From: Pseudomonas mosselii
Lineage (GTDB): Bacteria; Pseudomonadota; Gammaproteobacteria; Pseudomonadales; Pseudomonadaceae
Assembly (NCBI RefSeq): GCF_019823065.1
Contig: NZ_CP081966.1
Coordinates: forward strand, 1,953,501 to 2,017,500
Reading direction: 5' to 3'
Length of the DNA: 64,000 nt
Below are positions 1-64,000 of this stretch, in pieces. The stretch's first letter is position 1. Every line of letters starts with the position of its first letter. The notes below the pieces were generated by a model, which did not search any database, was not told the origin of the DNA, and worked only from the letters and a program-made list of their open reading frames with translations. The position numbers were made by a program, and so were the translations under genes.

Positions 1-1736
1 GCGGTGAAGTGGTGCTGCTGCGGGCCGGCGAGGTGGCCCGCACGCTGATCCAGCACGCCGACGAGCGCCGCGCCAGCCTGGTGCTGGTGGGCCAGTCCCG
101 CGATCTGCTGCGTCGGCGCTTCTTCGGCGCCGGTGTCGCCGCGCGCCTGTTGCGCGAGAGCCACGGCCTGGAGATCAACGTGCTCGACCGCGACACCCAG
201 CCGCAACCGGCGCGTGCGGCGGTCAAACGCGTGTGGGTATGGCGCCACTACCTGCTGGCGCTGTTCGCCACGATGCTGGCCACCGGCCTGGCCTGGGCCG
301 TGTCGAGCCTGCTGGCGCTGCCCAACATCTCCCTGGTGTTCCTCGCCGCCGTGCTGTTGGTGGCGGTGCGCAGCAGCCTGGGTCCGGCGTTGGCCTGCGC
401 GGCGTTGTCGTTCCTGACCTACGACTTCCTGTTCATCCCGCCGAACTTCTCCTTCGCCATCCAGCGTGAGGAGGACGTGCTGACCCTGGTGTTCTTCCTG
501 CTGATGGCCGCGCTCACCGGCAACCTGGCCGCTCGCCAGCGTCGCCAACTGCAGGCCTTGCGCGAGACCCAGGCGCAGACCAACCAGTTGCTCGACCTGT
601 CGCGCCGCCTGACCGTGGCCACCGACCGCCAGGCCGTGTTCAGCGCCGCCGGCCAGCATATGGACGGCTGGCAGGACGTGCAGGTGTGCCTGCTTGAACG
701 CAGCGCCGATGGCTTGTTGCAGGTCGCCAGTGGCGGCAACCATGCCTTCACCGACAACGAACGCGCCGCCGCCGAGTGGGCCTGGCAGCATGGCCAGGCT
801 GCAGGCTTTGGCAGCGACACCTTGCCTCACGGGCGTTGGTGGTGGTGGCCGTTGGCCGTGGAAGAGCAACCCTTGGCGCTGCTCGGCATTCGCCCCCGCG
901 ATGGCGAGCCGCTGAGCGCCCAGCGCCGCCGCCTGCTGAAGGCCCTGGCGCAACCCCTGGCCCAGGCCCTGGCCCGCGCACGCCTTGGCGAGCAACTGGA
1001 AGCCGCGCGCCTGCACGGTGAAACCGAGCAACTGCGCAGCGCCTTGCTCGCCTCGGTCTCCCACGACCTGCGCACCCCGCTGACGTCCATGCGCGGCAGC
1101 ATCGACAGCCTGCTGGCCCTGGGCGACGCGATTCCCCCGGATGACCGCCGCGAACTGCTCGAAGGCACCCGCAACGAAGCCGAGCGCCTGGACCGCTACA
1201 TCCAGAACCTGCTGGACATGACCCGCCTGGGCCACGGTACCCTCAAGCTGGCCCGCGACTGGGTGGCTCCGGCCGACATCGTCGGCAGTGCCCTCAATCG
1301 CCTGCGCGTGGTGCTGGCGCCCTTGCGCGTGCACACCGAAGTACCGCCCGAGCTGCCGCTGTTGTTCGTGCATGCGGCGCTGATCGAGCAGGCGCTGATC
1401 AACGTGCTGGAGAACGCCGCCCGTTTTTCCCCGCCGCAGGGCCGCCTGGCGCTGCAGGTTTCGGTGCGTGACGAGCAGCTGTGCTTCGCGGTGGCCGACG
1501 AAGGTCCCGGCATCCCCCAGGACGAGCGTGAAAAGATCTTCGACATGTTCTACACCGCCGCCCGTGGCGACCGCGGCGGGCAGGGTACCGGCCTGGGCCT
1601 GGCGATCTGCCAGGGCATGATCGGCGCCCATGGTGGCCGCATCCTGGTCGATGATGGCATCGATGGCCACGGCACCTGCATCACTCTATGCTTGCCGCTG
1701 CCGACCCAACCCGATACTGAAAGTGAAGCCCCATGA
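1..1736 (+). CDS. kdpD: Sensor histidine kinase KdpD, C-terminal part (5' end outside the window)
   Basis: Senses potassium limitation or osmotic stress and phosphorylates KdpE to switch on the Kdp K+-ATPase. The frame is already open at the window edge, so only about 577 residues of a family usually near 900 are seen; the N-terminal KdpD/USP sensor is mostly missing. Visible parts are the end of the USP-like domain, a cluster of about four membrane segments (bases 235-530, DUF4118 type), a GAF-like stretch, and a histidine kinase core. The H-box SHDLRTPLTS has its His codon at 1062-1064; N-box (ENAARFSPP), G1 (DEGPGIP) and G2 (GTGLGLAIC) follow. The stop overlaps the kdpE start (ATGA), implying translational coupling. 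Confidence 0.96.
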   Translation, partial: GEVVLLRAGEVARTLIQHADERRASLVLVGQSRDLLRRRFFGAGVAARLLRESHGLEINVLDRDTQPQPARAAVKRVWVWRHYLLALFATMLATGLAWAVSSLLALPNISLVFLAAVLLVAVRSSLGPALACAALSFLTYDFLFIPPNFSFAIQREEDVLTLVFFLLMAALTGNLAARQRRQLQALRETQAQTNQLLDLSRRLTVATDRQAVFSAAGQHMDGWQDVQVCLLERSADGLLQVASGGNHAFTDNERAAAEWAWQHGQAAGFGSDTLPHGRWWWWPLAVEEQPLALLGIRPRDGEPLSAQRRRLLKALAQPLAQALARARLGEQLEAARLHGETEQLRSALLASVSHDLRTPLTSMRGSIDSLLALGDAIPPDDRRELLEGTRNEAERLDRYIQNLLDMTRLGHGTLKLARDWVAPADIVGSALNRLRVVLAPLRVHTEVPPELPLLFVHAALIEQALINVLENAARFSPPQGRLALQVSVRDEQLCFAVADEGPGIPQDEREKIFDMFYTAARGDRGGQGTGLGLAICQGMIGAHGGRILVDDGIDGHGTCITLCLPLPTQPDTESEAP

Positions 1737-2428
1737 GCCAAGCCGCCACTCTGCTGGTCATCGACGACGAGCCACAGATCCGCAAGTTCCTGCGCATCAG
1801 CCTGGCGTCCCAGGGCTACAAGGTGCTCGAGGCCGCCACCGGCGGCGAGGGCCTGGCCCAGGCCGCGCTGAACAAGCCCGACCTGGTGGTGCTCGACCTG
1901 GGCCTGCCGGACATGGACGGCCAGCAGGTGCTGCGCGAGCTGCGCGAGTGGAGCGCGGTACCAGTGATGGTGCTGTCGGTGCGCGCTAGCGAAGTGCAGA
2001 AGGTCGATGCGCTGGATGGTGGGGCCAACGACTACGTGACCAAACCGTTCGGCATCCAGGAGTTCCTCGCCCGGGTGCGGGCACTGCTGCGCCAGGCGCC
2101 GCAGGTAGGCAACGGGCCGTCGGCGGCGAGCTTCGGTGCGCTGGTGGTGGACTTCGCCTTTCGCAAGGTGACCCTGGACGGCGTCGAGGTGGCGTTGACG
2201 CGCAAGGAGTACGCGTTGTTGGCGCAGTTGGCCGGGCACCCGGGACGGGTGATCACCCAGCAGCAGCTGTTGAAAGACATCTGGGGGCCGACCCATATGG
2301 ACGATACCCACTACCTGCGCATCGTGGTAGGGCACCTGCGGCAGAAACTGGGGGATGACCCCACGGCGCCGCGGTTCATCGTCACCGAGGCGGGGGTGGG
2401 GTATCGGTTGGTCACGCCGGCCCAGTAG
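1733..2428 (+). CDS. kdpE: Response regulator KdpE
   Basis: OmpR/PhoB-family transcription factor of 231 residues that activates kdpFABC once phosphorylated by KdpD. The N-terminal receiver domain shows the acidic pocket (VIDDEPQI), the phospho-acceptor aspartate in VVLDLGLPD and the conserved lysine in YVTKPFG. The C-terminal winged helix carries LTRKEYALL and the DTHYLRIVVGHLRQKL recognition region. The start overlaps the kdpD stop by four bases. The gene ends 9 bases before the convergent lysA stop, with no room for a separate terminator. Confidence 0.97.
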   Translation: MSQAATLLVIDDEPQIRKFLRISLASQGYKVLEAATGGEGLAQAALNKPDLVVLDLGLPDMDGQQVLRELREWSAVPVMVLSVRASEVQKVDALDGGANDYVTKPFGIQEFLARVRALLRQAPQVGNGPSAASFGALVVDFAFRKVTLDGVEVALTRKEYALLAQLAGHPGRVITQQQLLKDIWGPTHMDDTHYLRIVVGHLRQKLGDDPTAPRFIVTEAGVGYRLVTPAQ

Positions 2429-2437
2429 GGGCGGGCT

Positions 2438-3667
2438 TTATATACCCAGCTCCAGTGCCAGAAGCTCCTGCACGGTCTGGCGCCGGCGGATCATGCGCAA
2501 GTTGCCCTGTTCGATCAGAAATTCAGGCAGCAGGGGGCGACTGTTGTAGTTCGACGACATCGAAGCCCCGTAAGCCCCGGCATCGTGGATCACCAGCAGG
2601 TCACCCACTTTGGCCTGGGGCAGTTGCTGTGGCGTCAGTTCCTCATCGTTCTGGGTGAATACATCCCCCGACTCGCACAGCGGCCCGGCCACCACGGTCG
2701 GTTGCAGCGGACGGCTCACCGGTCGGCCCACCGCATCGAACAGGCTCATGCGGTGGTAGGCGCCGTACATCGCCGGGCGCATCAGGTCGTTGAAACCGGC
2801 ATCGACCAGGATGTAGTGCCGGTCACCCATCTGCTTGACGGCGCGTACCTCGGCCACCAGGCAACCCGACTCCGCCACCAGGAAGCGGCCCGGTTCGATC
2901 TCCATGCGCACGGGGTGGCCGAGCATGGCTTCGATCTCCGCCCGCGCCACTGCCCAGGTATGGGCGTAGCGTTGCAGGTCCACCGGCTGGTCGTCGGTGC
3001 GGTACGGCGTGGACAACCCGCCGCCGATGGAGAAGGCCTCGATGTCCATGCCCAGCTTGTCGACCAGCCCGACCATGGCACCGGCTACCTGTTCCAGGTG
3101 TTCGTAGTCTACCCCCGAGCCGATGTGCATGTGCACGCCCACCAGGTGCAATCCGTACTGTTTCACGCAGGCCAGCGCCTCGGGCAACTGCTCGTGCCAG
3201 ATGCCGTGCTTGCTGTTCTCGCCGCCGGTGTTGGTCTTTCGGCTGTGGCCGTGGCCGAACCCCGGGTTGATGCGCAGCCATACCCGGTGCCCGGCGGCGT
3301 GCTCGCCCAGCTGGCGGAGCATGTCGATGGAACCGGCGTTCACCTCGATCTTTGTCTCGACCACTCGAGCCAGGGTGGGCTGGTCGAGCACGTCGCAGGT
3401 CAGCACCACGCCGGCCGGCTCGCCGTCCACTGTCGCCCCGGCCGCGAACGCCCGCTCCATTTCGCCCAGCGACACGGCATCGAGCACCAGGCCACGTTCG
3501 CGCATCAGGCGCAGGACGTGCAGGTTGGGGTTGGCCTTCTGCGCGAAGCGGACCGTGTCGAAGTGCTGCTGCAACTGATCGATGCGCTGGTGGATGGTCT
3601 GGGCGTCGTAGGCCCACAGTGGGGAGCCGTGCTGGCGGACGGCCTGGGCCAGGAGGGTGGTGGTCAT
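2438..3667 (-). CDS. lysA: Diaminopimelate decarboxylase
   Basis: PLP-dependent enzyme of the alanine racemase-fold decarboxylase family, predicted to convert meso-diaminopimelate to L-lysine in the cytoplasm. It has 409 residues, usual for LysA. The PLP lysine is K44 in FAQKANPN; other family motifs are HIGSGV, SIGGGLSTPY, the phosphate-binding EPGRF, and the interface motif CESGD. It is transcribed away from a LysR regulator closely resembling E. coli LysR, the known lysA activator, and this supports the lysine assignment over an ornithine or carboxynorspermidine decarboxylase. The pairing with LysR suggests a lysine-responsive copy; putida-group genomes usually hold a second lysA elsewhere (from memory). 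Confidence 0.88.
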   Translation of the reverse strand: MTTTLLAQAVRQHGSPLWAYDAQTIHQRIDQLQQHFDTVRFAQKANPNLHVLRLMRERGLVLDAVSLGEMERAFAAGATVDGEPAGVVLTCDVLDQPTLARVVETKIEVNAGSIDMLRQLGEHAAGHRVWLRINPGFGHGHSRKTNTGGENSKHGIWHEQLPEALACVKQYGLHLVGVHMHIGSGVDYEHLEQVAGAMVGLVDKLGMDIEAFSIGGGLSTPYRTDDQPVDLQRYAHTWAVARAEIEAMLGHPVRMEIEPGRFLVAESGCLVAEVRAVKQMGDRHYILVDAGFNDLMRPAMYGAYHRMSLFDAVGRPVSRPLQPTVVAGPLCESGDVFTQNDEELTPQQLPQAKVGDLLVIHDAGAYGASMSSNYNSRPLLPEFLIEQGNLRMIRRRQTVQELLALELGI

Positions 3668-3722
3668 GGGGGTGTTCCTTGTAATGGATGCACCGATCTT
3701 GAGTCAGTTGATTGATCCAGAA

Positions 3723-3761
3723 AAATAGCTATTTATGCTGGCTCAATTCATATTTGATATG
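3723..3761. promoter_or_regulatory. Candidate LysR operator between lysA and lysR
   Basis: The 126-base divergent gap is A+T rich in its middle. It contains a perfect 12-base palindrome AAATAGCTATTT at 3723-3734 and a second inverted repeat CATAT-TTG-ATATG at 3749-3761. LysR-type activators usually bind such dyads between divergent genes. The binding itself is inference. Confidence 0.45.
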
Positions 3762-3793
3762 TATGCGTCAATCTCACGGGTCTTGGCATCACC

Positions 3794-4708
3794 ATGAAAC
3801 TCACCATCCGCCACATCGAAGTGTTCCGCGCCATCATGGCCGCCGGCAGCGTCACCGGCGCCGCCCGCCTGCTGTTCACCTCGCAACCCACTGTCAGCCG
3901 TGAGCTGGCGCGCATGGAGCAGGTCACCGGTCTGAACCTGTTCGAGCGCGAAGGCGGGCGCCTGGCGCCCACGGCCCAGGCCTTGCTACTGATCGAGGAG
4001 GTCGAGCGCGCCTTCGTCGGCCTGGAGCGCATCGACCGCTTCGCCCAGGCCATCCGCAACTTCGAGCAGGGCCGGCTGGCCATCACCTGCCTGCCACTGT
4101 TCTCGCAGACTCTGCTGCCCAAGGCCTGCAAGGCGTTCCACCAGCAACACCCGGGGGTCAGCGTGAGCATTACCGCGCAGGAGTCGCCGTTGCTGGAAGA
4201 ATCATTGGTCGCCCAACAGCACGACCTCGGCTTGACCGAAACCGCGCAGGTGCCCAGGGGCGCGGTCGGGGAACTGCTATTCAGCGCCGACATGGTCTGC
4301 GTGTTGCCCGAGCATCATCCGTTGCTCGCCAAGCCACTGCTTGAGTTGCACGACTTCCATGAGGTCGACTTCATCAACCTGGCCAGCCTGGACAGCTATC
4401 GGCAACAGCTGGACCGCCACTTCCGCGAGGCTGGAGTAAACAGGCGCACGGTGATCGAAACCACCAGCGCCGCCTCGGTATGCGCCATGGTCCGGCAAGG
4501 GCTGGGCGTGGCGATCATCAACCCGCTGAGCGGGTTGGAGGCAGGGCAGGGTGGGCTGCCCATGCGCCGTTTGAGTCTCTCGGTACCGTATCAGGTAATG
4601 CTTATCCGACCAGAGCTGCGCCCGGCGTCGGCTGTGCTGGAGCCGTTCTGCCAGGCGCTTCGGCTGCAGGCCGGGGAGATGGAGCGGGCATTGGCAAAGG
4701 GCGCTTGA
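3794..4708 (+). CDS. lysR: LysR, transcriptional activator of lysA
   Basis: LysR-type regulator of 304 residues. The N-terminal winged HTH (RHIEVFRAIMAAGSVTGAAR, then TSQPTVSRELARME) and the effector-domain stretches QESPLLEE, QQHDLGLTET and AASVCAMVRQGLG match, as far as I recall, E. coli LysR itself rather than a generic family member. In E. coli this protein activates lysA when diaminopimelate is abundant and lysine is scarce. Its divergent position next to lysA is the classical arrangement. It probably also represses itself. Confidence 0.9.
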   Translation: MKLTIRHIEVFRAIMAAGSVTGAARLLFTSQPTVSRELARMEQVTGLNLFEREGGRLAPTAQALLLIEEVERAFVGLERIDRFAQAIRNFEQGRLAITCLPLFSQTLLPKACKAFHQQHPGVSVSITAQESPLLEESLVAQQHDLGLTETAQVPRGAVGELLFSADMVCVLPEHHPLLAKPLLELHDFHEVDFINLASLDSYRQQLDRHFREAGVNRRTVIETTSAASVCAMVRQGLGVAIINPLSGLEAGQGGLPMRRLSLSVPYQVMLIRPELRPASAVLEPFCQALRLQAGEMERALAKGA

Positions 4709-4787
4709 GCACGCCGTGTCACCTGTTGGAACGATTCGGAACGTGGCGCAGTCAACCCTTTCGACAGTGTTCAAACGAGGACTCGCC

Positions 4788-5126
4788 ATGAGTACCCTGA
4801 CAATCGAAGGCTGGTGCAAAAGTGACGGCGACCGCCGATCTTCCCCGGTGGGTGATATCCACTTCGACATCCAGGGCCCGACCCACACGGCGCTGGAGCA
4901 GGCCGAGGAACGTCTACAACAGAGCCACGAGCCCGAAGCGATGGTTGATGTCGACATGGAAACGCTGAACCTGGTCTTGCCCGAAGGCTACGGCCCGCTG
5001 GCCGACTGCCGCCTGCGCGTCTACCTGAGCAACGACGAACGTGGTCAGTTTCACTTGGTCGGGCATCGGGCCAGCGATGGCAGCCTGATCTACACCAACG
5101 CGGTGCTGATTGCACAGTTGAGCTGA
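4788..5126 (+). CDS. Hypothetical protein, 112 residues
   Basis: Small acidic soluble protein with no signal peptide, membrane segment or motif I recognise. The ATG at 4788 is chosen over the upstream ATG at 4716 because a purine-rich site (AACGAGGA) precedes it and the protein then begins with a clean folded-domain start, MSTLTIEGWCK. It alternates short beta-like and charged segments (DIHFDIQG, CRLRVYLSN, QFHLVGHR). It is a single gene between lysR and cynR, ending 3 bases before the convergent cynR stop. No function is proposed. Confidence 0.7.
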   Translation: MSTLTIEGWCKSDGDRRSSPVGDIHFDIQGPTHTALEQAEERLQQSHEPEAMVDVDMETLNLVLPEGYGPLADCRLRVYLSNDERGQFHLVGHRASDGSLIYTNAVLIAQLS

Positions 5127-5129
5127 GCC

Positions 5130-6020
5130 TCAGCCGTGCTCCAGTTGCGCGGCCACCTCCTTGGCCAGCGCCAGGAAGGCCCGCGCCGCCGCCGTCTGGT
5201 AGACACCCCTGCGCTGCATGAGCACGGCCGTGCGTTGCAGGCGCAAGGGGTCCAGGGCGATGGCGGCCAGGTCGTCATGCGCCAGGACGATGTTGGCCGG
5301 GAGCAGTGTCGACAGCGTTGTCCTGCGCACCACTTCGATGACCGCGCCGATGGCGTTGGCCTCCATCATTACCTGCGGGCGGATACCGTGCTGCCTGCAG
5401 TAGCGCTCGATCTGCTCACGGGTGGCAAATTCGGCGCTGAGCAGGATCATCGATTCGTCATTCAGCGCCTGTGGCCCGATGGCACTTGCCTGGGCCAACG
5501 GGTGTTGGCTGCCGACCACCAGCGCCAGGGTCTCGACCAGTAAGGGGGAGGTGTCGATGTCCTGGGCATGGCGTTCATCGAAGGCGATACCGACATCCAG
5601 TTCGTCCAACTGCAGCATCTGCTCCATACGCTCCTGGGCGATTTCGCTCAGGTTCAGGGTGATGTTGGGGTACCGGCCATGAAAGGCCTCGACCAGGGGG
5701 CCGACCAGGTAGCTGGTAAAGGTGGGCGTCACCGCCACCCGCAATGAGCCTCGGCTGAGGTCGCCCACGTCATGGATCGCGCGCCTGGCCTCCTGCAGTT
5801 CCTGCGACGCCCGTTTCGCATAGCGCAGATAGACCTCGCCGGCATCGGTCAGCCGCGTGGTGCGCCCCGAGCGATCGAACAACTGCGCGCCCAGGCTTTC
5901 CTCCAGTTGCCTGACCTGCTGCGAAAGCGCGGGCTGGGAGACGTGCAGGGCTGCCGCCGCCCGAGTGAAGCTGTGGTGTTGGGCGACCGCGAGGAAGTAC
6001 TGGATATGCCGGGCTAGCAT
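5130..6020 (-). CDS. cynR: LysR-type regulator of the cyanate operon, CynR
   Basis: LysR-family regulator divergent to cynTS and expected to activate it in response to cyanate. The start at 6020 is preferred over 6050 because the family begins with a methionine just before xRHIxYFLAVA, and a GGAGA site lies 4-8 bases upstream. This gives 296 residues. The HTH ([24 protein letters not shown]) is canonical, followed by the linker and the periplasmic-binding-fold effector domain. CynR proteins of enterobacteria have the same start and length. Confidence 0.88.
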
Positions 6021-6030
6021 GCCGCTCTCC

Positions 6031-6078
6031 ATAAGATAGTCTGATGCCATTCATCATAAATTAGACTTTTACCTTATG
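6031..6078. promoter_or_regulatory. Candidate CynR operator in the cynR-cynT gap
   Basis: The A+T-rich gap has an inverted repeat TGATG-CCATT-CATCA at 6042-6056, flanked by a looser outer dyad (ATAAG at 6031 and CTTAT near 6071). LysR regulators bind imperfect dyads in this position, covering the cynR promoter and the -35 side of cynT. Binding is inferred. Confidence 0.45.
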
Positions 6079-6130
6079 TAACGTACCACCTAACCTTTGC
6101 CTCACACACCGCGACACTGAGGCATCAGCC

Positions 6131-6790
6131 ATGCAAGACATCATCGACGGCTTCCTGAAGTTCCAGCGCGACGCCTTCCCCGAGCGGGTCAAGCTGTTCA
6201 AGGACCTGGCCACCCAGCAAAGCCCTCGGGCGCTGTTCATCTCCTGTTCCGACAGCCGCCTGGTGCCCGAACTGGTCACCCAGCGTGAACCCGGCGACCT
6301 GTTCGTCATCCGCAACGCCGGCAACATCGTGCCGTCCTACGGCCCTGAACCCGGTGGGGTGTCGGCCTCGGTCGAGTATGCCGTCGCCGCCCTGCAAGTG
6401 GCCGACATCGTCATCTGCGGCCACTCCGACTGCGGCGCCATGACCGCCATCGCCACCTGCAAGTGCCTGGACCATATGCCCGCCGTGGCCGGCTGGCTGC
6501 GCTACGCCGACTCGGCCCGGGTGGTGAATGAAGCCCGCCAGCATCAAAACCCCCACGCCAAGGTCGAGGCCATGGTGCGCGAGAACGTGATCGCCCAGCT
6601 GGCCAACATCCAGACTCACCCCTCGGTGCGCCTGGCCCTGGAAGAGGGCCGCGTGGCCCTGCACGGCTGGATCTACGACATCGAGAGCGGTCGCATCGAC
6701 GCCTTCGACGGGCGCACCGGCCAGTTCGTATCCCTGGCGGACAACCCAGAAGTCCGCGCGGTTTCCCACGCTTCCCGGCACGTTGCCTGA
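6131..6790 (+). CDS. cynT: Beta-class carbonic anhydrase CynT
   Basis: Interconverts CO2 and bicarbonate. In cyanate breakdown it returns bicarbonate, the co-substrate of cyanase, which would otherwise be lost as CO2. The beta-class zinc ligands are visible: C39 in [11 protein letters not shown] (with the D-R dyad) and H and C in [11 protein letters not shown]. Its length of 219 residues matches CynT. A GAGG site precedes the ATG. It is the first gene of the cynTS operon, 29 bases before cynS. Confidence 0.95.
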
Positions 6791-6819
6791 ACCCGATTTT
6801 CAACCCAAGGAGACACCCC

Positions 6820-7290
6820 ATGATCCAGTCGCAAATCAGCCAGAATGCCCGCCTTGCCCTGAGCGAAGCCATCCTCCTGGCCAAGGCCCGCAAGGACCTG
6901 TCGTTCGCCCAGATCACCGACGGCACCGGCCTGTCCGAAGCCTTCGTCACCGCCGCGCTGCTGGGCCAGCACCCGCTGCCGGCCAGCGCCGCCCAGGTGG
7001 TGGGCGACAAGCTGGGCCTGGACGCCGACGGCATCGCCCTGCTGCAGACCGTGCCACTGCGCGGCAGCATCCCCGGCGGCGTGCCGACCGACCCGACCAT
7101 CTACCGCTTCTACGAGATGCTGCAGGTGTACGGCACCACCCTCAAGGCACTGGTCCACGAGAAGTTTGGCGACGGCATCATCAGCGCCATCAACTTCAAG
7201 CTGGACGTGAAGAAGGTCGACGATCCGGAAGGAGGTTCGCGCGCCGTGATCACCCTGGATGGCAAGTACCTGCCGACCAAGCCGTTCTGA
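6820..7290 (+). CDS. cynS: Cyanate hydratase (cyanase)
   Basis: Converts cyanate plus bicarbonate to carbamate and CO2; carbamate then yields ammonia and CO2, so cyanate is detoxified and used as nitrogen. The protein has 156 residues, identical to the E. coli enzyme, and the catalytic triad falls at the same numbers: R96 and E99 in YRFYEM, and S122 in IISAIN. A strong AAGGAG ribosome site precedes the ATG. An intrinsic terminator directly after the gene ends the operon. Confidence 0.98.
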
Positions 7291-7306
7291 TTCGCTCATA
7301 GGCAAT

Positions 7307-7338
7307 AGCTCGGGCGCCGAACGACGCCCGGGCTTTTT
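7307..7338 (+). terminator. Rho-independent terminator of cynTS
   Basis: A 10-bp G+C-rich stem (AGCTCGGGCG at 7307-7316 pairing with CGCCCGGGCT at 7325-7334, one G-T pair) with an 8-base loop is followed by a run of T. It separates cynTS from the amidohydrolase gene downstream. Confidence 0.88.
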
Positions 7339-7374
7339 CCACGCGCGCTAATGAGCCCCTACAGGAGCGACGGC

Positions 7375-8598
7375 ATGGACCTGATCTTCAGAAATGTCCG
7401 CATCGATGATGCAAAACCCTTGATGGATGTGGCCGTGCGCAACGGCAAGATCACTGAAATCGCCCAAACGATCACCGCAACGGCAACCCAGGAAATCCAA
7501 GGCAACGGCAATGTCCTGATCCCAGGCTTCGTCGAAGGCCACCTGCACCTGGAAAAAGCCAACGTCATGCAGCGCAAGGCCAACCGCTCCGGCACCTTGA
7601 CGGAAGCGATCGCCGTCACCGCCGAGCTCAAGCCCACGCTCACCCGCGAAGACATCCGCGAGCGCTCGACCCAGGTGTTGCGCGCGCTGGTGCAGGCCGG
7701 CACCACCCATGTCCGTGCCCACGCCGAGTTCGACCCCGCCCAGGGTTTCACGGGCCTTGAAGTGGTGCTGGAACTACGGGAAACATTCCGCGATGTCATC
7801 GATATCCAGGTGGTCGCCTTTCCCCAGGAAGGCATCCTCAAGTTGCCCGGCATGAAAGCGATGATGGTCGAGGCCATGGAGAGGGGCGCCGATGTGGTCG
7901 GCGGCATTCCCTACAACGACGCCTCGCCCCTGGAGCACATCGATTTCGTCTTCGACCTGGCCCAGCGCTATGGCAAGGACATCGACCTGCACCAGGACTT
8001 CGCCGACGACGCCGAGCACATGACCATCGAATACGTGGCCCGCCGGACCCTCGCGGCAGGCTACCAAGGGCGCGTCAGCGTCGGCCACCTGACCAGCCTG
8101 GCGGCCGTCGAACCAGCGCGCCAGTCGCGTATCATCGCGCTGCTGCGCGAAGCCGACATCAGCGTGATGTGCCTGCCCGCCACCGACCTGCACCTGGGCG
8201 CCCGTGGCGACAGCCACAATGTGCGGCGCACCCTGACCCCGGTGCGGGCGTTGCGCGATGGCGGAGTGAACGTGTGCCTGGCCACCAACAACATCCGCAA
8301 TGCCTTCACTCCCTACGGCACCGGCGACCTGCTGCATATCGCGCAGCTGGCCATCCCCGCCTGTCACCTGGGCGGGGCGGACGACCAGGCCACGGTGCTG
8401 CCGATGCTCACCAGCAACCCGGCCAAGGCCCTGGGGTTGCAGAGCCATGGCTTGGCGGTGGGCAACGACGCGGACCTGGTGCTGATGGACACCCACCGTA
8501 TCAGCGACGTGATCCTCGACCTGCCCGCGCGGCTGATGGTGCTCAAGCGCGGCAGGGTGGTGGCGACAGCGGAGCAGCGGCGCTCGGTGGTGTTCTGA
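7375..8598 (+). CDS. Amidohydrolase-superfamily protein, cytosine-deaminase-like, with altered active site
   Basis: Metal-dependent hydrolase of 407 residues related to cytosine deaminase CodA. The start at 7375 has an AGGAG site; the ATG at 7351 does not. Metal motif HxH is H56-L-H58, and further metal histidines appear as H206 (DLHQDF) and H238 (SVGHLTS). The CodA catalytic Glu (HCDE) aligns to F209, and the metal/catalytic Asp (GHDD) aligns to N305 in LATNNIRN. It may therefore act on a different substrate or by a changed mechanism. It follows cynTS but a terminator lies between, so a link with cyanate is only suggestive. It could be a deaminase or cyclic-amide hydrolase. Confidence 0.72.
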   Translation: MDLIFRNVRIDDAKPLMDVAVRNGKITEIAQTITATATQEIQGNGNVLIPGFVEGHLHLEKANVMQRKANRSGTLTEAIAVTAELKPTLTREDIRERSTQVLRALVQAGTTHVRAHAEFDPAQGFTGLEVVLELRETFRDVIDIQVVAFPQEGILKLPGMKAMMVEAMERGADVVGGIPYNDASPLEHIDFVFDLAQRYGKDIDLHQDFADDAEHMTIEYVARRTLAAGYQGRVSVGHLTSLAAVEPARQSRIIALLREADISVMCLPATDLHLGARGDSHNVRRTLTPVRALRDGGVNVCLATNNIRNAFTPYGTGDLLHIAQLAIPACHLGGADDQATVLPMLTSNPAKALGLQSHGLAVGNDADLVLMDTHRISDVILDLPARLMVLKRGRVVATAEQRRSVVF

Positions 8599-8607
8599 AG
8601 GCCGGGT

Positions 8608-9861
8608 TCAGACGGCCAGCAGCAACAGTGCCGCCAGCAGTGCCGGGAGCATTACCAGCACGCCCAGACGCAAGAAACTCAATGCGCCGACATGCTCGCC
8701 CTCGCGGCGGATCGCCACCAGCCACAGCAGCGTGGCCAGGGAGCCGGTGATCGACAGGTTCGGTCCCAGGTCGACGCCGATAAGCAAGGCGGCGGTGGTC
8801 TGCCGGGGCAGTTCGACGAGGTGGCCGATGGAACCGGCGATCAGGCCGGTGGGCAGATTGTTCATCAGGTTGCTGGCCACGGCCGCAGTCACCCCCGCCG
8901 TCCAGCTTGCCGTGCCTGCCGACTGTTGCGCCAGGGCGGCCAACGATTGGGCAAGACGGTCGATCACGCCGGTGTGGGCCACGGCTTCCACCAGCACGAA
9001 CAGTCCTGCGACCAAGGGCAGGACCCCCCAGGCCACGTGGCGCAGCAACGGCGCCGGGTTGCGCCGCTGACGCAGGTGGATCAACCCGGTGGTGGCCATG
9101 CCTGCGCAAAATGTCGGCAGCCCTAGCGGCATGTCCAGTGCCGATACCGTCAACAGCAGGGTGCCGGTGAACATCAGGCCCAGCGCGCAAAGCCGGGCGC
9201 CGGCCGACAAGGGGCGCATCTCGATGGCCACGGCCAGCGGCTGACGGATGCGCTCGCGCTGGGTCAGGCGCAGCACCAGGTAGGTCATGGCGATGGCGCC
9301 CAGCGAGGGCAGGGTGAACTGGCGCAGCCATTCCAGCAGCGGCGGCATCTGGCTGCCGAAGACTACCAGGTTGGCCGGGTTGGAGATGGGCAGCACGAAG
9401 CTGGCGGCATTGGCGATGAAGGCGCAGATGAACAAGTAGGGCAGCGGCTCGGCCTTGGCCGCCTTGCACGCCGCATACACGGCCGGTGTCAGCACCACAG
9501 CGGTGGCGTCATTGGACAGGAACACGGTGACCAGTGTACCGACCAGGAATACCAGGTCGAACAGGCGTTGGCCCGAGCCCCTGGCATGCTGCACCGCGTA
9601 CCTGGCCAGCCAGTCGAACAAGCCTTCCTGGCGAGCCAGCTCGGCCAGCACCATCATGCCGGTCAGGAACAGGTAGACATCGCCTCCTTCGGCGATTGCC
9701 GCCAAGGCCAGGCGCCATGGGATCAGGCCGCAAGCCGTCAGTCCTAAGGCGGCGCCCATCGCCCAGACATATTCAGGCATGCGTCCCGGCCGAAGGATGA
9801 CCAGGGCGGTGGCCGCGGCCGCAACCGACCAGATGATCAGGGATGACTCAGCGACAGGCAT
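8608..9861 (-). CDS. ArsB/NhaD-type anion permease
   Basis: Inner-membrane transporter of the ion transporter superfamily, 417 residues with about 11-12 hydrophobic segments. The motif FLSNDATAVVLTPAVYA and the second-half copy VASNLMNNLPTGLIAG are the paired re-entrant signatures of ArsB/SLC13-like carriers. The start MPVAES lies 8 bases after the stop of the upstream MFS gene, so the two are co-transcribed. The substrate cannot be read from sequence; there is no arsR, arsC or arsH nearby, so arsenite export is not supported. It is convergent with the amidohydrolase gene, 9 bases apart. Confidence 0.8.
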   Translation of the reverse strand: MPVAESSLIIWSVAAAATALVILRPGRMPEYVWAMGAALGLTACGLIPWRLALAAIAEGGDVYLFLTGMMVLAELARQEGLFDWLARYAVQHARGSGQRLFDLVFLVGTLVTVFLSNDATAVVLTPAVYAACKAAKAEPLPYLFICAFIANAASFVLPISNPANLVVFGSQMPPLLEWLRQFTLPSLGAIAMTYLVLRLTQRERIRQPLAVAIEMRPLSAGARLCALGLMFTGTLLLTVSALDMPLGLPTFCAGMATTGLIHLRQRRNPAPLLRHVAWGVLPLVAGLFVLVEAVAHTGVIDRLAQSLAALAQQSAGTASWTAGVTAAVASNLMNNLPTGLIAGSIGHLVELPRQTTAALLIGVDLGPNLSITGSLATLLWLVAIRREGEHVGALSFLRLGVLVMLPALLAALLLLAV

Positions 9862-9869
9862 GCGAGGAC

Positions 9870-11123
9870 TCAGTTTCCGGAAGGGGAGTGAAGGGGAGGG
9901 GCTTGCTCGGCGTTGGCATCGCTGGCCGGTCGGCGGGTCTCCGGCATGGCCAGCCAAAGCAGAAGCAACGCTGCAGTCGCGATGCCCGCCAATGTCAGGA
10001 ATGCCGCGTCGTAGCCTGCGGACTGTACCACCAGCCCCGCGACACCGGGACTTAGCGCCGCGCCCAGGCCGAAGGCCGTGGACAATGCGCCAAGGCTGAC
10101 ATTGAAGCGCCCGCTGCCTTGGGTGAGGTCCTTGACCACTACCGGGAACAATGCGCCGAACAGTCCGGCGCCTATGCCATCGAGCAATTGCACGGCCACC
10201 AGCCAGAACGGATCGTCCGACATCACGTACAGCACGCCACGCAGCGGCAGGATCAGAAAGCCGGCGAGCAACAGCGGCTTGCGTCCCCAGCGGTCGGCCC
10301 TGGCGCCGGCCAGCAGCGCCATGGGCACCATCACCAGCTGCGCCGCGACGATGCACGCCGAGGTCAGCGGCGTGGCCAACTGCAGGTTGGCCTGAGCCAG
10401 TTTCTGGCCCACCAGCGGAAGCATTGCCGCGTTGGCCAGATGGAACAACGCGCAGCACACGGCGAACAGCAGCAAGGGGCGATTGTGCAACAGTACGGCA
10501 AGGCCGGCGGGGTGGGCGTGCTGGCCCGGCGGCCGCGGGTCAAGGCCGCGCGCGAGGTCATGGTCGATGGCTGTCGCCGGCACTCGGCTGATGGCGATCA
10601 GGCTGGCCACAGTCATCGCCGCCATCAGGTAGAACACCGCCACCGGTCCGAACAGGTAGGCCAGCCCGCCGGCGAGCACCGCCGAGCAGGCATTGCCGGC
10701 ATGGTTGAAGGTTTCGTTGCGGCCCATGCGCCGGGTGAATGCCCGCGGCCCGGTCAGGCCCAGTGAAATGGCAGCGATGGCCGGCGCGAACACGGAACCG
10801 GCGAGCGCGCTGATGGCTTGGGTCAACGTCACCAGCGCGACGCTGGTGACCCACGGCAGCACCAGGCAACTGCCGGTCACCAGCAGCGCGGCGATGGCCA
10901 TCACGGCGCGCTTGGCCGTGGTCCTGTCGATCAGCGCGCCAGCTGGCGTCTGGGTCAGCAATGCCGTGACGCTGGCCAAGGTCATGACCAGGCCGATACT
11001 GCCGGGCTCCCAATGGTGCACCGCCAGCAGGTAGATCGCCAGGTAGGGCCCAAGCCCATCACGGACATCGGCCAGGAAAAAATTCAACCCATCGAGCGAA
11101 CGTTCATGAGCAGGCGAGGCCAA
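9870..11123 (-). CDS. MFS transporter
   Basis: Major facilitator of 417 residues with about 12 membrane segments. The N-terminal half begins FFLADVRDGLGPYLAIYL, and the loop motifs GALIDRTTAKRAVM and GARADRWGRKPLLLAG are the conserved MFS loop 2-3 and 8-9 sequences. It resembles drug- or metabolite-efflux carriers, but the substrate is unknown. First gene of a two-gene operon with the ArsB/NhaD-type permease. Confidence 0.86.
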   Translation of the reverse strand: MASPAHERSLDGLNFFLADVRDGLGPYLAIYLLAVHHWEPGSIGLVMTLASVTALLTQTPAGALIDRTTAKRAVMAIAALLVTGSCLVLPWVTSVALVTLTQAISALAGSVFAPAIAAISLGLTGPRAFTRRMGRNETFNHAGNACSAVLAGGLAYLFGPVAVFYLMAAMTVASLIAISRVPATAIDHDLARGLDPRPPGQHAHPAGLAVLLHNRPLLLFAVCCALFHLANAAMLPLVGQKLAQANLQLATPLTSACIVAAQLVMVPMALLAGARADRWGRKPLLLAGFLILPLRGVLYVMSDDPFWLVAVQLLDGIGAGLFGALFPVVVKDLTQGSGRFNVSLGALSTAFGLGAALSPGVAGLVVQSAGYDAAFLTLAGIATAALLLLWLAMPETRRPASDANAEQAPPLHSPSGN

Positions 11124-11256
11124 GGAAAACTCCGCAGGGACAAGTGAACAGAGCGCCCTGGATTTTCAAGGGCGGTCAATAGCCGCATACGTTAGCACTC
11201 CGCGGCGCAGGTGCTGATGAACTTTGCGCGGATCCGGCATGCCACCGGCCCAGGGG

Positions 11257-12150
11257 TCAGCGATTGGGCCATTGCTGCAACAGGATCGATACGAACTTTT
11301 CGGCCGCCGGCGACAGCGACGCACCGCGACGAAACACCAAGCCCAGCGTGCGGCTGACCTGCGGCTCGCCCAGCGGCACGCTGACCAACGTCGGATGGTC
11401 GGCGCTGGGCATGGCCAGGCTAGGCATGGCCGAGACCCCCAGCCCGGCCTCGACCATGCCCAGCGAGGTCGACAGGTGCTGGACCTCGTAGAACCATTGA
11501 GGACGAAGGTTCAGACCGGCCAGCGCATGATCGAGCAACATGCGGTTGCCGCTCAGGCGACCGACTCCGATCAAGCGGTAGTCGGCCAGTTCGGCCCAGG
11601 TCACCGACTCGCGCTTGGCCAACGGGTGGTCCCGGCGGCAAGCGAGCACAAAATGCTCCTGTACCAGCGAGACGAACTCGATGTCCGGATGCTGGCCACT
11701 CATCATGTTGATGCCAAAATCGGCCTCTGCGCGCAGTACGGCTTCCAGCCCATCGTTGGCACTGAGGTCCAGCAGGCGGATGCGGATCTTCGGGTACTGC
11801 GCGTTGTAGTCGCGGATCACCGAGGGCAGAAAGTAGAACGCTGCCGTGGGAATGCAAGCGAGGGTGACCTGCCCCGTCTGGCGCTCGGCCAGTTCACGGA
11901 TGCTCAGGATCGAATCCTCGAAATCATCCAGCAGGCGCCTGGCTTTGGGCAGGAAATCCCGACCCACGCTCGTCAGGCTGACCCGGCGCGTAGTGCGTTC
12001 GAGTAACGAAGTACCGAGCCCTTCCTCGAGCTTCTTGATTCGTCGGCTCAGGGCGGGTTGGGACAAGTGCAGCGCTTCTGCAGCTTCGTGAAAGCTGCCA
12101 AGTTCGGCGATTTTCACGAAAGATCTTATATCTTGCAGTTCATATTCCAT
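11257..12150 (-). CDS. LysR-type regulator of the adjacent organic-acid cluster
   Basis: 297-residue LysR-type regulator. The HTH is MEYELQDIRSFVKIAELGSF with AAEALHLSQPALSRRIKKLE, followed by a standard effector domain (FGINMMSGQHPDIEFV). It is divergent from the isomerase-transporter-porin cluster, and a 26-base dyad lies in the shared promoter region. It is therefore the likely activator of that cluster, with a tricarboxylate or related acid as the probable inducer (inference). Confidence 0.87.
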   Translation of the reverse strand: MEYELQDIRSFVKIAELGSFHEAAEALHLSQPALSRRIKKLEEGLGTSLLERTTRRVSLTSVGRDFLPKARRLLDDFEDSILSIRELAERQTGQVTLACIPTAAFYFLPSVIRDYNAQYPKIRIRLLDLSANDGLEAVLRAEADFGINMMSGQHPDIEFVSLVQEHFVLACRRDHPLAKRESVTWAELADYRLIGVGRLSGNRMLLDHALAGLNLRPQWFYEVQHLSTSLGMVEAGLGVSAMPSLAMPSADHPTLVSVPLGEPQVSRTLGLVFRRGASLSPAAEKFVSILLQQWPNR

Positions 12151-12175
12151 CAGGCATCGCTCAGTGGGCCGTTCG

Positions 12176-12201
12176 ATTATTGATGCTTGTATCGCAATAA
12201 T
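12176..12201. promoter_or_regulatory. LysR-type operator palindrome
   Basis: Perfect inverted repeat ATTATTG (12176-12182) and CAATAAT (12195-12201) separated by 12 bases, 26 bases upstream of the regulator start on the minus strand. Half-site length and spacing fit a LysR recognition site. It probably governs both the regulator and the divergent cluster. Confidence 0.65.
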
Positions 12202-12296
12202 GACTACGATATTTGCATTGGATTGATTTATCCATCCCTGTCACTCTTTTGCTCACAACATCAATGATGTCCATTGATCAACAAGAGTGCGAAATC

Positions 12297-13376
12297 ATGC
12301 AACGAATTCCTTGCGTACTCATGCGCGGCGGTACCTCCAAAGGGCCGTTCTTCCACGCCTGGGACCTGCCTGCAAACGTGGTCGAGCGCGACGAGTTGCT
12401 GATCAACCTGATGGGCTCCGGACACGAGCTGGAAATCGACGGCATCGGTGGCGGCAGCCCGCAGACCAGCAAAGTGGCGATCATCAGCCCGTCGTTGCAC
12501 GCCGATGCCGATGTCGACTACCTGTTCGTCCAGGTGATGGTCGCCCAGCGGCGCGTCGACACCGCGCCCAACTGCGGCAACATGCTGTGCGCCGTGGGGC
12601 CGTTCGCCATCGAGCAAGGGCTGGTCAAGGCCAACGACGGCAAGACCCTGGTACGCATCCGCAACCTCAATACCGGAACCTTCGTCGATTCACTGGTGCA
12701 AACGCCTGGCGGCATCGTGCGCTACGAAGGGCGCACGGCGATCGACGGCGTCCCTGGCACGGCGGCCCCGGTGCACCTGACGTTCCTCGATGCAGTGGGC
12801 AGCAAGACCGGCAAGCTGTTCCCTACGGGCAAACCTCAGGATGTGATCGACGGCGTGCCGGTCACCTGCATCGACATGGCGATGCCCATGATGATCGTCG
12901 ACGCCCGGCAACTGGGCGTGACCGGCTCGGAGACCCCGGCCGAGCTGGATGCCGACAATGCCTTGCTGCAGCGCCTGGAAGCCTTGCGCCTGAAGGCTGG
13001 CAAGGCCATGGGCCTGGGTGATGTCAGCGGCATGGTGATCCCCAAGCCGGTGCTGGTCGCGCCACCTCGGCATGACGGTACGGTGCAGGTGCGCTATTTC
13101 ATGCCGCACAATTGCCACCGGGCCCTGGCGATCACCGGCGCCGTCGGATTGGCCACGGCTTGCGTCAGCGCCGGTACGGTGGTCGGCGACCTGCTCGGCG
13201 AGGGGGCACAACACTTGGAGCAGGTGCGCATCGAACATCCCAGTGGTGGCATCGACGTGGCGCTGTCGCGTAGCGGCGTCGATGGCAAGACCCTGCAGGC
13301 ATCGGTGGTGCGTACCGCCCGTCGGCTCTTCTCAGGGTTCGTTTATGCCCCGTCCTCGCGCAGGCTGGCGGGATAG
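12297..13376 (+). CDS. PrpF/GalD-family isomerase (aconitate- or oxalomesaconate-type tautomerase)
   Basis: Diaminopimelate-epimerase-fold protein of 359 residues. The start at 12297 is chosen because RIPCVLMRGGTSKGPFF is the family N-terminus; the ATG-less extension to 12213 adds nothing recognisable. The GGGSPQTSKVAII loop and APNCGNMLCAVGPFAIE, with its catalytic cysteine, match PrpF (methylaconitate isomerase) and GalD (4-oxalomesaconate tautomerase). No gallate genes are beside it; instead there are DctA, CitMHS and OprD genes. Isomerisation of an unsaturated tricarboxylic acid such as an aconitate is the better inference. Confidence 0.8.
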   Translation: MQRIPCVLMRGGTSKGPFFHAWDLPANVVERDELLINLMGSGHELEIDGIGGGSPQTSKVAIISPSLHADADVDYLFVQVMVAQRRVDTAPNCGNMLCAVGPFAIEQGLVKANDGKTLVRIRNLNTGTFVDSLVQTPGGIVRYEGRTAIDGVPGTAAPVHLTFLDAVGSKTGKLFPTGKPQDVIDGVPVTCIDMAMPMMIVDARQLGVTGSETPAELDADNALLQRLEALRLKAGKAMGLGDVSGMVIPKPVLVAPPRHDGTVQVRYFMPHNCHRALAITGAVGLATACVSAGTVVGDLLGEGAQHLEQVRIEHPSGGIDVALSRSGVDGKTLQASVVRTARRLFSGFVYAPSSRRLAG

Positions 13377-13452
13377 ACCCAGGCCGCCGCCACCATCAGC
13401 GCGGCTTCAGCAACAAGCGCATCCGCACAATTTCAACAATGGGTGATGCCTC

Positions 13453-14766
13453 ATGAAACTTGCCAGATCCCTGTATTTCCAGATCCTCTGCGCCGTCCTG
13501 CTGGGCGTGGTGGTCGGCCACTTCTGGGCGCAACAGGCCGTTGCCCTCAAACCCCTGGGCGACGCCTTCATCAAGTTGATCAAGATGATGATCGCGCCAG
13601 TGGTGTTCTGCACCATCGTCACCGGCATTGCCGGCATGACCGACAAGCGCTCCCTGGGGCGCCTGATGAGCAAGACCTTGCTGCTGTTCCTGCTGCTGAC
13701 CGTGATCAGCCTGGTGATCGGCCTGGCGGCGGTGTACCTGTTCCGGCCCGGCGCCGGCATGAACATCGATCCTGCCACCCTGAGTACAGAAGGCCTGGGC
13801 CAGTACGCCGCCTCGGCAGCGAAACTGGGCGTGGTCGACTTCTTCATGCACATCATTCCGGAGACATTCATCGGTGCCTTCAACAAGGGTGAGGTGCTGC
13901 CGGTGCTGTTCATCGCCGTACTCAGCGGCTTCGCCCTGTCGTCCATGGGTGAGAAGGGCCGGCCCGTCCTTGCGGTGCTGGAGTCGGTCTCGATCATGGT
14001 GTTCCGTATCTTCGGCTACCTGATGCGTTTCGCCCCGGTCGGTGCGTTCGGTGCGCTGGCCTTCACCGTCGGGCAATACGGCGTTACCTCCCTCGGCGCC
14101 CTGGCCAAGCTGGTGGGCACGCTGTACATCGCTTGCGCCTTCTTCGTCCTGGTTGTGCTGGGCGGCATCTGTCGCGCCCATGGCTTCAGCCTGTGGAAGC
14201 TGCTGCGCTATTTCCGCGAAGAGTTTCTGGTGGTGCTGGGTACCTCGTCCACCGAACCGGTGCTGCCGCGCATGCTCGAAAAGCTCGAGCGGCTCGGTTG
14301 TCGCAAAGGCGTGGTAGGGCTGGTGCTGCCAACCGGGTATTCCTTCAACCTCGATGGCACCGCCATCTACCTGTCGCTGGCGGCCGTGTTCATCGCGCAG
14401 GCCTGCAACATCGACCTGACCCTCGGGCAGACGGTGACCATGCTGGCAATCATGCTGCTGTCGTCCAAGGGGGCCGCCGGCGTGACCGGCAGCGGCTTCG
14501 TGGCGTTGGCCTCGACCCTCACGGTCATCCACGACATACCGCTGGCCGGGCTTGCCTTGTTGATCGGTATCGATCGCTTCATGTCCGAGGCGCGGGCCCT
14601 GACCAGCCTGGCCAGCAACGCCGTGGCCACCGTGGTCATCTCGCTGTCGGAGCATGCCTGCGATCGCGAAACCTTGCTGCGCCGCCTCGACGGCGCGCCA
14701 TCGGCGGCCGACGAAGCCGTCGACGCTCACCCCGAGTGGTCCGCGCAGCCTCCCCGGCACGGCTGA
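13453..14766 (+). CDS. Dicarboxylate:cation symporter, DctA family
   Basis: Sodium/proton-coupled carrier (DAACS family) of 437 residues for C4-dicarboxylates or related acids. Family motifs are IKLIKMMIAPVVFCTIVTG, the serine-rich re-entrant loop LGTSSTEPVLPRML, and LPTGYSFNLDGTAIYLSLA, which forms the substrate and cation site. The length matches DctA. Second gene of the cluster, 76 bases after the isomerase gene. The aspartate/glutamate GltP branch is the alternative, but the surrounding genes favour organic acids. Confidence 0.88.
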   Translation: MKLARSLYFQILCAVLLGVVVGHFWAQQAVALKPLGDAFIKLIKMMIAPVVFCTIVTGIAGMTDKRSLGRLMSKTLLLFLLLTVISLVIGLAAVYLFRPGAGMNIDPATLSTEGLGQYAASAAKLGVVDFFMHIIPETFIGAFNKGEVLPVLFIAVLSGFALSSMGEKGRPVLAVLESVSIMVFRIFGYLMRFAPVGAFGALAFTVGQYGVTSLGALAKLVGTLYIACAFFVLVVLGGICRAHGFSLWKLLRYFREEFLVVLGTSSTEPVLPRMLEKLERLGCRKGVVGLVLPTGYSFNLDGTAIYLSLAAVFIAQACNIDLTLGQTVTMLAIMLLSSKGAAGVTGSGFVALASTLTVIHDIPLAGLALLIGIDRFMSEARALTSLASNAVATVVISLSEHACDRETLLRRLDGAPSAADEAVDAHPEWSAQPPRHG

Positions 14767-14890
14767 CCAACCGGTTATCGCTCCCATGTTGCAGTAGACT
14801 TCCCCCCAGCATCCCTGCGATGCCGGGTGGGGCAGGGGGCCGCCTGCGCGTCGGGCGGCCAAACACAGAATAAAAACAAGAGAAAAAACC

Positions 14891-16195
14891 ATGCTCGCAC
14901 TCCTGGGCCTGATCATGGTGGTGACGTTCACCTACCTGATCATGAGCAAACGCCTGTCGCCGATCGTCGCGCTCACAGTGGTACCCATCGTTTTTGCCGT
15001 GATTGGCGGTTTCGCTCCCGAGCTCGGCAAGATGATGCTCGATGGCCTGAAGATGGTGGCACCCTCGGCGGCGTTGCTGCTGTTCGCCATCCTGTTCTTC
15101 GGCCTGATGATCGATGCCGGCCTGTTCGACCCTTTGATCCGCAAGATTCTCAAGCGGGTGAACGGCGATCCGATCAAGATCGCCATAGGCACCGCGCTGC
15201 TGTCGTTGCTGGTTGCCCTCGACGGCGACGGCACCACCACCTACATGATCACCTGCGCGGCGATGCTGCCGCTGTACAAACGCATCGGCATGAACCCGAT
15301 GATTTTGGCCACGGTGTCGATGCTATCGCTGAGCATCATGAGCGGCATGAGCCCCTGGGGCGGGCCTGCCACCCGCGCGATCGCCGCCCTTGGCCTGGAT
15401 GCGACCGAATACTTCATCCCGATGCTGCCCACCGTGATCGGCGGCGCGGTCTGGGTGGTGTTCACCGCCTATCTGTTGGGGCGCGCCGAGCGTCGGCGCA
15501 TCGGCAATGTCACCCTGGCGTCAGGGGGCGGCAATTGCTACATCAAGGAGATCCTCGGCGACAACCCACACAAGCGTCCGCGCCTGGCCTATGTGAACCT
15601 GATGCTGGTGATCGCCGTGATGACCGCGCTGGTGATGGGCGTGATGCATTCCGCGCTGCTGTTCATGATCGGTTTCGTCGCCGCGTTGATGATCAACTAT
15701 CCGCAACTGGAGCTGCAGAAGGAGCGCATTCTCGCCCATTCGGGCAATGCCATGACCGTCGTGCTGCTGGTGTTCGCCGCCGGCATATTCGCCGGCATCT
15801 TCTCCGGCACCAAAATGGTCGACGCCCTCGCCCAGACCTTGGTGGACTGGATCCCCGACGCCTGGAGCCACTGGTTCCCGCTGGTGGTGGCGCTGACCAG
15901 CATGCCGCTGACCTTCGTACTGTCCAATGACGCCTACTACTTCGGGGTGGTGCCGATCCTGGCCAACGCGGCCGCGGCCTATGGCATCGACCCGGTGGAA
16001 ATCGCCCGGGCCTCGGTACTGGGGCAGCCGGTGCACCTGATGAGCCCGTTGGTAGCCTCGACCCTGTTGCTGGTGGGGATGGTCGACCGCGATATCGGCG
16101 ACTTCCAGAAAGCCACCGTCAAGTGGGCGGTGCTTACCTCGCTGGTGATCACCGCGCTGGCGCTGCTCACAGGTGCCTTGTCCTTCTTCGTGTGA
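14891..16195 (+). CDS. CitMHS-family citrate/organic-acid transporter
   Basis: Membrane carrier of 434 residues with about 12 hydrophobic segments. The sequence LVALDGDGTTTYMITCAAMLP and the second-half LTFVLSNDAYYFGVVPILA are signatures of the CitM/CitH group, which moves citrate or isocitrate as metal complexes or with protons. A plausible job is uptake of the tricarboxylate on which the upstream isomerase works. The 124-base gap before it contains an imperfect G/C hairpin near 14801-14835 but no clear terminator, so it is probably co-transcribed. Confidence 0.86.
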   Translation: MLALLGLIMVVTFTYLIMSKRLSPIVALTVVPIVFAVIGGFAPELGKMMLDGLKMVAPSAALLLFAILFFGLMIDAGLFDPLIRKILKRVNGDPIKIAIGTALLSLLVALDGDGTTTYMITCAAMLPLYKRIGMNPMILATVSMLSLSIMSGMSPWGGPATRAIAALGLDATEYFIPMLPTVIGGAVWVVFTAYLLGRAERRRIGNVTLASGGGNCYIKEILGDNPHKRPRLAYVNLMLVIAVMTALVMGVMHSALLFMIGFVAALMINYPQLELQKERILAHSGNAMTVVLLVFAAGIFAGIFSGTKMVDALAQTLVDWIPDAWSHWFPLVVALTSMPLTFVLSNDAYYFGVVPILANAAAAYGIDPVEIARASVLGQPVHLMSPLVASTLLLVGMVDRDIGDFQKATVKWAVLTSLVITALALLTGALSFFV

Positions 16196-16201
16196 ATCAC
16201 C

Positions 16202-16219
16202 GGGCGCCGCGCGGCGCCC
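16202..16219 (+). repeat. Perfect G/C palindrome between transporter and porin genes
   Basis: GGGCGCC-GCGC-GGCGCCC forms a very stable 7-bp stem hairpin in the 63-base gap between the CitMHS gene and the porin gene. There is no T-run, so it is not a classical terminator. It may stabilise the upstream mRNA end or set the ratio of porin to transporter. Confidence 0.5.
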
Positions 16220-16258
16220 ACCCACCGCTCATCCAAGAACAACAACAGAGTACCGATC

Positions 16259-17512
16259 ATGTTCCGAAGTGTTTTCCGTGGGGCCACCTGTGGCCTGCTC
16301 TGCGGCTGGTTGCCCGTTGCCGGCGCTGGCGGATTCGTCGACGACGGCAAGCTCAAGCTGCAGCTGCGCAACGTCTATTTCAACGAGAACTTCCGTGACG
16401 AGCAGGGCCTGTCCCCACGCGCGGCGGCCTCGGCCAAGCATGAGCGGACCGAGTGGGCGCAGGGCTTTTTGCTCGACTACCAGTCCGGGTTCACCCAAGG
16501 CACCTTGGGCGTTGGGCTCGATGCCCTGGCCCTGGTGGGCGTGCGGTTGGACTCCGGACGCGGGCGCAGCGGCAGCGGCCTGTTGCCGGTGCACGACGAC
16601 GGTCGGGCCGCGGACGAATTCAGCAGCGCCGGCCTGACCGCCAAGGCGCGCCTGGGCCAGACCGTGATCAAGCACGGCACCTTGCTGCCCAAGACCCCGG
16701 TGCTGGTCTACAACGACGCGCGGTTGTTGCCGCAGACTTACCAGGGCACGCAGCTGACCAGCACCGACATCGATGGGTTGAGCCTCACCGCCGGTCACCT
16801 GGACAAGTTCAAGTTGCGCGACTCCTCGGACAGCACCGGCTTGTACCTGGATGGCTACAGCGGCAACGCGTCCGGTGATTTCTCCTACGTCGGTGCCGAT
16901 TATGCGGTGGGCAAGCCGCTGCGCCTGAGCTACTTCCACGCCCGGCTCGACGGCTTCTATCGCCAGGACTTCGCCGGCCTGGTGCATGACCTGCCGCTGG
17001 CCGGCGGGGTGCTGACCAGCGACCTGCGCTACTTCAGGAGCCGCGACAGCGGTGCCGCCCATGGCGGCGCCATCGACAACGACCTGTACAGCGGGCAACT
17101 GGCGTATGCGCATTCCGGGCATACGGTCGGTGCCGGCTACCAGGTGCTTGATGGCGAGGCCGGGCTGCCCTATATCAGCGGCGCAACGGTGTATTCGTTC
17201 AGCAACGTCGGTATCGGCAAGTTCATCGAGGAGCAGGAAAAAACCTGGATGGCCAGCTATGCCTACAACTTCGCCGCCGCGGGGGTGCCCGGGCTGACCT
17301 TCATGACGCGTTACCTCAGCGGCGCCAACGGTCGCGCCGGGGAGGCGGGTATCAAGGAATGGGAGCGTGACGCCGAGCTGGCCTACGTGGTCCAGGGTGG
17401 CCCGCTCAAAGGCCTGGGGGTGAGGTTGCGCAACTATGTCTATCGTTCCGACTTCGCCCGCGGTCGCGACAGCAACCGTGTGTACCTGACCTACGACATC
17501 GCGCTTTGGTGA
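16259..17512 (+). CDS. OprD-family outer-membrane porin
   Basis: Substrate-specific outer-membrane channel of 417 residues. It has an N-terminal signal peptide (basic MFRSVFR, hydrophobic core, cleavage near VAGAGG). It then shows the OprD pattern: KLKLQLRNVYFNENF, the GFTQGTLGVGLDA loop, NDARLLPQTYQG, and a C-terminal beta strand ending in an aromatic residue (DIALW), as needed for Bam recognition. OprD members of this type take up organic acids. Its position behind two acid transporters makes it the outer-membrane entry for the same substrate. Confidence 0.93.
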   Translation: MFRSVFRGATCGLLCGWLPVAGAGGFVDDGKLKLQLRNVYFNENFRDEQGLSPRAAASAKHERTEWAQGFLLDYQSGFTQGTLGVGLDALALVGVRLDSGRGRSGSGLLPVHDDGRAADEFSSAGLTAKARLGQTVIKHGTLLPKTPVLVYNDARLLPQTYQGTQLTSTDIDGLSLTAGHLDKFKLRDSSDSTGLYLDGYSGNASGDFSYVGADYAVGKPLRLSYFHARLDGFYRQDFAGLVHDLPLAGGVLTSDLRYFRSRDSGAAHGGAIDNDLYSGQLAYAHSGHTVGAGYQVLDGEAGLPYISGATVYSFSNVGIGKFIEEQEKTWMASYAYNFAAAGVPGLTFMTRYLSGANGRAGEAGIKEWERDAELAYVVQGGPLKGLGVRLRNYVYRSDFARGRDSNRVYLTYDIALW

Positions 17513-17691
17513 GTGTCCATCCTGGGTGGCCGGTGCGCGTCCAGGCGGCGGTTGTGGGCATTGATGGCGGGCGTGCGGCGTCCCATCGGCTGGTATCAAC
17601 GCGATCAATGTTGGCAGACGATGACCTGATGTCCCTCTAGATTGCAAAGGCGTGCTGGAAGCCCCGAACAACAATAACGAGGGACCCGACT

Positions 17692-19044
17692 ATGCCCACC
17701 GCCACCCAAGCGTCCAACGCCTGGCGCATCCTGTTCCTGCTGTTCCTGGCCAACCTGTTCAACTTCTTCGACCGCACCATCCCCGCCATCGTCATCGAGC
17801 CGATCCGCCTGGAGTGGCACCTGAGCGACTTCCAGATCGGCATCATCGGCACCGCCTTCACCCTGGTCTACGCCATCGCCGGCCTGCCGCTGGCGCGTAT
17901 CGCCGACACCGGCTCGCGCAGCCGGCTGATGGGCTGGGGCCTGCTGGTCTGGAGCGGGCTGACGGCGGTCAACGGCATGGTCGGCAGTTTCTGGAGTTTT
18001 TTGCTGGTACGCATGGGCGTGGGCATCGGCGAGGCCAGCTACGCGCCGGCCGCCAACTCCCTGATCGGCGACCTGTTCCCGGCCGGACGACGGGCGAGGG
18101 CGATGGGCATCTTCATGCTTGGCCTGCCGCTGGGCCTGCTGCTGGCATTCTTCACCATCGGTGCGATGGTCCAGGCCTTCGACAGCTGGCGCGCGCCGTT
18201 CTTCATCGCCGCCGTGCCTGGCGTGCTGCTGGCGCTGTTCATCTTCATGATCCGCGAGCCCGCGCGCGGCGCGGCGGAGACGGTGGCCACCGCCCAGGCC
18301 CCGCTGGACCGCCCCCTGCGCCGGGTGTTGAGCGTGCCCACCTTCGCCTGGCTGGTGCTGGCGGGGCTGACCTTCAACTTCGCCTCGTATGCTTGCAACT
18401 CGTTCATGGTGCCGATGCTGCAGCGCTACTTCGCGTTGCCGCTGCACGACGCTGCGGTGGCCACCGGGATGATCGTCGGCCTGAGCGGCCTGGTGGGCCT
18501 GACCCTTGGCGGCTGGATGGCCGACAAGGTGCACCAGCGCTTCGCCAACGGCCGTCTGGTGTTCGCCGCGTTGAGCATGCTGGTGGCGACCTTGTGTACC
18601 GCCTGGGCGCTGCATGCCGGGCGCATCGAACTGGGGGTGTTCGTGGCGGTGTTCGGGGTCGGCTGGCTGTTCTCCTACAACTTCTACACCTGCGTGTACA
18701 CCGCCATCCAGGACGTGGTGCAACCGCGCCTGCGGGCCACGGCCATGGCGCTGTTCTTCGCTGGGCTGTACCTGCTGGGTGGCGGCCTGGGGCCGGTGGT
18801 GGTCGGTGGACTGTCGGATCATTTTGCCGTGTCGGCCATGGCGGCGGCGGGCGAGGTGGCGATGAGCGAAGCGTTCAAGGCCCAGGGGCTGCATGACGCG
18901 ATGTACCTGATCCCCGTGGCCCTGTTGCTGACCATGGTGTTCCTGCTGGCGGCCTCGCGGTGTTTCAGCCGGGATGCGCAGCGGATGCGCGAGGGCATGG
19001 TGCTGGATGGCGCAGCGGTGGCGGGGCAGGCGGCACAGGCCTGA
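17692..19044 (+). CDS. MFS transporter (spinster-like branch)
   Basis: Major facilitator of 450 residues, about 12 membrane segments. The start FLLFLANLFNFFDRTIPAIV and the loop RIADTGSRSRLMGWGL are typical of the spinster/hexuronate-like MFS branch; RMGVGIGEASYAPAAN is the motif in helix 5. Substrate unknown. It stands apart from the porin cluster (179-base gap without an obvious terminator) and is convergent with the XRE regulator gene, 45 bases away. Confidence 0.86.
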   Translation: MPTATQASNAWRILFLLFLANLFNFFDRTIPAIVIEPIRLEWHLSDFQIGIIGTAFTLVYAIAGLPLARIADTGSRSRLMGWGLLVWSGLTAVNGMVGSFWSFLLVRMGVGIGEASYAPAANSLIGDLFPAGRRARAMGIFMLGLPLGLLLAFFTIGAMVQAFDSWRAPFFIAAVPGVLLALFIFMIREPARGAAETVATAQAPLDRPLRRVLSVPTFAWLVLAGLTFNFASYACNSFMVPMLQRYFALPLHDAAVATGMIVGLSGLVGLTLGGWMADKVHQRFANGRLVFAALSMLVATLCTAWALHAGRIELGVFVAVFGVGWLFSYNFYTCVYTAIQDVVQPRLRATAMALFFAGLYLLGGGLGPVVVGGLSDHFAVSAMAAAGEVAMSEAFKAQGLHDAMYLIPVALLLTMVFLLAASRCFSRDAQRMREGMVLDGAAVAGQAAQA

Positions 19045-19089
19045 ATCCCAGTAGTTCGGTCAGATGTTGCGGCCTGATCATCATTGGTT

Positions 19090-19914
19090 TCATTGTTGCT
19101 GCTGCCGAGCCAGCCATTGATCAAAGGCCGCCGTCATTGTTCGCCACGTGGTGCCGTCGGCCGGTACCAGGTGTTCGATGCGCAGCGATGCCACCGTGAT
19201 GTCCTGCGGCATGCCGAAGGTGGTGAAGGTGGACAGGAACCTAAGTTCGCCCTGGGCAGCACGCACCCGGGTCAGCACCAGCGGTGACGGCGGTGTGTCC
19301 GGCGCCAGTGCGGGTGGCACGGGCAAGCTTTGCAGCCGCCGAGCCAATTCTGGATTGCCCACCGCCTCCCTGGCCGCCCGCTGCCAGGCGATCGCCCGTA
19401 TCTCATCGGCATTGACCAGATGATCACCCAGTCCGCCCGGGCGCAGCAGTGTGTCCAGCAGGTTCAGGCCCGAGGTGCTGCTCGTCGGTACGCCAACCAT
19501 GGTGAACAACAGCCCGGCACTGGCATTGGCCGCCGTGATGTCCCAGTTGCTGGCGATGACGATGGCCGGTGCGGGGTTGTTGGCCTGCAGGATGTGCTCC
19601 ACTGCGTCATGCACCATCTTCATGGCTGGGGCGTCCAGTGCCGAGGCCGTATAGCGTGGTGCGTAACCTGCCGCGAGGAACACCTCGTTGCAGTGTTCGA
19701 GCGGCACTTCCAGCGCGCTGAGCAGGGCATGCAGGGTGCTCGGGCTGGCCTTGGCGCGGCCGGTTTCGACGCAGCTCAGGTGGCGTTGCGACAGGCCGGC
19801 CACCAGCGCCAAGTCGAGCTGGCTGAGCCCGGCCTGGCGGCGTAGGCGGCGCAGGTGCTCTCCGGCATCGGTGATGGCAGGTGTGTGCATCGGGTGAAAG
19901 GGAGAAAGGCTCAT
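19090..19914 (-). CDS. XRE-family regulator with MmyB-like ligand domain
   Basis: Transcription regulator: residues about 10-75 form an HTH_3/XRE domain (GEHLRRLRRQAGLSQLDLALVAGLSQRHLSCVETGRA) and the rest is an MmyB-type PAS-like domain (NWDITAANASAGLLF; LVNADEIRAIAWQ). The start is uncertain; 19914 (MSLSPF) or 19890 (MHTPAIT) are the choices, and neither has a strong ribosome site. The longer frame to 20079 would run over the palindrome at 19949-19965 and is not favoured. Members of this family usually repress neighbouring oxidoreductase or membrane genes. Confidence 0.82.
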   Translation of the reverse strand: MSLSPFHPMHTPAITDAGEHLRRLRRQAGLSQLDLALVAGLSQRHLSCVETGRAKASPSTLHALLSALEVPLEHCNEVFLAAGYAPRYTASALDAPAMKMVHDAVEHILQANNPAPAIVIASNWDITAANASAGLLFTMVGVPTSSTSGLNLLDTLLRPGGLGDHLVNADEIRAIAWQRAAREAVGNPELARRLQSLPVPPALAPDTPPSPLVLTRVRAAQGELRFLSTFTTFGMPQDITVASLRIEHLVPADGTTWRTMTAAFDQWLARQQQQ

Positions 19915-19948
19915 GCGTCGACTCTGGCTGTCCTTGGCTGAAGCCTCC

Positions 19949-19965
19949 ATGACCTGTGAGGTCAT
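19949..19965. promoter_or_regulatory. Operator palindrome of the XRE regulator
   Basis: Perfect 17-base dyad ATGACCT-GTG-AGGTCAT lies 35 bases upstream of the regulator start and 62 bases upstream of the divergent DUF2834 gene. A 7-3-7 geometry suits a dimeric HTH repressor. It probably controls both directions. Confidence 0.65.
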
Positions 19966-20026
19966 TGAGGCGGGGACGACTCTATCACTACCGTGACGGC
20001 AACATCGCCCCTGAAGGAATCGACGA

Positions 20027-20341
20027 ATGAACGCACGATGGATCGCGCTGCCAGTGTTGTTGCTGTTCACCCTGTACACCGGTTGGACGTTGATGAGTGC
20101 CGAGCAATCACTTCTTGCCTTTGGCCTCGATCTGCTGTCCCGACCCGATACGGCCCAGGTCGTTATCGACCTGTATGTGATGGCCGGTCTGGGCTGTATC
20201 TGGATGGCAAACGACCAGCGCCAGCGGGGCGGGTCGTTGCTTGGTGTCTTGCCCTATCTGGTGCTGACGGCGCTGTTTGTCTCCCTGGGGCCGCTGCTGT
20301 ACATCGTGGTCAAGGGCTTGGCGCAGAGGCCAGGGGCATGA
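20027..20341 (+). CDS. DUF2834-type small membrane protein
   Basis: 104 residues with three hydrophobic segments (about residues 5-25, 47-63 and 72-95), matching the DUF2834 layout as I remember it. The conserved feature is the polar FTLYTGWTLM start and YVMAGLGCIWMANDQRQRG. A GAAGGA site precedes the ATG. Its stop overlaps the next start (ATGA), so it is translated together with the MAPEG protein. Function unknown. Confidence 0.75.
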   Translation: MNARWIALPVLLLFTLYTGWTLMSAEQSLLAFGLDLLSRPDTAQVVIDLYVMAGLGCIWMANDQRQRGGSLLGVLPYLVLTALFVSLGPLLYIVVKGLAQRPGA

Positions 20342-20769
20342 GCGGCGCCCTGGCGGTCTACGCCTGCTGCGTAGTGGTGCTGTTCTTCAAGATGCTGGCG
20401 ATTTCCTGCTACCAAGGTTACTTCCGCCTGCGTTTCCTGGCCTTCATCAACCGCGAGGATGCGGCGGTGTTCAAGCGCGCGGCTTGCCCTGCGGAACTGC
20501 CGCAGGTCACGCGGGCCATGCAGGCCTGGCGCAACGATCTGGAGAACATCCCGATGTTCCTCGCGCTGGGCGGCCTGGCGGTCGTACTGGAGGCGCCGGT
20601 TGCCATGACGGCTTGGCTGAGCGGGGTATTCACCGTGGCCAGGGTGTCGCATACGGTGACTTACCTGGCGGGTATCCAGCCGTGGCGGACGGTGAGTTAT
20701 GGCGTGGGGGTAATCTGTTTGATCGGGTTGGCGACCTTGGTCATCGAGGCGCTGGCATCGACGCCTTGA
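20338..20769 (+). CDS. MAPEG-family membrane protein
   Basis: 143 residues, four membrane segments, with the MAPEG core: RAMQAWRNDLENIPMFLALG in the second segment region and ARVSHTVTYLAGIQPWRTVSYGVG near the C-terminus, which corresponds to the glutathione-site helix of microsomal prostaglandin E synthase-1 relatives. Eukaryotic members are glutathione transferases or peroxidases; bacterial roles are mostly untested. The ATG at 20338 overlaps the DUF2834 stop. It is likely under the divergent XRE repressor. Confidence 0.84.
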   Translation: MSGALAVYACCVVVLFFKMLAISCYQGYFRLRFLAFINREDAAVFKRAACPAELPQVTRAMQAWRNDLENIPMFLALGGLAVVLEAPVAMTAWLSGVFTVARVSHTVTYLAGIQPWRTVSYGVGVICLIGLATLVIEALASTP

Positions 20770-20816
20770 AGGTCTGCCAGGCGTGCAGCAGCCGGCGGCA
20801 GGCAAGATGCCTGAAT

Positions 20817-21608
20817 TCAACTGGTACAGAAAGCATCCGACTTCGGCACAAAGAAGCGAGCAAACAATTCCGACTGCGACTTGATGTTCAACTTGGCGTA
20901 AATGTTCCGGCGGTGCACTTTCACCGTTTCCGCCGAGAGTGAAAGCTTTCCGGCAATCTCTTTGTTGGAGAAACCGCTCAGCAGCAGTCTCAGTACATCG
21001 CTTTCACGGGTGGTGATCTGCGCGCCCAGCTGGGTCAGTGTTTCCTGCCAGGGCGGTACCTCGACAAGGTCCTTCTCGACATCCACCTCGAAGGCCATGC
21101 GCTGGTGCATCAAGGCCGTCACCCAGGGCTTGATCAGGTCGAGGATGGTGATCTGTTCCTGGCTGAAGCGCGCCTTGCTGCCAATGGAGATGCACAGCGT
21201 GCGGTCAGCGTCGAGCTGAACGTTGTACTGCGCCTCATCGGCCGAGATGTAGTGCGCGAAGTACTGGTGGTAGTACTCGGTTTCGAGAAAGTACTCCGGC
21301 GCGATATCCAGCAGGTGGAAGAACCCGCTCTGCGGGTTTTCCCGGTTGGCGATGTAGAACGGGTCCAGCAGGTAGAGCCCCTTCACATAGCGATGGATGA
21401 ACGCGTTGACCTCTTCGGCATCCGCCACCTCGGGCAGGCTCACCACTTCCACTTGCTGGCTGGCGAAGATCAATACCACCCAGTTGTCGATCTGCACGTA
21501 CTCGTTCAATACCCGAACCAGCGAACTCCAGAACGCCGGACGGTCGAGCTGCATGATCAGCTTGCCGATCGATCGGTGCCAGGCCAGGCTTTGCAGGTCG
21601 AACGGCAT
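20817..21608 (-). CDS. LuxR-type regulator, paralog A
   Basis: 263-residue transcription factor with a C-terminal LuxR/GerE HTH (ITTRESDVLRLLLSGFSNKEIAGKLSLSAETVKVHRRNIYAKLN). The N-terminal ~190 residues form an unassigned sensor domain with YVKGLYLLDPFYIANRE and EYYHQYFAHYISADEAQYN. It lacks a receiver aspartate and is not an obvious acyl-homoserine-lactone domain. A clear paralog lies at 26684-27496. It is divergent from the orphan polyamine-type binding protein gene and probably regulates it. The gene is followed by a CAGGCA-AGA-TGCCTG dyad at 20799-20813 in the tail-to-tail gap. Confidence 0.85.
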   Translation of the reverse strand: MPFDLQSLAWHRSIGKLIMQLDRPAFWSSLVRVLNEYVQIDNWVVLIFASQQVEVVSLPEVADAEEVNAFIHRYVKGLYLLDPFYIANRENPQSGFFHLLDIAPEYFLETEYYHQYFAHYISADEAQYNVQLDADRTLCISIGSKARFSQEQITILDLIKPWVTALMHQRMAFEVDVEKDLVEVPPWQETLTQLGAQITTRESDVLRLLLSGFSNKEIAGKLSLSAETVKVHRRNIYAKLNIKSQSELFARFFVPKSDAFCTS

Positions 21609-21632
21609 TATCTACCCCTTTTGGGTTAGGAA
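21609..21632 (-). promoter_or_regulatory. TAACCC/GGGGTAG element at the start of LuxR paralog A
   Basis: On the minus strand the bases immediately before the ATG read TAACCC, AAAA, GGGGTAG, ATA. The same TAACCC plus GGGGTAG pair, three bases before ATG, is found at LuxR paralog B (26,665-26,683). GGGGTAG doubles as an unusual ribosome site, so the dyad could hide or expose it, or be an autoregulatory site. Confidence 0.45.
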
Positions 21633-21746
21633 CTCGCAGGTCAGAGGTAAGTATTCCGAGGTATTTACTATCCGGTCCTGCCCGGTATAGTCGCTCACTG
21701 GGCCTAGGATGGCCGTGAAGATACATCGATTCGATAAGGATGTTGC

Positions 21747-22850
21747 ATGAGAAGGTCACGTTTGCGAACCCTTTTTTCGGCCTCGCTGCTCTGCGCAGGG
21801 ATCAGCACCTCGGTGCTGGCCGCCCAGCCCGGGATGCACCTGTACAACTGGTTCGGGCTGCTCGCGCCGGAGACGCCGAAGGCGTTCGAGCAGGAAACCG
21901 GCACCCGCGTGCACATGGACGCGTTCGACAGCGCCGACATCATGCAGAGCAAGGTCATGGCCGGGCGCACCGGGTATGACGTGGTGGTGGCGACCTCCAA
22001 CGTGCTGCCCAGCCTGATCTCGGCGGGCGTGCTGCAACCGCTGGACCGTGCGCAACTGGGCAACCTGTCGCATATCGACCCCGATATCCTCGCCCAGCTG
22101 GCGGTCAACGACCCCGGCAACCGCTACGCGGTGCCCTACCTGTGGGGCACCACCGGCATCGGCTACGACGTCGACAAGGTCAAGGCCGCGTTGGGCGACC
22201 AGGCGCCGGTGGACAGCTGGGACCTGATCTTCAAGGAAGAGAACATCAGCAAGCTCAAGTCCTGCGGCGTGGCGATGCTCGACTCGCCCAGCGAGATCAT
22301 CTCGATTGCCCTGAACTACCTGGGCCTGCCCAGCAACAGCAGCAATCCTGCGGATTACCAGAAGGCGCAAGACCTGCTGATGAAGATCCGCCCCTACGTG
22401 CTGTATTTCGACTCGTCGCGCATCGACACCGACATGGCCGACGGCAATATCTGCGCGGTGGTCGGCTGGGCCAACGGTGCCCTGGCCGCGCAGGTCCTCA
22501 ACGAGAAGAACAACACCGGGCGCAGGATCGGCTACAGCCTGCCGCGCGAAGGCGCGCTGGTGTGGTCGGAAAACCTGGTGCTGCTCAAGGATGCGCCCCA
22601 TCCCAAGGCAGGCATGGCGTTCATCAACTACATGATGCGCCCGGAAGTGATCGCCAAGACCTCGAACCACACCCTGTACCCCAACGCCAACAAGGACGCC
22701 ACCCAGTTCGTCGAACAGGCGCTGCGGGACAACCCGTGGATCTACCCCGACAAGAAGACGATTGCCACGTTGATCCCGCTCGAGCCGCTGCCGTTGAAAC
22801 TGGAGCGGATCCGCACGCGGGTCTGGACCAAGGTGAAGAGTGGCGTCTGA
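21747..22850 (+). CDS. Polyamine-type ABC transporter substrate-binding protein (orphan)
   Basis: Periplasmic binding protein of 367 residues resembling PotF/SpuD. It has a signal peptide (MRRSRLRTLFSASLLCAGIS, cleavage after VLA). The mature start MHLYNWFGLLAPETPKAFEQ, and motifs YDVVVATSNVLPSLI, YAVPYLWGTTGIGYD, GWANGALAA and NFM-like INYMMRPEVIAK, are those of putrescine/spermidine binding proteins. No permease or ATPase genes adjoin it, so it must share a transporter encoded elsewhere or act as a sensor. An AAGGA site precedes the ATG. A divergent LuxR-type gene is its likely regulator. Confidence 0.88.
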   Translation: MRRSRLRTLFSASLLCAGISTSVLAAQPGMHLYNWFGLLAPETPKAFEQETGTRVHMDAFDSADIMQSKVMAGRTGYDVVVATSNVLPSLISAGVLQPLDRAQLGNLSHIDPDILAQLAVNDPGNRYAVPYLWGTTGIGYDVDKVKAALGDQAPVDSWDLIFKEENISKLKSCGVAMLDSPSEIISIALNYLGLPSNSSNPADYQKAQDLLMKIRPYVLYFDSSRIDTDMADGNICAVVGWANGALAAQVLNEKNNTGRRIGYSLPREGALVWSENLVLLKDAPHPKAGMAFINYMMRPEVIAKTSNHTLYPNANKDATQFVEQALRDNPWIYPDKKTIATLIPLEPLPLKLERIRTRVWTKVKSGV

Positions 22851-23037
22851 CTTGAGTTGACGTGTCGGCAGCTGCCCGGTGCAAGGGAGTACCGGACAGC
22901 GCGTTGACCAAGGGTGCCTGCGGCCCATTGCTCCAAGCACCAGCGAACACCATCGTCTCGCGGTATCCGGCTGCTCAGCCGAGGCGGGTGATGGTCTTGC
23001 GTACCTGATTTCATCTTGAGCCGGAGGAGAACAGCGG

Positions 23038-23910
23038 ATGTTCAGCCCAGCCCAGAAGACATATTTGAACTTGACGATCGAAGGTGTGGAGCACGATTTC
23101 CAGGTGCTCGGCTACACCGGGGAAGCGGTGGCCAACAGGCCTTTCTTTTTCAACGTGGAACTGGCCAGCGAATGGCCCGACCTGGACCTTGAACGCTTCC
23201 TCGACCTCGAGGCGTTCTTCAGCTTCGACATGAACGGCAATGGCATCCATGGGCGGATCTACCACATCGCGCCGATGAGGCAGGCCCCGTGTTCGACGCG
23301 TTACAGGTTGACCCTGGTGCCGCACTTGTCCTACCTGCGTCACCGCATCAACCAGCGGATCTTTCAACAGTTCTCGGTGCCCAGGATCGTTGCCCTGATC
23401 CTGGAAGAGCATGGAATTGTGGGCGCCGCTTACCGCTTCGAGCTGAGTGCGAGCTACCCCGAGCGCGACTACTGCACTCAGTATGGCGAAACGGACCTGC
23501 ACTTCGTCCAGCGCTTGTGTGAAGAGGAGGGCATCCGCTTTCACTTCCAGCACAGTGCCCAGGGCCACGTGCTGGTGTTTGCCGATGGCCAGGCGGTGCT
23601 GCCGTGGGGCGTGCTGTATCGTCCGCCCCTGGTTCATGCCAAACCACGGGTGGCGGGGAGCCAGACCGCCGTGGTGATTGCCGTGGAGGATGACGAGAGC
23701 CCGTGTGATCAGAGGCTTGCCCGGATTCAGGTGAAGTTTCCCTGGGATCCTGAGGACAGGTTTGATGACAAGAGTTGTTGTTGGCTGTCGGTGGCGTCCG
23801 ATTGGCCTTGCGCGGTCACGCCTCCGCGAACGGGCATGGAGGTGATGGTCTCATTTCTCGGAAACGATCCCGATCAGCCGCGGGTCAGTGGGTGCCTGTG
23901 CTGCCGATAG
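23038..23910 (+). CDS. Shortened VgrG-like type VI secretion tip protein
   Basis: 290 residues related to VgrG/gp27-gp5 baseplate proteins, which normally exceed 600. The first ~200 residues carry the gp27-like part (YSLTLVP-type segment YRLTLVPHLSYLRHRINQ, YPERDYCTQYGETDLHFVQR, LCEEEGIRFHF). It then jumps, with the second gp27 barrel mostly missing, to the gp5 OB-fold start (RLARIQVKFPWD; VMVSFLGNDPDQPRVSG) and stops at GCLCCR, so the needle helix is absent. A strong GGAGGAG site and an intact frame mean it may still be expressed. It is most likely a remnant or a deletion derivative. No other T6SS structural genes are in the window. Confidence 0.8.
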   Translation: MFSPAQKTYLNLTIEGVEHDFQVLGYTGEAVANRPFFFNVELASEWPDLDLERFLDLEAFFSFDMNGNGIHGRIYHIAPMRQAPCSTRYRLTLVPHLSYLRHRINQRIFQQFSVPRIVALILEEHGIVGAAYRFELSASYPERDYCTQYGETDLHFVQRLCEEEGIRFHFQHSAQGHVLVFADGQAVLPWGVLYRPPLVHAKPRVAGSQTAVVIAVEDDESPCDQRLARIQVKFPWDPEDRFDDKSCCWLSVASDWPCAVTPPRTGMEVMVSFLGNDPDQPRVSGCLCCR

Positions 23911-23926
23911 CCTCATTCTGGCCACG

Positions 23927-24013
23927 GCAGCTTTATCCGAAATTATTCCAGGTTGATAATTATTGGCATCCCATAATTGCGAATAAACTCATGGTTGACG
24001 ATTCCCTGCCCCC
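23927..24013 (+). repeat. Decayed copy of the ATPase-gene leader and start (repeat copy 1)
   Basis: Over 87 bases this matches 29113-29199 in the same orientation, with 68 identical positions by my count. Both contain ATTATTCCAGG, ATAATTATTGG, CATAATT and ATAAAC before an ATG, then codons for M-[V/A]-D. In this copy the ribosome site is changed (GCGAATAAA against CAGGATAAA), and the frame from 23991 closes after 13 codons, its TGA overlapping the ATG of the next gene. Confidence 0.8.
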
Positions 24014-24028
24014 CGGTGGTGCGCACCG

Positions 24029-24571
24029 ATGAATATCGACTCTCGATATGGTGTGATTGCCGTCGTTGACGAGCCGACCTACACGTTCGACTCCACAGAC
24101 AATATCCGGTGTTATGCGCGGGAAATCATCCTGGGCGACGATGGCGTGTCATCGGTTCATGGCGTAATGCTGGACGACTTCGGCCTGCTGGTGGTCGGTG
24201 CCGGCGGAGGCGGGACAGGAGTACATGCACAGTCGGCGCTGGTGATCGACGACAAGCTGCTATTGGCCGTGGGCAACCAGATTGCCTGCGTGTCGCTGAC
24301 CGCTCCCCATGACCTGCTTTGGTCGCGCAAGGTGGATCTGGCGACGTGTTTCGGTCTCTATTGGGCTGCGCGGCAGCGTGCACTGATTTCGCACGGCGAG
24401 CTGGAAATCACAGGTTTGTCCCTTGAGGGCGACGTTATCTGGAAGGCCATGGGTGCCGACATCTTCACCGGGCGCTTTCAGCTGGCGCCTGACCATGTGG
24501 AAGTCGTGGATTTCTACGACACCGTCTACCGTTTTGATGTGGTGACGGGGGAAGCGTTGAAATGCAGTTGA
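24029..24571 (+). CDS. Hypothetical protein, 180 residues
   Basis: Soluble protein, rich in predicted beta strands, with no signal peptide. Repeating hydrophobic-strand patterns (LLVVGAGGGG, ALVIDDKLLLAVGNQIACVSL, GLSLEGDVIWKAMGADIF) look like blades of a small propeller or a beta-sandwich. It is coupled to a 13-codon upstream frame through an ATGA overlap. It lies behind a VgrG fragment, a usual site for immunity or accessory proteins, but no toxin partner is visible, so a role in interbacterial competition is only a guess. Confidence 0.6.
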   Translation: MNIDSRYGVIAVVDEPTYTFDSTDNIRCYAREIILGDDGVSSVHGVMLDDFGLLVVGAGGGGTGVHAQSALVIDDKLLLAVGNQIACVSLTAPHDLLWSRKVDLATCFGLYWAARQRALISHGELEITGLSLEGDVIWKAMGADIFTGRFQLAPDHVEVVDFYDTVYRFDVVTGEALKCS

Positions 24572-24584
24572 TGCACGTAGCCGG

Positions 24585-24971
24585 TTAAACGTCGCGATGC
24601 AATCCTTCTGCGTCCTGCCAATACAAAGTTCGCTCGAATTGAAAGCTGATCACGAAGCGTGAGCCTGTCCGCGCAATGGCATTGGCAATCTTGTCCAGAT
24701 CCGCCATCGGTGAATGCTCCTGCGGCCCAGGCCCTTTGATCCTGATGCTGGCGCGCGTGGCGACACTGAAGTCGAGCTGTTTGGTGTCCTCTGCATAGAG
24801 GGTGTGGTCGGTGATGACGAGGTCGGCGGTCAGCGTCAGCCATGACGGGAAGTAGGCTTCCAGGCTGTCGCTTGTACGCGTGACTTCAATCGCGCCAGCT
24901 GCTTGCAGGGCGTTTGCCAGTGCTGCTGCGTCAAGCGATGCGTCAGCTTCCAGGAACAGATCAAGGCTCAA
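24585..24971 (-). CDS. Hypothetical protein, 128 residues (TTG start)
   Basis: The start is taken as TTG at 24971 (MSLDLFLEAD) because a GAGGG site lies just upstream and the residues before it read as out-of-frame translation of the preceding gene. It overlaps that gene's 3' end by 11 bases, so the two are coupled. The protein has an alpha/beta pattern (ADASLDAAALANALQAAGA, DLVITDHTLY, RFVISFQFERTLYW). No family is recognised. The convergent neighbour at 24571 is 13 bases away. Confidence 0.6.
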   Translation of the reverse strand: MSLDLFLEADASLDAAALANALQAAGAIEVTRTSDSLEAYFPSWLTLTADLVITDHTLYAEDTKQLDFSVATRASIRIKGPGPQEHSPMADLDKIANAIARTGSRFVISFQFERTLYWQDAEGLHRDV

Positions 24972-25620
24972 TGACGTTACCCTCGGTCGACGCTTCGAAG
25001 CGCTGGGCGACCCAGCATTCTTCCCCCAGGTGCAGAAAGGCTCCACCCAGCCGCCATAGCTCGAAGTAGGCGGTAAAGTCGATGTCCAGTGCAATGAGCG
25101 GGGCGGCGATGTACCAAGCCAGCCCATAGTCCGCCGCGATGCCGTACCAGGCCTCGAACAATGCGTAGTCGGCGGCGGTATGGCAGTCGGCGGCTTCGCG
25201 AACCGCATCCCCTAATGCTTCGCTGGCCCAGGTGCCCGGTATATCGAAGTTGTCGATAGCCTTGAGGTCGGCCATGGGCTTGCAGATCACCCGCGCATTG
25301 CGGGTCAGGGTCATCAGCTCTGAATCGCCCGTCCGCTCGAAAAAGTCGGCCTGCACATCCATCCATCGCCGGGTAGCGGCTGCCAGTTGTTCTGGCGTGC
25401 CTCGTTGCGTGGGGAGCAGGTACAGGTAGGGAAGCGTGCCGGCAGCCAGCACTTCCAACGTGCGCCTGGCCAGTTCGGGGGCGTGCTTGAAGCCTTCGAG
25501 GATGGTGGCCACCTCGTGGGGCTGGCCATGCTCCTTGAACAGCGCGATGAACTGGGATTTATCGATATCGCTGTGGCCTTCGACCAAGGCGCGCCAATCA
25601 TCCAGCAGGGAGGTGTCCAT
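24961..25620 (-). CDS. Hypothetical protein, 219 residues
   Basis: Mostly helical soluble protein with a WxxLVEGHSDIDKSQFIALF start and a hydrophobic C-terminal half (FEAWYGIAADYGLAWYIAAPLIALDIDF, where two tryptophan/tyrosine-rich helices stand out). The ATG at 25620 has an AAGGA site. It heads a two-gene unit with the 128-residue protein. I do not recognise it. Candidates are an immunity-like pair or the remnant of a competition module near VgrG, without direct support. Confidence 0.62.
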   Translation of the reverse strand: MDTSLLDDWRALVEGHSDIDKSQFIALFKEHGQPHEVATILEGFKHAPELARRTLEVLAAGTLPYLYLLPTQRGTPEQLAAATRRWMDVQADFFERTGDSELMTLTRNARVICKPMADLKAIDNFDIPGTWASEALGDAVREAADCHTAADYALFEAWYGIAADYGLAWYIAAPLIALDIDFTAYFELWRLGGAFLHLGEECWVAQRFEASTEGNVIEP

Positions 25621-25744
25621 TCGGCTTCCTTGGTTATGGGCGCGGGCATTGTGCATCGCGCTTCGGTTGTTGCGCCAGGGAACGAGCGCCGGGTTCGGGC
25701 CTCGTTGAATGGACCACTCCTGTCGGTTACGGGAGTGTCCTCCT

Positions 25745-26560
25745 TTAATCGATAACCAGCTCCCATACGCCACTGGCATGCTCGATCCGCTCACCCGGCA
25801 ACCGGATGCGCTGGTTGGCGCTGTAGTCATGGAAGGCGCGGGCCTTGCCGATCAGCGACAGGTCCAGGGTCACGCTATGCCGCGACTCGCCACGCCCGGC
25901 CTCGAACAGCGTGTGGCCATACGGGTCCACCGCCAGGCTCGCCCCCACGAACACGCAGCCATCCGGCCCTTCGCCCACGCGGTTGGCAACCACAGCGAAC
26001 ACCTGGTTCTCCATCGCCCGGGCCATCACCGACACCCGGTGCACGTGATCCTCCGGTTCGGCCAGGCCATCGGTGATCAGCATCAACTGCGCGCCCAGGG
26101 CCTTCAGTGCCCGCGCTGTCTCGGGGAATTCGCTGTCGTAGCAGATCAACAGGCCCAGGCGCACGCCGCGCCATTCGACGGTGGCGAAGCGGTCGCCCGG
26201 CACGACGATGCCGTGCTCCGGCAACCACAGGTGGGTCTTGCGGTAGGTGAGCAGGATGCCTTCGGGGGCGATGAACAGGGTGGTGTTGTAGAAGGTGCCG
26301 CCGTCGTTCTCGTACAGCCCCAGCACCACCGCGACATTGTGCTGGCGCGCCGCCGCGACCACTGCCTGCACGGCATCGCCGTCGATGGCTTCGGACAGCA
26401 TGCCGACGTCATCTGCTGTGAGAAAACCGGTCAGGTGCGACTCGGGGAACAGCAGGATATCGGTGTCCGGCGCGCACTGGGCCAGGGCCTCGAGGATGCC
26501 GCGCAGGTTGTGGGCGGTGTCGCCGTCGCGGGTTGTCGTCTGTACCACTTCGATCTTCAT
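25745..26560 (-). CDS. Nitrilase-superfamily carbon-nitrogen hydrolase
   Basis: Cytoplasmic amidase of 271 residues in the nitrilase superfamily, with the complete triad E40 (LLFPESHL), K108 (TYRKTHLW) and C140 (LLICYDSEFPE). The start MKIEVV at 26560 aligns with the family start; the frame extending upstream adds no family sequence. Such enzymes cleave amides such as N-carbamoylputrescine or omega-amides. Context with a polyamine-type binding protein and an amino-acid permease suggests a nitrogenous substrate. It is divergent from LuxR paralog B and probably controlled by it. Confidence 0.85.
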   Translation of the reverse strand: MKIEVVQTTTRDGDTAHNLRGILEALAQCAPDTDILLFPESHLTGFLTADDVGMLSEAIDGDAVQAVVAAARQHNVAVVLGLYENDGGTFYNTTLFIAPEGILLTYRKTHLWLPEHGIVVPGDRFATVEWRGVRLGLLICYDSEFPETARALKALGAQLMLITDGLAEPEDHVHRVSVMARAMENQVFAVVANRVGEGPDGCVFVGASLAVDPYGHTLFEAGRGESRHSVTLDLSLIGKARAFHDYSANQRIRLPGERIEHASGVWELVID

Positions 26561-26630
26561 GGGCAATCCGTCTCGCTGGGCCCGACCCTTCCGCGGGCGA
26601 GTGACATTTGCGAAGGGTGGTGCAAGTATG

Positions 26631-26683
26631 AAAACAATCACTGGCAAAACAATCACTTCGACGGGTTAACCCGGGGGTAGGGC
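26631..26683. promoter_or_regulatory. Direct repeats and palindrome upstream of LuxR paralog B
   Basis: Two identical 12-base repeats AAAACAATCACT at 26631-26642 and 26646-26657 are spaced 15 bases start to start. They are followed by the perfect palindrome CGGGTTAACCCG (26662-26673) and the GGGGTAG element three bases before ATG. The tandem repeats are candidate half-sites for the regulator controlling the nitrilase/LuxR gap. Confidence 0.5.
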
Positions 26684-27496
26684 ATGAGCTTGAGCCTGCA
26701 GGATCTTTCGTGGCACCAGGGTGTTGGCCAATGCATCGAGCACCTCGACCGCCCGAGCTTCTGGCGCACACTGGCCACGCTGCTCGGCGACTTCGTCGAG
26801 GTGGACACCTGGGTGGCGCTGCTGTTCAGCCACGACAAGCCGCTGATCTTCGACCAGAGCCCCTACGAGCGCGAGGGCATCGACCCGCTGGTGAGCGAGT
26901 ACGCCAACGGCCTGTACCTGCTCGACCCGTTTTACATCAGCAGCCGCGAGCGGCCGCTGACCGGCCTGGTGCGCCTGGCCGACGTGGCCCCGGAGCAGTT
27001 CCAGCAGACCGACTACTACCGCCTGTACTTCACCCACAACGTGGTCGCCGACGAGGTGCAGTTCAACCTGGCCCTGGGCGATGGGCGCACGCTGTGCCTG
27101 TCGCTGGGCGGGCGCTCACGTTTCGACGCCCAGGCCATCGCCCAGCTGGAGCTGGTGCGCCCCTGGCTGATCGGCCTGCTGCGCCAGCGCCTGCACTTCG
27201 AACAACTGCCCGAGCGCGCACCGGCCAAGCCCGCGCTGGGCCTGGCCCAGGGGCGCGACGAAGCACGGCGGCAGCTGGAGTCGGTGCTCACGGCGCGGGA
27301 GCTGGATGTGGTGCGGCTGATCCTGTCGGGGCATTCGAACAAGGAGACGGCCATCAAGCTCAAACTGTCGGTCGAGACGGTGAAGGTCCATCGACGCAAC
27401 GTGTACCGCAAGCTGGATGTGAACTCCCAGAGCGAGCTGTTCTCGCTGCTGTTCCTGGCCGGCGAAGACCTCGCCAGCCTGCAACCAGCGCCGTGA
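26684..27496 (+). CDS. LuxR-type regulator, paralog B
   Basis: 270-residue paralog of the protein at 20817-21608, sharing the same sensor-domain blocks (NGLYLLDPFYISSRERP; DYYRLYFTHNVVADEVQFN; RTLCLSLGGRSRF) and an almost superimposable LuxR HTH (LTARELDVVRLILSGHSNKE, SVETVKVHRRNVYRKLDVNS). It is divergent from the nitrilase gene and just upstream of an APC permease, both likely targets. The ligand is unknown. The conservation of the sensor domain between the two copies suggests chemically related signals. Confidence 0.86.
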   Translation: MSLSLQDLSWHQGVGQCIEHLDRPSFWRTLATLLGDFVEVDTWVALLFSHDKPLIFDQSPYEREGIDPLVSEYANGLYLLDPFYISSRERPLTGLVRLADVAPEQFQQTDYYRLYFTHNVVADEVQFNLALGDGRTLCLSLGGRSRFDAQAIAQLELVRPWLIGLLRQRLHFEQLPERAPAKPALGLAQGRDEARRQLESVLTARELDVVRLILSGHSNKETAIKLKLSVETVKVHRRNVYRKLDVNSQSELFSLLFLAGEDLASLQPAP

Positions 27497-27576
27497 TTCC
27501 CCCGCGCCATTACCCCCAGGTTAATCCTTCGACGTTATAGGAATCCGCACGGGGATCCGCATACTGGCCCTGCACC

Positions 27577-27620
27577 TTGTAGGCGCGGGCTAGCCCCGCG
27601 ATCACCGGCAAAGCCGGTGC
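27577..27620. repeat. REP-type palindromic element
   Basis: Pseudomonas REP-like unit: an imperfect GCGGG...CCCGC stem followed by the perfect hairpin CACCGGC-AAA-GCCGGTG (27603-27619). It lies between LuxR paralog B and the APC permease and may end the upstream transcript. Confidence 0.75.
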
Positions 27621-27716
27621 CTTCCCCCGAGTAACGTGCTGTGCACGCCGTCCCTGCGCCCCCGCGCAGCCAGACCGGCTGGGCAATTTCCTAGAACAAT
27701 CACAAGAGGATGACCC

Positions 27717-27785
27717 ATGGCTCAATTCGCTCACGGCCCGGCCCGTGGCATCGCCCCTGCGCGCCAGGAGGCCTCCCATGCCTGA
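27717..27785 (+). CDS. Possible 22-codon leader peptide before the APC permease
   Basis: A short frame MAQFAHGPARGIAPARQEAS(HA) starts at 27717 behind a good AAGAGGA site and ends with TGA at 27783-27785, overlapping the permease ATG at 27778 in another frame. The overlap and ribosome site suggest translational coupling or attenuation. Protein-level evidence is lacking, and it could be chance. Confidence 0.4.
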   Translation: MAQFAHGPARGIAPARQEASHA

Positions 27786-29094
27786 CGCCACCCCCGCAAA
27801 ACTCTCCCTGACTTCCCTGACCGTCTTCGGCCTGGCCTACATGTGCCCGAGCCTGGCCATGGTGATCTTCGGCGTGATCTCCGAGCGCAGCGACGGCATC
27901 GCCCCCAGCGCCTTCCTGCTGGCCACCGGCGCCATGCTGCTGTCGGCCCTGAGCTACGCCAAGCTGTCTCGCCTGTTCCCGGTGTCCGGCTCGGCCTACT
28001 ACTATGCCAAACGCCTGCTGGGCCCTGGCTGCGGCTTCGTGGTCGGCTGGGCGGTGCTGCTGGCCTACCTGTTCATGCCCATGGTCGCCTGGCTGCTGCA
28101 GTCGGTGTTTCTCAACGCCCAGTTCCCGCAGGTGCCCACCTGGGGCTGGCTTTTGATCAACATCGGCCTGACCACGGCGGTGACCGTCAGCGGCATGACC
28201 CTGACCGACCGCCTGAACAAAGTGCTCACGGTCTTCAGCGTGGCCCTGGTGCTGCTGTTCATTGGCTACTGCCTGCGCTATGTGGCCGGCCAGCCCCAGG
28301 TCGGCTTCACCCACCCCGTATGGAACGAACACAGCACCTTGACCGGCCTCACCGCCGCCGCCGCCATCGCCGCTTATTCGTTCCTCGGGTTCGACGCCGT
28401 GACCACCCTGGCCGAGGAGGCCGAGCAGCCCAAGCGCGACATCCCCCGGGCGGTGCTGCTGGTGATCAGCGTGGGCGGGCTGCTGTTCACGGCGGTGGCT
28501 TACCTGATGCAACTGAGCCACCCCGGTGGCCAGTTCGCCGACCCAGAGACTGCGACCTATGCGCTGTCGATCGAGGTGGGCGGGCAGTTCTTCGCCGACT
28601 TCGTCAACCTCGGCGGCATCGTCGCCGGCTTCGCCTCGTGCCTGGCGGTGCAGGTCAGCGCCAGCCGCTTGCTGTACTTCATGGGCCGCGAAGGCGTGCT
28701 GCCACCGCGTTGTTTCGCCAAGCTGCAGGGCACGGCGCGCACGCCGGTGTTCAACCTGCTGCTGATCGCCGGGCTGGGGTTGATCGGGATAGGCGCGGAT
28801 GTGAGCTCGGCCGCTTCGCTGATCAACTTCGGCGCGTTCCTGGCGTTTGCGGCGGTGAATGTCTGCGTGATTGCGTACTACCTGCGCGAGCGGCGCAAGC
28901 AGCGGTTGAGCGGGATGGGGTTCGTGGTTTTTCCGCTGCTGGCGATTGGGGTGAACCTGTATCTGCTGTCGCTGTTGAGCACGGTGGTGATACTGGCCGG
29001 GGTGGCTTGGCTGGTGTGTGGCGGGTTGTACCTGATGTGGCTGATGGCGGCGTTCAGCAAGCCCACGCCGGGGTTGATGGAGGTTGAGTCTTGA
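27778..29094 (+). CDS. APC-superfamily amino-acid/polyamine permease
   Basis: Inner-membrane carrier of 438 residues with about 12 membrane segments. The start at 27778 has a CAGGAGG site. Helix 1 (LTVFGLAYMCPSLAMVIFGVISERSDG) and SAYYYAKRLLGPGCGFVVGWAVL are APC signatures. AAIAAYSFLGFDAVTTLAEEAEQPKRDIPRAV is the conserved loop after helix 6. Relatives import amino acids, putrescine or ethanolamine-like amines. Its context (nitrilase, LuxR pair, polyamine-type binding protein) supports an amine. Confidence 0.87.
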   Translation: MPDATPAKLSLTSLTVFGLAYMCPSLAMVIFGVISERSDGIAPSAFLLATGAMLLSALSYAKLSRLFPVSGSAYYYAKRLLGPGCGFVVGWAVLLAYLFMPMVAWLLQSVFLNAQFPQVPTWGWLLINIGLTTAVTVSGMTLTDRLNKVLTVFSVALVLLFIGYCLRYVAGQPQVGFTHPVWNEHSTLTGLTAAAAIAAYSFLGFDAVTTLAEEAEQPKRDIPRAVLLVISVGGLLFTAVAYLMQLSHPGGQFADPETATYALSIEVGGQFFADFVNLGGIVAGFASCLAVQVSASRLLYFMGREGVLPPRCFAKLQGTARTPVFNLLLIAGLGLIGIGADVSSAASLINFGAFLAFAAVNVCVIAYYLRERRKQRLSGMGFVVFPLLAIGVNLYLLSLLSTVVILAGVAWLVCGGLYLMWLMAAFSKPTPGLMEVES

Positions 29095-29112
29095 GGTGTT
29101 GAGCAAGCCATT

Positions 29113-29199
29113 GCGGCTTTACATGGAATTATTCCAGGCCAATAATTATTGGTATCTCATAATTCAGGATAAACCCATGGCTGACATTTTCCTGCGCCC
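29113..29199 (+). repeat. Leader and start region of the ATPase gene (repeat copy 2)
   Basis: Better-preserved partner of 23927-24013. It contains the perfect 14-base palindrome CCAATAATTATTGG (29138-29151), an A+T-rich block able to act as promoter, the ribosome site AGGA, and the ATG of the ATPase gene at 29177. The equivalent palindrome is broken in copy 1. Confidence 0.8.
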
Positions 29200-30340
29200 G
29201 GAACTGGCAGCCGATATGGCCAGGCAACTGCTCAAGCCCTCGGCACTGGATATCGGCCTGCGTTCCGGGTTGTTCCTGTCCGGCCTGCGCCGGACGGGCA
29301 AGACAACCTTTCTCAAGAACGATCTGATCCCGGCCCTGGAGGCACAGGGCGCACTGGTGATCTACGTCGACCTGTGGAGCGACACCCAGACAAGCCCGGT
29401 GAAACTGGTGCTGGCTGCCGTGCGCCAAGCCCTGCTCGAACTGCAGACACCGACCTCGTCGTTCATGCAGCGTCTCAAGCGCGTGCGTGGCGCCGAGGTG
29501 GAGGTGGCCGGTTTCAAGTTCGGTTTCAACCTCGATACCCTGGGTGAAGCAGGCGGCGTGACACTCGCCGAAGCGCTGACCGAAGCGGTGGACCAGGCCA
29601 AGGCGACTGTCGTGCTGATCGTCGACGAAGTGCAGCATGCCATCACCACAGAGGACGGGCAGCAGATGATGCTGGCCCTTAAGGCCGCGCGTGACGCCAT
29701 CAACCCAAGACCCGCGACGCCTGGGCATTTCCTGTTCATCGGCACCGGCTCGCACCGGGCCATGGTCAACGAGCTGACCGCCCGGCGTAACCAGGCGTTT
29801 GCCGGCGCCACCAACGTGGCCTATCCGGTGCTGGACGAGGGCTATGTCGCGTTCTGGCTCCAGCGGCTCGCCGCGGACGGCCTCGATAACCTGCCTTCGC
29901 TGGAAGTGGCGACCGAGGCGTTCAAGACACTGGGCAGCCGGCCTGAAGAGTTCATCCGTGCCCTGCGTCAGTTGATTCACTCGCCCAGCCTCGGTTCCGG
30001 GGCGGATGTGGTGCTGCCGGTGATTGCGGCCACGCTACGCTCGGCGGCGGCCGACCTGGAACTGATGAAGGTCGAGGAACTGGGCGTGCTGGCCCAGGCC
30101 ATTTTCGCCCGGATCGCCTCCGTGGATGGCGAGACGCGGGGCGTGTTTTCCAGCGAGGCGGCGGGCGAGTATTCGACGTTCGTGGGGCGTGAAGTGCGGG
30201 TGGAGGAGATCCAGCCGGTGGCCAATGAGTTGCTGGCGGCGAACCTGATCATTCGCCGGGGGCATGGCCTGTATGGCGTGACCGATCCGTTCGTGCAGGA
30301 GATCTGGCGGGAGCGCCAGGCGATGCTGGGTAAGCGCTGA
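29177..30340 (+). CDS. P-loop ATPase (AAA, ORC/STAND-like), unknown role
   Basis: 387 residues. The start is taken at 29177 because AGGATAAACCC precedes it and the same start is shared by the repeat copy 1; the longer frame from 29084 runs back through the leader. Walker A is GLRRTGKTTFL near residue 38, Walker B is VVLIVDEVQHA near residue 150, and a sensor-like HFLFIGTGSH follows. The C-terminal part looks like a winged helix (VANELLAANLIIRRGHGLYGVTDPFVQEIW). It resembles single-protein archaeal-type ATPases. The 134-residue gene 26 bases downstream is probably co-transcribed. Confidence 0.8.
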   Translation: MADIFLRPELAADMARQLLKPSALDIGLRSGLFLSGLRRTGKTTFLKNDLIPALEAQGALVIYVDLWSDTQTSPVKLVLAAVRQALLELQTPTSSFMQRLKRVRGAEVEVAGFKFGFNLDTLGEAGGVTLAEALTEAVDQAKATVVLIVDEVQHAITTEDGQQMMLALKAARDAINPRPATPGHFLFIGTGSHRAMVNELTARRNQAFAGATNVAYPVLDEGYVAFWLQRLAADGLDNLPSLEVATEAFKTLGSRPEEFIRALRQLIHSPSLGSGADVVLPVIAATLRSAAADLELMKVEELGVLAQAIFARIASVDGETRGVFSSEAAGEYSTFVGREVRVEEIQPVANELLAANLIIRRGHGLYGVTDPFVQEIWRERQAMLGKR

Positions 30341-30366
30341 TAGACGTTCAGAGCAGGTGAACACCG

Positions 30367-30771
30367 ATGAAGGTCGACTTTGAATTGCTCACATTGCCGG
30401 ACGACATGTCGGGCTACAACGCGGCGGCCTTTACCGAGGGCCGCCTGAGCATTGAAGTGCAGGGGCGGGTGTTCTTGCAGGTGGAGTACTGCTTGCTGCT
30501 CGAATTGGCAAACGTGATGACGCAATGGTTGAAAGCCGTGGCCACCCGTGGGGCTCAGGATTTTTACTACGCCTCGATGGACGAAGAAGAGGAACCGATC
30601 ATCGCGCTGCGCTACTGCCGCACCAGATCGGTCTTCTCACTATGGTCCTGTTGGGCGGTGTGCGAGCATGGTCCCGAAGTGACGCTGGAGCAGGCCAGCG
30701 AATGTTTCGAGCGGTATGTTCATGACTTGAAGCGGGCGATCGACAATCGCCTGCAGGCCGTTTCGCCCTGA
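30367..30771 (+). CDS. Hypothetical protein, 134 residues
   Basis: Acidic soluble protein with a beta-rich first half (RLSIEVQGRVFLQVEYCLLL), a run of four glutamates (DEEEEP), and a C-terminal helix (LEQASECFERYVHDLKRAI). It follows the ATPase gene by 26 bases, so it is likely its operon partner, and ends before a REP element. Unrecognised; immunity-protein-like in size and composition, but no toxin is adjacent. Confidence 0.6.
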   Translation: MKVDFELLTLPDDMSGYNAAAFTEGRLSIEVQGRVFLQVEYCLLLELANVMTQWLKAVATRGAQDFYYASMDEEEEPIIALRYCRTRSVFSLWSCWAVCEHGPEVTLEQASECFERYVHDLKRAIDNRLQAVSP

Positions 30772-30797
30772 CAACCCATTCAAGCCTACGCGCAACC

Positions 30798-30840
30798 TGT
30801 AGGAGCGGGCTTGCCCCGCGATCACCGGCAATGCCGGTGC
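30798..30840. repeat. REP-type palindromic element
   Basis: GTAGGAGCGGGCTTGCCCCG followed by the perfect hairpin CACCGGC-AAT-GCCGGTG (30823-30839), nearly identical to the unit at 27577. It lies in the convergent gap between the 134-residue gene and the acetyltransferase-HTH gene and may terminate both. Confidence 0.78.
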
Positions 30841-30901
30841 CAAACACTGCGACGCTCGAATGAACATCCTGCAAGGTTAGGCCGAGCGCATGTGAACGGA
30901 C

Positions 30902-31567
30902 TCACTCATAACCCATTTTCAGGTTTTGGGCTTGGGTTGCCAATTCATCCATCGCTCTACGACTGGCTTCGTCTCGCTTGTCCTTGTAGGCAATCAGCTC
31001 GGAGAACGTGATAGCCCGTTCACCTTCAGCGCTGGAATGGGGGATTGCTCCCTCATCCAGCAGCTTTGCCAGATGCTCGCAAGAAACGTTAATCGCGAGG
31101 GCCGCCTCCGTCATGGTCAGCGTGGACTTTTCCATGACAATGGTGCGCTCCACGCCATTGAATTCATCACGAAGCTTCCGATACCCCAACCGCGCGTAGA
31201 ACCCTTGGGCGGTGATGGATGAAGGAACGCGCAGTGCCGTGACACCTGCCCTGATCGCTGCAGCATGAACGGCCTCCATCAACCGTTTGCCGACACCTGT
31301 CCGATGATGGATTGGAGCGACGAACACTGTCCTGACAACCTCGCCATCCAGGCTTGCCGTCCCCAGCAATTCGTTTTGGTTGACTGCTACGAATACCATT
31401 CGGCTATCGAGCAATGCACTGACCGCCGCAGGTGAAAAGCTCTGCTCGACCTGGGCGATCACCTCTGCCGGGTAATCCTGCGAGTTGGATTCGCGCAGCG
31501 CCGCGATCACGATGCGGCTGATGGCTTCTGAGTCTTCGCGCTGAGCGCGGCGGATATGACATTCCAT
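30902..31567 (-). CDS. GNAT acetyltransferase fused to an excisionase/antitoxin-type HTH
   Basis: 221 residues, start at 31567 (MECHIRRAQREDSEAISRIV is the usual GNAT beginning). Residues ~1-150 are a GNAT domain with the acetyl-CoA loop PIHHRTGVGKRL and FYARLGYRKL. Residues ~151-221 are an excisionase-like HTH (LTMTEAALAINVSCEHLAKLLDEGAIP; ITFSELIAYKDKRDEASRRAMDELA). That second part closely resembles the antitoxins paired with PIN-domain toxins. No separate toxin gene adjoins. The fusion may join a modifying enzyme to a DNA-binding or regulatory module, or be a degraded toxin-antitoxin locus captured by a GNAT gene. Confidence 0.78.
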   Translation of the reverse strand: MECHIRRAQREDSEAISRIVIAALRESNSQDYPAEVIAQVEQSFSPAAVSALLDSRMVFVAVNQNELLGTASLDGEVVRTVFVAPIHHRTGVGKRLMEAVHAAAIRAGVTALRVPSSITAQGFYARLGYRKLRDEFNGVERTIVMEKSTLTMTEAALAINVSCEHLAKLLDEGAIPHSSAEGERAITFSELIAYKDKRDEASRRAMDELATQAQNLKMGYE

Positions 31568-31605
31568 GGACGTATCCCGAATTGATGGCTCTACCACATA
31601 ACCCT

Positions 31606-31721
31606 TGTGGGAGCGGCCTTGCGTCGCGAAAGGGCCGCAAAGCGGCCCCCGGTTTCTGATGTGTTGCGAAGATTGCCGGGGCTGCTAAGCAGCCCTTTCG
31701 CGACACAAGGCCGCTCCCACA
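31606..31721. repeat. Inverted pair of REP elements
   Basis: Two 30-base arms, 31606-31635 and 31692-31721, are inverted copies with one mismatch (TGTGGGAGCGGCCTTG core). The intervening sequence holds a smaller GGGCCGC-AAA-GCGGCCC hairpin at 31632-31648. The pair lies in the gap upstream of the acetyltransferase-HTH gene. Confidence 0.8.
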
Positions 31722-31743
31722 GGGCCCGCGTTTGCCTGTGGCG

Positions 31744-32013
31744 TCAGTGCTTCATCCCCAACTCCGCATCATCCATCAGCGCCTTGGCCAGCGCGCTCAG
31801 GTAATACGACGCCCAGATCAACTGAGGCTTCTCCTCCATGATCCCGGTGATGGTCAGGTCGCACACGCAGCCCATCAACTCCGAAGCCTGTTCCCGTGCG
31901 TGCTGGCAAGGGATGCCGGGCTCGATGCAAAACAGCGGGTCGGTATGCCCTTCACCCTGGTAGAACTTGGTCTTGCCCACCGTGGTGTGGGACGTGGTGT
32001 CGTCTGTGCTCAT
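31744..32013 (-). CDS. DUF3077-type small protein
   Basis: 89 residues, matching from memory the Pseudomonas-specific DUF3077 family. It has the pattern FYQGEGHTDPLFCIEPGIPCQHAREQAS, then LMGCVCDLT and SYYLSALAKALMDDAELGM. No transmembrane segment. Members often occur as pairs of small genes near each other, as here with 32212-32457. Function unknown. A REP pair separates them. Confidence 0.75.
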   Translation of the reverse strand: MSTDDTTSHTTVGKTKFYQGEGHTDPLFCIEPGIPCQHAREQASELMGCVCDLTITGIMEEKPQLIWASYYLSALAKALMDDAELGMKH

Positions 32014-32050
32014 TGCTCAATCTCCCTGAAATGATCGGTGCCTGGGCTTG

Positions 32051-32183
32051 CGCAATCGCGGGACAAGTCCGCTCCCACGGGTACATGTATCTCGCCGCAT
32101 GTGGGGTGCTGCGCGTGGATCGCAGCTATGGATCACAGCGTGATTGAATTACAGCGTGGGAGCGGGCTTGCCCCGCGATTGCG
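32051..32183. repeat. Inverted pair of REP elements
   Basis: 29-base arms 32051-32079 and 32155-32183 are inverted copies with two mismatches (CGTGGGAGCGG...CGCGATTGCG). They occupy the gap between the two small DUF3077-like genes. Confidence 0.8.
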
Positions 32184-32211
32184 TCAGCCCAGCCAACAAA
32201 TGACTAAAGCC

Positions 32212-32457
32212 CTAGTGCAAAGTCCGGGGCTCCACCTGCGGCATCTGCACCTGAATCAACGCCGATTCGAGCAGCACCCGCAGCGCCTCCATTTCATGCA
32301 TCGCGGCCATGACCAGAATCGACACGGGCGACTTGGGATGCAGCAGAACAGCCTGATGCGCCACGGTCTGCGCGCACAGGGCGTACTCGGTGGCCTGGAT
32401 GATGGTGTCTTCGAGGGTGTGGTGGTTGTGGGGTGGATCGGGAACTATCTTCAGCAT
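32212..32457 (-). CDS. Small Pseudomonas protein, DUF6124/DUF3077-like
   Basis: 81 residues, helical: TLEDTIIQATEYALCAQTVAHQAVLLH, VSILVMAAMHEMEALRVLLESAL. The N-terminus MLKIVPDPP resembles the start of the DUF3077/DUF6124 proteins of Pseudomonas. Paired with the gene at 31744-32013 on the same strand. It is the last backbone-like gene before the A+T-rich island. Role unknown. Confidence 0.65.
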   Translation of the reverse strand: MLKIVPDPPHNHHTLEDTIIQATEYALCAQTVAHQAVLLHPKSPVSILVMAAMHEMEALRVLLESALIQVQMPQVEPRTLH

Positions 32458-32951
32458 GGTTTTGTGCCCTTTGATGGGGCCGCTACCGGACTGCTGTCAA
32501 ACAGGTAGGTGGCAGCTATGCATAGGTTGACAGACCGGCGGACACAAAAACCGGCGCACGCAAGCGTGCCCCATGCACAGCCGCCATAGAGGGCATGCAG
32601 TGCAGGTGTCGCGTCGCGGCCTGTCAAAGCCGATCGCTGATATGCAGCGACTTGCCGAGACTAGAACGCTGGCAGAGCGATCGCAACGTAAAAAAAGCGC
32701 TGAGAGTATATTTAGGAAATGGACTACAAGGAAGAGGGGGAATCTGATGCCCGCTGGGGCTTTTCTGAGAGTGGCTGTTTTTAGGGGGGGAACAATAAAC
32801 ATAAACAATATTCATTGATTGGCTCGTGCTTGCCAAGTACTACGAAAATTCATGGGTGAGCGACATTTTATTTGGTTCGGCATTTTTTGTGCCGCTCCCA
32901 AACAGCGTAGAGAGCGGCTGGCTAGTATTGTTTTTCCAGATCAGTTCGGAA
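32458..32951. other. Intergenic transition into the A+T-rich island
   Basis: No convincing gene. Base composition falls from backbone-like to A+T rich around 32,680. A tight hairpin GCACGC-AA-GCGTGC lies at 32554-32567, and a dyad GCCGCTC/GAGCGGC spans 32891-32918. Two opposing short frames (32497-32808 minus, 32573-32818 plus) lack ribosome sites and family features. The first ~200 bases are probably the promoter region of the small minus-strand gene. No attachment site was found. Confidence 0.55.
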
Positions 32952-33665
32952 TTAGGTCGGCTTGATGTACTTGAATGTTTCCGGGTAGGCGTTTGTGATA
33001 CCAATGAAGTCTGTCAAAAATAGGAGTTCTAATGCGATGATACAAAAGGGGGTTATGTACATCGAGTAAAGTATTGCGCTGGATTTTGCTTTGTAGTAAG
33101 CCCTGTCTAGCCCTTTGATTTCGTAGTCGCGAGACATATGAAGTCTTGAGATTAAGTAGTCATTATCTAGGTGTGTTTCGGATGTTGAGACTATAATTGA
33201 GTATTTTTCTCCGTAGGTTTTTATTGACTGGTCGTTTGTTGAACCTTTTACGATTTCCATTTCTAGGTCTCTGGCAAGAGACTTTAGAGTGTCAGCGCAG
33301 CGGCTGAGTTTTTCAGCGCGAACACCATAATCCGCTTTGGCAATGGTTACTGAGTAAACCAAGACGCAAACTGCGAAGAAAAGCTGCATCCCATTAGCTA
33401 CGAGTTGTGGGAATATTTGAGTTATTCCTGAGCTTTGAAGTAGTGGGATGAGAATTAGCCCTAGAGAAAGTATTGTAGTGGCGGCAAAAGATACGTCATT
33501 TTTCATTCCTAAACGGATTGCAGCTCGATAACGACAGTTTGACGTAACGCGCATGTTAAGTAGTAATTTATCAGTCGGGTCCTTTGGGGCACGTAATCCT
33601 TTTTCTGAAATATGGTCAATTTTGGACTGGGGGCCTATGGGGAGATTTGCTGGGTTCGGTTTCAC
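32952..33665 (-). CDS. SLATT-type membrane protein, third gene of the Mokosh-like operon
   Basis: 237 residues with a GTG start and AAGGA site. The pattern RYRAAIRLGMKNDVSFAATTILSLGLILI (first membrane helix, ~58-77), a second helix ~93-109 (LFFAVCVLVYSVTIAKADYG), a long charged cytoplasmic region with RAEKLSRCADTLKSLARDLE, and a third helix ~196-218 matches the SLATT fold. That fold is described as a pore-forming or membrane effector in nucleotide-signalling defence operons. It lies 24 bases after the PLD gene in the same A+T-rich block, so it is very probably co-expressed. Whether it is the effector of the system is inference. Confidence 0.75.
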   Translation of the reverse strand: MKPNPANLPIGPQSKIDHISEKGLRAPKDPTDKLLLNMRVTSNCRYRAAIRLGMKNDVSFAATTILSLGLILIPLLQSSGITQIFPQLVANGMQLFFAVCVLVYSVTIAKADYGVRAEKLSRCADTLKSLARDLEMEIVKGSTNDQSIKTYGEKYSIIVSTSETHLDNDYLISRLHMSRDYEIKGLDRAYYKAKSSAILYSMYITPFCIIALELLFLTDFIGITNAYPETFKYIKPT

Positions 33666-33689
33666 AATATACTTCCTTGTGTGGCTTGC

Positions 33690-35456
33690 TTAAATGGCGG
33701 CTTGCTGGCAGATAATGCGACCCTGAAGGTCGCTAATGATTGTTTCTGCAGCGCCGCGTAAGTTAATGTGTATTCCGAGCTCTTTTAAGTTGTCACTGCC
33801 TTTTGGGTCTGCCGAGAGCCAGTTCAAACTTGTTATTAATATGTCATTGTTATCCCACGCAAGGATTTTGGCGTGTAATTTCGGGGCTTCAACCGTTTCT
33901 AGTTGTATTCCAGCCAAAGACGCAGTGTTTTTCACTGAGAGTACATCTTTTTTTGTTACTGGGTCTGTTTCTTGGTTGAATAGTATGTTGGCCATTATGT
34001 TCTTTTCCTCGACTGCTTTTTTTAGTGCGGGCAGTACTGATGAGTAGAGTGTGCCGCCGAGTCTATGGCTTGTGACAAAAATTCGCTCTTTTGCTTCGTC
34101 ACGGGCACGATAGATGTAAGAGTTATGTTGCTCTCCTATGATTAGACTGGCTGTGGCATTGGTGTTGCTAGGAGCGGTTTGTGAAATAAGCTTCTGGCCT
34201 ATTAGTGCAATTTCTGTAGCAAGATCAGTCCAAATGCCATCGTGAATACAACAGAGGCGTGATGCGTAACTGATAACGTCTTTTACGATTCGAGGGTCTC
34301 TTAATAGCACTGACGCTTCATAGGTTGAAAAATTTGACGTGAACCAATTGCAGGATCCAATAATTGCAATAAATTCTCCATTGCATGCGGAGTCTGAAAT
34401 TATAAATTTAGAGTGAGAGCCAGTTGAATGTGGGTGGATGATAATGCTTGAGGTGAACTCAGCTATCTCTTCGCTGTTGAAGATCGCAGTTATGGCTCTG
34501 CGGGAGGAGGAAGACTCTTCGTTTATTTCGTTCTGTCCCCAGAAAATGTGGACCATCACCCCTCTCTTTGCTGCTTCTATGAGGTTGGGCGTAAGTTTGG
34601 AGAATTTGCTCTCTTCAATAAAAGTTGAGTGGATTATGATTTTTGTTCTGGCGTTGTCAATTGCATCCAGAAGGGCTTTCAAGTGATTAGTCCCTCCAAG
34701 AATGATATCTTCTAAATTGAATTTTATATCCCTGTAGTTTTCCTTCCCCGCAAGCGGTTCGAAGCGAGTGCCGGAAACTTTAACTTCCGTGTTTTCTTCG
34801 CTGATATTAGTTAGGCGGCTCTGACTAATTTCGATGATTTTTTCCTTGAGGTCAGACAGGTCTCGTTTAGGAGGCAGTCCATGGATTACACCGTCTTTAA
34901 GCGTTGCGACTACATATCTACGTATTACGCCCTTTGGTTCTGCGCTAACAAAAGTTTCATCAGGGTCTAGAAGGATGCTTAACATCCCTGTTACATCAAT
35001 TGATGTTTCTTCTGAGTCGGGAGTTAATATTACAAAATTCTCATTTTTTGCACGGTCTCTGATTGTCTGCTCAGTGAATACAGCCCATTCTCTATTCCTA
35101 TAAACGTGCCCGCAAACGAGGTCTACTATAAAGTTGGTTGGTCTGTTTTTTCTTTCTAGGATTGTAGGTAGCTCTATCCGGTCTAAAGCGATTTTTCCGA
35201 ATATTGTGGTCTTAAATAATGTGCCACTGGTTGCTTGCTCGAGTTCTACCCAGCCAGCTCGCATAAGTCGTATTATAGACTCCATAACCACCCTCCTAGG
35301 GAGATTAGCATGCGATGCAAGCGCTGAAATAGACCAGCTTTGTTTCGATAGGGCGTAAAGTACCAAGTGTTCTATTGTGCTCCAGGGATGCCCTTTGTCT
35401 ACAATAAATTTTGCTTTGCTTTTGATGACAGGAATTGCGAAGTTCAGTATGTTCAA
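33690..35456 (-). CDS. Phospholipase D-family nuclease, MkoB-like
   Basis: 588 residues. The TTG start at 35456 overlaps the helicase stop (TTGA) and has a perfect AGAGGAGG ribosome site, so coupling is clear; the next methionine would remove the N-terminal domain. Residues ~25-95 form a winged helix (WSISALASHANLPRRVVMES). Two PLD half-sites follow: H348-S-K350 with D355 and GSCNW (367-371), then H528-A-K530 with TSLNW (542-546). PLD enzymes form a single active site from two HKD motifs and cut nucleic acid or phospholipid. Pairing with an SF1 helicase is the Mokosh type I layout as I recall it. Confidence 0.84.
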   Translation of the reverse strand: MNILNFAIPVIKSKAKFIVDKGHPWSTIEHLVLYALSKQSWSISALASHANLPRRVVMESIIRLMRAGWVELEQATSGTLFKTTIFGKIALDRIELPTILERKNRPTNFIVDLVCGHVYRNREWAVFTEQTIRDRAKNENFVILTPDSEETSIDVTGMLSILLDPDETFVSAEPKGVIRRYVVATLKDGVIHGLPPKRDLSDLKEKIIEISQSRLTNISEENTEVKVSGTRFEPLAGKENYRDIKFNLEDIILGGTNHLKALLDAIDNARTKIIIHSTFIEESKFSKLTPNLIEAAKRGVMVHIFWGQNEINEESSSSRRAITAIFNSEEIAEFTSSIIIHPHSTGSHSKFIISDSACNGEFIAIIGSCNWFTSNFSTYEASVLLRDPRIVKDVISYASRLCCIHDGIWTDLATEIALIGQKLISQTAPSNTNATASLIIGEQHNSYIYRARDEAKERIFVTSHRLGGTLYSSVLPALKKAVEEKNIMANILFNQETDPVTKKDVLSVKNTASLAGIQLETVEAPKLHAKILAWDNNDILITSLNWLSADPKGSDNLKELGIHINLRGAAETIISDLQGRIICQQAAI

Positions 35457-38400
35457 AATTTGTCCTCCTCTAAGACCTTCGCTGGAACTATGTTTTTGTG
35501 AACGTCGCGATTGCTTTCAATTTTTCTTATGAGTTTTGACAGGAAGTCAATTTGACGCCTGTCGGGCTCACCTTTGGGGCGTGCATGGATTGACTTAAGG
35601 AAGTCTAAGCTGCCTACTAATACCAAGCGCCACTTGGCACGGCTCATTAATACGTTCATCCTTCGAGAGTCTGCTAAGAAGCCCAAGGCATTATATATGG
35701 TGGAATGGCTATTGTTTCTGACTAGCGAGATGATTACGCAGTCTGCTTCGTTGCCTTGGAATGAATCCACAGTGCTGCAGTATGAACCATCTCCAGCAGC
35801 ACTAGAGAAGTTATGGATGTTTGCCAAGTCGTTATTTTTTTTTGCCTCAATACGATTTGCAATTTCTCGAGTTTGTCGGCTGTAAGGGGAAAGGATAGCT
35901 ATTGTAGGCTTGGCGCTATTGTCTGAAGCTGCTGTTAGCTGTTTTATGATTATTTCAATGACATCAATTTCGTCAGGGTTGGTGTAGTGTGGTATCTTGT
36001 CACCATATTTTTTGTCCAAAGTGCTAGATACCCAGGGCATGTCAATCCAAACAATGGGTAGATCCGGAATGTTGCCGTTGGAGTGCCTTATAGGAGATGG
36101 ATTTTGCTCAAAACGTAATGCCGATGATGGGTCAGTTTTCAAATCTTCTTTATAAAAAGCGTGAGATACTAATTCTGCGATTTCAGGGTGCATTCTATGC
36201 TGATGGTGCAGAGATTTCGCGATAGGGAAGCCCTTGTTCCTGCGCTTTTGTCGATCGAACTCATTTTCGATTGTTGATTCGAATAGTAAGAAATTTTTGG
36301 CAGCTTCATCGCACAAGTCTGAAAAATCCGACGCGGCTTCTTCAGAACCATTATCTAATTTTGCATCACTAAAGATTTCGTCAACAATAGGGTCCCTAAA
36401 ATGTCTGCCTATCATCAGGTTTCCTGATTCAAGTGCATTTTTTGTGTCTGCCGGATTGCTCAAGATTTTTAGAATGCGATCAGCACCAAAAGGAGGAAGC
36501 TGTTTGTGATCTCCAATCATAAGCCTTCTTGGAGATAGTAAAAGTGGCGATGTTAATTCTCCGCCTGTCGCTTTACCTGCTTCTTCAATAATTGACCAGT
36601 CAAACTGATTTTTTTCTTCAATTAGACCTTCAAGTGCAGCGGAATTTGTCGTGGCAAATACCAGGTTTGCAGAGCGAAGTACTAAGTTCTCGATGGAGTT
36701 TTTGGATATTTCTAGTGTCGTGCTTATTGGCGTGTTTGTATCGTTGTTGTAAGCAGCTGTCAGTTGGGTTAGTTTTTCAGCTAGCTCTTTTGGAGCTGTG
36801 GAAATCAAGTCGCTGTCGGCTATTCGATTTACTATTGATCTAGTTTCATAGCCTATGTCGAAGCGTTTCTCTGCGTCTTTGGCAGATTTCTGCACACACC
36901 GGATTATAATTGCATCATTACTGTCTGAAACTATATCTTTGATCTCCTGCATTAGGTGGTCGACAGCGTGATTGCTCTGTGCGGATAAAAGTATTCTTGA
37001 GGAGCTGTCGTTGCTAATTATTTGGCTGACAAGTTCTCGGACTAGTCTGGTTTTTCCAACTCCTGGTGGTCCTTGTACGAGAAAGAGTGGCAGTGTTTCG
37101 ATAATGGACTTAAATGCATCTTGTTTAGACGTGTCTAGGCTTAAATATGCAGCGTCTTCTACTATTTGCTCATGGCTGCTCATAATCCGTCCTCGGGGAT
37201 CACAGATCATTCTTGCAAGTTCATTGTGCTCCCCTAAAGCTGTAAAGCTTTTCAGACGTCGTCTGAGTTGTAAGTCTCTGCCGGCAGAGTCTGCTGATAT
37301 GAGATAAACAGTATTTGATGTGTTGGGAGGGTTATCTCCCGTAAAGGTATATATTTTTCTTCCGTCCTTATCATTTGCATGAGAGTGAAATTGCCATTCG
37401 GTATCCATGTCGGAGCGCTCACCAATATTAGGTGAGTCAGTTAGAATCCAATTACCAGATCCGCCTTCAATGCGATCTTCTATTAAGGATTTTTCGAGGC
37501 GTCTCGCAAGGTTGTCACGTATCTTTAATGATCGACATAGCTCCTCTCTTTCTGTATCGGTTCTAGCTGTTATTTTGATGCTAATGGTTCCGTCAAGTTG
37601 AGGCGTGTAAGCTTGCTTGGGTTCGCGGATAATAGATACCGGATATGCTTCGCTCGCGGCAAAAAGGTAGTCTAATATTTGGCTTAATATTAAAGATTTT
37701 CGCGTTTTTAGCTCTTCGCTGTAAGGGTCTTCAGGTAAGGAAGCTTTGTTTGTAAGAGAAGTCCAAGAAGTAGTCCTTCCCTTTAGGCGAGCTGCTCGCT
37801 TTGCTTCTGTTAAAGGAAGTGTATTTAAGGAGCTACCACTCAGAGGTATTTGATAAATTATAGGGTTAGGTACTTTGTTGGATGGTTCTATCGAGCTGCA
37901 ATAGGCTAAGTCCCAAGAGGCAGGTGCACCTCTTTTTTGAAATGCATCGATAGTATAGGTGAGGAGTTCTCCTCTTAAGCAATATTTCAGGCCTGTTGAT
38001 GAGAAATTGGACTTCATAGCTTGAAATATAGGGGTTCGCAGGTCCTTCTTAATAAAATCAAGTTGCTCTTCTTCATCATCGATTTCAATTTGATTTTTTG
38101 ATGCCTGGCGTATTGTCGTAGCGGCTTTGCTCTCGGGGCCAAGAGATAAGAAAAAACTATAAAGATGTTCTTTGTTTTGGAGTTCGCTATCGAGTTCAAG
38201 TAGGATTTTGTCTATTTTTGTAATTACGTATTTTCCATCTATCCTATCTGTTTTTACATATCCTTGAAGCTCTCTGATTAGCTTTATTTCGTCGGCGCTG
38301 ATTCCATCTGAAACTTCGTGATTTGAAATTCCTAGATTTATTAACTTGGTGTACGGAACTCCCAATAGTGTGGCTGCGATTTCACCAAGCTGCTGCCAAT

Positions 38401-39037
38401 CTTTGATGAATGAGTGAGTATTATCGTAACTGTGTGGTGGCGTTTTGTTAGAGTGTTTTTCTGGCTCTACTAGCCTCATGGACCATTCGAATCCTGTCAG
38501 CTGAAAATCAGGTTCGTCTGTGTTGGATGTAAGTATGGACCAGTTATTGAGGTTTCGATGAAGCAGTCCTTGTAAGTGAAGGATTTCTAGTCCTTTGGAA
38601 ATCCGATGTAAATTTGCCCAGCTGAGTCGTCTGTTTCTAGTTGATCTTGGGTTCTTGGTAGGGGTGTAGTCATCATTGCGGATTAATATTTCCAGAGGCT
38701 GGCGCTGTTCTGTCTTGATTACAAGGTGATAACCAGTTTCGTCTATTAGGGCAGTTTTGAGTTCTGCTATATAGTTCGAGATTCCTGGGAATCCTGCAAG
38801 TCGATAAAGTTGGCGAGTCTCGTTTTTCCAAACCTCGTATATGTCTTTGTCGTCTATGTTTGGATTTCTAGGCCAGGTTTTAATTAATACGTTACTTCCA
38901 TGCTCATCGACAGCATTGCGCTGAGACGGCGAACCAGTGCTTTTATTGAATGTGCATAAGTATTTTTTTTCGAGGGTGTAGCCGGATAACGCACTGCTTT
39001 TGGCGGTCTTTTTTAATGTTAAGTTGCCTTGTGACAT
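35453..39037 (-). CDS. Pseudokinase-SF1 (UPF1-like) helicase, MkoA-like
   Basis: 1194 residues; ATG at 39037 with an AGGA site. Residues ~45-230 have a protein-kinase outline: K53 (VLIK), E73, the loop H160-R161-N162 where the catalytic aspartate should be, and T181-G-F-E in place of DFG, so it looks catalytically dead. The C-terminal half is an SF1B helicase: Walker A GPPGVGKT (656-663), IIEEAGK (816-822), GDHKQLPP (842-849), HRMHPEI (947-953), TVDSFQGNEAD (1089-1099) and MNVLMSRAKWRL (1127-1138). UPF1-type helicases act on RNA or DNA. With the PLD gene it matches Mokosh type I antiphage systems. Base composition differs sharply from the backbone, indicating transfer. Confidence 0.85.
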   Translation of the reverse strand: MSQGNLTLKKTAKSSALSGYTLEKKYLCTFNKSTGSPSQRNAVDEHGSNVLIKTWPRNPNIDDKDIYEVWKNETRQLYRLAGFPGISNYIAELKTALIDETGYHLVIKTEQRQPLEILIRNDDYTPTKNPRSTRNRRLSWANLHRISKGLEILHLQGLLHRNLNNWSILTSNTDEPDFQLTGFEWSMRLVEPEKHSNKTPPHSYDNTHSFIKDWQQLGEIAATLLGVPYTKLINLGISNHEVSDGISADEIKLIRELQGYVKTDRIDGKYVITKIDKILLELDSELQNKEHLYSFFLSLGPESKAATTIRQASKNQIEIDDEEEQLDFIKKDLRTPIFQAMKSNFSSTGLKYCLRGELLTYTIDAFQKRGAPASWDLAYCSSIEPSNKVPNPIIYQIPLSGSSLNTLPLTEAKRAARLKGRTTSWTSLTNKASLPEDPYSEELKTRKSLILSQILDYLFAASEAYPVSIIREPKQAYTPQLDGTISIKITARTDTEREELCRSLKIRDNLARRLEKSLIEDRIEGGSGNWILTDSPNIGERSDMDTEWQFHSHANDKDGRKIYTFTGDNPPNTSNTVYLISADSAGRDLQLRRRLKSFTALGEHNELARMICDPRGRIMSSHEQIVEDAAYLSLDTSKQDAFKSIIETLPLFLVQGPPGVGKTRLVRELVSQIISNDSSSRILLSAQSNHAVDHLMQEIKDIVSDSNDAIIIRCVQKSAKDAEKRFDIGYETRSIVNRIADSDLISTAPKELAEKLTQLTAAYNNDTNTPISTTLEISKNSIENLVLRSANLVFATTNSAALEGLIEEKNQFDWSIIEEAGKATGGELTSPLLLSPRRLMIGDHKQLPPFGADRILKILSNPADTKNALESGNLMIGRHFRDPIVDEIFSDAKLDNGSEEAASDFSDLCDEAAKNFLLFESTIENEFDRQKRRNKGFPIAKSLHHQHRMHPEIAELVSHAFYKEDLKTDPSSALRFEQNPSPIRHSNGNIPDLPIVWIDMPWVSSTLDKKYGDKIPHYTNPDEIDVIEIIIKQLTAASDNSAKPTIAILSPYSRQTREIANRIEAKKNNDLANIHNFSSAAGDGSYCSTVDSFQGNEADCVIISLVRNNSHSTIYNALGFLADSRRMNVLMSRAKWRLVLVGSLDFLKSIHARPKGEPDRRQIDFLSKLIRKIESNRDVHKNIVPAKVLEEDKF

Positions 39038-39301
39038 ATGAAATCCTTTTTCATTGGTGCGGTTTGTGTATTGGGCGCTGTTTTGATACTTGGGATTGTC
39101 TTGGATGTTCAGCTGTGTTGCGGGATTGATATCGGCGGCTGTTTTCTGATGCTACTAATATGACATCACCATGTCCAGATGCAATGGCAGATTCATCCCC
39201 CTGTTCTAGGCCCTGTACGAAATCCCGAGAAGCCCAATTGCCGCCCCTAGAGCGTAGAGATTTTGTAGAGTCCCCCGCCATCGGCGGAAAGAAATTCTGT
39301 G

Positions 39302-40174
39302 ATGGCAAAGCGTTACGAACTCTCGGACGAGGCCTGGGATGTGGTCTGCGATCTCTTCATCGAAACTCATGGCCGAAGGCAGCCGCGTCTGAGTGACCGC
39401 CCGATGCTCGAGGGCGTACTCTGGGTACTGTGCTGCGTGCGAGATATGCCAGAGCGCTTCGGCCCATGGTCAACGGTGTATCAACGGTTTCGGGGTTGGC
39501 GAAATCAAGGAACGTTCGATCAGATGCTCAACGCTTGCACCTGAGATTGAATGAGCAAGGCTTGATCGACCTGCAAACGTGGATGATCGACTCAACCACC
39601 GTACGGGCAACCCGAGTTTCTTCTGGTGCCGGGAAAAAGAGGGCCTGACGAGTCTGCCGATCACGCTATAGGCCGCAGTCGCGGCGGTCTGATAACCAAA
39701 ATCCATATGCTCTGCGACGCCAACGGGATACCGTTGCGCTTCCTCCTCTCTGACGGTCAATCCAGTGACATCAGCTACGCCCAGCCATTGTTGGACAAAG
39801 TCAGCATTCCGTCGAGCCAACGAGGTCGCCCGCGGAAACGCTGCAAATGGTTGCTTGCCAACAAGGGCTACGACACCAAAGCGCTACGCCGCTGCTGCGA
39901 CCAATACCGAATGCAACCCGTCGTCCCACTGCGATCAATGCAGCGCAAGCCCAAGCCTGGCCTACCCAGATAGTTTGATCGGCCCAAGTACCGACAGCGC
40001 AACATCATTGAGCACATGTTTGGCTGGGTGAAAGAGAGCCGTCATATCATGCCTCGCTTCGACAAACTCGCAAAAAGCCATGCAGCCATGGTCTCGCTGG
40101 GTTGCTCCATGTGGTGTTTGCGACATCTCTTTTCGTACAAAGCCTATATGATGGGTGGCTGCAAACCAATGTGA
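39302..40174 (+). pseudogene. IS5-family (IS427-like) transposase, disrupted
   Basis: Remnant of an IS5/IS427-type DDE transposase gene in three reading segments: 39302-39544 (KRYELSDEAWDVVCDLF..), then a shift near 39530 to the frame with LRLNEQGLIDLQTWMIDSTT, then a shift at the A-rich GGGAAAAAGAGGG (about 39637) into KRGPDESADHAIGRSRGGL. A TAG at 39971-39973 interrupts before FDRPKYRQRNIIEHMFGW. The A-run shift may be the programmed frameshift known in this group; the other shift and the stop codon are damage. Terminal inverted repeats could not be defined. It lies upstream of the Mokosh-like operon on the opposite strand. Confidence 0.82.
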
Positions 40175-40350
40175 GAGAATTACGGCCTAGCGCTGTTCGT
40201 GTTGAAGTCAATTTCGCTGGCTAGTTGTTCAAGTAGTGAGTGGCCATTGAATGATGTATAGCTATAAAATCTTATGGAAAAATACTAGCGCTTGCCGTAG
40301 GGGTAAGTTTGCGGCAGATGGAAGTCCATTTTTGATTTATATTTAAGGTG

Positions 40351-41949
<1,599 letters not shown>

Positions 41950-41950
41950 G

Positions 41951-42970
41951 TCATTTCCTCGGGTCGAAGGCGTCGCGGGCGGATTCGCCGATGAATACCA
42001 GCAGGCTCAGCATCACCGCCAGCACGGCGAAGGCGCTGATGCCCAGCCACGGGGCTTGCAGGTTGGACTTGCCCTGGGCGACCAGCTCGCCCAGCGACGG
42101 CGAACCGGCGGGCAGGCCGAAGCCGAGGAAGTCCAGGGCGGTGAGGGTGCCGATGGCGCCGGTGAGGATGAACGGCATGAAGGTCATGGTCGAGATCATG
42201 GCGTTGGGCAGGATGTGGCGGAACATGATCGGGCCATTGCGCATGCCCAAGGCGCGGGCGGCGCGCACGTATTCGAGGTTGCGCCCACGCAGGAACTCGG
42301 CGCGCACCACGTCCACCAGGCTCATCCACGAGAACAGCAGCATGATGCCCAGCAACCACCAGAAGTTGGGCTGCACGAAGCTGGCAAGGATGATCAGCAG
42401 GTACAGCACCGGCAGGCCGGACCAGATTTCCAGGAAGCGCTGGCCGGCCAGGTCCACCCAGCCGCCGTAGAAGCCCTGCAAGGCGCCGGCGATCACGCCG
42501 ACGATGGAGCTGGCGATGGTCAGCGTGAGAGCGAACAGCACCGAGATGCGGAAGCCGTAGATCACCCGGGCCAGCACGTCGCGGCCCTGGTCGTCGGTGC
42601 CCAGCAGGTTGTCGGTGGAGGGCGGCGCGGGGGCCGGCACCTTCAGGTCGTAGTTGATGCTTTGGTAGCTGTAGGGGATCGGCGCCCACAGCACGAAGGC
42701 GTCCTTTTTCTCCAGCAGCTCGCGGATGTACGGGCTCTTGTAGTTGGCCTCCAGCGGGAACTCGCCGCCGAAAGTGGTCTCCGGGTAGCGCTTGAAGGCG
42801 GGGAAGTACCATTCGCCGTCGTAGCGCACGGCAATCGGCTTGTCGTTGGCGATGAACTCGGCGCCCAGGCTGAGCACGAACAGCACCAGGAAGATCCACA
42901 GCGACCACCAGCCGCGGCGGTTGGCCTTGAAGCGCTCGAAGCGCCGGCGATTGAGGGGAGAGAGGGCCAT
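41951..42970 (-). CDS. yejE: Peptide ABC transporter permease YejE
   Basis: 339 residues; OppC-like inner-membrane permease. It has an N-terminal membrane helix (SLWIFLVLFVLSLGAEFIAN), a long periplasmic insert with PAFKRYPETTFGGEFPLEANY and LLGTDDQGRDVLARVIYGF, then five helices with the EAA-type loop RAARALGMRNGPIMFRHILP. The insert between helix 1 and the core is characteristic of YejE. It directly follows yejB (1-base spacing), so the four transporter genes form a compact operon. Confidence 0.93.
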   Translation of the reverse strand: MALSPLNRRRFERFKANRRGWWSLWIFLVLFVLSLGAEFIANDKPIAVRYDGEWYFPAFKRYPETTFGGEFPLEANYKSPYIRELLEKKDAFVLWAPIPYSYQSINYDLKVPAPAPPSTDNLLGTDDQGRDVLARVIYGFRISVLFALTLTIASSIVGVIAGALQGFYGGWVDLAGQRFLEIWSGLPVLYLLIILASFVQPNFWWLLGIMLLFSWMSLVDVVRAEFLRGRNLEYVRAARALGMRNGPIMFRHILPNAMISTMTFMPFILTGAIGTLTALDFLGFGLPAGSPSLGELVAQGKSNLQAPWLGISAFAVLAVMLSLLVFIGESARDAFDPRK

Positions 42971-42971
42971 G

Positions 42972-44045
42972 TCAGTGCTCCCGGCTGGCGAAGTCGATGC
43001 GTGGATCGACCAGGGTGTAGGTGAGGTCGCCGATCAGCTTCACCACCAAACCAAGCAGGGTGAAGATGAACAAGGTGCCGAACACCACCGGGTAGTCGCG
43101 GTTGATCGCCGCCTCGAAACTCATCAGGCCCAGGCCGTCGAGGCTGAAGATCACCTCGATCAGCAGGGACCCTGTGAAGAAGATGCCGATGAACGCCGAG
43201 GGGAAGCCGGCGATCACCAGCAGCATGGCGTTGCGGAACACGTGGCCGTACAGCACCCGCGAGCGGCTCAGGCCCTTGGCCTTGGCGGTGACCACGTACT
43301 GCTTGTTGATCTCGTCGAGGAAGCTGTTCTTGGTCAGCAGGGTCATGGTGGCGAAGTTGCCGATCACCAGCGCGGTGATGGGCAGCACTAGGTGCCAGAA
43401 GTAGTCGAGCACCTTGCCGGTGGTGCTCAGCTCATCGAAGTTGTTGGAGGTCAGCCCGCGCAGCGGGAACCAGTCGAAGTAGCTGCCGCCGGCGAACAGC
43501 ACGATCAGCAGGATGGCGAACAGGAACGCGGGGATGGCGTAGCCGACGATGATCGCCGAGCTGGTCCAGACGTCGAAATGGCTGCCGTGGCGCACGGCCT
43601 TGGCGATCCCCAGGGGGATCGACACCAGGTACATGATCAGCGTGCTCCATAGCCCCAGCGAGATGGACACGGGCATCTTCTCGGCGATCAGGTCGATGAC
43701 CTTGGCGTCGCGGAAGAAGCTGTTGCCAAAGTCCAGTTGGGCGTAGTTCTTGACCATGATCCACAGCCGCTCGGGCGCGGACTTGTCGAAGCCGTACATG
43801 CGCTCGATCTCGGCGATCAGCGCCGGGTCCAGGCCTTGCGCGCCGCGGTAGTTGGAGCCGGCCACCGACACTTCGGCGCCGCCGCCGGCGATGCGGCTGG
43901 TGGCGCCGTCGAACCCTTCGAGCTTGGCGATCATCTGCTCCACCGGGCCGCCGGGGGCGGCCTGGACGATGATGAAGTTGATGATCAGGATGCCGAACAG
44001 GGTCGGGATGATCAGCAGCAGGCGCCGCAGGATATAGGCCAGCAT
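42972..44045 (-). CDS. yejB: Peptide ABC transporter permease YejB
   Basis: 357 residues; OppB-like permease starting [24 protein letters not shown], the standard first helix. A YejB-type insert with the [13 protein letters not shown] and [18 protein letters not shown] segment precedes the core. The EAA loop is [25 protein letters not shown]. It partners YejE to form the channel. One base separates it from the upstream binding-protein gene. Confidence 0.93.
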
Positions 44046-44046
44046 G

Positions 44047-45879
44047 TCAGTGGGCCTCTTCCACGGCGGGGGCTTCGCTCACGGCAGGCGTGACGTCGGG
44101 CTTGATCCACCAGGTGTCGATGCCGATGTCGTACTTGGGCGACACGGCGGGGTGACCGATGTGGTTCCAGTAGGCCACGCGCCAGGTCTTGATGTGCCAG
44201 TTGGGGATCACGTAGTAGCCCCACAGCAGCACGCGGTCCAGGGCGCGGCAGTGGTCGACCAGGCTCTGGCGCGAATCGGCGTTGATCAGCTGTTCCACCA
44301 GCTGGTCGATGGCAGGATCGCGCAGGCCGATGAAGTTGCGGCTGCCGGGGTTGTCGGCGGCGGCGCTGTTCCAGTACTCGCGCTGCTCGTTGCCGGGCGA
44401 GTTCGATTGCGCGAAGCCGCCGACGATCATGTCGTAGTCCCGCGAACGCAGGCGGGTGATGTACTGCGACACGTCCACCCGGCGGATCTCGAGGTTGATG
44501 CCCAGGTCCGCGAGGTTGCGCTTGAACGGCAGCAGCACGCGCTCGAACTGGGTCTGGGCCAGCAGGAACTCGATGCTCAGCGGCTTGCCGTCCTTGTCGA
44601 CCATCTTGTCGTCGACGATCTTCCAGCCGGCGTCCTGCAGCAGCTTGTAGGCCTGGCGCTGCTGGTCGCGGATCATGCCGCTGCCGTCGGTGACGGGGTT
44701 GCGGAAGGCGCCGTTGAACACCTCGTCGGGCACCTTGCCGCGCAGCGGTTCGAGAATCTTCAGCTCGGCGGGCGAGGGCAGGCCGCTGGCGGCCATCTCG
44801 GAGTTCTCGAAGTAGCTGCCGGTGCGGGTGTAGGCGCCGTTGAACAGCTGCTTGTTGGTCCATTCGAAGTCCAGCAGCAGGCTGATGGCCTGGCGCACGC
44901 GGATGTCCTGGAACATCGGCTTGCGCAGGTTGAAGATGAAGCCCTGCATGCCCACCGGGTTGCCGTTGGGGATCTCTTCCTTGATCAGGCGGCCGTCGCG
45001 CACGGCGGGCACGTCGTAGGCGGTGGCCCAGTTCTTCGCGCTGACTTCCAGGCCGTAGTCGAACTGGCCGGCCTTCAGCGCCTCGAGGGCGACAGTGTTG
45101 TCGCGGTAGGAGTCGAAGGTCATCACATCGAAGTTGTAGAAGCCGCGGTTGATCGGCAGGTCCTTGGCCCAGTAGTCCTTGACCCGCTCGTAGCGGATCG
45201 AGCGGCCGGCCTTCACCTCGGCGACCTTGTACGGGCCACTGCCCAGCGGAATTTCCAGGTTGCCGCGGTTGAAGTCGCGGTTTGCATACCAGTGTTTGGG
45301 CAGCACCGGCAGCTGGCCGAGGATCAGCGGCAGCTCGCGGTTGTTGCTGTGCTTGAACTTGAACAGCACCTTGAGCGGGTCTTCGGCGACCACTTCGGCG
45401 ACGTCGGCGTAGTACTGGCGGTACAGCGGCGCGCCGTCCTTGATCAGGGCGTTGAAGGTGAACACCACGTCCTCGGCGCGCATCGGGTGGCCGTCGTGGA
45501 AGCGCGCCTCGGGGCGCAGGTAGAAGCGCACCCAGCTGTTGTCGGGGGCCTTTTCGATCTTGCCGGCCACCAGGCCGTACTCGGTGAAGGGCTCGTCCAG
45601 GCTCTGGCGCATCAGGGTGTCGTAGATGCTGCCGACGTTGTCGGCGGGCACGCCCTTGTTGATGAACGGGTTGAGGCTGTCGAAGCCGCCGAAGCTGGAC
45701 TGGCGGAAGGTGCCGCCCTTGGGCGCGTCAGGATTGACGTATTCGAAGTGCTTGAAGTTGGCCGGGTATTTCGGCGCTTCGCCGTACAGGGTCAGGGCGT
45801 GTTGCGGGGCGGCGACGGCCGGGAGCGTGAGGCAGGCCAGCAGCAGGCTGCCGGCCAGGCGGCGCAAGGTGGGCGTCAT
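44047..45879 (-). CDS. yejA: Extracellular peptide-binding protein YejA (copy 1)
   Basis: Periplasmic solute-binding protein (SBP family 5) of 610 residues. The start at 45879 gives the signal peptide [20 protein letters not shown] with cleavage after AVA; the frame upstream of it lies inside the preceding gene. Family motifs: [60 protein letters not shown]. It overlaps the preceding yejA-like stop by four bases (ATGA). It delivers peptides to YejBEF. Confidence 0.92.
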
Positions 45880-47708
45880 TTGGCTTTCTCCGAAGTCTTC
45901 TTGATCCACCAGCTGTTCAGCCCAAGGGTGTAGGGCGGCGTGGTGACGAAGGCGAACCGGTTGCGGTAGGCCAGGCGGTGATTGTCGAGGTACCAGTTGG
46001 GGATCATGTAGTACTGCCATGAGAGCACGCGGTCCAGGGCGCGCGCGGCGGCGATCTGGTCATCGCGGCTGCGGGCGGCGAGCAGGGTGTCGAGCAGGTG
46101 GTCGACCACCGGGTCCTTCACGCCAGCATAGTTCTTGCTGCCCTTGACGGCGGCTTGGCTCGAGTGGAAATACAGCCACTGTTCGAGGCCCGGGCTCAGG
46201 GTCTGGTTCAGGGTCATCAGGATCATGTCGAAATCGAACTGGTCGAGCCGTTGTTTGTACTGGGCGCGGTCGACGGTGCGCAAGCGTGCATCGATGCCGA
46301 TGCTGGCCAGATTTTCGACATAAGGTTGCAGGATGCGTTCGAGGTTCGGGTTTACCAGCAGCAGTTCCATCCGGAACGGCTGGCCCTTGCCGTCCACCAG
46401 GCGCTGGCCGTTGAGCTTCCAGCCGGCCTGGGCGAACAGGTCGAGGGCCTGGCGCAGGGCCGCGCGGCTGATGCCGCTGCCGTCGGTGTGGCTGACCTGG
46501 TAGGGCTGGGTGAACAGTTTTTCGGGCAGTTGGTCGCGGAACGGCTTGAGCAGCAGCCACTCCTTGCCGGTGGGCAGGCCGCTGGCGGTGAACTCGCTGT
46601 TGGGGTAGTAGCTGGTGGCGCGCCGGTAGGCGCCGTTGAACAGGGCGCGGTTGGTCCATTCGAAGTCGAGCATCAGGCCCAGCGCCTGGCGTACCCGTGG
46701 GTCGCTGAAGGCGGCGCGGCGGCTGTTCATGAACAGGCCTTGGGTCTGCGTGGGGATCTGGTGCGGGATCTGCGCCTTGATCACCTCGCCCCGGCGCACG
46801 GCGGGGAAGGTGTAGCCGTTGGCCCAGTTCTTCGCCTGGTGTTCGATATAGATGTCGAATTCGCCGGCCTTGAACGCTTCGAAAGCCACGGTGGCGTCAC
46901 GGTAGAACTCGTATTCGACGCGCTTGAAGTTGTACTTGCCGCGGTTCACGGCCAGGTCCTTGCCCCAGTAGTCCTTCACCCGCTCGAACACCAGGCGCCG
47001 GCCCGGTTGCACCTCGGTGATGCGGTAGGGGCCGCTGCCCAAGGGCGGGTCGAAGGTGGTGGCCTTGAAGTCGCGCTTTTCCCAGTAGTGCTTGGGCAGC
47101 ACCGGCATTTCGCCCAGGCGCAGGATCAGCAGCGGGTTGCCGGCGCGCTTGAACACGAAGCGGATGCGCAGCGGGCCGAGGATGTCGACCCGGGCCACTT
47201 CCTGCAGGTTGGTGCGGTAGATCGGGTGGCCGTCCTTGAGCAGGGTGCGGTAGCTGAAGGCGACGTCGGCGGCGGTAATCGGCACGCCGTCGTGGAAGCG
47301 TGCCTCGGGGCGCAGGTTGAACACCACCCAGCTGCGGTCCTCGCTGTACTCGACGGAGCGGGCGATCAGGCCGTAGCTGGAGGTGGGTTCGTCGCCGGAG
47401 GGGTCGTACATGCCGGTGCCGACCATCAGCGGCTCGTTGAGCTCGTTGATGCCGTACTGCAGGAAGTTGGGCGTGGTGACCGGGCTCGAGCCCTTGAAGG
47501 TATAGGGGTTGAGCGTGTCGAAGGTGCCGAAGGCCATGGCCCGCAAGGTGCCGCCTTTCGGGGCTTGCGGGTTGACCCAGTCGAAGTGGGTGAAGCTGGC
47601 CGGGTACTTGAGCGTGCCGAACTGCGCGTATCCGTGGCTTTCGCTCACCATCGCGACGGCGGGGAAGCTCAAGGCCAGGCTGAGAGACAGCAGGAGGGGA
47701 CGTATCAA
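45876..47708 (-). CDS. Extracellular peptide-binding protein YejA-like (copy 2, TTG start)
   Basis: Paralog of the next gene: NPQAPKGGTLRAMAFGTFDTL, YGLIARSVEYSEDRSWVVFNL, RFHDGVPITAADVAFSYRTLL. The best start is TTG at 47708, which gives a normal signal peptide (IRPLLLSLSLALSFPAVA) and 610 residues; the frame further upstream to 47840 runs into a REP element. The ribosome site is weak, so this start is less certain. Two tandem binding proteins sharing one permease would widen the range of peptides taken up. Confidence 0.86.
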   Translation of the reverse strand: MIRPLLLSLSLALSFPAVAMVSESHGYAQFGTLKYPASFTHFDWVNPQAPKGGTLRAMAFGTFDTLNPYTFKGSSPVTTPNFLQYGINELNEPLMVGTGMYDPSGDEPTSSYGLIARSVEYSEDRSWVVFNLRPEARFHDGVPITAADVAFSYRTLLKDGHPIYRTNLQEVARVDILGPLRIRFVFKRAGNPLLILRLGEMPVLPKHYWEKRDFKATTFDPPLGSGPYRITEVQPGRRLVFERVKDYWGKDLAVNRGKYNFKRVEYEFYRDATVAFEAFKAGEFDIYIEHQAKNWANGYTFPAVRRGEVIKAQIPHQIPTQTQGLFMNSRRAAFSDPRVRQALGLMLDFEWTNRALFNGAYRRATSYYPNSEFTASGLPTGKEWLLLKPFRDQLPEKLFTQPYQVSHTDGSGISRAALRQALDLFAQAGWKLNGQRLVDGKGQPFRMELLLVNPNLERILQPYVENLASIGIDARLRTVDRAQYKQRLDQFDFDMILMTLNQTLSPGLEQWLYFHSSQAAVKGSKNYAGVKDPVVDHLLDTLLAARSRDDQIAAARALDRVLSWQYYMIPNWYLDNHRLAYRNRFAFVTTPPYTLGLNSWWIKKTSEKAK

Positions 47709-47826
47709 GTCGGCATCCGATCCAGAAGGCGTTGGGCTTGGTTCGGGGTACAGTAACAGCTTGTCTGGAATGGAAAAAGGGTACGGGTCGGTCGGATGGA
47801 TGTGGCTGATTGGGGCTGCTTTGCAG

Positions 47827-47918
47827 CCCTTTCGCGACACAAGGCCGCTCCCACAGGGATTGCGCAGACCCTCAGGCTAGCGCAATCCCTGTGGGAGCGG
47901 CCTTGTGTCGCGAAAGGG
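47827..47918. repeat. Long perfect inverted REP pair
   Basis: Arms 47827-47864 and 47881-47918 are 38-base perfect inverted copies with a 16-base loop (core GTGGGAGCGGCCTTGTGTCG). They sit between mltD and the yej operon on the minus strand. As RNA this is an extremely stable hairpin, probably separating the two transcripts. Confidence 0.85.
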
Positions 47919-47944
47919 GCGCGAAGCGCCCCCCAGGATTCACA

Positions 47945-49372
47945 TCAACGCGACAGGTAGACGGTCAGCGTCTGCCCCGGCTTGAGCGCATGCCCGCTGC
48001 GCGGATTCCAGCGCTTGAGGTGTTTCATCTCGACGTTGAAACGCTTGGCCACCAGGTAATACGAGTCACCCTTGCGCACCTTGTACTGGGTGGACCGCTG
48101 CTTCGCATCGGCCACGCGCTTGGCCGCCGCGCTCGGCGCGTTGCCGCCACGCAGGGCCAGCACCTGGCCGACCTTGAGGCTGTTGCCGCGCAGGCTGTTC
48201 CAGCGCTGGATGTCCTTGACCGCGACGCGGTTGGCCTTGGCGATGCTGCCCAGGTTGTCGCCACGCTTGACCCGGTAGCTGCGCGCCGCCGGCGCCCTGG
48301 CATCGGCCAGGGCGGCCTGGAACACGGCCTTGTTCGGCTGCAGGGCGACCAGTTCCTCGGGCTTGAGGTTGGACATGCGGTCGCTGAGCAGCTGCGCCTT
48401 GGCGGTGGGCACCAGCAGTTGCTGCGGGCCGTCCACGGTCATGCGTTTCTTGAAGGCGGGATTGAGCTGGATCAGCTCGTCTTCGTCGATGTCGGCGAAG
48501 GCCGCGACGCGGGACAGGTCGAGGCGGTCGTTGATGGCGACGGCTTCGAAATAGGGCTCGTTGGCGATCGGGTTCAGGTTGATCCCGTAGGCGGCAGGGG
48601 TGTTGACCACCTGCGACAGGGCCAGCAGCTTGGGCACGTAGTCGCGGGTTTCCTGCGGCAGCGGCAGGTTCCAGTAGTCGGTCGGCAGGCCCAGGCGCTC
48701 GTTGCGCTCGATGGCGCGGCTGACGGTGCCTTCGCCGGCATTGTAGGCCGCCAGGGCCAGCAGCCAGTCGCCGTTGAACATGTCGTGCAGGCGGTTCAGG
48801 TAGTCCAGTGCGGCGTTGGTCGAGGCGGTGACGTCGCGACGGCCGTCGTAGAAGTTGGTCTGGCGCAGGTTGAAGTGACGCCCGGTGGACGGGATGAACT
48901 GCCACATGCCGGCGGCATGCGCGCGGGAGTAGGCCATCGGGTTGTAGGCGCTCTCGATGGCCGGCAGCAGGGCCAGCTCCAGCGGCATGTCGCGTTCTTC
49001 GAGGCGCTCGACGATGTAGTGCAGGTAAAGGCTGCCGCGCTCGCCGGCGTTCTCGAGGAACGACGGGTTGCTGGCGAACCACAGGCGTTGCTGTTCGATG
49101 CGCGGGTTGACGTCCATGCCGTCCTGCAGGGCGAAGCCCTGGCGCATGCGCTCCCAGACGTCCTGGGGCGGTGCTTCCTTGGGCTTGACCACCAGCGGCG
49201 CGGGTTTGTGCTTGATCCGCGCCTGGTAGTTGTGCGCGCGAACGCTGTCGGATTCGTCGAGCTGACGGGTGCTCTGGCAGCCGACCAGGGTGGCGGCCAG
49301 CGCCAGTGCACTGATCTGTGCCAGTCGCGTCAGGGCGACCGAATGAGCGGTTCTGCGGCTAGGGGAAGACAT
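47945..49372 (-). CDS. mltD: Membrane-bound lytic murein transglycosylase D
   Basis: 475-residue lipoprotein that cleaves peptidoglycan glycan strands with formation of anhydro-muramic ends. The signal peptide ends in the lipobox LVGC. The SLT/GH23 domain has the catalytic glutamate in LLPAIESAYNP, followed by AGMWQFIPSTGRHF and ALAAYNAGEGTVSRAI. Two C-terminal LysM domains (YRVKRGDNLGSIAKANRVAV and YKVRKGDSYYLVAKRFNVEM) bind glycan. It is divergent in role from neighbours but next to gloB, the usual pseudomonad order. Confidence 0.95.
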   Translation of the reverse strand: MSSPSRRTAHSVALTRLAQISALALAATLVGCQSTRQLDESDSVRAHNYQARIKHKPAPLVVKPKEAPPQDVWERMRQGFALQDGMDVNPRIEQQRLWFASNPSFLENAGERGSLYLHYIVERLEERDMPLELALLPAIESAYNPMAYSRAHAAGMWQFIPSTGRHFNLRQTNFYDGRRDVTASTNAALDYLNRLHDMFNGDWLLALAAYNAGEGTVSRAIERNERLGLPTDYWNLPLPQETRDYVPKLLALSQVVNTPAAYGINLNPIANEPYFEAVAINDRLDLSRVAAFADIDEDELIQLNPAFKKRMTVDGPQQLLVPTAKAQLLSDRMSNLKPEELVALQPNKAVFQAALADARAPAARSYRVKRGDNLGSIAKANRVAVKDIQRWNSLRGNSLKVGQVLALRGGNAPSAAAKRVADAKQRSTQYKVRKGDSYYLVAKRFNVEMKHLKRWNPRSGHALKPGQTLTVYLSR

Positions 49373-49472
49373 CGGCTGGAACGGTTATCCGGGCAAAAAA
49401 GTTGGGCGATTCTAGAAACCGGCCCCGGCCGGGTCAACCTTTGGGCGTGTGTCACGATATATCTTGAGGTTA

Positions 49473-50252
49473 TCAGAACACGTCTTTCCAAGACCTCAAG
49501 GCAGCAAAAACAGTGGCTTGGGTAGGGTTGGAATGACCCTTCCATTCGTCTGCTTTTTGTTTAACGAATGTTTCAGCGGTGCGCAAAAACGGGTTGGTCA
49601 GGCGCTCGAGGCCGATGGTGGAGGGCAAGCTGATGCGATTGTCGGCGCGCAGGCGGGTAACGTCTTCGAAGCGTTGCAGAACGTGCGGGTTTTCCGGCTC
49701 GACGGCGCGGGCGAAGCGCAGGTTGCTCAGGGTGTACTCGTGGGCGCAGTACACTTCGGTCTCGGCGGGCAGGGCGGCCAGGCGCTGCAGCGAATGGTGC
49801 ATCTGTTCGGGTGTGCCTTCGAACAACCGCCCGCAACCGGCGGCGAACAGGGTGTCGCCACTGAACAGTAGCGGCGTGGGCGATTGCGCAGTGTAATAGG
49901 CGATATGGCCGAGGGTGTGGCCGGGCATGGCCATGACCTCGAAGGTCAGGCCCAGTGCCTGGACCTGCGCGCCGTCCTCCAGGGCGACGTCGCGGCCCGG
50001 GATGCGTTCGCTGGCCGGGCCGTAGACGGTGGCGCCGCTGGCCTGCTTCAGGGCTTCGACGCCGCCGACGTGGTCATGGTGATGGTGGGTGACCAGGATC
50101 GCCTCCAGCACCCAGTCGGGATGCTGGCCGAGCCAGGCGAGCACCGGCCCGGCATCGCCGGGATCGACCACTGCGCAGCGGCGATTGGCAGTATCCTGTA
50201 ACAACCAGATGTAGTTGTCGTTGAAAGCGGGTAGGGCATCGATCTGTATCAT
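49473..50252 (-). CDS. gloB: Hydroxyacylglutathione hydrolase (glyoxalase II)
   Basis: Cleaves S-D-lactoylglutathione to D-lactate and glutathione, the second step of methylglyoxal detoxification. 259 residues from the ATG at 50252 ([18 protein letters not shown] is the family start). The metallo-beta-lactamase motif is [10 protein letters not shown]; further ligands are in [25 protein letters not shown] and CAHEYT. The C-terminal glutathione-binding end NPFLRT...KQKADEWKG is present. Divergent from the methyltransferase gene. Confidence 0.96.
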
Positions 50253-50336
50253 GTGCGGATCCGTATCGCCAAGCCTGGACATTGGGGGCATCTTAGCCGC
50301 GATGGCGCGGCCGGAGAACCTTCGAGGGAGAACGCA

Positions 50337-51110
50337 ATGACCGACCAAGCCTTCGCCCAGGCCGACCCCGACTGGGTCGAACTCATCAGCCTGGCCCGCG
50401 ACTGGTTCAATGGCCCCCTTGGGCAGTTGATGCTCAAGGAAGAGGAAAAGTTGCTCGAAGAAGAGCTGCGGCGCTTCTTCGGTGGTTACCTGGTGCACTA
50501 CGGCCCCTGCGCCGAACCCCCGCCCAATGCGCCACAGGTGCAGCGCAACGTGCGCCTGGGCGCGCCGTTGCCGGGGGTGGAGATCGTCTGCGAGGAGCAG
50601 GCCTGGCCGTTATCGGAGCATGCCGCCGACGTGGTGGTGCTGCAGCATGGCCTGGACTTCAGCCTGTCGCCCCATGGCCTGCTGCGCGAGGCGGCCAGCG
50701 CGGTGCGCCCGGGCGGCCACCTGCTGATCGTCGGCATCAACCCGTGGAGCAGCTGGGGGCTGCGCCATTTCTTCAGCCAGGGCGCCTTGCGCAAGGCCCG
50801 CTGCATCTCGCCGTCGCGGGTCGGCGACTGGCTCAACCTGCTGGGCTTCGCGCTGGAGAAACGCCGCTTCGGGTGCTATCGTCCGCCGCTTGCCTCGCCG
50901 GCCTGGCAGCAGCGTCTGGCCGGCTGGGAGCGGGTGGCGGGGGGCTGGCAGAGTGCCGGGGGCGGCGTCTACCTGCTGGTGGCGCGCAAGATGGTGGTCG
51001 GCCTGCGGCCGCTGCGCCTCGAGCGCCGCGAGCCGATGGGCAAGCTGTTGCCGCTGCCATTGGCCAAGGTCAACCGCAGCGCCACCCACCCCGATTCCGA
51101 AAAGCACTGA
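50337..51110 (+). CDS. Class I SAM-dependent methyltransferase
   Basis: 257 residues; ATG at 50337 with a GAGGGAG site. It has a Rossmann-type core ([43 protein letters not shown]), but the usual glycine-rich motif I is not clear, so SAM binding rests on fold similarity. It is the conserved companion of gloB, rnhA and dnaQ in pseudomonads. Substrate unknown. It is 13 bases upstream of rnhA, so they probably share a transcript. Confidence 0.83.
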
Positions 51111-51123
51111 ACACGAGTGGTAC

Positions 51124-51570
51124 ATGAGCGATAGCGTCGAGATCTACACCGATGGTGCCTGCAAGGGCAATCCCGGCCCGGGCGGCTGGGGCGTCCTGAT
51201 GGTTTTCAAGGGCGTCGAGAAGGAACTGTGGGGCGGCGAACGCGAGACCACCAACAACCGCATGGAACTGATGGCCGCGATCGAAGGCCTGAAGGCGCTC
51301 AAGCGCGAGTGCGAGGTGGTGCTGACCACCGACTCCCAGTATGTGATGAAGGGCATCAACGAGTGGATGACCAACTGGAAGAAGCGTGGCTGGAAGACCG
51401 CCGCCAAGGAGCCGGTGAAGAACGCCGACCTGTGGATGGCCCTCGATGAACAGGTCAACCGGCACAAGGTGACCTGGAAGTGGGTGCGTGGGCATATCGG
51501 CCACCCGGGCAACGAGCGGGCCGACCAGTTGGCCAATCGTGGGGTTGATGAGGTTCGCGCGCAACGTTGA
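51124..51570 (+). CDS. rnhA: Ribonuclease HI
   Basis: Degrades the RNA strand of RNA-DNA hybrids during replication and R-loop removal. 148 residues with the four carboxylates: D10 ([17 protein letters not shown]), E48 ([10 protein letters not shown]), D70 (TTDSQYV) and D134 (GNERADQLA), plus the basic protrusion [10 protein letters not shown] typical of bacterial RNase HI. Followed by dnaQ after a REP pair. Confidence 0.97.
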
Positions 51571-51583
51571 TTGTGTTGCGGGC

Positions 51584-51651
51584 CATCGCGGGGCAAGCCC
51601 GCTCCCACGAGATGACTGCTGGCTGCGTGGGAGCGGGCTTGCCCCGCGATG
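51584..51651. repeat. Inverted pair of REP elements
   Basis: Perfect 26-base arms (51584-51609 and 51626-51651, core GTGGGAGCGGGCTTGCCCCG) with a 16-base spacer, in the rnhA-dnaQ gap. Confidence 0.85.
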
Positions 51652-51720
51652 ACCGCAAAACGGCCCCGATTTCGTTATACTCCCACCCCGAATTCAAGCA
51701 CCGCCAGTTGGAGTCCCCGC

Positions 51721-52476
51721 GTGGAGCAGCAGCAAGACAAACGGTTCGTCATCCTCGACACCGAGACCACCGGCATGCCGGTGGCCGAAGGCCACCGCAT
51801 CATCGAGATCGGTTGCGTCGAAGTCGTGGGCCGGCGCCTGACCGGGCGGCACTTCCACGTCTACCTGCAGCCCGACCGCGACAGTGACGAGGGCGCGATC
51901 AACGTCCACGGCATCACCGACGCTTTCCTGGTCGGCAAGCCGCGTTTCGGCGATGTGGCCGAGGAGTTCTTCGAGTTCATCCAGGGCGCCACCCTGGTCA
52001 TCCACAACGCGGCGTTCGACGTCGGCTTCATCAACAACGAGTTCGCGCTGATCGGCCAGCAGGACCGCGCCGACATCTCGCAGCACTGCCCGATCCTCGA
52101 CACCCTGATGATGGCGCGCTCGCGCCATCCGGGGCAGCGCAACAGCCTCGATGCGTTGTGCAAACGCTACGGCATCGACAACTCCGGCCGTGAACTGCAC
52201 GGCGCATTGCTCGACTCGGAACTGCTGGCCGACGTCTACCTGGCGATGACCGGTGGCCAGACCAGCTTGTCGCTGGCGGGGGATGGCGCACAGGACGAAG
52301 AGGGGCAGGGCAGCACCGGCAGTGAGATCCGTCGGATTAGCGGTCGTGCTGCCGGTAAGGTGATCATGGCCAGCGATGAAGAGCTCGAGGCCCATGCCGA
52401 GCGCTTGGCGGCCATTGCCAAGTCGGCAGGTGGGCCGGCGATGTGGCAGGTGCTGACCGAGCCGACCGCCAGCTGA
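51721..52476 (+). CDS. dnaQ: DNA polymerase III epsilon subunit (proofreading exonuclease)
   Basis: 3'-5' exonuclease that corrects replication errors within the Pol III core. The GTG start at 51721 (VEQQQDKRF) has a GGAG site; the frame extending upstream reads through promoter sequence. Exonuclease motifs: ExoI LDTETTGMP, ExoII HNAAFDVGFINNEF, ExoIII with H and D in HGALLDSELLADVYL (DEDDh type). 251 residues. The C-terminal tail has EEGQGSTGSEIRRI and serves alpha-subunit binding. Confidence 0.95.
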   Translation: MEQQQDKRFVILDTETTGMPVAEGHRIIEIGCVEVVGRRLTGRHFHVYLQPDRDSDEGAINVHGITDAFLVGKPRFGDVAEEFFEFIQGATLVIHNAAFDVGFINNEFALIGQQDRADISQHCPILDTLMMARSRHPGQRNSLDALCKRYGIDNSGRELHGALLDSELLADVYLAMTGGQTSLSLAGDGAQDEEGQGSTGSEIRRISGRAAGKVIMASDEELEAHAERLAAIAKSAGGPAMWQVLTEPTAS

Positions 52477-52497
52477 TCCAAAGACAGTACCGGCCCT

Positions 52498-52582
52498 ATC
52501 GCGGGGCAAGTCGCAGCGGCGAACCGCCGCTCCCACGCCAGATTGTGCACGTTAGCGTGGGAGCGGGCTTGCCCCGCGATGG
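52498..52582. repeat. Inverted pair of REP elements, one arm diverged
   Basis: Arm 52555-52582 is a standard unit (CGTGGGAGCGGGCTTGCCCC). The opposite arm 52498-52537 has an inserted GCAGCGGCGAACCGCC stretch that forms its own small hairpin. Located between dnaQ and the decarboxylase gene. Confidence 0.75.
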
Positions 52583-52625
52583 CATCAACTACCCTGAGGG
52601 AAAAGCCCGCAGAGGTAGCCGCCCG

Positions 52626-54869
52626 ATGTACAAGGACCTCCAGTTCCCCATCCTCATCGTCCACCGGGCCATAAAGGCCGACAGCGTCGCCGGCGAGCGG
52701 GTGCGCGGCATCGCCGATGAACTGGCCCGTGACGGCTTCGCCATCCTCGCCGCCGCCGACCAAGCCGAAGCGCGGCTGGTGGCCGCCACCCACCACGGCC
52801 TGGCCTGCATGCTGATCGCCGCCGAGGGTGTCGGCGATAACAGCCGGCTGCTGCAGAACATGGCCGAGCTGATCCGCCTGGCCAGGCTGCGCGCCCCCAA
52901 CCTGCCGATCTTCGCCCTGGGCGAGCAAGTCACTCTGGAGAACGCCCCGGCCGAGGCCATGGGCGAGCTCAACCAGCTGCGCGGCATCCTCTACCTGTTC
53001 GAAGACACCGTGCCGTTTCTCGCCCGCCAGGTAGCACGGGCCGCGCACAGTTACCTCGACGGCCTGCTGCCACCGTTCTTCAAGGCTCTGGTGCAACACA
53101 CCGCGCAGTCGAACTATTCCTGGCATACGCCGGGCCACGGCGGTGGCGTGGCCTATCACAAGAGTCCGGTGGGGCAGGCATTCCACCAGTTCTTCGGCGA
53201 AAACACCCTGCGCTCGGACCTGTCCGTGTCTGTCCCCGAGCTGGGCTCGCTGCTCGACCACACCGGCCCCCTGGCCGCCGCGGAGGCGCGGGCGGCGCGC
53301 AACTTCGGCGCCGACCATACCTTCTTCGTCATCAACGGCACCTCCACCGCCAACAAGATCGTCTGGCACGCCATGGTCGGGCGTGGTGACCTGGTGCTGG
53401 TGGACCGCAACTGCCACAAGTCGGTGGTGCACGCGATCATCATGACTGGCGCCATCCCTCTCTACTTGTGCCCGGAGCGCAACGAACTGGGCATCATCGG
53501 GCCGATTCCGCTCAGCGAATTCACCCCGGCGTCGATCCAGGCGAAGATCCAGGCCCACCCGCTGGCCCAGGGGCGGTCGGCGAAGATAAAGCTGGCGGTG
53601 GTCACCAACTCCACCTACGACGGGCTGTGCTACCACGCCGGCCTCATCAAGCAGACCCTCGGCGCCAGTGTCGAGGTGCTGCACTTCGACGAGGCCTGGT
53701 TCGCCTACGCCGCCTTCCATGAATTCTTCGTCGGCCGCTACGCCATGGGCACGCCGCGCGGCGATGAGGGCCCGCTGCTGTTCAGCACCCATTCGACCCA
53801 CAAGCTGCTGGCCGCCTTCAGCCAGGCGTCGATGATCCATGTGCAGGACGGCGCCTCCCGCCAGTTGGACCGCGACCGTTTCAACGAGGCGTTCATGATG
53901 CATATCTCCACTTCGCCGCAGTACAGCATCCTCGCCTCGCTGGACGTGGCCTCGGCGATGATGGAGGGCCCGGCCGGGCGTTCGCTGCTGCAGGAGATGT
54001 TCGACGAGGCCCTGAGCTTTCGCCGGGCGCTGGCCAACCTGCGCGAGCATATCGCCACCGACGACTGGTGGTTCAGCATCTGGCAGCCGCCGCAGGCCCA
54101 GGGTGGCGAGCGGCTGGAGTCGGCGGACTGGCTGCTGCAGCCGGGTGCCGAATGGCATGGCTTTGCCGAGCTGAGCGACGACTATGTGCTGCTCGATCCG
54201 CTCAAGGTCACTCTGGTGATGCCAGGGGCCGGTGGCGGCGCGGGCGAGCACGGCATTCCGGCCGCAGTGGTCAGCAAGTTTTTGTGGGAGCGGGGGCTGG
54301 TGGTGGAGAAGACCGGCCTGTACAGCTTCCTGGTACTGTTCTCGATGGGCATCACCAAGGGCAAGTGGAGCACGCTGCTCACTGAACTGCTGGAGTTCAA
54401 GCGCCACTACGACGCCAATATCGCGCTGGCCGAATGCCTGCCCAGCGTGGTGACGCCGCAGCCGTCACGCTACCAGGGGCTGGGGCTGCGTGACCTGTGC
54501 CAGCAACTGCATGCCTTCTACCGCGGCAATGCCACATCCAGGCAGCTCAAGCTGCTGTTCACCCGTTTGCCCGAGGTGGCGATGACCCCGGCCGAGGCCT
54601 ATGACCGGATGGTGCGCGGGGAGGTGGAGGCGGTGCCGATCGAGCAACTGATGGGGCGGGTCGCGGCGGTGATGCTGGTGCCGTATCCGCCGGGAATCCC
54701 CTTGATCATGCCGGGCGAGCGCTTCACCGAGGCGACCCGCTCGATTCTGGTCTACCTGGACTGTGCCCGGGCTTTCGACCAGGGCTTCCCGGGCTTCGTC
54801 GCCGATGTGCATGGCCTGCAGTGCCAGGGGGCGCTGTACACCGTCGATTGCGTCAAGGAATACGAATGA
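52626..54869 (+). CDS. ldcA: Lysine/arginine/ornithine decarboxylase, probably lysine (LdcA-type)
   Basis: PLP enzyme of fold type I, 747 residues. An N-terminal wing domain (ILIVHRAIKADSVAGERVRG) precedes the catalytic core: SWHTPGHGGGVAYHKSPVG, HTFFVINGTSTANKIVWHAM, the active aspartate in LHFDEAWFAYAAFHEFF, and the PLP lysine in STHSTHKLLAAFSQA. It makes cadaverine from lysine in pseudomonads with this gene order. Arginine decarboxylation is the alternative and is not excluded by sequence alone. Its stop overlaps the end of a small convergent gene by 17 bases. Confidence 0.88.
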   Translation: MYKDLQFPILIVHRAIKADSVAGERVRGIADELARDGFAILAAADQAEARLVAATHHGLACMLIAAEGVGDNSRLLQNMAELIRLARLRAPNLPIFALGEQVTLENAPAEAMGELNQLRGILYLFEDTVPFLARQVARAAHSYLDGLLPPFFKALVQHTAQSNYSWHTPGHGGGVAYHKSPVGQAFHQFFGENTLRSDLSVSVPELGSLLDHTGPLAAAEARAARNFGADHTFFVINGTSTANKIVWHAMVGRGDLVLVDRNCHKSVVHAIIMTGAIPLYLCPERNELGIIGPIPLSEFTPASIQAKIQAHPLAQGRSAKIKLAVVTNSTYDGLCYHAGLIKQTLGASVEVLHFDEAWFAYAAFHEFFVGRYAMGTPRGDEGPLLFSTHSTHKLLAAFSQASMIHVQDGASRQLDRDRFNEAFMMHISTSPQYSILASLDVASAMMEGPAGRSLLQEMFDEALSFRRALANLREHIATDDWWFSIWQPPQAQGGERLESADWLLQPGAEWHGFAELSDDYVLLDPLKVTLVMPGAGGGAGEHGIPAAVVSKFLWERGLVVEKTGLYSFLVLFSMGITKGKWSTLLTELLEFKRHYDANIALAECLPSVVTPQPSRYQGLGLRDLCQQLHAFYRGNATSRQLKLLFTRLPEVAMTPAEAYDRMVRGEVEAVPIEQLMGRVAAVMLVPYPPGIPLIMPGERFTEATRSILVYLDCARAFDQGFPGFVADVHGLQCQGALYTVDCVKEYE

Positions 54870-55071
54870 TCTCGACGCCGGTCTGGGCCAGCTCGAAGCG
54901 GTCGTCACCCAGGTGGTTGACGCGGTCACCGATAGCCAGGCGATAGCTGGTAACCGGCGCGCCGAGGGTGCTGCCGTCGGCCTGGAGGGTGGACTCCTGG
55001 AACTCGTGGACCGGGTAGATACGGCCTTCGGCGTCGCGGGCGTGGAACTGGCCGACCATTACTGCTGCCAT
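54853..55071 (-). CDS. Hypothetical protein, 72 residues
   Basis: Small soluble protein, beta-rich: VGQFHARDAEGRIYPVHEFQEST, then SYRLAIGDRVNHLGDDRFELAQTGVEIIRI. It runs tail to tail into the decarboxylase gene with a 17-base overlap. The pattern resembles small pseudomonad proteins of unknown function. No membrane segment or catalytic motif. Confidence 0.72.
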   Translation of the reverse strand: MAAVMVGQFHARDAEGRIYPVHEFQESTLQADGSTLGAPVTSYRLAIGDRVNHLGDDRFELAQTGVEIIRIP

Positions 55072-55229
55072 TTAGGTGGAAACCTCTGAATCGTGTAGGA
55101 AATGTCTGTAGGCATAGACCAGTGAAACGCCCGGGAAGTTTTCAGCCGAATGGAAAAAAACCGCGAAGCCGAGGAACGGTCATCTATAACTAACAGGTCC
55201 CATTCCCAGAGCAGAGGTTGCAAAACGCC

Positions 55230-55790
55230 ATGAGCCAGGTTTATTCGGTAGCGGTCGTCGTCGGCAGCTTGCGCAAGGAGTCCTATAACCGCAAGGTGGC
55301 CCGCGCGCTGTCTGAGCTGGCACCGTCCAGCCTTGCCCTGCGGATCGTCGAGATCGGCGACCTGCCGTTGTACAACGAGGATGTCGAGGCCGAGGGCGCG
55401 CCCGAGGCGTGGAAGCATTTTCGCGACGAGATCCGCCGCAGCGACGCGGTGCTGTTCGTCACCCCGGAGTACAACCGTTCGGTGCCGGGCGGGTTGAAGA
55501 ACGCCATCGACGTGGGGTCGCGGCCCTATGGGCAGAGCGTGTGGGGCGGCAAGCCGGCGGCGGTGGCCAGCGTGTCGCCGGGGGCTATCGGCGGGTTTGG
55601 TGCCAATCATGCGGTGCGCCAGTCGCTGGTGTTCCTCGACATGCCGTGCATGCAGATGCCCGAGGCGTATATCGGCGGGGCGGCAACGCTGTTCGATGAC
55701 AGTGGCAAGCTCAATGACAAGACCCGGCCTTTCCTGCAGGGCTTTATCGACAGGTTCGCGTCGTGGGTGAAGCTGAACCGATCTGTCTGA
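55230..55790 (+). CDS. NADPH-dependent FMN reductase, ChrR/YieF-like
   Basis: Flavodoxin-fold quinone/chromate reductase type of 186 residues. GSLRKESYNRKVARAL binds the FMN phosphate, TPEYNRSVPGGLKNAIDVGS is the conserved flavin loop, and SVSPGAIGGFGANHAVRQ follows. Such enzymes reduce quinones, chromate or azo dyes with NAD(P)H and protect against redox stress. The ATG at 55230 follows AGAGG at 12-base distance; the TTG at 55218 is the alternative. A REP pair ends the transcript. Confidence 0.88.
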   Translation: MSQVYSVAVVVGSLRKESYNRKVARALSELAPSSLALRIVEIGDLPLYNEDVEAEGAPEAWKHFRDEIRRSDAVLFVTPEYNRSVPGGLKNAIDVGSRPYGQSVWGGKPAAVASVSPGAIGGFGANHAVRQSLVFLDMPCMQMPEAYIGGAATLFDDSGKLNDKTRPFLQGFIDRFASWVKLNRSV

Positions 55791-55800
55791 CAGGGCCTGA

Positions 55801-55863
55801 TCGCCGGCAAGCCGGCTCCCACCGGTGGACGCGTTGTCGCTGTGGGAGCCGGCTTGCCGGTGA
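55801..55863. repeat. Inverted pair of REP elements
   Basis: Arms 55801-55821 (TCGCCGGCAAGCCGGCTCCCA) and 55842-55863 in inverted order in the convergent gap between the FMN reductase gene and phnX; likely a bidirectional transcription stop. Confidence 0.8.
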
Positions 55864-55880
55864 TGGCATCACGCGGCCTA

Positions 55881-56708
55881 TCAGAACGCCTGCGGCATCT
55901 CCCCCTTGGCCAATCGCCGGTTGATATCGGCAATCACTTCGGGCAGTTCGTTGATGGTGTCGATCAAGTAGTGCGGGCGCGATGCGGCGAACATCCCGTG
56001 GATCCGCTTGCGCTCGCTCTCCAGCTTCTCCGTGCTCAACGCCCGGTAGCCTTCCCAGGTCAGCCCCAGGGCATTGCCCGAGCACACCAGCGCCACGGTC
56101 CACATCCCGGCGCGGCGGCCTTCGAGAATCCCCGGCACGGTGTCGTCGACCTTCACGCAGGCAGCCACGTCATCGATGCCCAGGGCAATCACGTTGGCCA
56201 GCGCCTGGGCCGGCCACGGGCGGCCGTTCGGTGTCTCGTCGGTGGCCACCACATGGTCGGCCACGTAGCCGTTCTGCGCGGCCAGCTCGACCACCTTGTC
56301 CATCACCACCTTCGGGTAGCCCGAGCAGGAGCCGATCTTCAGGCCGCTTTTGCGCAACCCGGTCAGGGTCTCCAGGGCGCCGGGGATCAGCGCCGAGTGC
56401 ACGGCGATCTTCTCGATCTGCAGCGGCATGAAGCGCTCGTAGATGGCGGTGACGTCATCGTCGGTGGGCGTGCGGCCGAACACCTTGCGGTAGCGCTCGG
56501 CGATCTCCGGCACGTCGCACAGGGTGCGGATATGGTCCCACTTGCCCATGCCCATCGGGCCACGGGCTTCTTCGATGGACACCTGCACGTCGAACTCGGC
56601 GAAGGCTTCGACGAAGATCTGGGTCGGGGCGAACGAGCCGAAGTCGACCACGGTGCCGGCCCAGTCGAGGATGGCGGCTTGCAGCTGGGTGGGGTTGCTG
56701 TAGTTCAT
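55881..56708 (-). CDS. phnX: Phosphonoacetaldehyde hydrolase (phosphonatase)
   Basis: HAD-family enzyme cleaving phosphonoacetaldehyde to acetaldehyde and phosphate, the last step of 2-aminoethylphosphonate use. 275 residues; ATG at 56708 with AAGGA. The nucleophile is in [12 protein letters not shown], the Schiff-base lysine in GMGKWDHIR, and the HAD motifs II and III/IV are IGSCSGYPK and [19 protein letters not shown]. Downstream of phnW by 34 bases in one operon. Confidence 0.95.
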
Positions 56709-56742
56709 GTGCGCATTTTCCTTGAATTGGGTGGGCAGAGGG

Positions 56743-57849
56743 TCAGATGTCCAGTACTTCCATTTCCCGCAGCACCTCGGCCACGGCATTGACGGCGGCC
56801 TGCATGCCATCGGCGCCGACCACGCCGATGCAGCCGACGCGGAAGGTCTCGACCTGGGTCAGCTTGCCCGGGTAGAGGATGAAGCCCTTGGCCTTGACCC
56901 GCTCGTAGAAGTCCTTGAACTGGTAGCGCGGGTCCTTCGGCGCGTGGAAGGTGACGATGATCGGCGCCTGGATGTCGGCGGGCAGGAAACTCTGCAGGCC
57001 GATTTTCGCCATGCCGTCGAGCAAGGTCTTGCAGTTATCGCTGTAGCGTTGGTGGCGGGCGGGCAGTCCACCCTCTTCGTTGTATTGCTGCAGCGCTTCG
57101 TGCAGGGCAGCGACCACGTGGGTCGGCGGGGTGAAGCGCCACTGGCCGGTCTTGGCCATGTAGGCGTGCTGGTCGTGCAGGTCCATGGCCAGGGAGTGGG
57201 CGTTGCCTTCGGCGGCGGCCAGGGCGGCTTTCTCGGCGAAGACAAAGCCCATGCCCGGCACGCCTTCCAGGCACTTGCCGGAGGCGGCGATCAGCGCTTC
57301 GAAGGGGATCTGGCGGGCGTCGATCGGCAGCGCGCCGAACGAGCTCATGGCGTCGATGATCAGGCGCTTGCCGTGGCGCCGGATCACCTGGGCGATCTCG
57401 GGCAGCGGGTTGAGGATGCCGGTGCTGGTCTCGCAGTGGATCAGCGCCACATGGGTCACGGCGGGGTCGGCGGCCAGCAGGCGGTCGACGTCCGCGGCGG
57501 TGGTCGGCTGGTCCTCGCCGGTCTCGAAGGTGCTGTAGGCGCGGCCCAGCACCTTGCAGATCTTCGCCAGGCGCTGGCCGTAGGCGCCGTTGATCAGCAC
57601 CAGCACCTTGCCGTCACGGGGGACCAGGGTGCCGAGGGCGGCCTCGACGGCGAAGGTGCCGCTGCCTTGCAGGGGCACGCAGTGGTGGCTGGCGCTGCCG
57701 TCGATGATGGCCAGCAGTTGTTCGCACACGCTGGCGGTCAGCTGGTTGAAGTCGCGATCCCACGACCCCCAGTCCACGAGCATGGCCTGGCGGGTGCGGA
57801 TCGAGGTGGTCAATGGACCGGGGGTCAGCAGGATCGGTGCGTTGCTCAT
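56743..57849 (-). CDS. phnW: 2-aminoethylphosphonate:pyruvate aminotransferase
   Basis: PLP aminotransferase (fold type I) giving phosphonoacetaldehyde and alanine; PhnX then completes the pathway. 368 residues. [19 protein letters not shown] is the family start; the start at 57849 has GAGGAACC. The PLP aspartate region is [14 protein letters not shown], and the Schiff-base lysine is in [19 protein letters not shown]. First gene of phnWX, divergent from a LysR-type regulator gene. Confidence 0.96.
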
Positions 57850-57963
57850 TCCGTGGTTCCTCACTATGCGGTGGGCTGGAAACTAGTGGGGCTAGGTTGC
57901 AATTCGCTGTGTCATCAATCAAATTGTTTGTAGATATGCCAGCCATAAGTCAGGCCGATAGAT

Positions 57964-58827
57964 ATGAACCTGTTCCAGCTCCGCGCCTTCGACGCCGTCG
58001 CCCGCGAGGGCAGTTTCACCCGCGCCGCCGAGCGCCTGTTCATCAGCCAGCCGGCGGTGACCGGGCATGTAAAGGCGTTGGAGGAGCACTACCAGATCAC
58101 CTTGCTGCGCCGTACCGCCCGGCGGGTCGAGCTGACGGAGGAGGGTGCGCGCCTGGCGGCCATCACCCGGGCCATGTTCGGCCTGGCCGAGGAAGCCCAG
58201 TCCATGCTCGAGGCTAACCGGCAGTTGCTGACCGGGCGCCTGGAGGTGGCGGCTGACGGCCCGCACCGGGTGATGCCGATGCTGGCGCAGCTGCGCGAGC
58301 GCTACCCGGGTATCACCGTCAACCTGCGCCTGGGCAATGCCCAGGAAACCCTGGCCGCGTTGTTGTCGGAACATGCCGATGTGGCCGTGCTGACCGAGAT
58401 CGAGCCGCGCAAGGGCCTGCACCTGCAGGCGTTGTGCGAGTCGCGGTTGTGTGCACTGTTGCCCGTGGGGCATGCGTGGACGGGTACCGGGGGAGACTTG
58501 CCGCTGGCCGAGCTGGACAGGCAGATCATGGTGCTGCGCGAGCCCAGTTCGACCACCCGGCGCACCTTCGACAAGGCCTGCGCCGACGCGGGTGTGCAAC
58601 CTAGGGTGCTGCTGGAGCTGGACAGCCGCGAAGCGGTCACCGAGGCGGTGGCGGCGGAACTGGGCATCGGCGTGGTGTCCTCCACCGAAGTGGCCCATGA
58701 CCCGCGGGTGGTGGCCCGCCCCCTGGCCGGTCAGGGCCTGGTCAACCAGCACATGGTCGGTTGCCTGGAGCGCCGTCGCGAGCTGCGCCTGATCCAGGCG
58801 TTTCTCGGGCTGGCGGCTGCCGCGTGA
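57964..58827 (+). CDS. LysR-type regulator divergent to phnWX
   Basis: 287-residue LysR-type activator: NLFQLRAFDAVAREGSFTRA and FISQPAVTGHVKALEEHY form the HTH, followed by the effector domain (VNLRLGNAQETLAALLSEHADVAVL). It sits head to head with phnW, the arrangement seen for the 2-aminoethylphosphonate activators of pseudomonads, so it likely activates phnWX when the substrate is present. The gap contains the 11-base dyad CAAA-TTG-TTTG at 57920-57930, a candidate site. Confidence 0.86.
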   Translation: MNLFQLRAFDAVAREGSFTRAAERLFISQPAVTGHVKALEEHYQITLLRRTARRVELTEEGARLAAITRAMFGLAEEAQSMLEANRQLLTGRLEVAADGPHRVMPMLAQLRERYPGITVNLRLGNAQETLAALLSEHADVAVLTEIEPRKGLHLQALCESRLCALLPVGHAWTGTGGDLPLAELDRQIMVLREPSSTTRRTFDKACADAGVQPRVLLELDSREAVTEAVAAELGIGVVSSTEVAHDPRVVARPLAGQGLVNQHMVGCLERRRELRLIQAFLGLAAAA

Positions 58828-58884
58828 TGGCTGTTTCGAGCGCGACGGCCTAAGATGGCCGGCCTACAGCCGACGGGACCGTCG

Positions 58885-59946
58885 ATGAGCGAGAAAGACA
58901 CCATTTCCATGCAGCTGGTGCGTGAAGCGCTGTTGCAGACTTGCCCGGCGGGCCAGCCCGATGTCGGCTTGCTGGTCCGGGCGGGCATCGAGATGGGCCG
59001 GCTCGACCTGCCCGAGGCGCGGGTCAGCGCCGAGGCCTATGCCCGGCTGTGGCGCCTGTTGGCTCGTCGTTGCAACGACGAGTTCTTTGCCATGGATCCA
59101 CGCGGCCTGCGTAGCGGCAGCCTCGCGTTCATGTGCCGGGCGAGCATGGCGCAGCCCACCCTTGGCGCTGGTCTGGAGGTTGTGCTGGGGTTTCTGGCGC
59201 TGATGCTCGAAGACCTGCAACCGAGTCTGGTCCGCCAGCAGAGCCTGGCAGAGATCGTCATCAACGAACCGCTGGAGCAGCCACGGCGTGCGTTCACCTA
59301 CTTCACCTTCTGGATGATCGTGCATGGCGTCGCCTGCTGGCTGGCCGGGCGGCGGATTCCGATCCTGGCCATCGAGCTGCGCTGCCCCGAGCCGCCGTTC
59401 TGCGACGATTACCGGGTCATGTTCTCGCAGAATCTGACGTTTGAGCGTCCACGCACGCGCATGATCATCGCTGCCGATTGCCTGACCCTGCCGATCCGGC
59501 GCACGCCGCAGGAGTTGCAGCGGTTCCTGGCCGAAGCGCCGGGCAACATACTGGTCAAGTACCGCGACCCTGGCAGTCTGGCGCTACGCATTCGTACGAC
59601 ATTGCTGGAGATCGAGCCAGGCGCATGGCCGGATGCGCAGACGGTGGCGCATAACCTGTGCATGTCGGTGGCGACCTTGCGGCGGCGCCTGTCCGAGGAA
59701 GGGCACAGCTACCAGGGCATCAAGGACAGTTTGCGTCGAGAATTGGCGATCACCTGGCTGGCCGAGCCAGCGCTTGGCCTTGCCGACGTCGCGCAACGCC
59801 TGGGCTTTGCCGACGCCAGCTCGTTCTACAAGGCATTTCGCAAGTGGTTCGGTTGCAACCCAGGCCATTACCGCAACCTGATCATCCAAGGCGAAATGCC
59901 GCACCGGCTGGCGCCGTTTCCCTCTGTGCCGGGTGGGGCGAGCTGA
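58885..59946 (+). CDS. AraC-family transcriptional regulator
   Basis: 353 residues from the ATG at 58885. The N-terminal ~200 residues are an arabinose-binding-like (Arabinose_bd) domain (SAEAYARLWRLLARRCNDEFF; VHGVACWLAGRRI). The C-terminal AraC double HTH includes MSVATLRRRLSEEGHSYQGI and LADVAQRLGFADASSFYKAFRKWFG. Relatives control lipid, alcohol or virulence functions. It lies 38 bases upstream of the large effector gene on the same strand; whether it controls that gene is unknown. Confidence 0.86.
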   Translation: MSEKDTISMQLVREALLQTCPAGQPDVGLLVRAGIEMGRLDLPEARVSAEAYARLWRLLARRCNDEFFAMDPRGLRSGSLAFMCRASMAQPTLGAGLEVVLGFLALMLEDLQPSLVRQQSLAEIVINEPLEQPRRAFTYFTFWMIVHGVACWLAGRRIPILAIELRCPEPPFCDDYRVMFSQNLTFERPRTRMIIAADCLTLPIRRTPQELQRFLAEAPGNILVKYRDPGSLALRIRTTLLEIEPGAWPDAQTVAHNLCMSVATLRRRLSEEGHSYQGIKDSLRRELAITWLAEPALGLADVAQRLGFADASSFYKAFRKWFGCNPGHYRNLIIQGEMPHRLAPFPSVPGGAS

Positions 59947-59984
59947 CTAGTGTCGAGGGTTCTGAAACCGCAGGATGCTTCGTC

Positions 59985-62900
59985 ATGTCAGCAACTACAA
60001 CGCCCCAACCAGCAGCGACGGTCACGCCACACGCGATCACGGACGACTTCATCAAGGCGCAACTGCCTGATTGGCTCAAGGAGGCCAAGGCCGAGCAACT
60101 CGATGCCTTGTGCGATTGCCTCAAAACTCACGATACCAACGCTCGTCAACTGGCTTTGGCGACCCAAGCGCTGCTGTCGCCACAGCAGTTTGCCGAACAG
60201 GTGTTCCACCCGCTCCTGGCTGATCTCGACAAAGGCACGCATGAGGTCAAGGCACTGCAGTGGCTGGATATTCGGCAAGGCACCTCGGGGCTCTTAAGCG
60301 CGCCCTCCGCGGTGCGTTGGGGACTGCGCGCTCCCGCCTTGTTGCGTTTGATGCAGGGATTCGAAGAGGGCGCGCAGTTCTTCTCCGGTAGTGGCGTCGT
60401 GTGCCCTGGCAGTAACACGGTGCTGTCCGGCGACGCCGACGATTTTGCCGCGCGTTGCAGGGCGCTGGACGCTGGCAAGCAGTATCAAGATCTACTCGAC
60501 CGGCAGTTCGATGGGGCGACTGTGGCGCTGCTGACCCGTCACCAGCGTTCGGGGTTTGCCCTGGCTTGCCAGCACGCACTGGTGCAGGGCCATTTGTCCG
60601 AGTCTCAGCATGCCGCGTTGCAGCATGTGATCCATGACATGCCCAGCCTGTCGGAGGCGCCGCTGCGCTCCAATGCCGGCGAGTTGCGCATGCTCGATTG
60701 CACGCTGATCAACGCGCTGCTGATTCAACTGTACGACAAGGCAAACAAGGCGGCCGGCGTGGTGCTTTACCTGCCGGTCGATCACCAGCGACCACTGCGT
60801 TGCTTCGACTCGTTCGAGTCGCTCTCCGAGCACCTGGTGGCGGCGCTGCGAGAGCAGGACTTCAGGCGCCGTGTGCGTGGCCTGGTGAGCCTGCACGAGC
60901 AGCCTGACTTTCTGGAAACCATGCTCAAGCGTTTGTCCGACGATGTTCCCGACCTCAATCTGCAACGCCGCGCGGCTCAGGACAACAATGTCTTCGCATT
61001 GCTGGCGCGCAGCCAGGTGGCGCGAATCAAGGCCGATGGTCGATTGCTGCTGGTGTGCGCCGCCGACGCTGACCACGCGGCCGCTGATCGCCGTATCAAG
61101 CGCTGGGAGGGGGTCGGGCTCGCTTTGCTGGGTGTCGCGGGCATGGCGGTCCCTGCCATTGGCATGGTGCTGCTTGGAAAATTGTTGGTGGACACCCTTG
61201 GCGAGGTCTATGCCGGGGTGGGGGACTGGCAGCAAGGCCATCAGCACGAGGCCTTGGACCATATGATCGAAGTGGCCAAGACGGTCGCGGTGACGGCGGT
61301 GACTGGGGCCGGTGTGGCGTTGGTCGCCCGTGGTTTCGCTGGCAGCGCCTTCGTCGACGCGCTGGAACCTGTCGAACTCGTCGATGGCAAGCAGCGGCTG
61401 TGGAACCATGACTTGAGTGTCTACGAGTCGACGCCCGAGCAACCGGTGTTGCAGGAAAACGGCCTCTACGCGGTCGGAAACCGACGCTGGTTGCACGTGG
61501 ACCGGCGTTACTACGAAGTCCGGCAGACGGCCCCCGAGCAGCCCTGGCGCTTGTGTCATCCCCACGACCAGGACGCGTTCGCGCCAAGCATCGAGTACAA
61601 CGGCGAACGCTGCTGGCGCATCCGCCTGGAGCGCCCGCTGGAGTGGGATGATAGCTGCGCCATGCTCAATCGTCTGTGGCCTCATCAGGTGCCGCTGGAC
61701 CCGCAGCGTGCCGAACAGATCCTGACGGTGGCGGGCGTCGACCAGGACGAGCTGCGTGGTGTGCTGGTACAGAATCGGCCCGCGCCGGTCAACCTGCGCG
61801 ACACGCTGCGTCGCTTCGAGGCCGATGCGCGTGTCACCGCGGTATTCAAGGCTGTGAAGGCCCCGGGCGCGACGCTGGAGGATGCCCAGGTGCTGGCGTG
61901 GTGCCGTACCCGGCCAGGTATGCAGGCTGTGGATGCACCTGGCGCAGCGGTGTGGCTCGCCGACCGACAAGCCGAAGTGCAAGCGCTGCTGTTTGAGCAT
62001 CTGGCGCGTATCACGCCCCCGGGCAACCCATTGTTCACGCTGGTGAAGCGGGACTTCCCGGGCTTGCCTGACGCTTATGCCGAGGAGGCGGTGCGAGAAT
62101 GCGATGCGGTGGTCGAGCAGGTGGCCAGGGTCGAGGCACGAGTGCCTTACACGGTCGCAACCAAGGTACGCTCGCTGTTGCAGCTGGCGCGGCTGAACCG
62201 GGCAGTGGAAGGGTTGTACCTGAACAGCGCCTACTGCGAGGATGCTGGCCTGTTGGTCATGCGACTGCTCGAGAAGCTGCCGATGTGGCCGACCCGAGTC
62301 GGTCTCGAGCTGCGCGCCGAGGATGGCCGTATGCTGGCGATCACCAATCCGGCGGTGGCGAGTGATGCGAGGATCGTGCTGGCTCGACGAGACGGTGCGA
62401 TGCGCTTGTATGACGCGCAAGGCATGCAACGTGACTCCGAGGTGGCCGCGCCGGGGAATCTGTTCCAGGCGATCATCGCCGCGCTCGACGAGAGCCAGCG
62501 AAGTGCGCTCGAGCTTGAGCCGAGTGACCCTGCGCAATCGCTGCGCCTTGCGTTGATCAAGGCTTTACCGGAAAAACGCAGCGACTGGTACTCATTGCTT
62601 GACATGCAAGCGTCCACGCCATGGTTCAACCCTGGAAAAAGGTTGCCTGACGGCCGGGTCGGTTACACGCTCGGTGGGCGGTCTTCGAGAAACACCGCGC
62701 GCAATGGCATCACCATCCTCAGAGAGCGCATTCGCGCGCTCTATCCCGTGCTCGACGATGCCCAGGTCGAGAGCAAGGTCGCGCAATTGCGACGTGATCC
62801 GCTGGGCCGCAGCCCGCTTGAGGCGTTGTTGTACGAGGAGAGCAACTACAACTTGCTCGACATCGCGCTGCGTGAATGGGCGCAAGCGCATGCGCCATCG

Positions 62901-64000
62901 GCGTCCCCGGGATTGCGTGGCATCGTGGCCAGGCGCCTGCGTGAAGCGTGGCGCTATGAAAGTGAAGTGATCTACAGCAGGGAGGGAGAGGTGCGGGGCC
63001 GGGTGCTCGACCTGAGCAATTGTCGCATTCAGGAACTGCCCAGACTGCCGGAACAGGTAGACCTTACGCACATCACCAACCTGGTAATGTGCCGAATGGC
63101 GCTGAGGGAAGTGCCTCACAGGTTTTTGCGGTGTTTCGATGGCTTGCGTTTCCTGAATGTGAGCAACAACCAGTTGATCGCGCTGCCATCGAGCATCGCA
63201 CAATGCGGGAACCTGGTTGAACTGCGAGCCTCCGGCAATCGCATTGAAATGGACGCGGCGGATGAGCGGTTGCTTTCGCAGATGTCACGCTTACGGACGA
63301 TCGACCTCAGCAATAATCCGATTCGCCTGCTGAACCTGCATTTCAATGAGCCGACGCAATTGCGGCACCTGGACGTGAGCCGTTGCCGGTTGCGGACGAT
63401 GCCTGCCGGATTGCAGGACTGCGCGTTTCTTTCACTTGCCGACCTCAGTGGCAACCAGATCCGGACTGTGCCCGCCGAGGTGCTCAGCATGCCCGCGGCG
63501 TTCAGGTACCGGTTGCGCACGGACTTCAACCCGATGTCATTGCAGGTGCGCCGCGAGCTTTACTGGATGGACCCGGTTCACAACCATGGGGAGGAAATCG
63601 TCCAGGAGCGCATCTTGACGCCTGCCAAGGAGCGCTGGGTTGCGCTTGCGCCCGAGGATGAACAGGGGCGCAGCAGGGCCCTGTGGGAGCGCCTGGCAGG
63701 GATGGAAGATAGTCGAGAGTTGTTCCGTTTGCTGCGCGCACTCACCGAAACGGCGGACTTCCGTTCTGCCAGTAACTACCTCGCCGGCCAGTTGTGGGAG
63801 TTGTTGCAGGCCATCGACGGTGACGCGGCCTTGCGTGAGCTGATCTTTGCCGACTCCAGCGAGCCAGGCGAGTGCGTCGACAGGATCGCTGATCGTTTTA
63901 GCGCACTGATTATCCAGAAGATGGTGCACCAGGCCACGGCGAAGGCTGCGACCGGCAAGGGCGGGGAAGAACTGCTCAAGCTGGGCCGGCAGTTGTTCCG
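59985..64000 (+). CDS. NEL-type E3 ubiquitin ligase effector with leucine-rich repeats (partial at the window end)
   Basis: Very large frame from the ATG at 59985 (AGGA 10 bases upstream), open to the window edge: 1338 codons seen. Residues 1 to ~1000 resemble the pseudomonad dermonecrotic-toxin-like domain (DUF6543 type), with membrane-active helices (VGLALLGVAGMAVPAIGMVL; AVTAVTGAGVALV near 375-450). Residues ~1005-1185 are leucine-rich repeats (LRFLNVSNNQLIALPSSI; LRTIDLSNNPIRLL). The NEL domain follows, with RALWERLAGMEDSRELFRLLRAL and the catalytic cysteine C1297 (codon 63873-63875) in ECVDRIADRF. NEL enzymes of IpaH/SspH type ubiquitinate host proteins. Delivery route unknown; no secretion genes adjoin. 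Confidence 0.85.
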   Translation, partial: MSATTTPQPAATVTPHAITDDFIKAQLPDWLKEAKAEQLDALCDCLKTHDTNARQLALATQALLSPQQFAEQVFHPLLADLDKGTHEVKALQWLDIRQGTSGLLSAPSAVRWGLRAPALLRLMQGFEEGAQFFSGSGVVCPGSNTVLSGDADDFAARCRALDAGKQYQDLLDRQFDGATVALLTRHQRSGFALACQHALVQGHLSESQHAALQHVIHDMPSLSEAPLRSNAGELRMLDCTLINALLIQLYDKANKAAGVVLYLPVDHQRPLRCFDSFESLSEHLVAALREQDFRRRVRGLVSLHEQPDFLETMLKRLSDDVPDLNLQRRAAQDNNVFALLARSQVARIKADGRLLLVCAADADHAAADRRIKRWEGVGLALLGVAGMAVPAIGMVLLGKLLVDTLGEVYAGVGDWQQGHQHEALDHMIEVAKTVAVTAVTGAGVALVARGFAGSAFVDALEPVELVDGKQRLWNHDLSVYESTPEQPVLQENGLYAVGNRRWLHVDRRYYEVRQTAPEQPWRLCHPHDQDAFAPSIEYNGERCWRIRLERPLEWDDSCAMLNRLWPHQVPLDPQRAEQILTVAGVDQDELRGVLVQNRPAPVNLRDTLRRFEADARVTAVFKAVKAPGATLEDAQVLAWCRTRPGMQAVDAPGAAVWLADRQAEVQALLFEHLARITPPGNPLFTLVKRDFPGLPDAYAEEAVRECDAVVEQVARVEARVPYTVATKVRSLLQLARLNRAVEGLYLNSAYCEDAGLLVMRLLEKLPMWPTRVGLELRAEDGRMLAITNPAVASDARIVLARRDGAMRLYDAQGMQRDSEVAAPGNLFQAIIAALDESQRSALELEPSDPAQSLRLALIKALPEKRSDWYSLLDMQASTPWFNPGKRLPDGRVGYTLGGRSSRNTARNGITILRERIRALYPVLDDAQVESKVAQLRRDPLGRSPLEALLYEESNYNLLDIALREWAQAHAPSASPGLRGIVARRLREAWRYESEVIYSREGEVRGRVLDLSNCRIQELPRLPEQVDLTHITNLVMCRMALREVPHRFLRCFDGLRFLNVSNNQLIALPSSIAQCGNLVELRASGNRIEMDAADERLLSQMSRLRTIDLSNNPIRLLNLHFNEPTQLRHLDVSRCRLRTMPAGLQDCAFLSLADLSGNQIRTVPAEVLSMPAAFRYRLRTDFNPMSLQVRRELYWMDPVHNHGEEIVQERILTPAKERWVALAPEDEQGRSRALWERLAGMEDSRELFRLLRALTETADFRSASNYLAGQLWELLQAIDGDAALRELIFADSSEPGECVDRIADRFSALIIQKMVHQATAKAATGKGGEELLKLGRQLF

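Follow-up and report, generated by a model that had tools for sequence, protein, structure and literature searches.

The 64,000-nucleotide stretch of Pseudomonas mosselii DNA analysed here (NZ_CP081966.1, positions 1,953,501 to 2,017,500; henceforth the window) carries the two genes of a Mokosh type I system, mkoA and mkoB, in a tight three-gene order with a gene for a membrane protein of the SLATT_5 family (minus strand, 32952–39037). This operon is a real and recurrent variant of Mokosh type I, and one that apparently has not been described before. With somewhat more belief than doubt, we read it as a Mokosh type I anti-phage operon that has been extended by an accessory membrane component, the SLATT protein, which MkoAB would gate.

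Organization of the operon

The features discussed below are the following (window coordinates):

35453–39037, minus strand: mkoA, 1194 aa, UPF1-like SF1 helicase with a degenerate kinase-like region at its N terminus (PADLOC MkoA, 890.6 bits)
37049–37072, minus strand: Walker A motif GPPGVGKT of the MkoA helicase (residues 656–663)
33690–35456, minus strand: mkoB, 588 aa, TTG start, PLD-family nuclease with two HKD motifs (PADLOC MkoB, 322 bits)
34392–34415, minus strand: first HKD motif of MkoB, HSKFIISD (residues 348–355)
33852–33875, minus strand: second HKD motif of MkoB, HAKILAWD (residues 528–535)
33666–33689, minus strand: gap between mkoB and the SLATT gene, 24 bases, with a Shine-Dalgarno-like AAGGAAG
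32952–33665, minus strand: third gene, SLATT_5 membrane protein, 237 aa, GTG start (Pfam/NCBIfam SLATT_5)
33438–33494, minus strand: SLATT hydrophobic segment 1 (residues 58–76, hydropathy 2.21)
33348–33404, minus strand: SLATT hydrophobic segment 2 (residues 88–106, hydropathy 1.92)
33018–33074, minus strand: SLATT hydrophobic segment 3 (residues 198–216, hydropathy 1.88)

The stop codon of mkoA overlaps the TTG start of mkoB in the sequence TTGA, placing the two side by side in one operon, and the ribosome-binding site AAGGAAG in the mkoB–SLATT gap lies six bases 5' of the SLATT GTG start. All three genes have a GC content of 42–43%, while the two flanks that were measured have 61 and 64%. 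The original prediction, made from the letters of the sequence, had described three A+T-rich minus-strand genes coupled by a TTGA overlap and a 24-base gap, and reading frames, junctions and composition all agree with it. A promoter-like site matching at 11 of 12 positions lies inside mkoB (34660–34633); so good a match makes separate expression conceivable, in that the site could drive SLATT alone. Promoter-like sites were no commoner than in shuffled sequence (10 versus 10.5).

Both core proteins match their PADLOC type I profiles over nearly their full length (MkoA to PDLC03920, residues 21–1178, 890.6 bits; MkoB to PDLC03922, residues 1–578, 322 bits), in keeping with the predicted assignment to Mokosh type I, for which a helicase and a PLD protein are reportedly the pair of genes (Millman and colleagues, 2022). 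MkoB also matches PLDc_2 of Pfam (63.9 bits), and both HKD motifs, recognised already in the prediction, are intact. The helicase part of MkoA is equally clear, with Pfam matches to AAA_12 (143.7 bits) and AAA_11 (112 bits), a Walker A motif that is invariant across 24 aligned MkoA sequences, and SEN1, SMUBP-2 and NAM7/UPF1 as the closest solved chains. The kinase fold that had been proposed beside the SF1 helicase fared less well. That region is a weak match to Pkinase (15.9 bits, below the cut-off of 31.7); Lys K53 and Glu E73 are retained, and the Asp of the HRD motif is absent from 24 of 24 aligned MkoA, where N, Q or H is found instead. Taking these three residues to have their usual meaning in kinases, as we assume, the lack of the Asp throughout the alignment indicates a pseudokinase, probably inactive, as a family-wide trait. 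What is called the STK domain of Mokosh I may therefore be a pseudokinase.

The SLATT_5 protein

The third protein scores far above the cut-offs of the SLATT_5 profiles of Pfam (PF18160, 103.7 bits, cut-off 29.5) and NCBIfam (NF033631, 127.9 bits, cut-off 60), and reaches 82.2 bits with the PADLOC model RTasSLATT. It had been predicted to be a three-helix, SLATT-like protein, to be checked by a profile search that might have pointed to some unrelated membrane family; the profiles identify it as a true SLATT protein, and it has three hydrophobic segments. The prediction had pointed to SLATT domains as membrane effectors in CBASS/SLOG-type systems; as a qualification, this protein belongs to family 5, its best PADLOC models come from reverse-transcriptase (DRT) systems, and its match to a 2TM effector model is marginal (E 0.018).

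An AlphaFold2 model of the protein is nearly all helical, with long helices (mean pLDDT 89.7). Foldseek comparison with models of viral proteins returned several SLATT-named proteins at a probability near 1, none of them at E ≤0.001, and neither sequence nor fold gave a confident match among solved structures. Pore formation or membrane damage by SLATT proteins is predicted in the literature and is putative for the protein described here.

Recurrence in a second Mokosh lineage

MkoB turned up in 4 of 398 genus genomes, counting the window's own, and an alignment-based search of a draw of 288 genus genomes found the same four. Two of the others (G286, locus L052, and G293, locus L053) encode MkoA and MkoB only 30–34% identical to those of the window (30–31% for MkoB), and in both the gene that comes after mkoB, in the same orientation, is a SLATT_5 gene (94.1 and 97.5 bits), at a distance of 53 bp in L052 and 610 bp in L053. 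The remaining genome (G066, L054) encodes MkoAB but gave no match to SLATT. SLATT_5 thus stands in third place in three of the four Mokosh I loci of the genus sample (398 genomes), counting the window. A survey of MkoAB neighbourhoods had been proposed with the original prediction, in which SLATT absent beside all other MkoAB would have told against a third component; L052 and L053 bear the prediction out on this point. Some 150 bases past SLATT, L052 has the start of a frame that resembles a chromosomal gene (glutathione-transferase-like by eye) and is followed by masked sequence; a reverse transcriptase directly after SLATT is excluded in this locus. The frame after SLATT in L053 codes for a repressor-like S24 peptidase, and no frame of that locus exceeds 373 aa except the mko genes.

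The SLATTs of this second lineage are of another stock. They gave no BLASTP match to the window SLATT, and are 61 and 65% identical (L052 and L053) to a SLATT from a Pseudomonas veronii plasmid (L074), next to which lies a UG17 reverse transcriptase of DRT10 type (PADLOC RT_UG17, 515.5 bits, full length); the window SLATT matches this protein at 28% over 86 residues only. The P. veronii pair (6995–8922) is an apparent DRT10 system on an IncP conjugative plasmid, near integrase genes. Phylogenetic trees set the two Mokosh SLATT groups apart, a single clade being rejected (p-AU 1.4e-72, and 7.1e-73 with fewer rows), and the MkoBs of the two groups also separate (single clade rejected at p-AU 2.2e-56 by a quick method), in SLATT and MkoB trees that both carry long-branch and uneven-composition warnings; the 61–65% identity to the DRT10-type SLATT is independent of these trees. 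Given that the trees separate both the SLATT groups and their MkoBs, the pairing of Mokosh I with SLATT most likely arose at least twice. With no fixed branching order among the SLATTs of L052, L053 and DRT10, the trees are compatible with either direction of exchange between DRT10 and Mokosh, and with one event or two for L052 and L053.

Recurrence among the closest relatives

Protein searches in which each relative is a cluster represented by its longest contig yielded 116 SLATT relatives; these we compared with 120 of 290 MkoB relatives and 120 of 205 MkoA relatives, the best ones in each case. Four exact contig sizes (4026, 69529, 13452 and 7213 bases), known to us as sizes rather than as DNA, are shared by the 116 SLATT and the best 120 of 290 MkoB relatives. 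Own rows aside, they belong to the first three entries and the sixth in the SLATT list and to the first four in the MkoB list (best 120 of 290), and two of them, 7213 and 13452 bases, recur among the best 120 of 205 MkoA. When the sizes were slid by 1–50 either way (100 shifts), the mean number of matches was 0.45 and the maximum 2; the known pair MkoB and MkoA has 40 exact sizes in common among the listed matches. Both 69529-base entries name Pseudomonas putida, and this size does not occur among the best 120 of 205 MkoA listed. Should the three entries of 7213 bases stand for a single contig, most of it would be taken up by the three genes (about 6.1 kb).

The five SLATTs and five MkoBs of this first group gave compatible trees, and their identity matrices correlate at r = 0.70, a value equalled or exceeded in 3 of 120 permutations. 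Contig sizes and trees together indicate strongly, if indirectly, that SLATT has been co-inherited with MkoB among the closest relatives of the window. Just outside the five Mokosh-linked SLATTs in the main tree, and in one polytomy with them in a smaller tree, fall a Stutzerimonas balearica protein (P0004, 73% identical to the window SLATT) and one from a 2019-base contig (P0005); the S. balearica contig size has no match among the best 120 of 290 MkoB. The MkoB relatives listed at 57% identity or less have no contig size in common with the SLATT list, a comparison in which the search with the window SLATT cannot reach divergent SLATTs: it misses the DRT10-like SLATTs, those of G286 and G293, and says nothing on SLATT in listed Mokosh relatives below 61%.

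Mokosh I loci without SLATT

A SLATT profile run over 23 fetched Mokosh I loci matched in three (window, L052 and L053); as these three sequences had gone into the profile, the informative part is the 20 misses, which include some damaged or cut loci, with mkoB split by insertion elements (L049, L078) or a contig end near mkoB (L073). On the strength of these 20 loci SLATT is, judging by gene content, an accessory of Mokosh I that the core does not need. The original prediction of an undescribed Mokosh variant with a third component thus stands as far as a recurrent pairing goes, through L052, L053 and the shared contig sizes, with the qualification that most Mokosh I loci fetched show no such component.

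A class-wide MkoB search (E 1e-20) found 1 of 369 genomes, the window's own, and a phylum-wide one (E 1e-15) 4 of 398, the own genome included, the others being G1048, G879 and G1140 (the last a short match). No SLATT was found at the G1048 and G879 loci, the G879 contig ending 853 bp after mkoB, nor in any of the 16 fetched of 50 MkoB plasmid records, and the SLATT-bearing plasmids have no record in common with these 50. Among viral contigs the window MkoB found nothing as a single sequence, and an MkoB alignment found one locus (L061), without SLATT; the L052 MkoB found no phage record.

Other genes occupy the position after mkoB elsewhere. On six alphaproteobacterial plasmids it is held by an HNH protein, an AbiJ-like protein (below cut-off), a protein with NERD (below cut-off) and SEC-C, and three proteins without assignment, each with at most one hydrophobic segment. 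Among the loci with such a gene directly after mkoB are L068 (AbiJ-like, below cut-off), L077 (HNH), L081 and L082 (unassigned) and L083 (SEC-C with weak NERD). The differing genes on these plasmids hint that Mokosh I may have a third slot of varying content. In the Acinetobacter locus L049 a gene further past mkoB has three hydrophobic segments and no SLATT match.

SLATT_5 outside Mokosh

SLATT_5 also occurs without Mokosh. Relatives of MkoA or MkoB (tblastn) were found in 0 of the 37 further SLATT loci that were fetched, a set with some short loci that includes the closest SLATT fetched (L004, 59%). Twenty proteins upstream of SLATT at 19 loci included, by Pfam, Mrr/NACHT-like, RecQ, NOV_C, GHKL ATPase, DUF4928, phage Mu F and others, seven having no match; housekeeping genes (tRNA synthetase, ribonucleotide reductase) also precede SLATT_5, and often it has no recognised partner at its side, as on an E. 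coli IncX4 plasmid. In the genus the window SLATT found 5 of 398 genomes, its own included, the other four not being among the MkoB matches, an undercount given that the same search missed G286 and G293. Neither phage records (SLATT), viral contigs (L052 SLATT) nor E. coli genomes (SLATT DNA, at blastn sensitivity) gave a match. From its neighbours SLATT_5 looks like a mobile module that serves several systems and sometimes stands alone.

In Methylophaga, SLATT_5 lies 32 bp after a gene annotated as a restriction endonuclease on a plasmid (L050, 5947–6711) and, in a metagenome-assembled genome (L021, match at 10001), after a protein with Mrr_cat (30.6 bits) and sub-threshold NACHT. This Mrr/NACHT-like gene with SLATT_5 is another possible SLATT pairing.

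Surroundings of the operon

The best copies of the neighbouring ABC-transporter gene in four genus genomes match the window only from 40357–40423 rightwards, and the 15 kb fetched on their other side contain no match longer than 120 bases to the window from 26000 up to that point; by this comparison the operon is in a variable region. An IS4/5-family transposase remnant in two open pieces (39299–39973, plus strand) lies directly upstream of mkoA. About 290–450 nt downstream of the SLATT stop, a C4 antisense RNA (Rfam RF01695, 78.7 bits) and an a1b1 target element (RF03163, 56.9 bits) occupy 32505–32664 on the minus strand, ahead of an 81-aa frame (32212–32457) and a DUF3077 frame (31744–32013); we take the two elements to be perhaps a relic of P1-type phage immunity. 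An AAA ATPase frame followed by a DUF7878 frame (29084–30771, plus strand) may be a further small system of this variable region. ARAGORN called a tRNA-Ser(cga) inside the DUF7878 frame (30466–30549, plus strand), a call that is probably false because Rfam does not make it.

Possible roles of the SLATT_5 protein

The third-place SLATT_5 of two far-apart Mokosh lineages, drawn from two SLATT stocks, is best explained by function, with SLATT adding a membrane output to a helicase and nuclease. In the working that we propose, MkoA, through its UPF1-like helicase and degenerate kinase-like domain, would recognise invader RNA or other nucleic acid, which the two-HKD nuclease MkoB would cut; SLATT_5 would be held in the inner membrane through two or three helices and would expose a helical domain to the cytoplasm, and the active MkoAB complex or its nucleic-acid products would switch it on to perturb the membrane. 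We infer, in other words, an anti-phage activity, an activating signal, a membrane effect, which the original prediction held could be depolarisation, and abortive infection, with SLATT as the putative effector that MkoAB gates. The loss of DRT10 defence on deletion of its SLATT speaks for this reading; counting against it are the 20 fetched Mokosh I loci with no SLATT match, the 37 SLATT loci free of MkoAB, the S. balearica contig size without a counterpart among the best 120 of 290 MkoB, the P. putida size missing from the best 120 of 205 MkoA, the 610-bp gap of L053, the promoter-like site inside mkoB and the warnings on the trees. A bolder and distinctly tentative extension is that SLATT_5 may be a portable, nucleic-acid-gated membrane effector, gained by Mokosh I on two or more occasions in Pseudomonas, one of them from a stock that DRT10-type systems also draw on. 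MkoA–MkoB would then go beyond destroying phage RNA: its products or activated complex would open SLATT, and a system that degrades nucleic acid would also signal to the membrane.

The main rival takes SLATT for a one-gene module of its own, for defence or addiction, that came to lie behind mkoB and does not depend on MkoAB. We consider this unlikely but to be taken seriously. The 37 fetched loci free of MkoAB, the partnerless copy on the IncX4 plasmid and the copies after housekeeping genes speak for it; a 24-bp spacing with a ribosome-binding site, a pairing that the closest relatives have retained and whose trees agree, and its repetition in the same position of another Mokosh lineage speak against it. 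It is less probable again that SLATT serves MkoAB as a membrane anchor or brake rather than as an effector, bringing the helicase–nuclease to where phage DNA enters the cell or holding it inactive. A long-helix membrane protein in tight linkage would fit this too, if only indirectly, but SLATT_5 is common to unrelated systems (UG17 reverse transcriptase, Mrr-type nuclease), which suggests a portable output module. A leftover of a DRT system that has lost its reverse transcriptase and ncRNA is very improbable and was rejected for the window: the likeness of the L052 and L053 SLATTs to the UG17-adjacent one (61–65%) and the RTasSLATT score of the window SLATT are offset by a clade away from the three RT-partnered SLATTs sampled, a 24-bp gap too small for an ncRNA, relatives that, judged by shared contig sizes, keep SLATT with mkoB, and a sole RVT_1 match in the genome that lies about 1 Mb off.

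For the question of how SLATT proteins are switched on, a related SLATT beside a helicase–nuclease, in a second setting that is free of reverse transcriptase, opens another, independent approach to the activating signal. Mokosh, for its part, gains a possible membrane output.

Comparison with known systems

The Methylophaga Mrr/NACHT-like gene, which can be called Avs-like, resembles the window in having SLATT_5 32 bp after a large nuclease-ATPase gene and differs in that its first protein is unrelated. A CBASS or SLOG context was rejected for the operon, as the three operon proteins and seven neighbouring frames include no SMODS/CD-NTase or SLOG gene by Pfam.

DRT9 is likewise a system in which SLATT (PF18160) is an occasional extra, according to part of PMC12483538, as it is in Mokosh here, but DRT9 is based on a reverse transcriptase. 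DRT10 (UG17 reverse transcriptase, ncRNA and SLATT) shares with the operon the SLATT_5 family, the second-lineage Mokosh SLATTs being those close to the UG17-adjacent protein. In the window, by contrast, SLATT is partnered by MkoAB and falls in a different SLATT_5 clade, and no reverse transcriptase was found beside it, the only RVT_1 match of the genome being at 3.01 Mb and the window at 1.95–2.02 Mb. A passage of PMC12632851 reports that deletion of SLATT abolishes DRT10 defence, and its authors propose there, as yet without proof, that cDNA controls a toxic SLATT pore.

For Mokosh itself, a passage of PMC11672841 describes separate genes for an RNA helicase and a PLD nuclease, together with an STK domain, and one of PMC11291487 the degradation of viral transcripts. 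The literature searched, which excludes most subscription journals, yielded no description of Mokosh I with SLATT, and a review of prokaryotic phyla was the one paper in it to mention both. With type I the operon shares near full-length PADLOC matches of MkoA and MkoB, their adjacency and the gene order of the fetched Mokosh I loci, and it differs from 20 of those 23 loci in carrying a SLATT_5 gene directly after mkoB.
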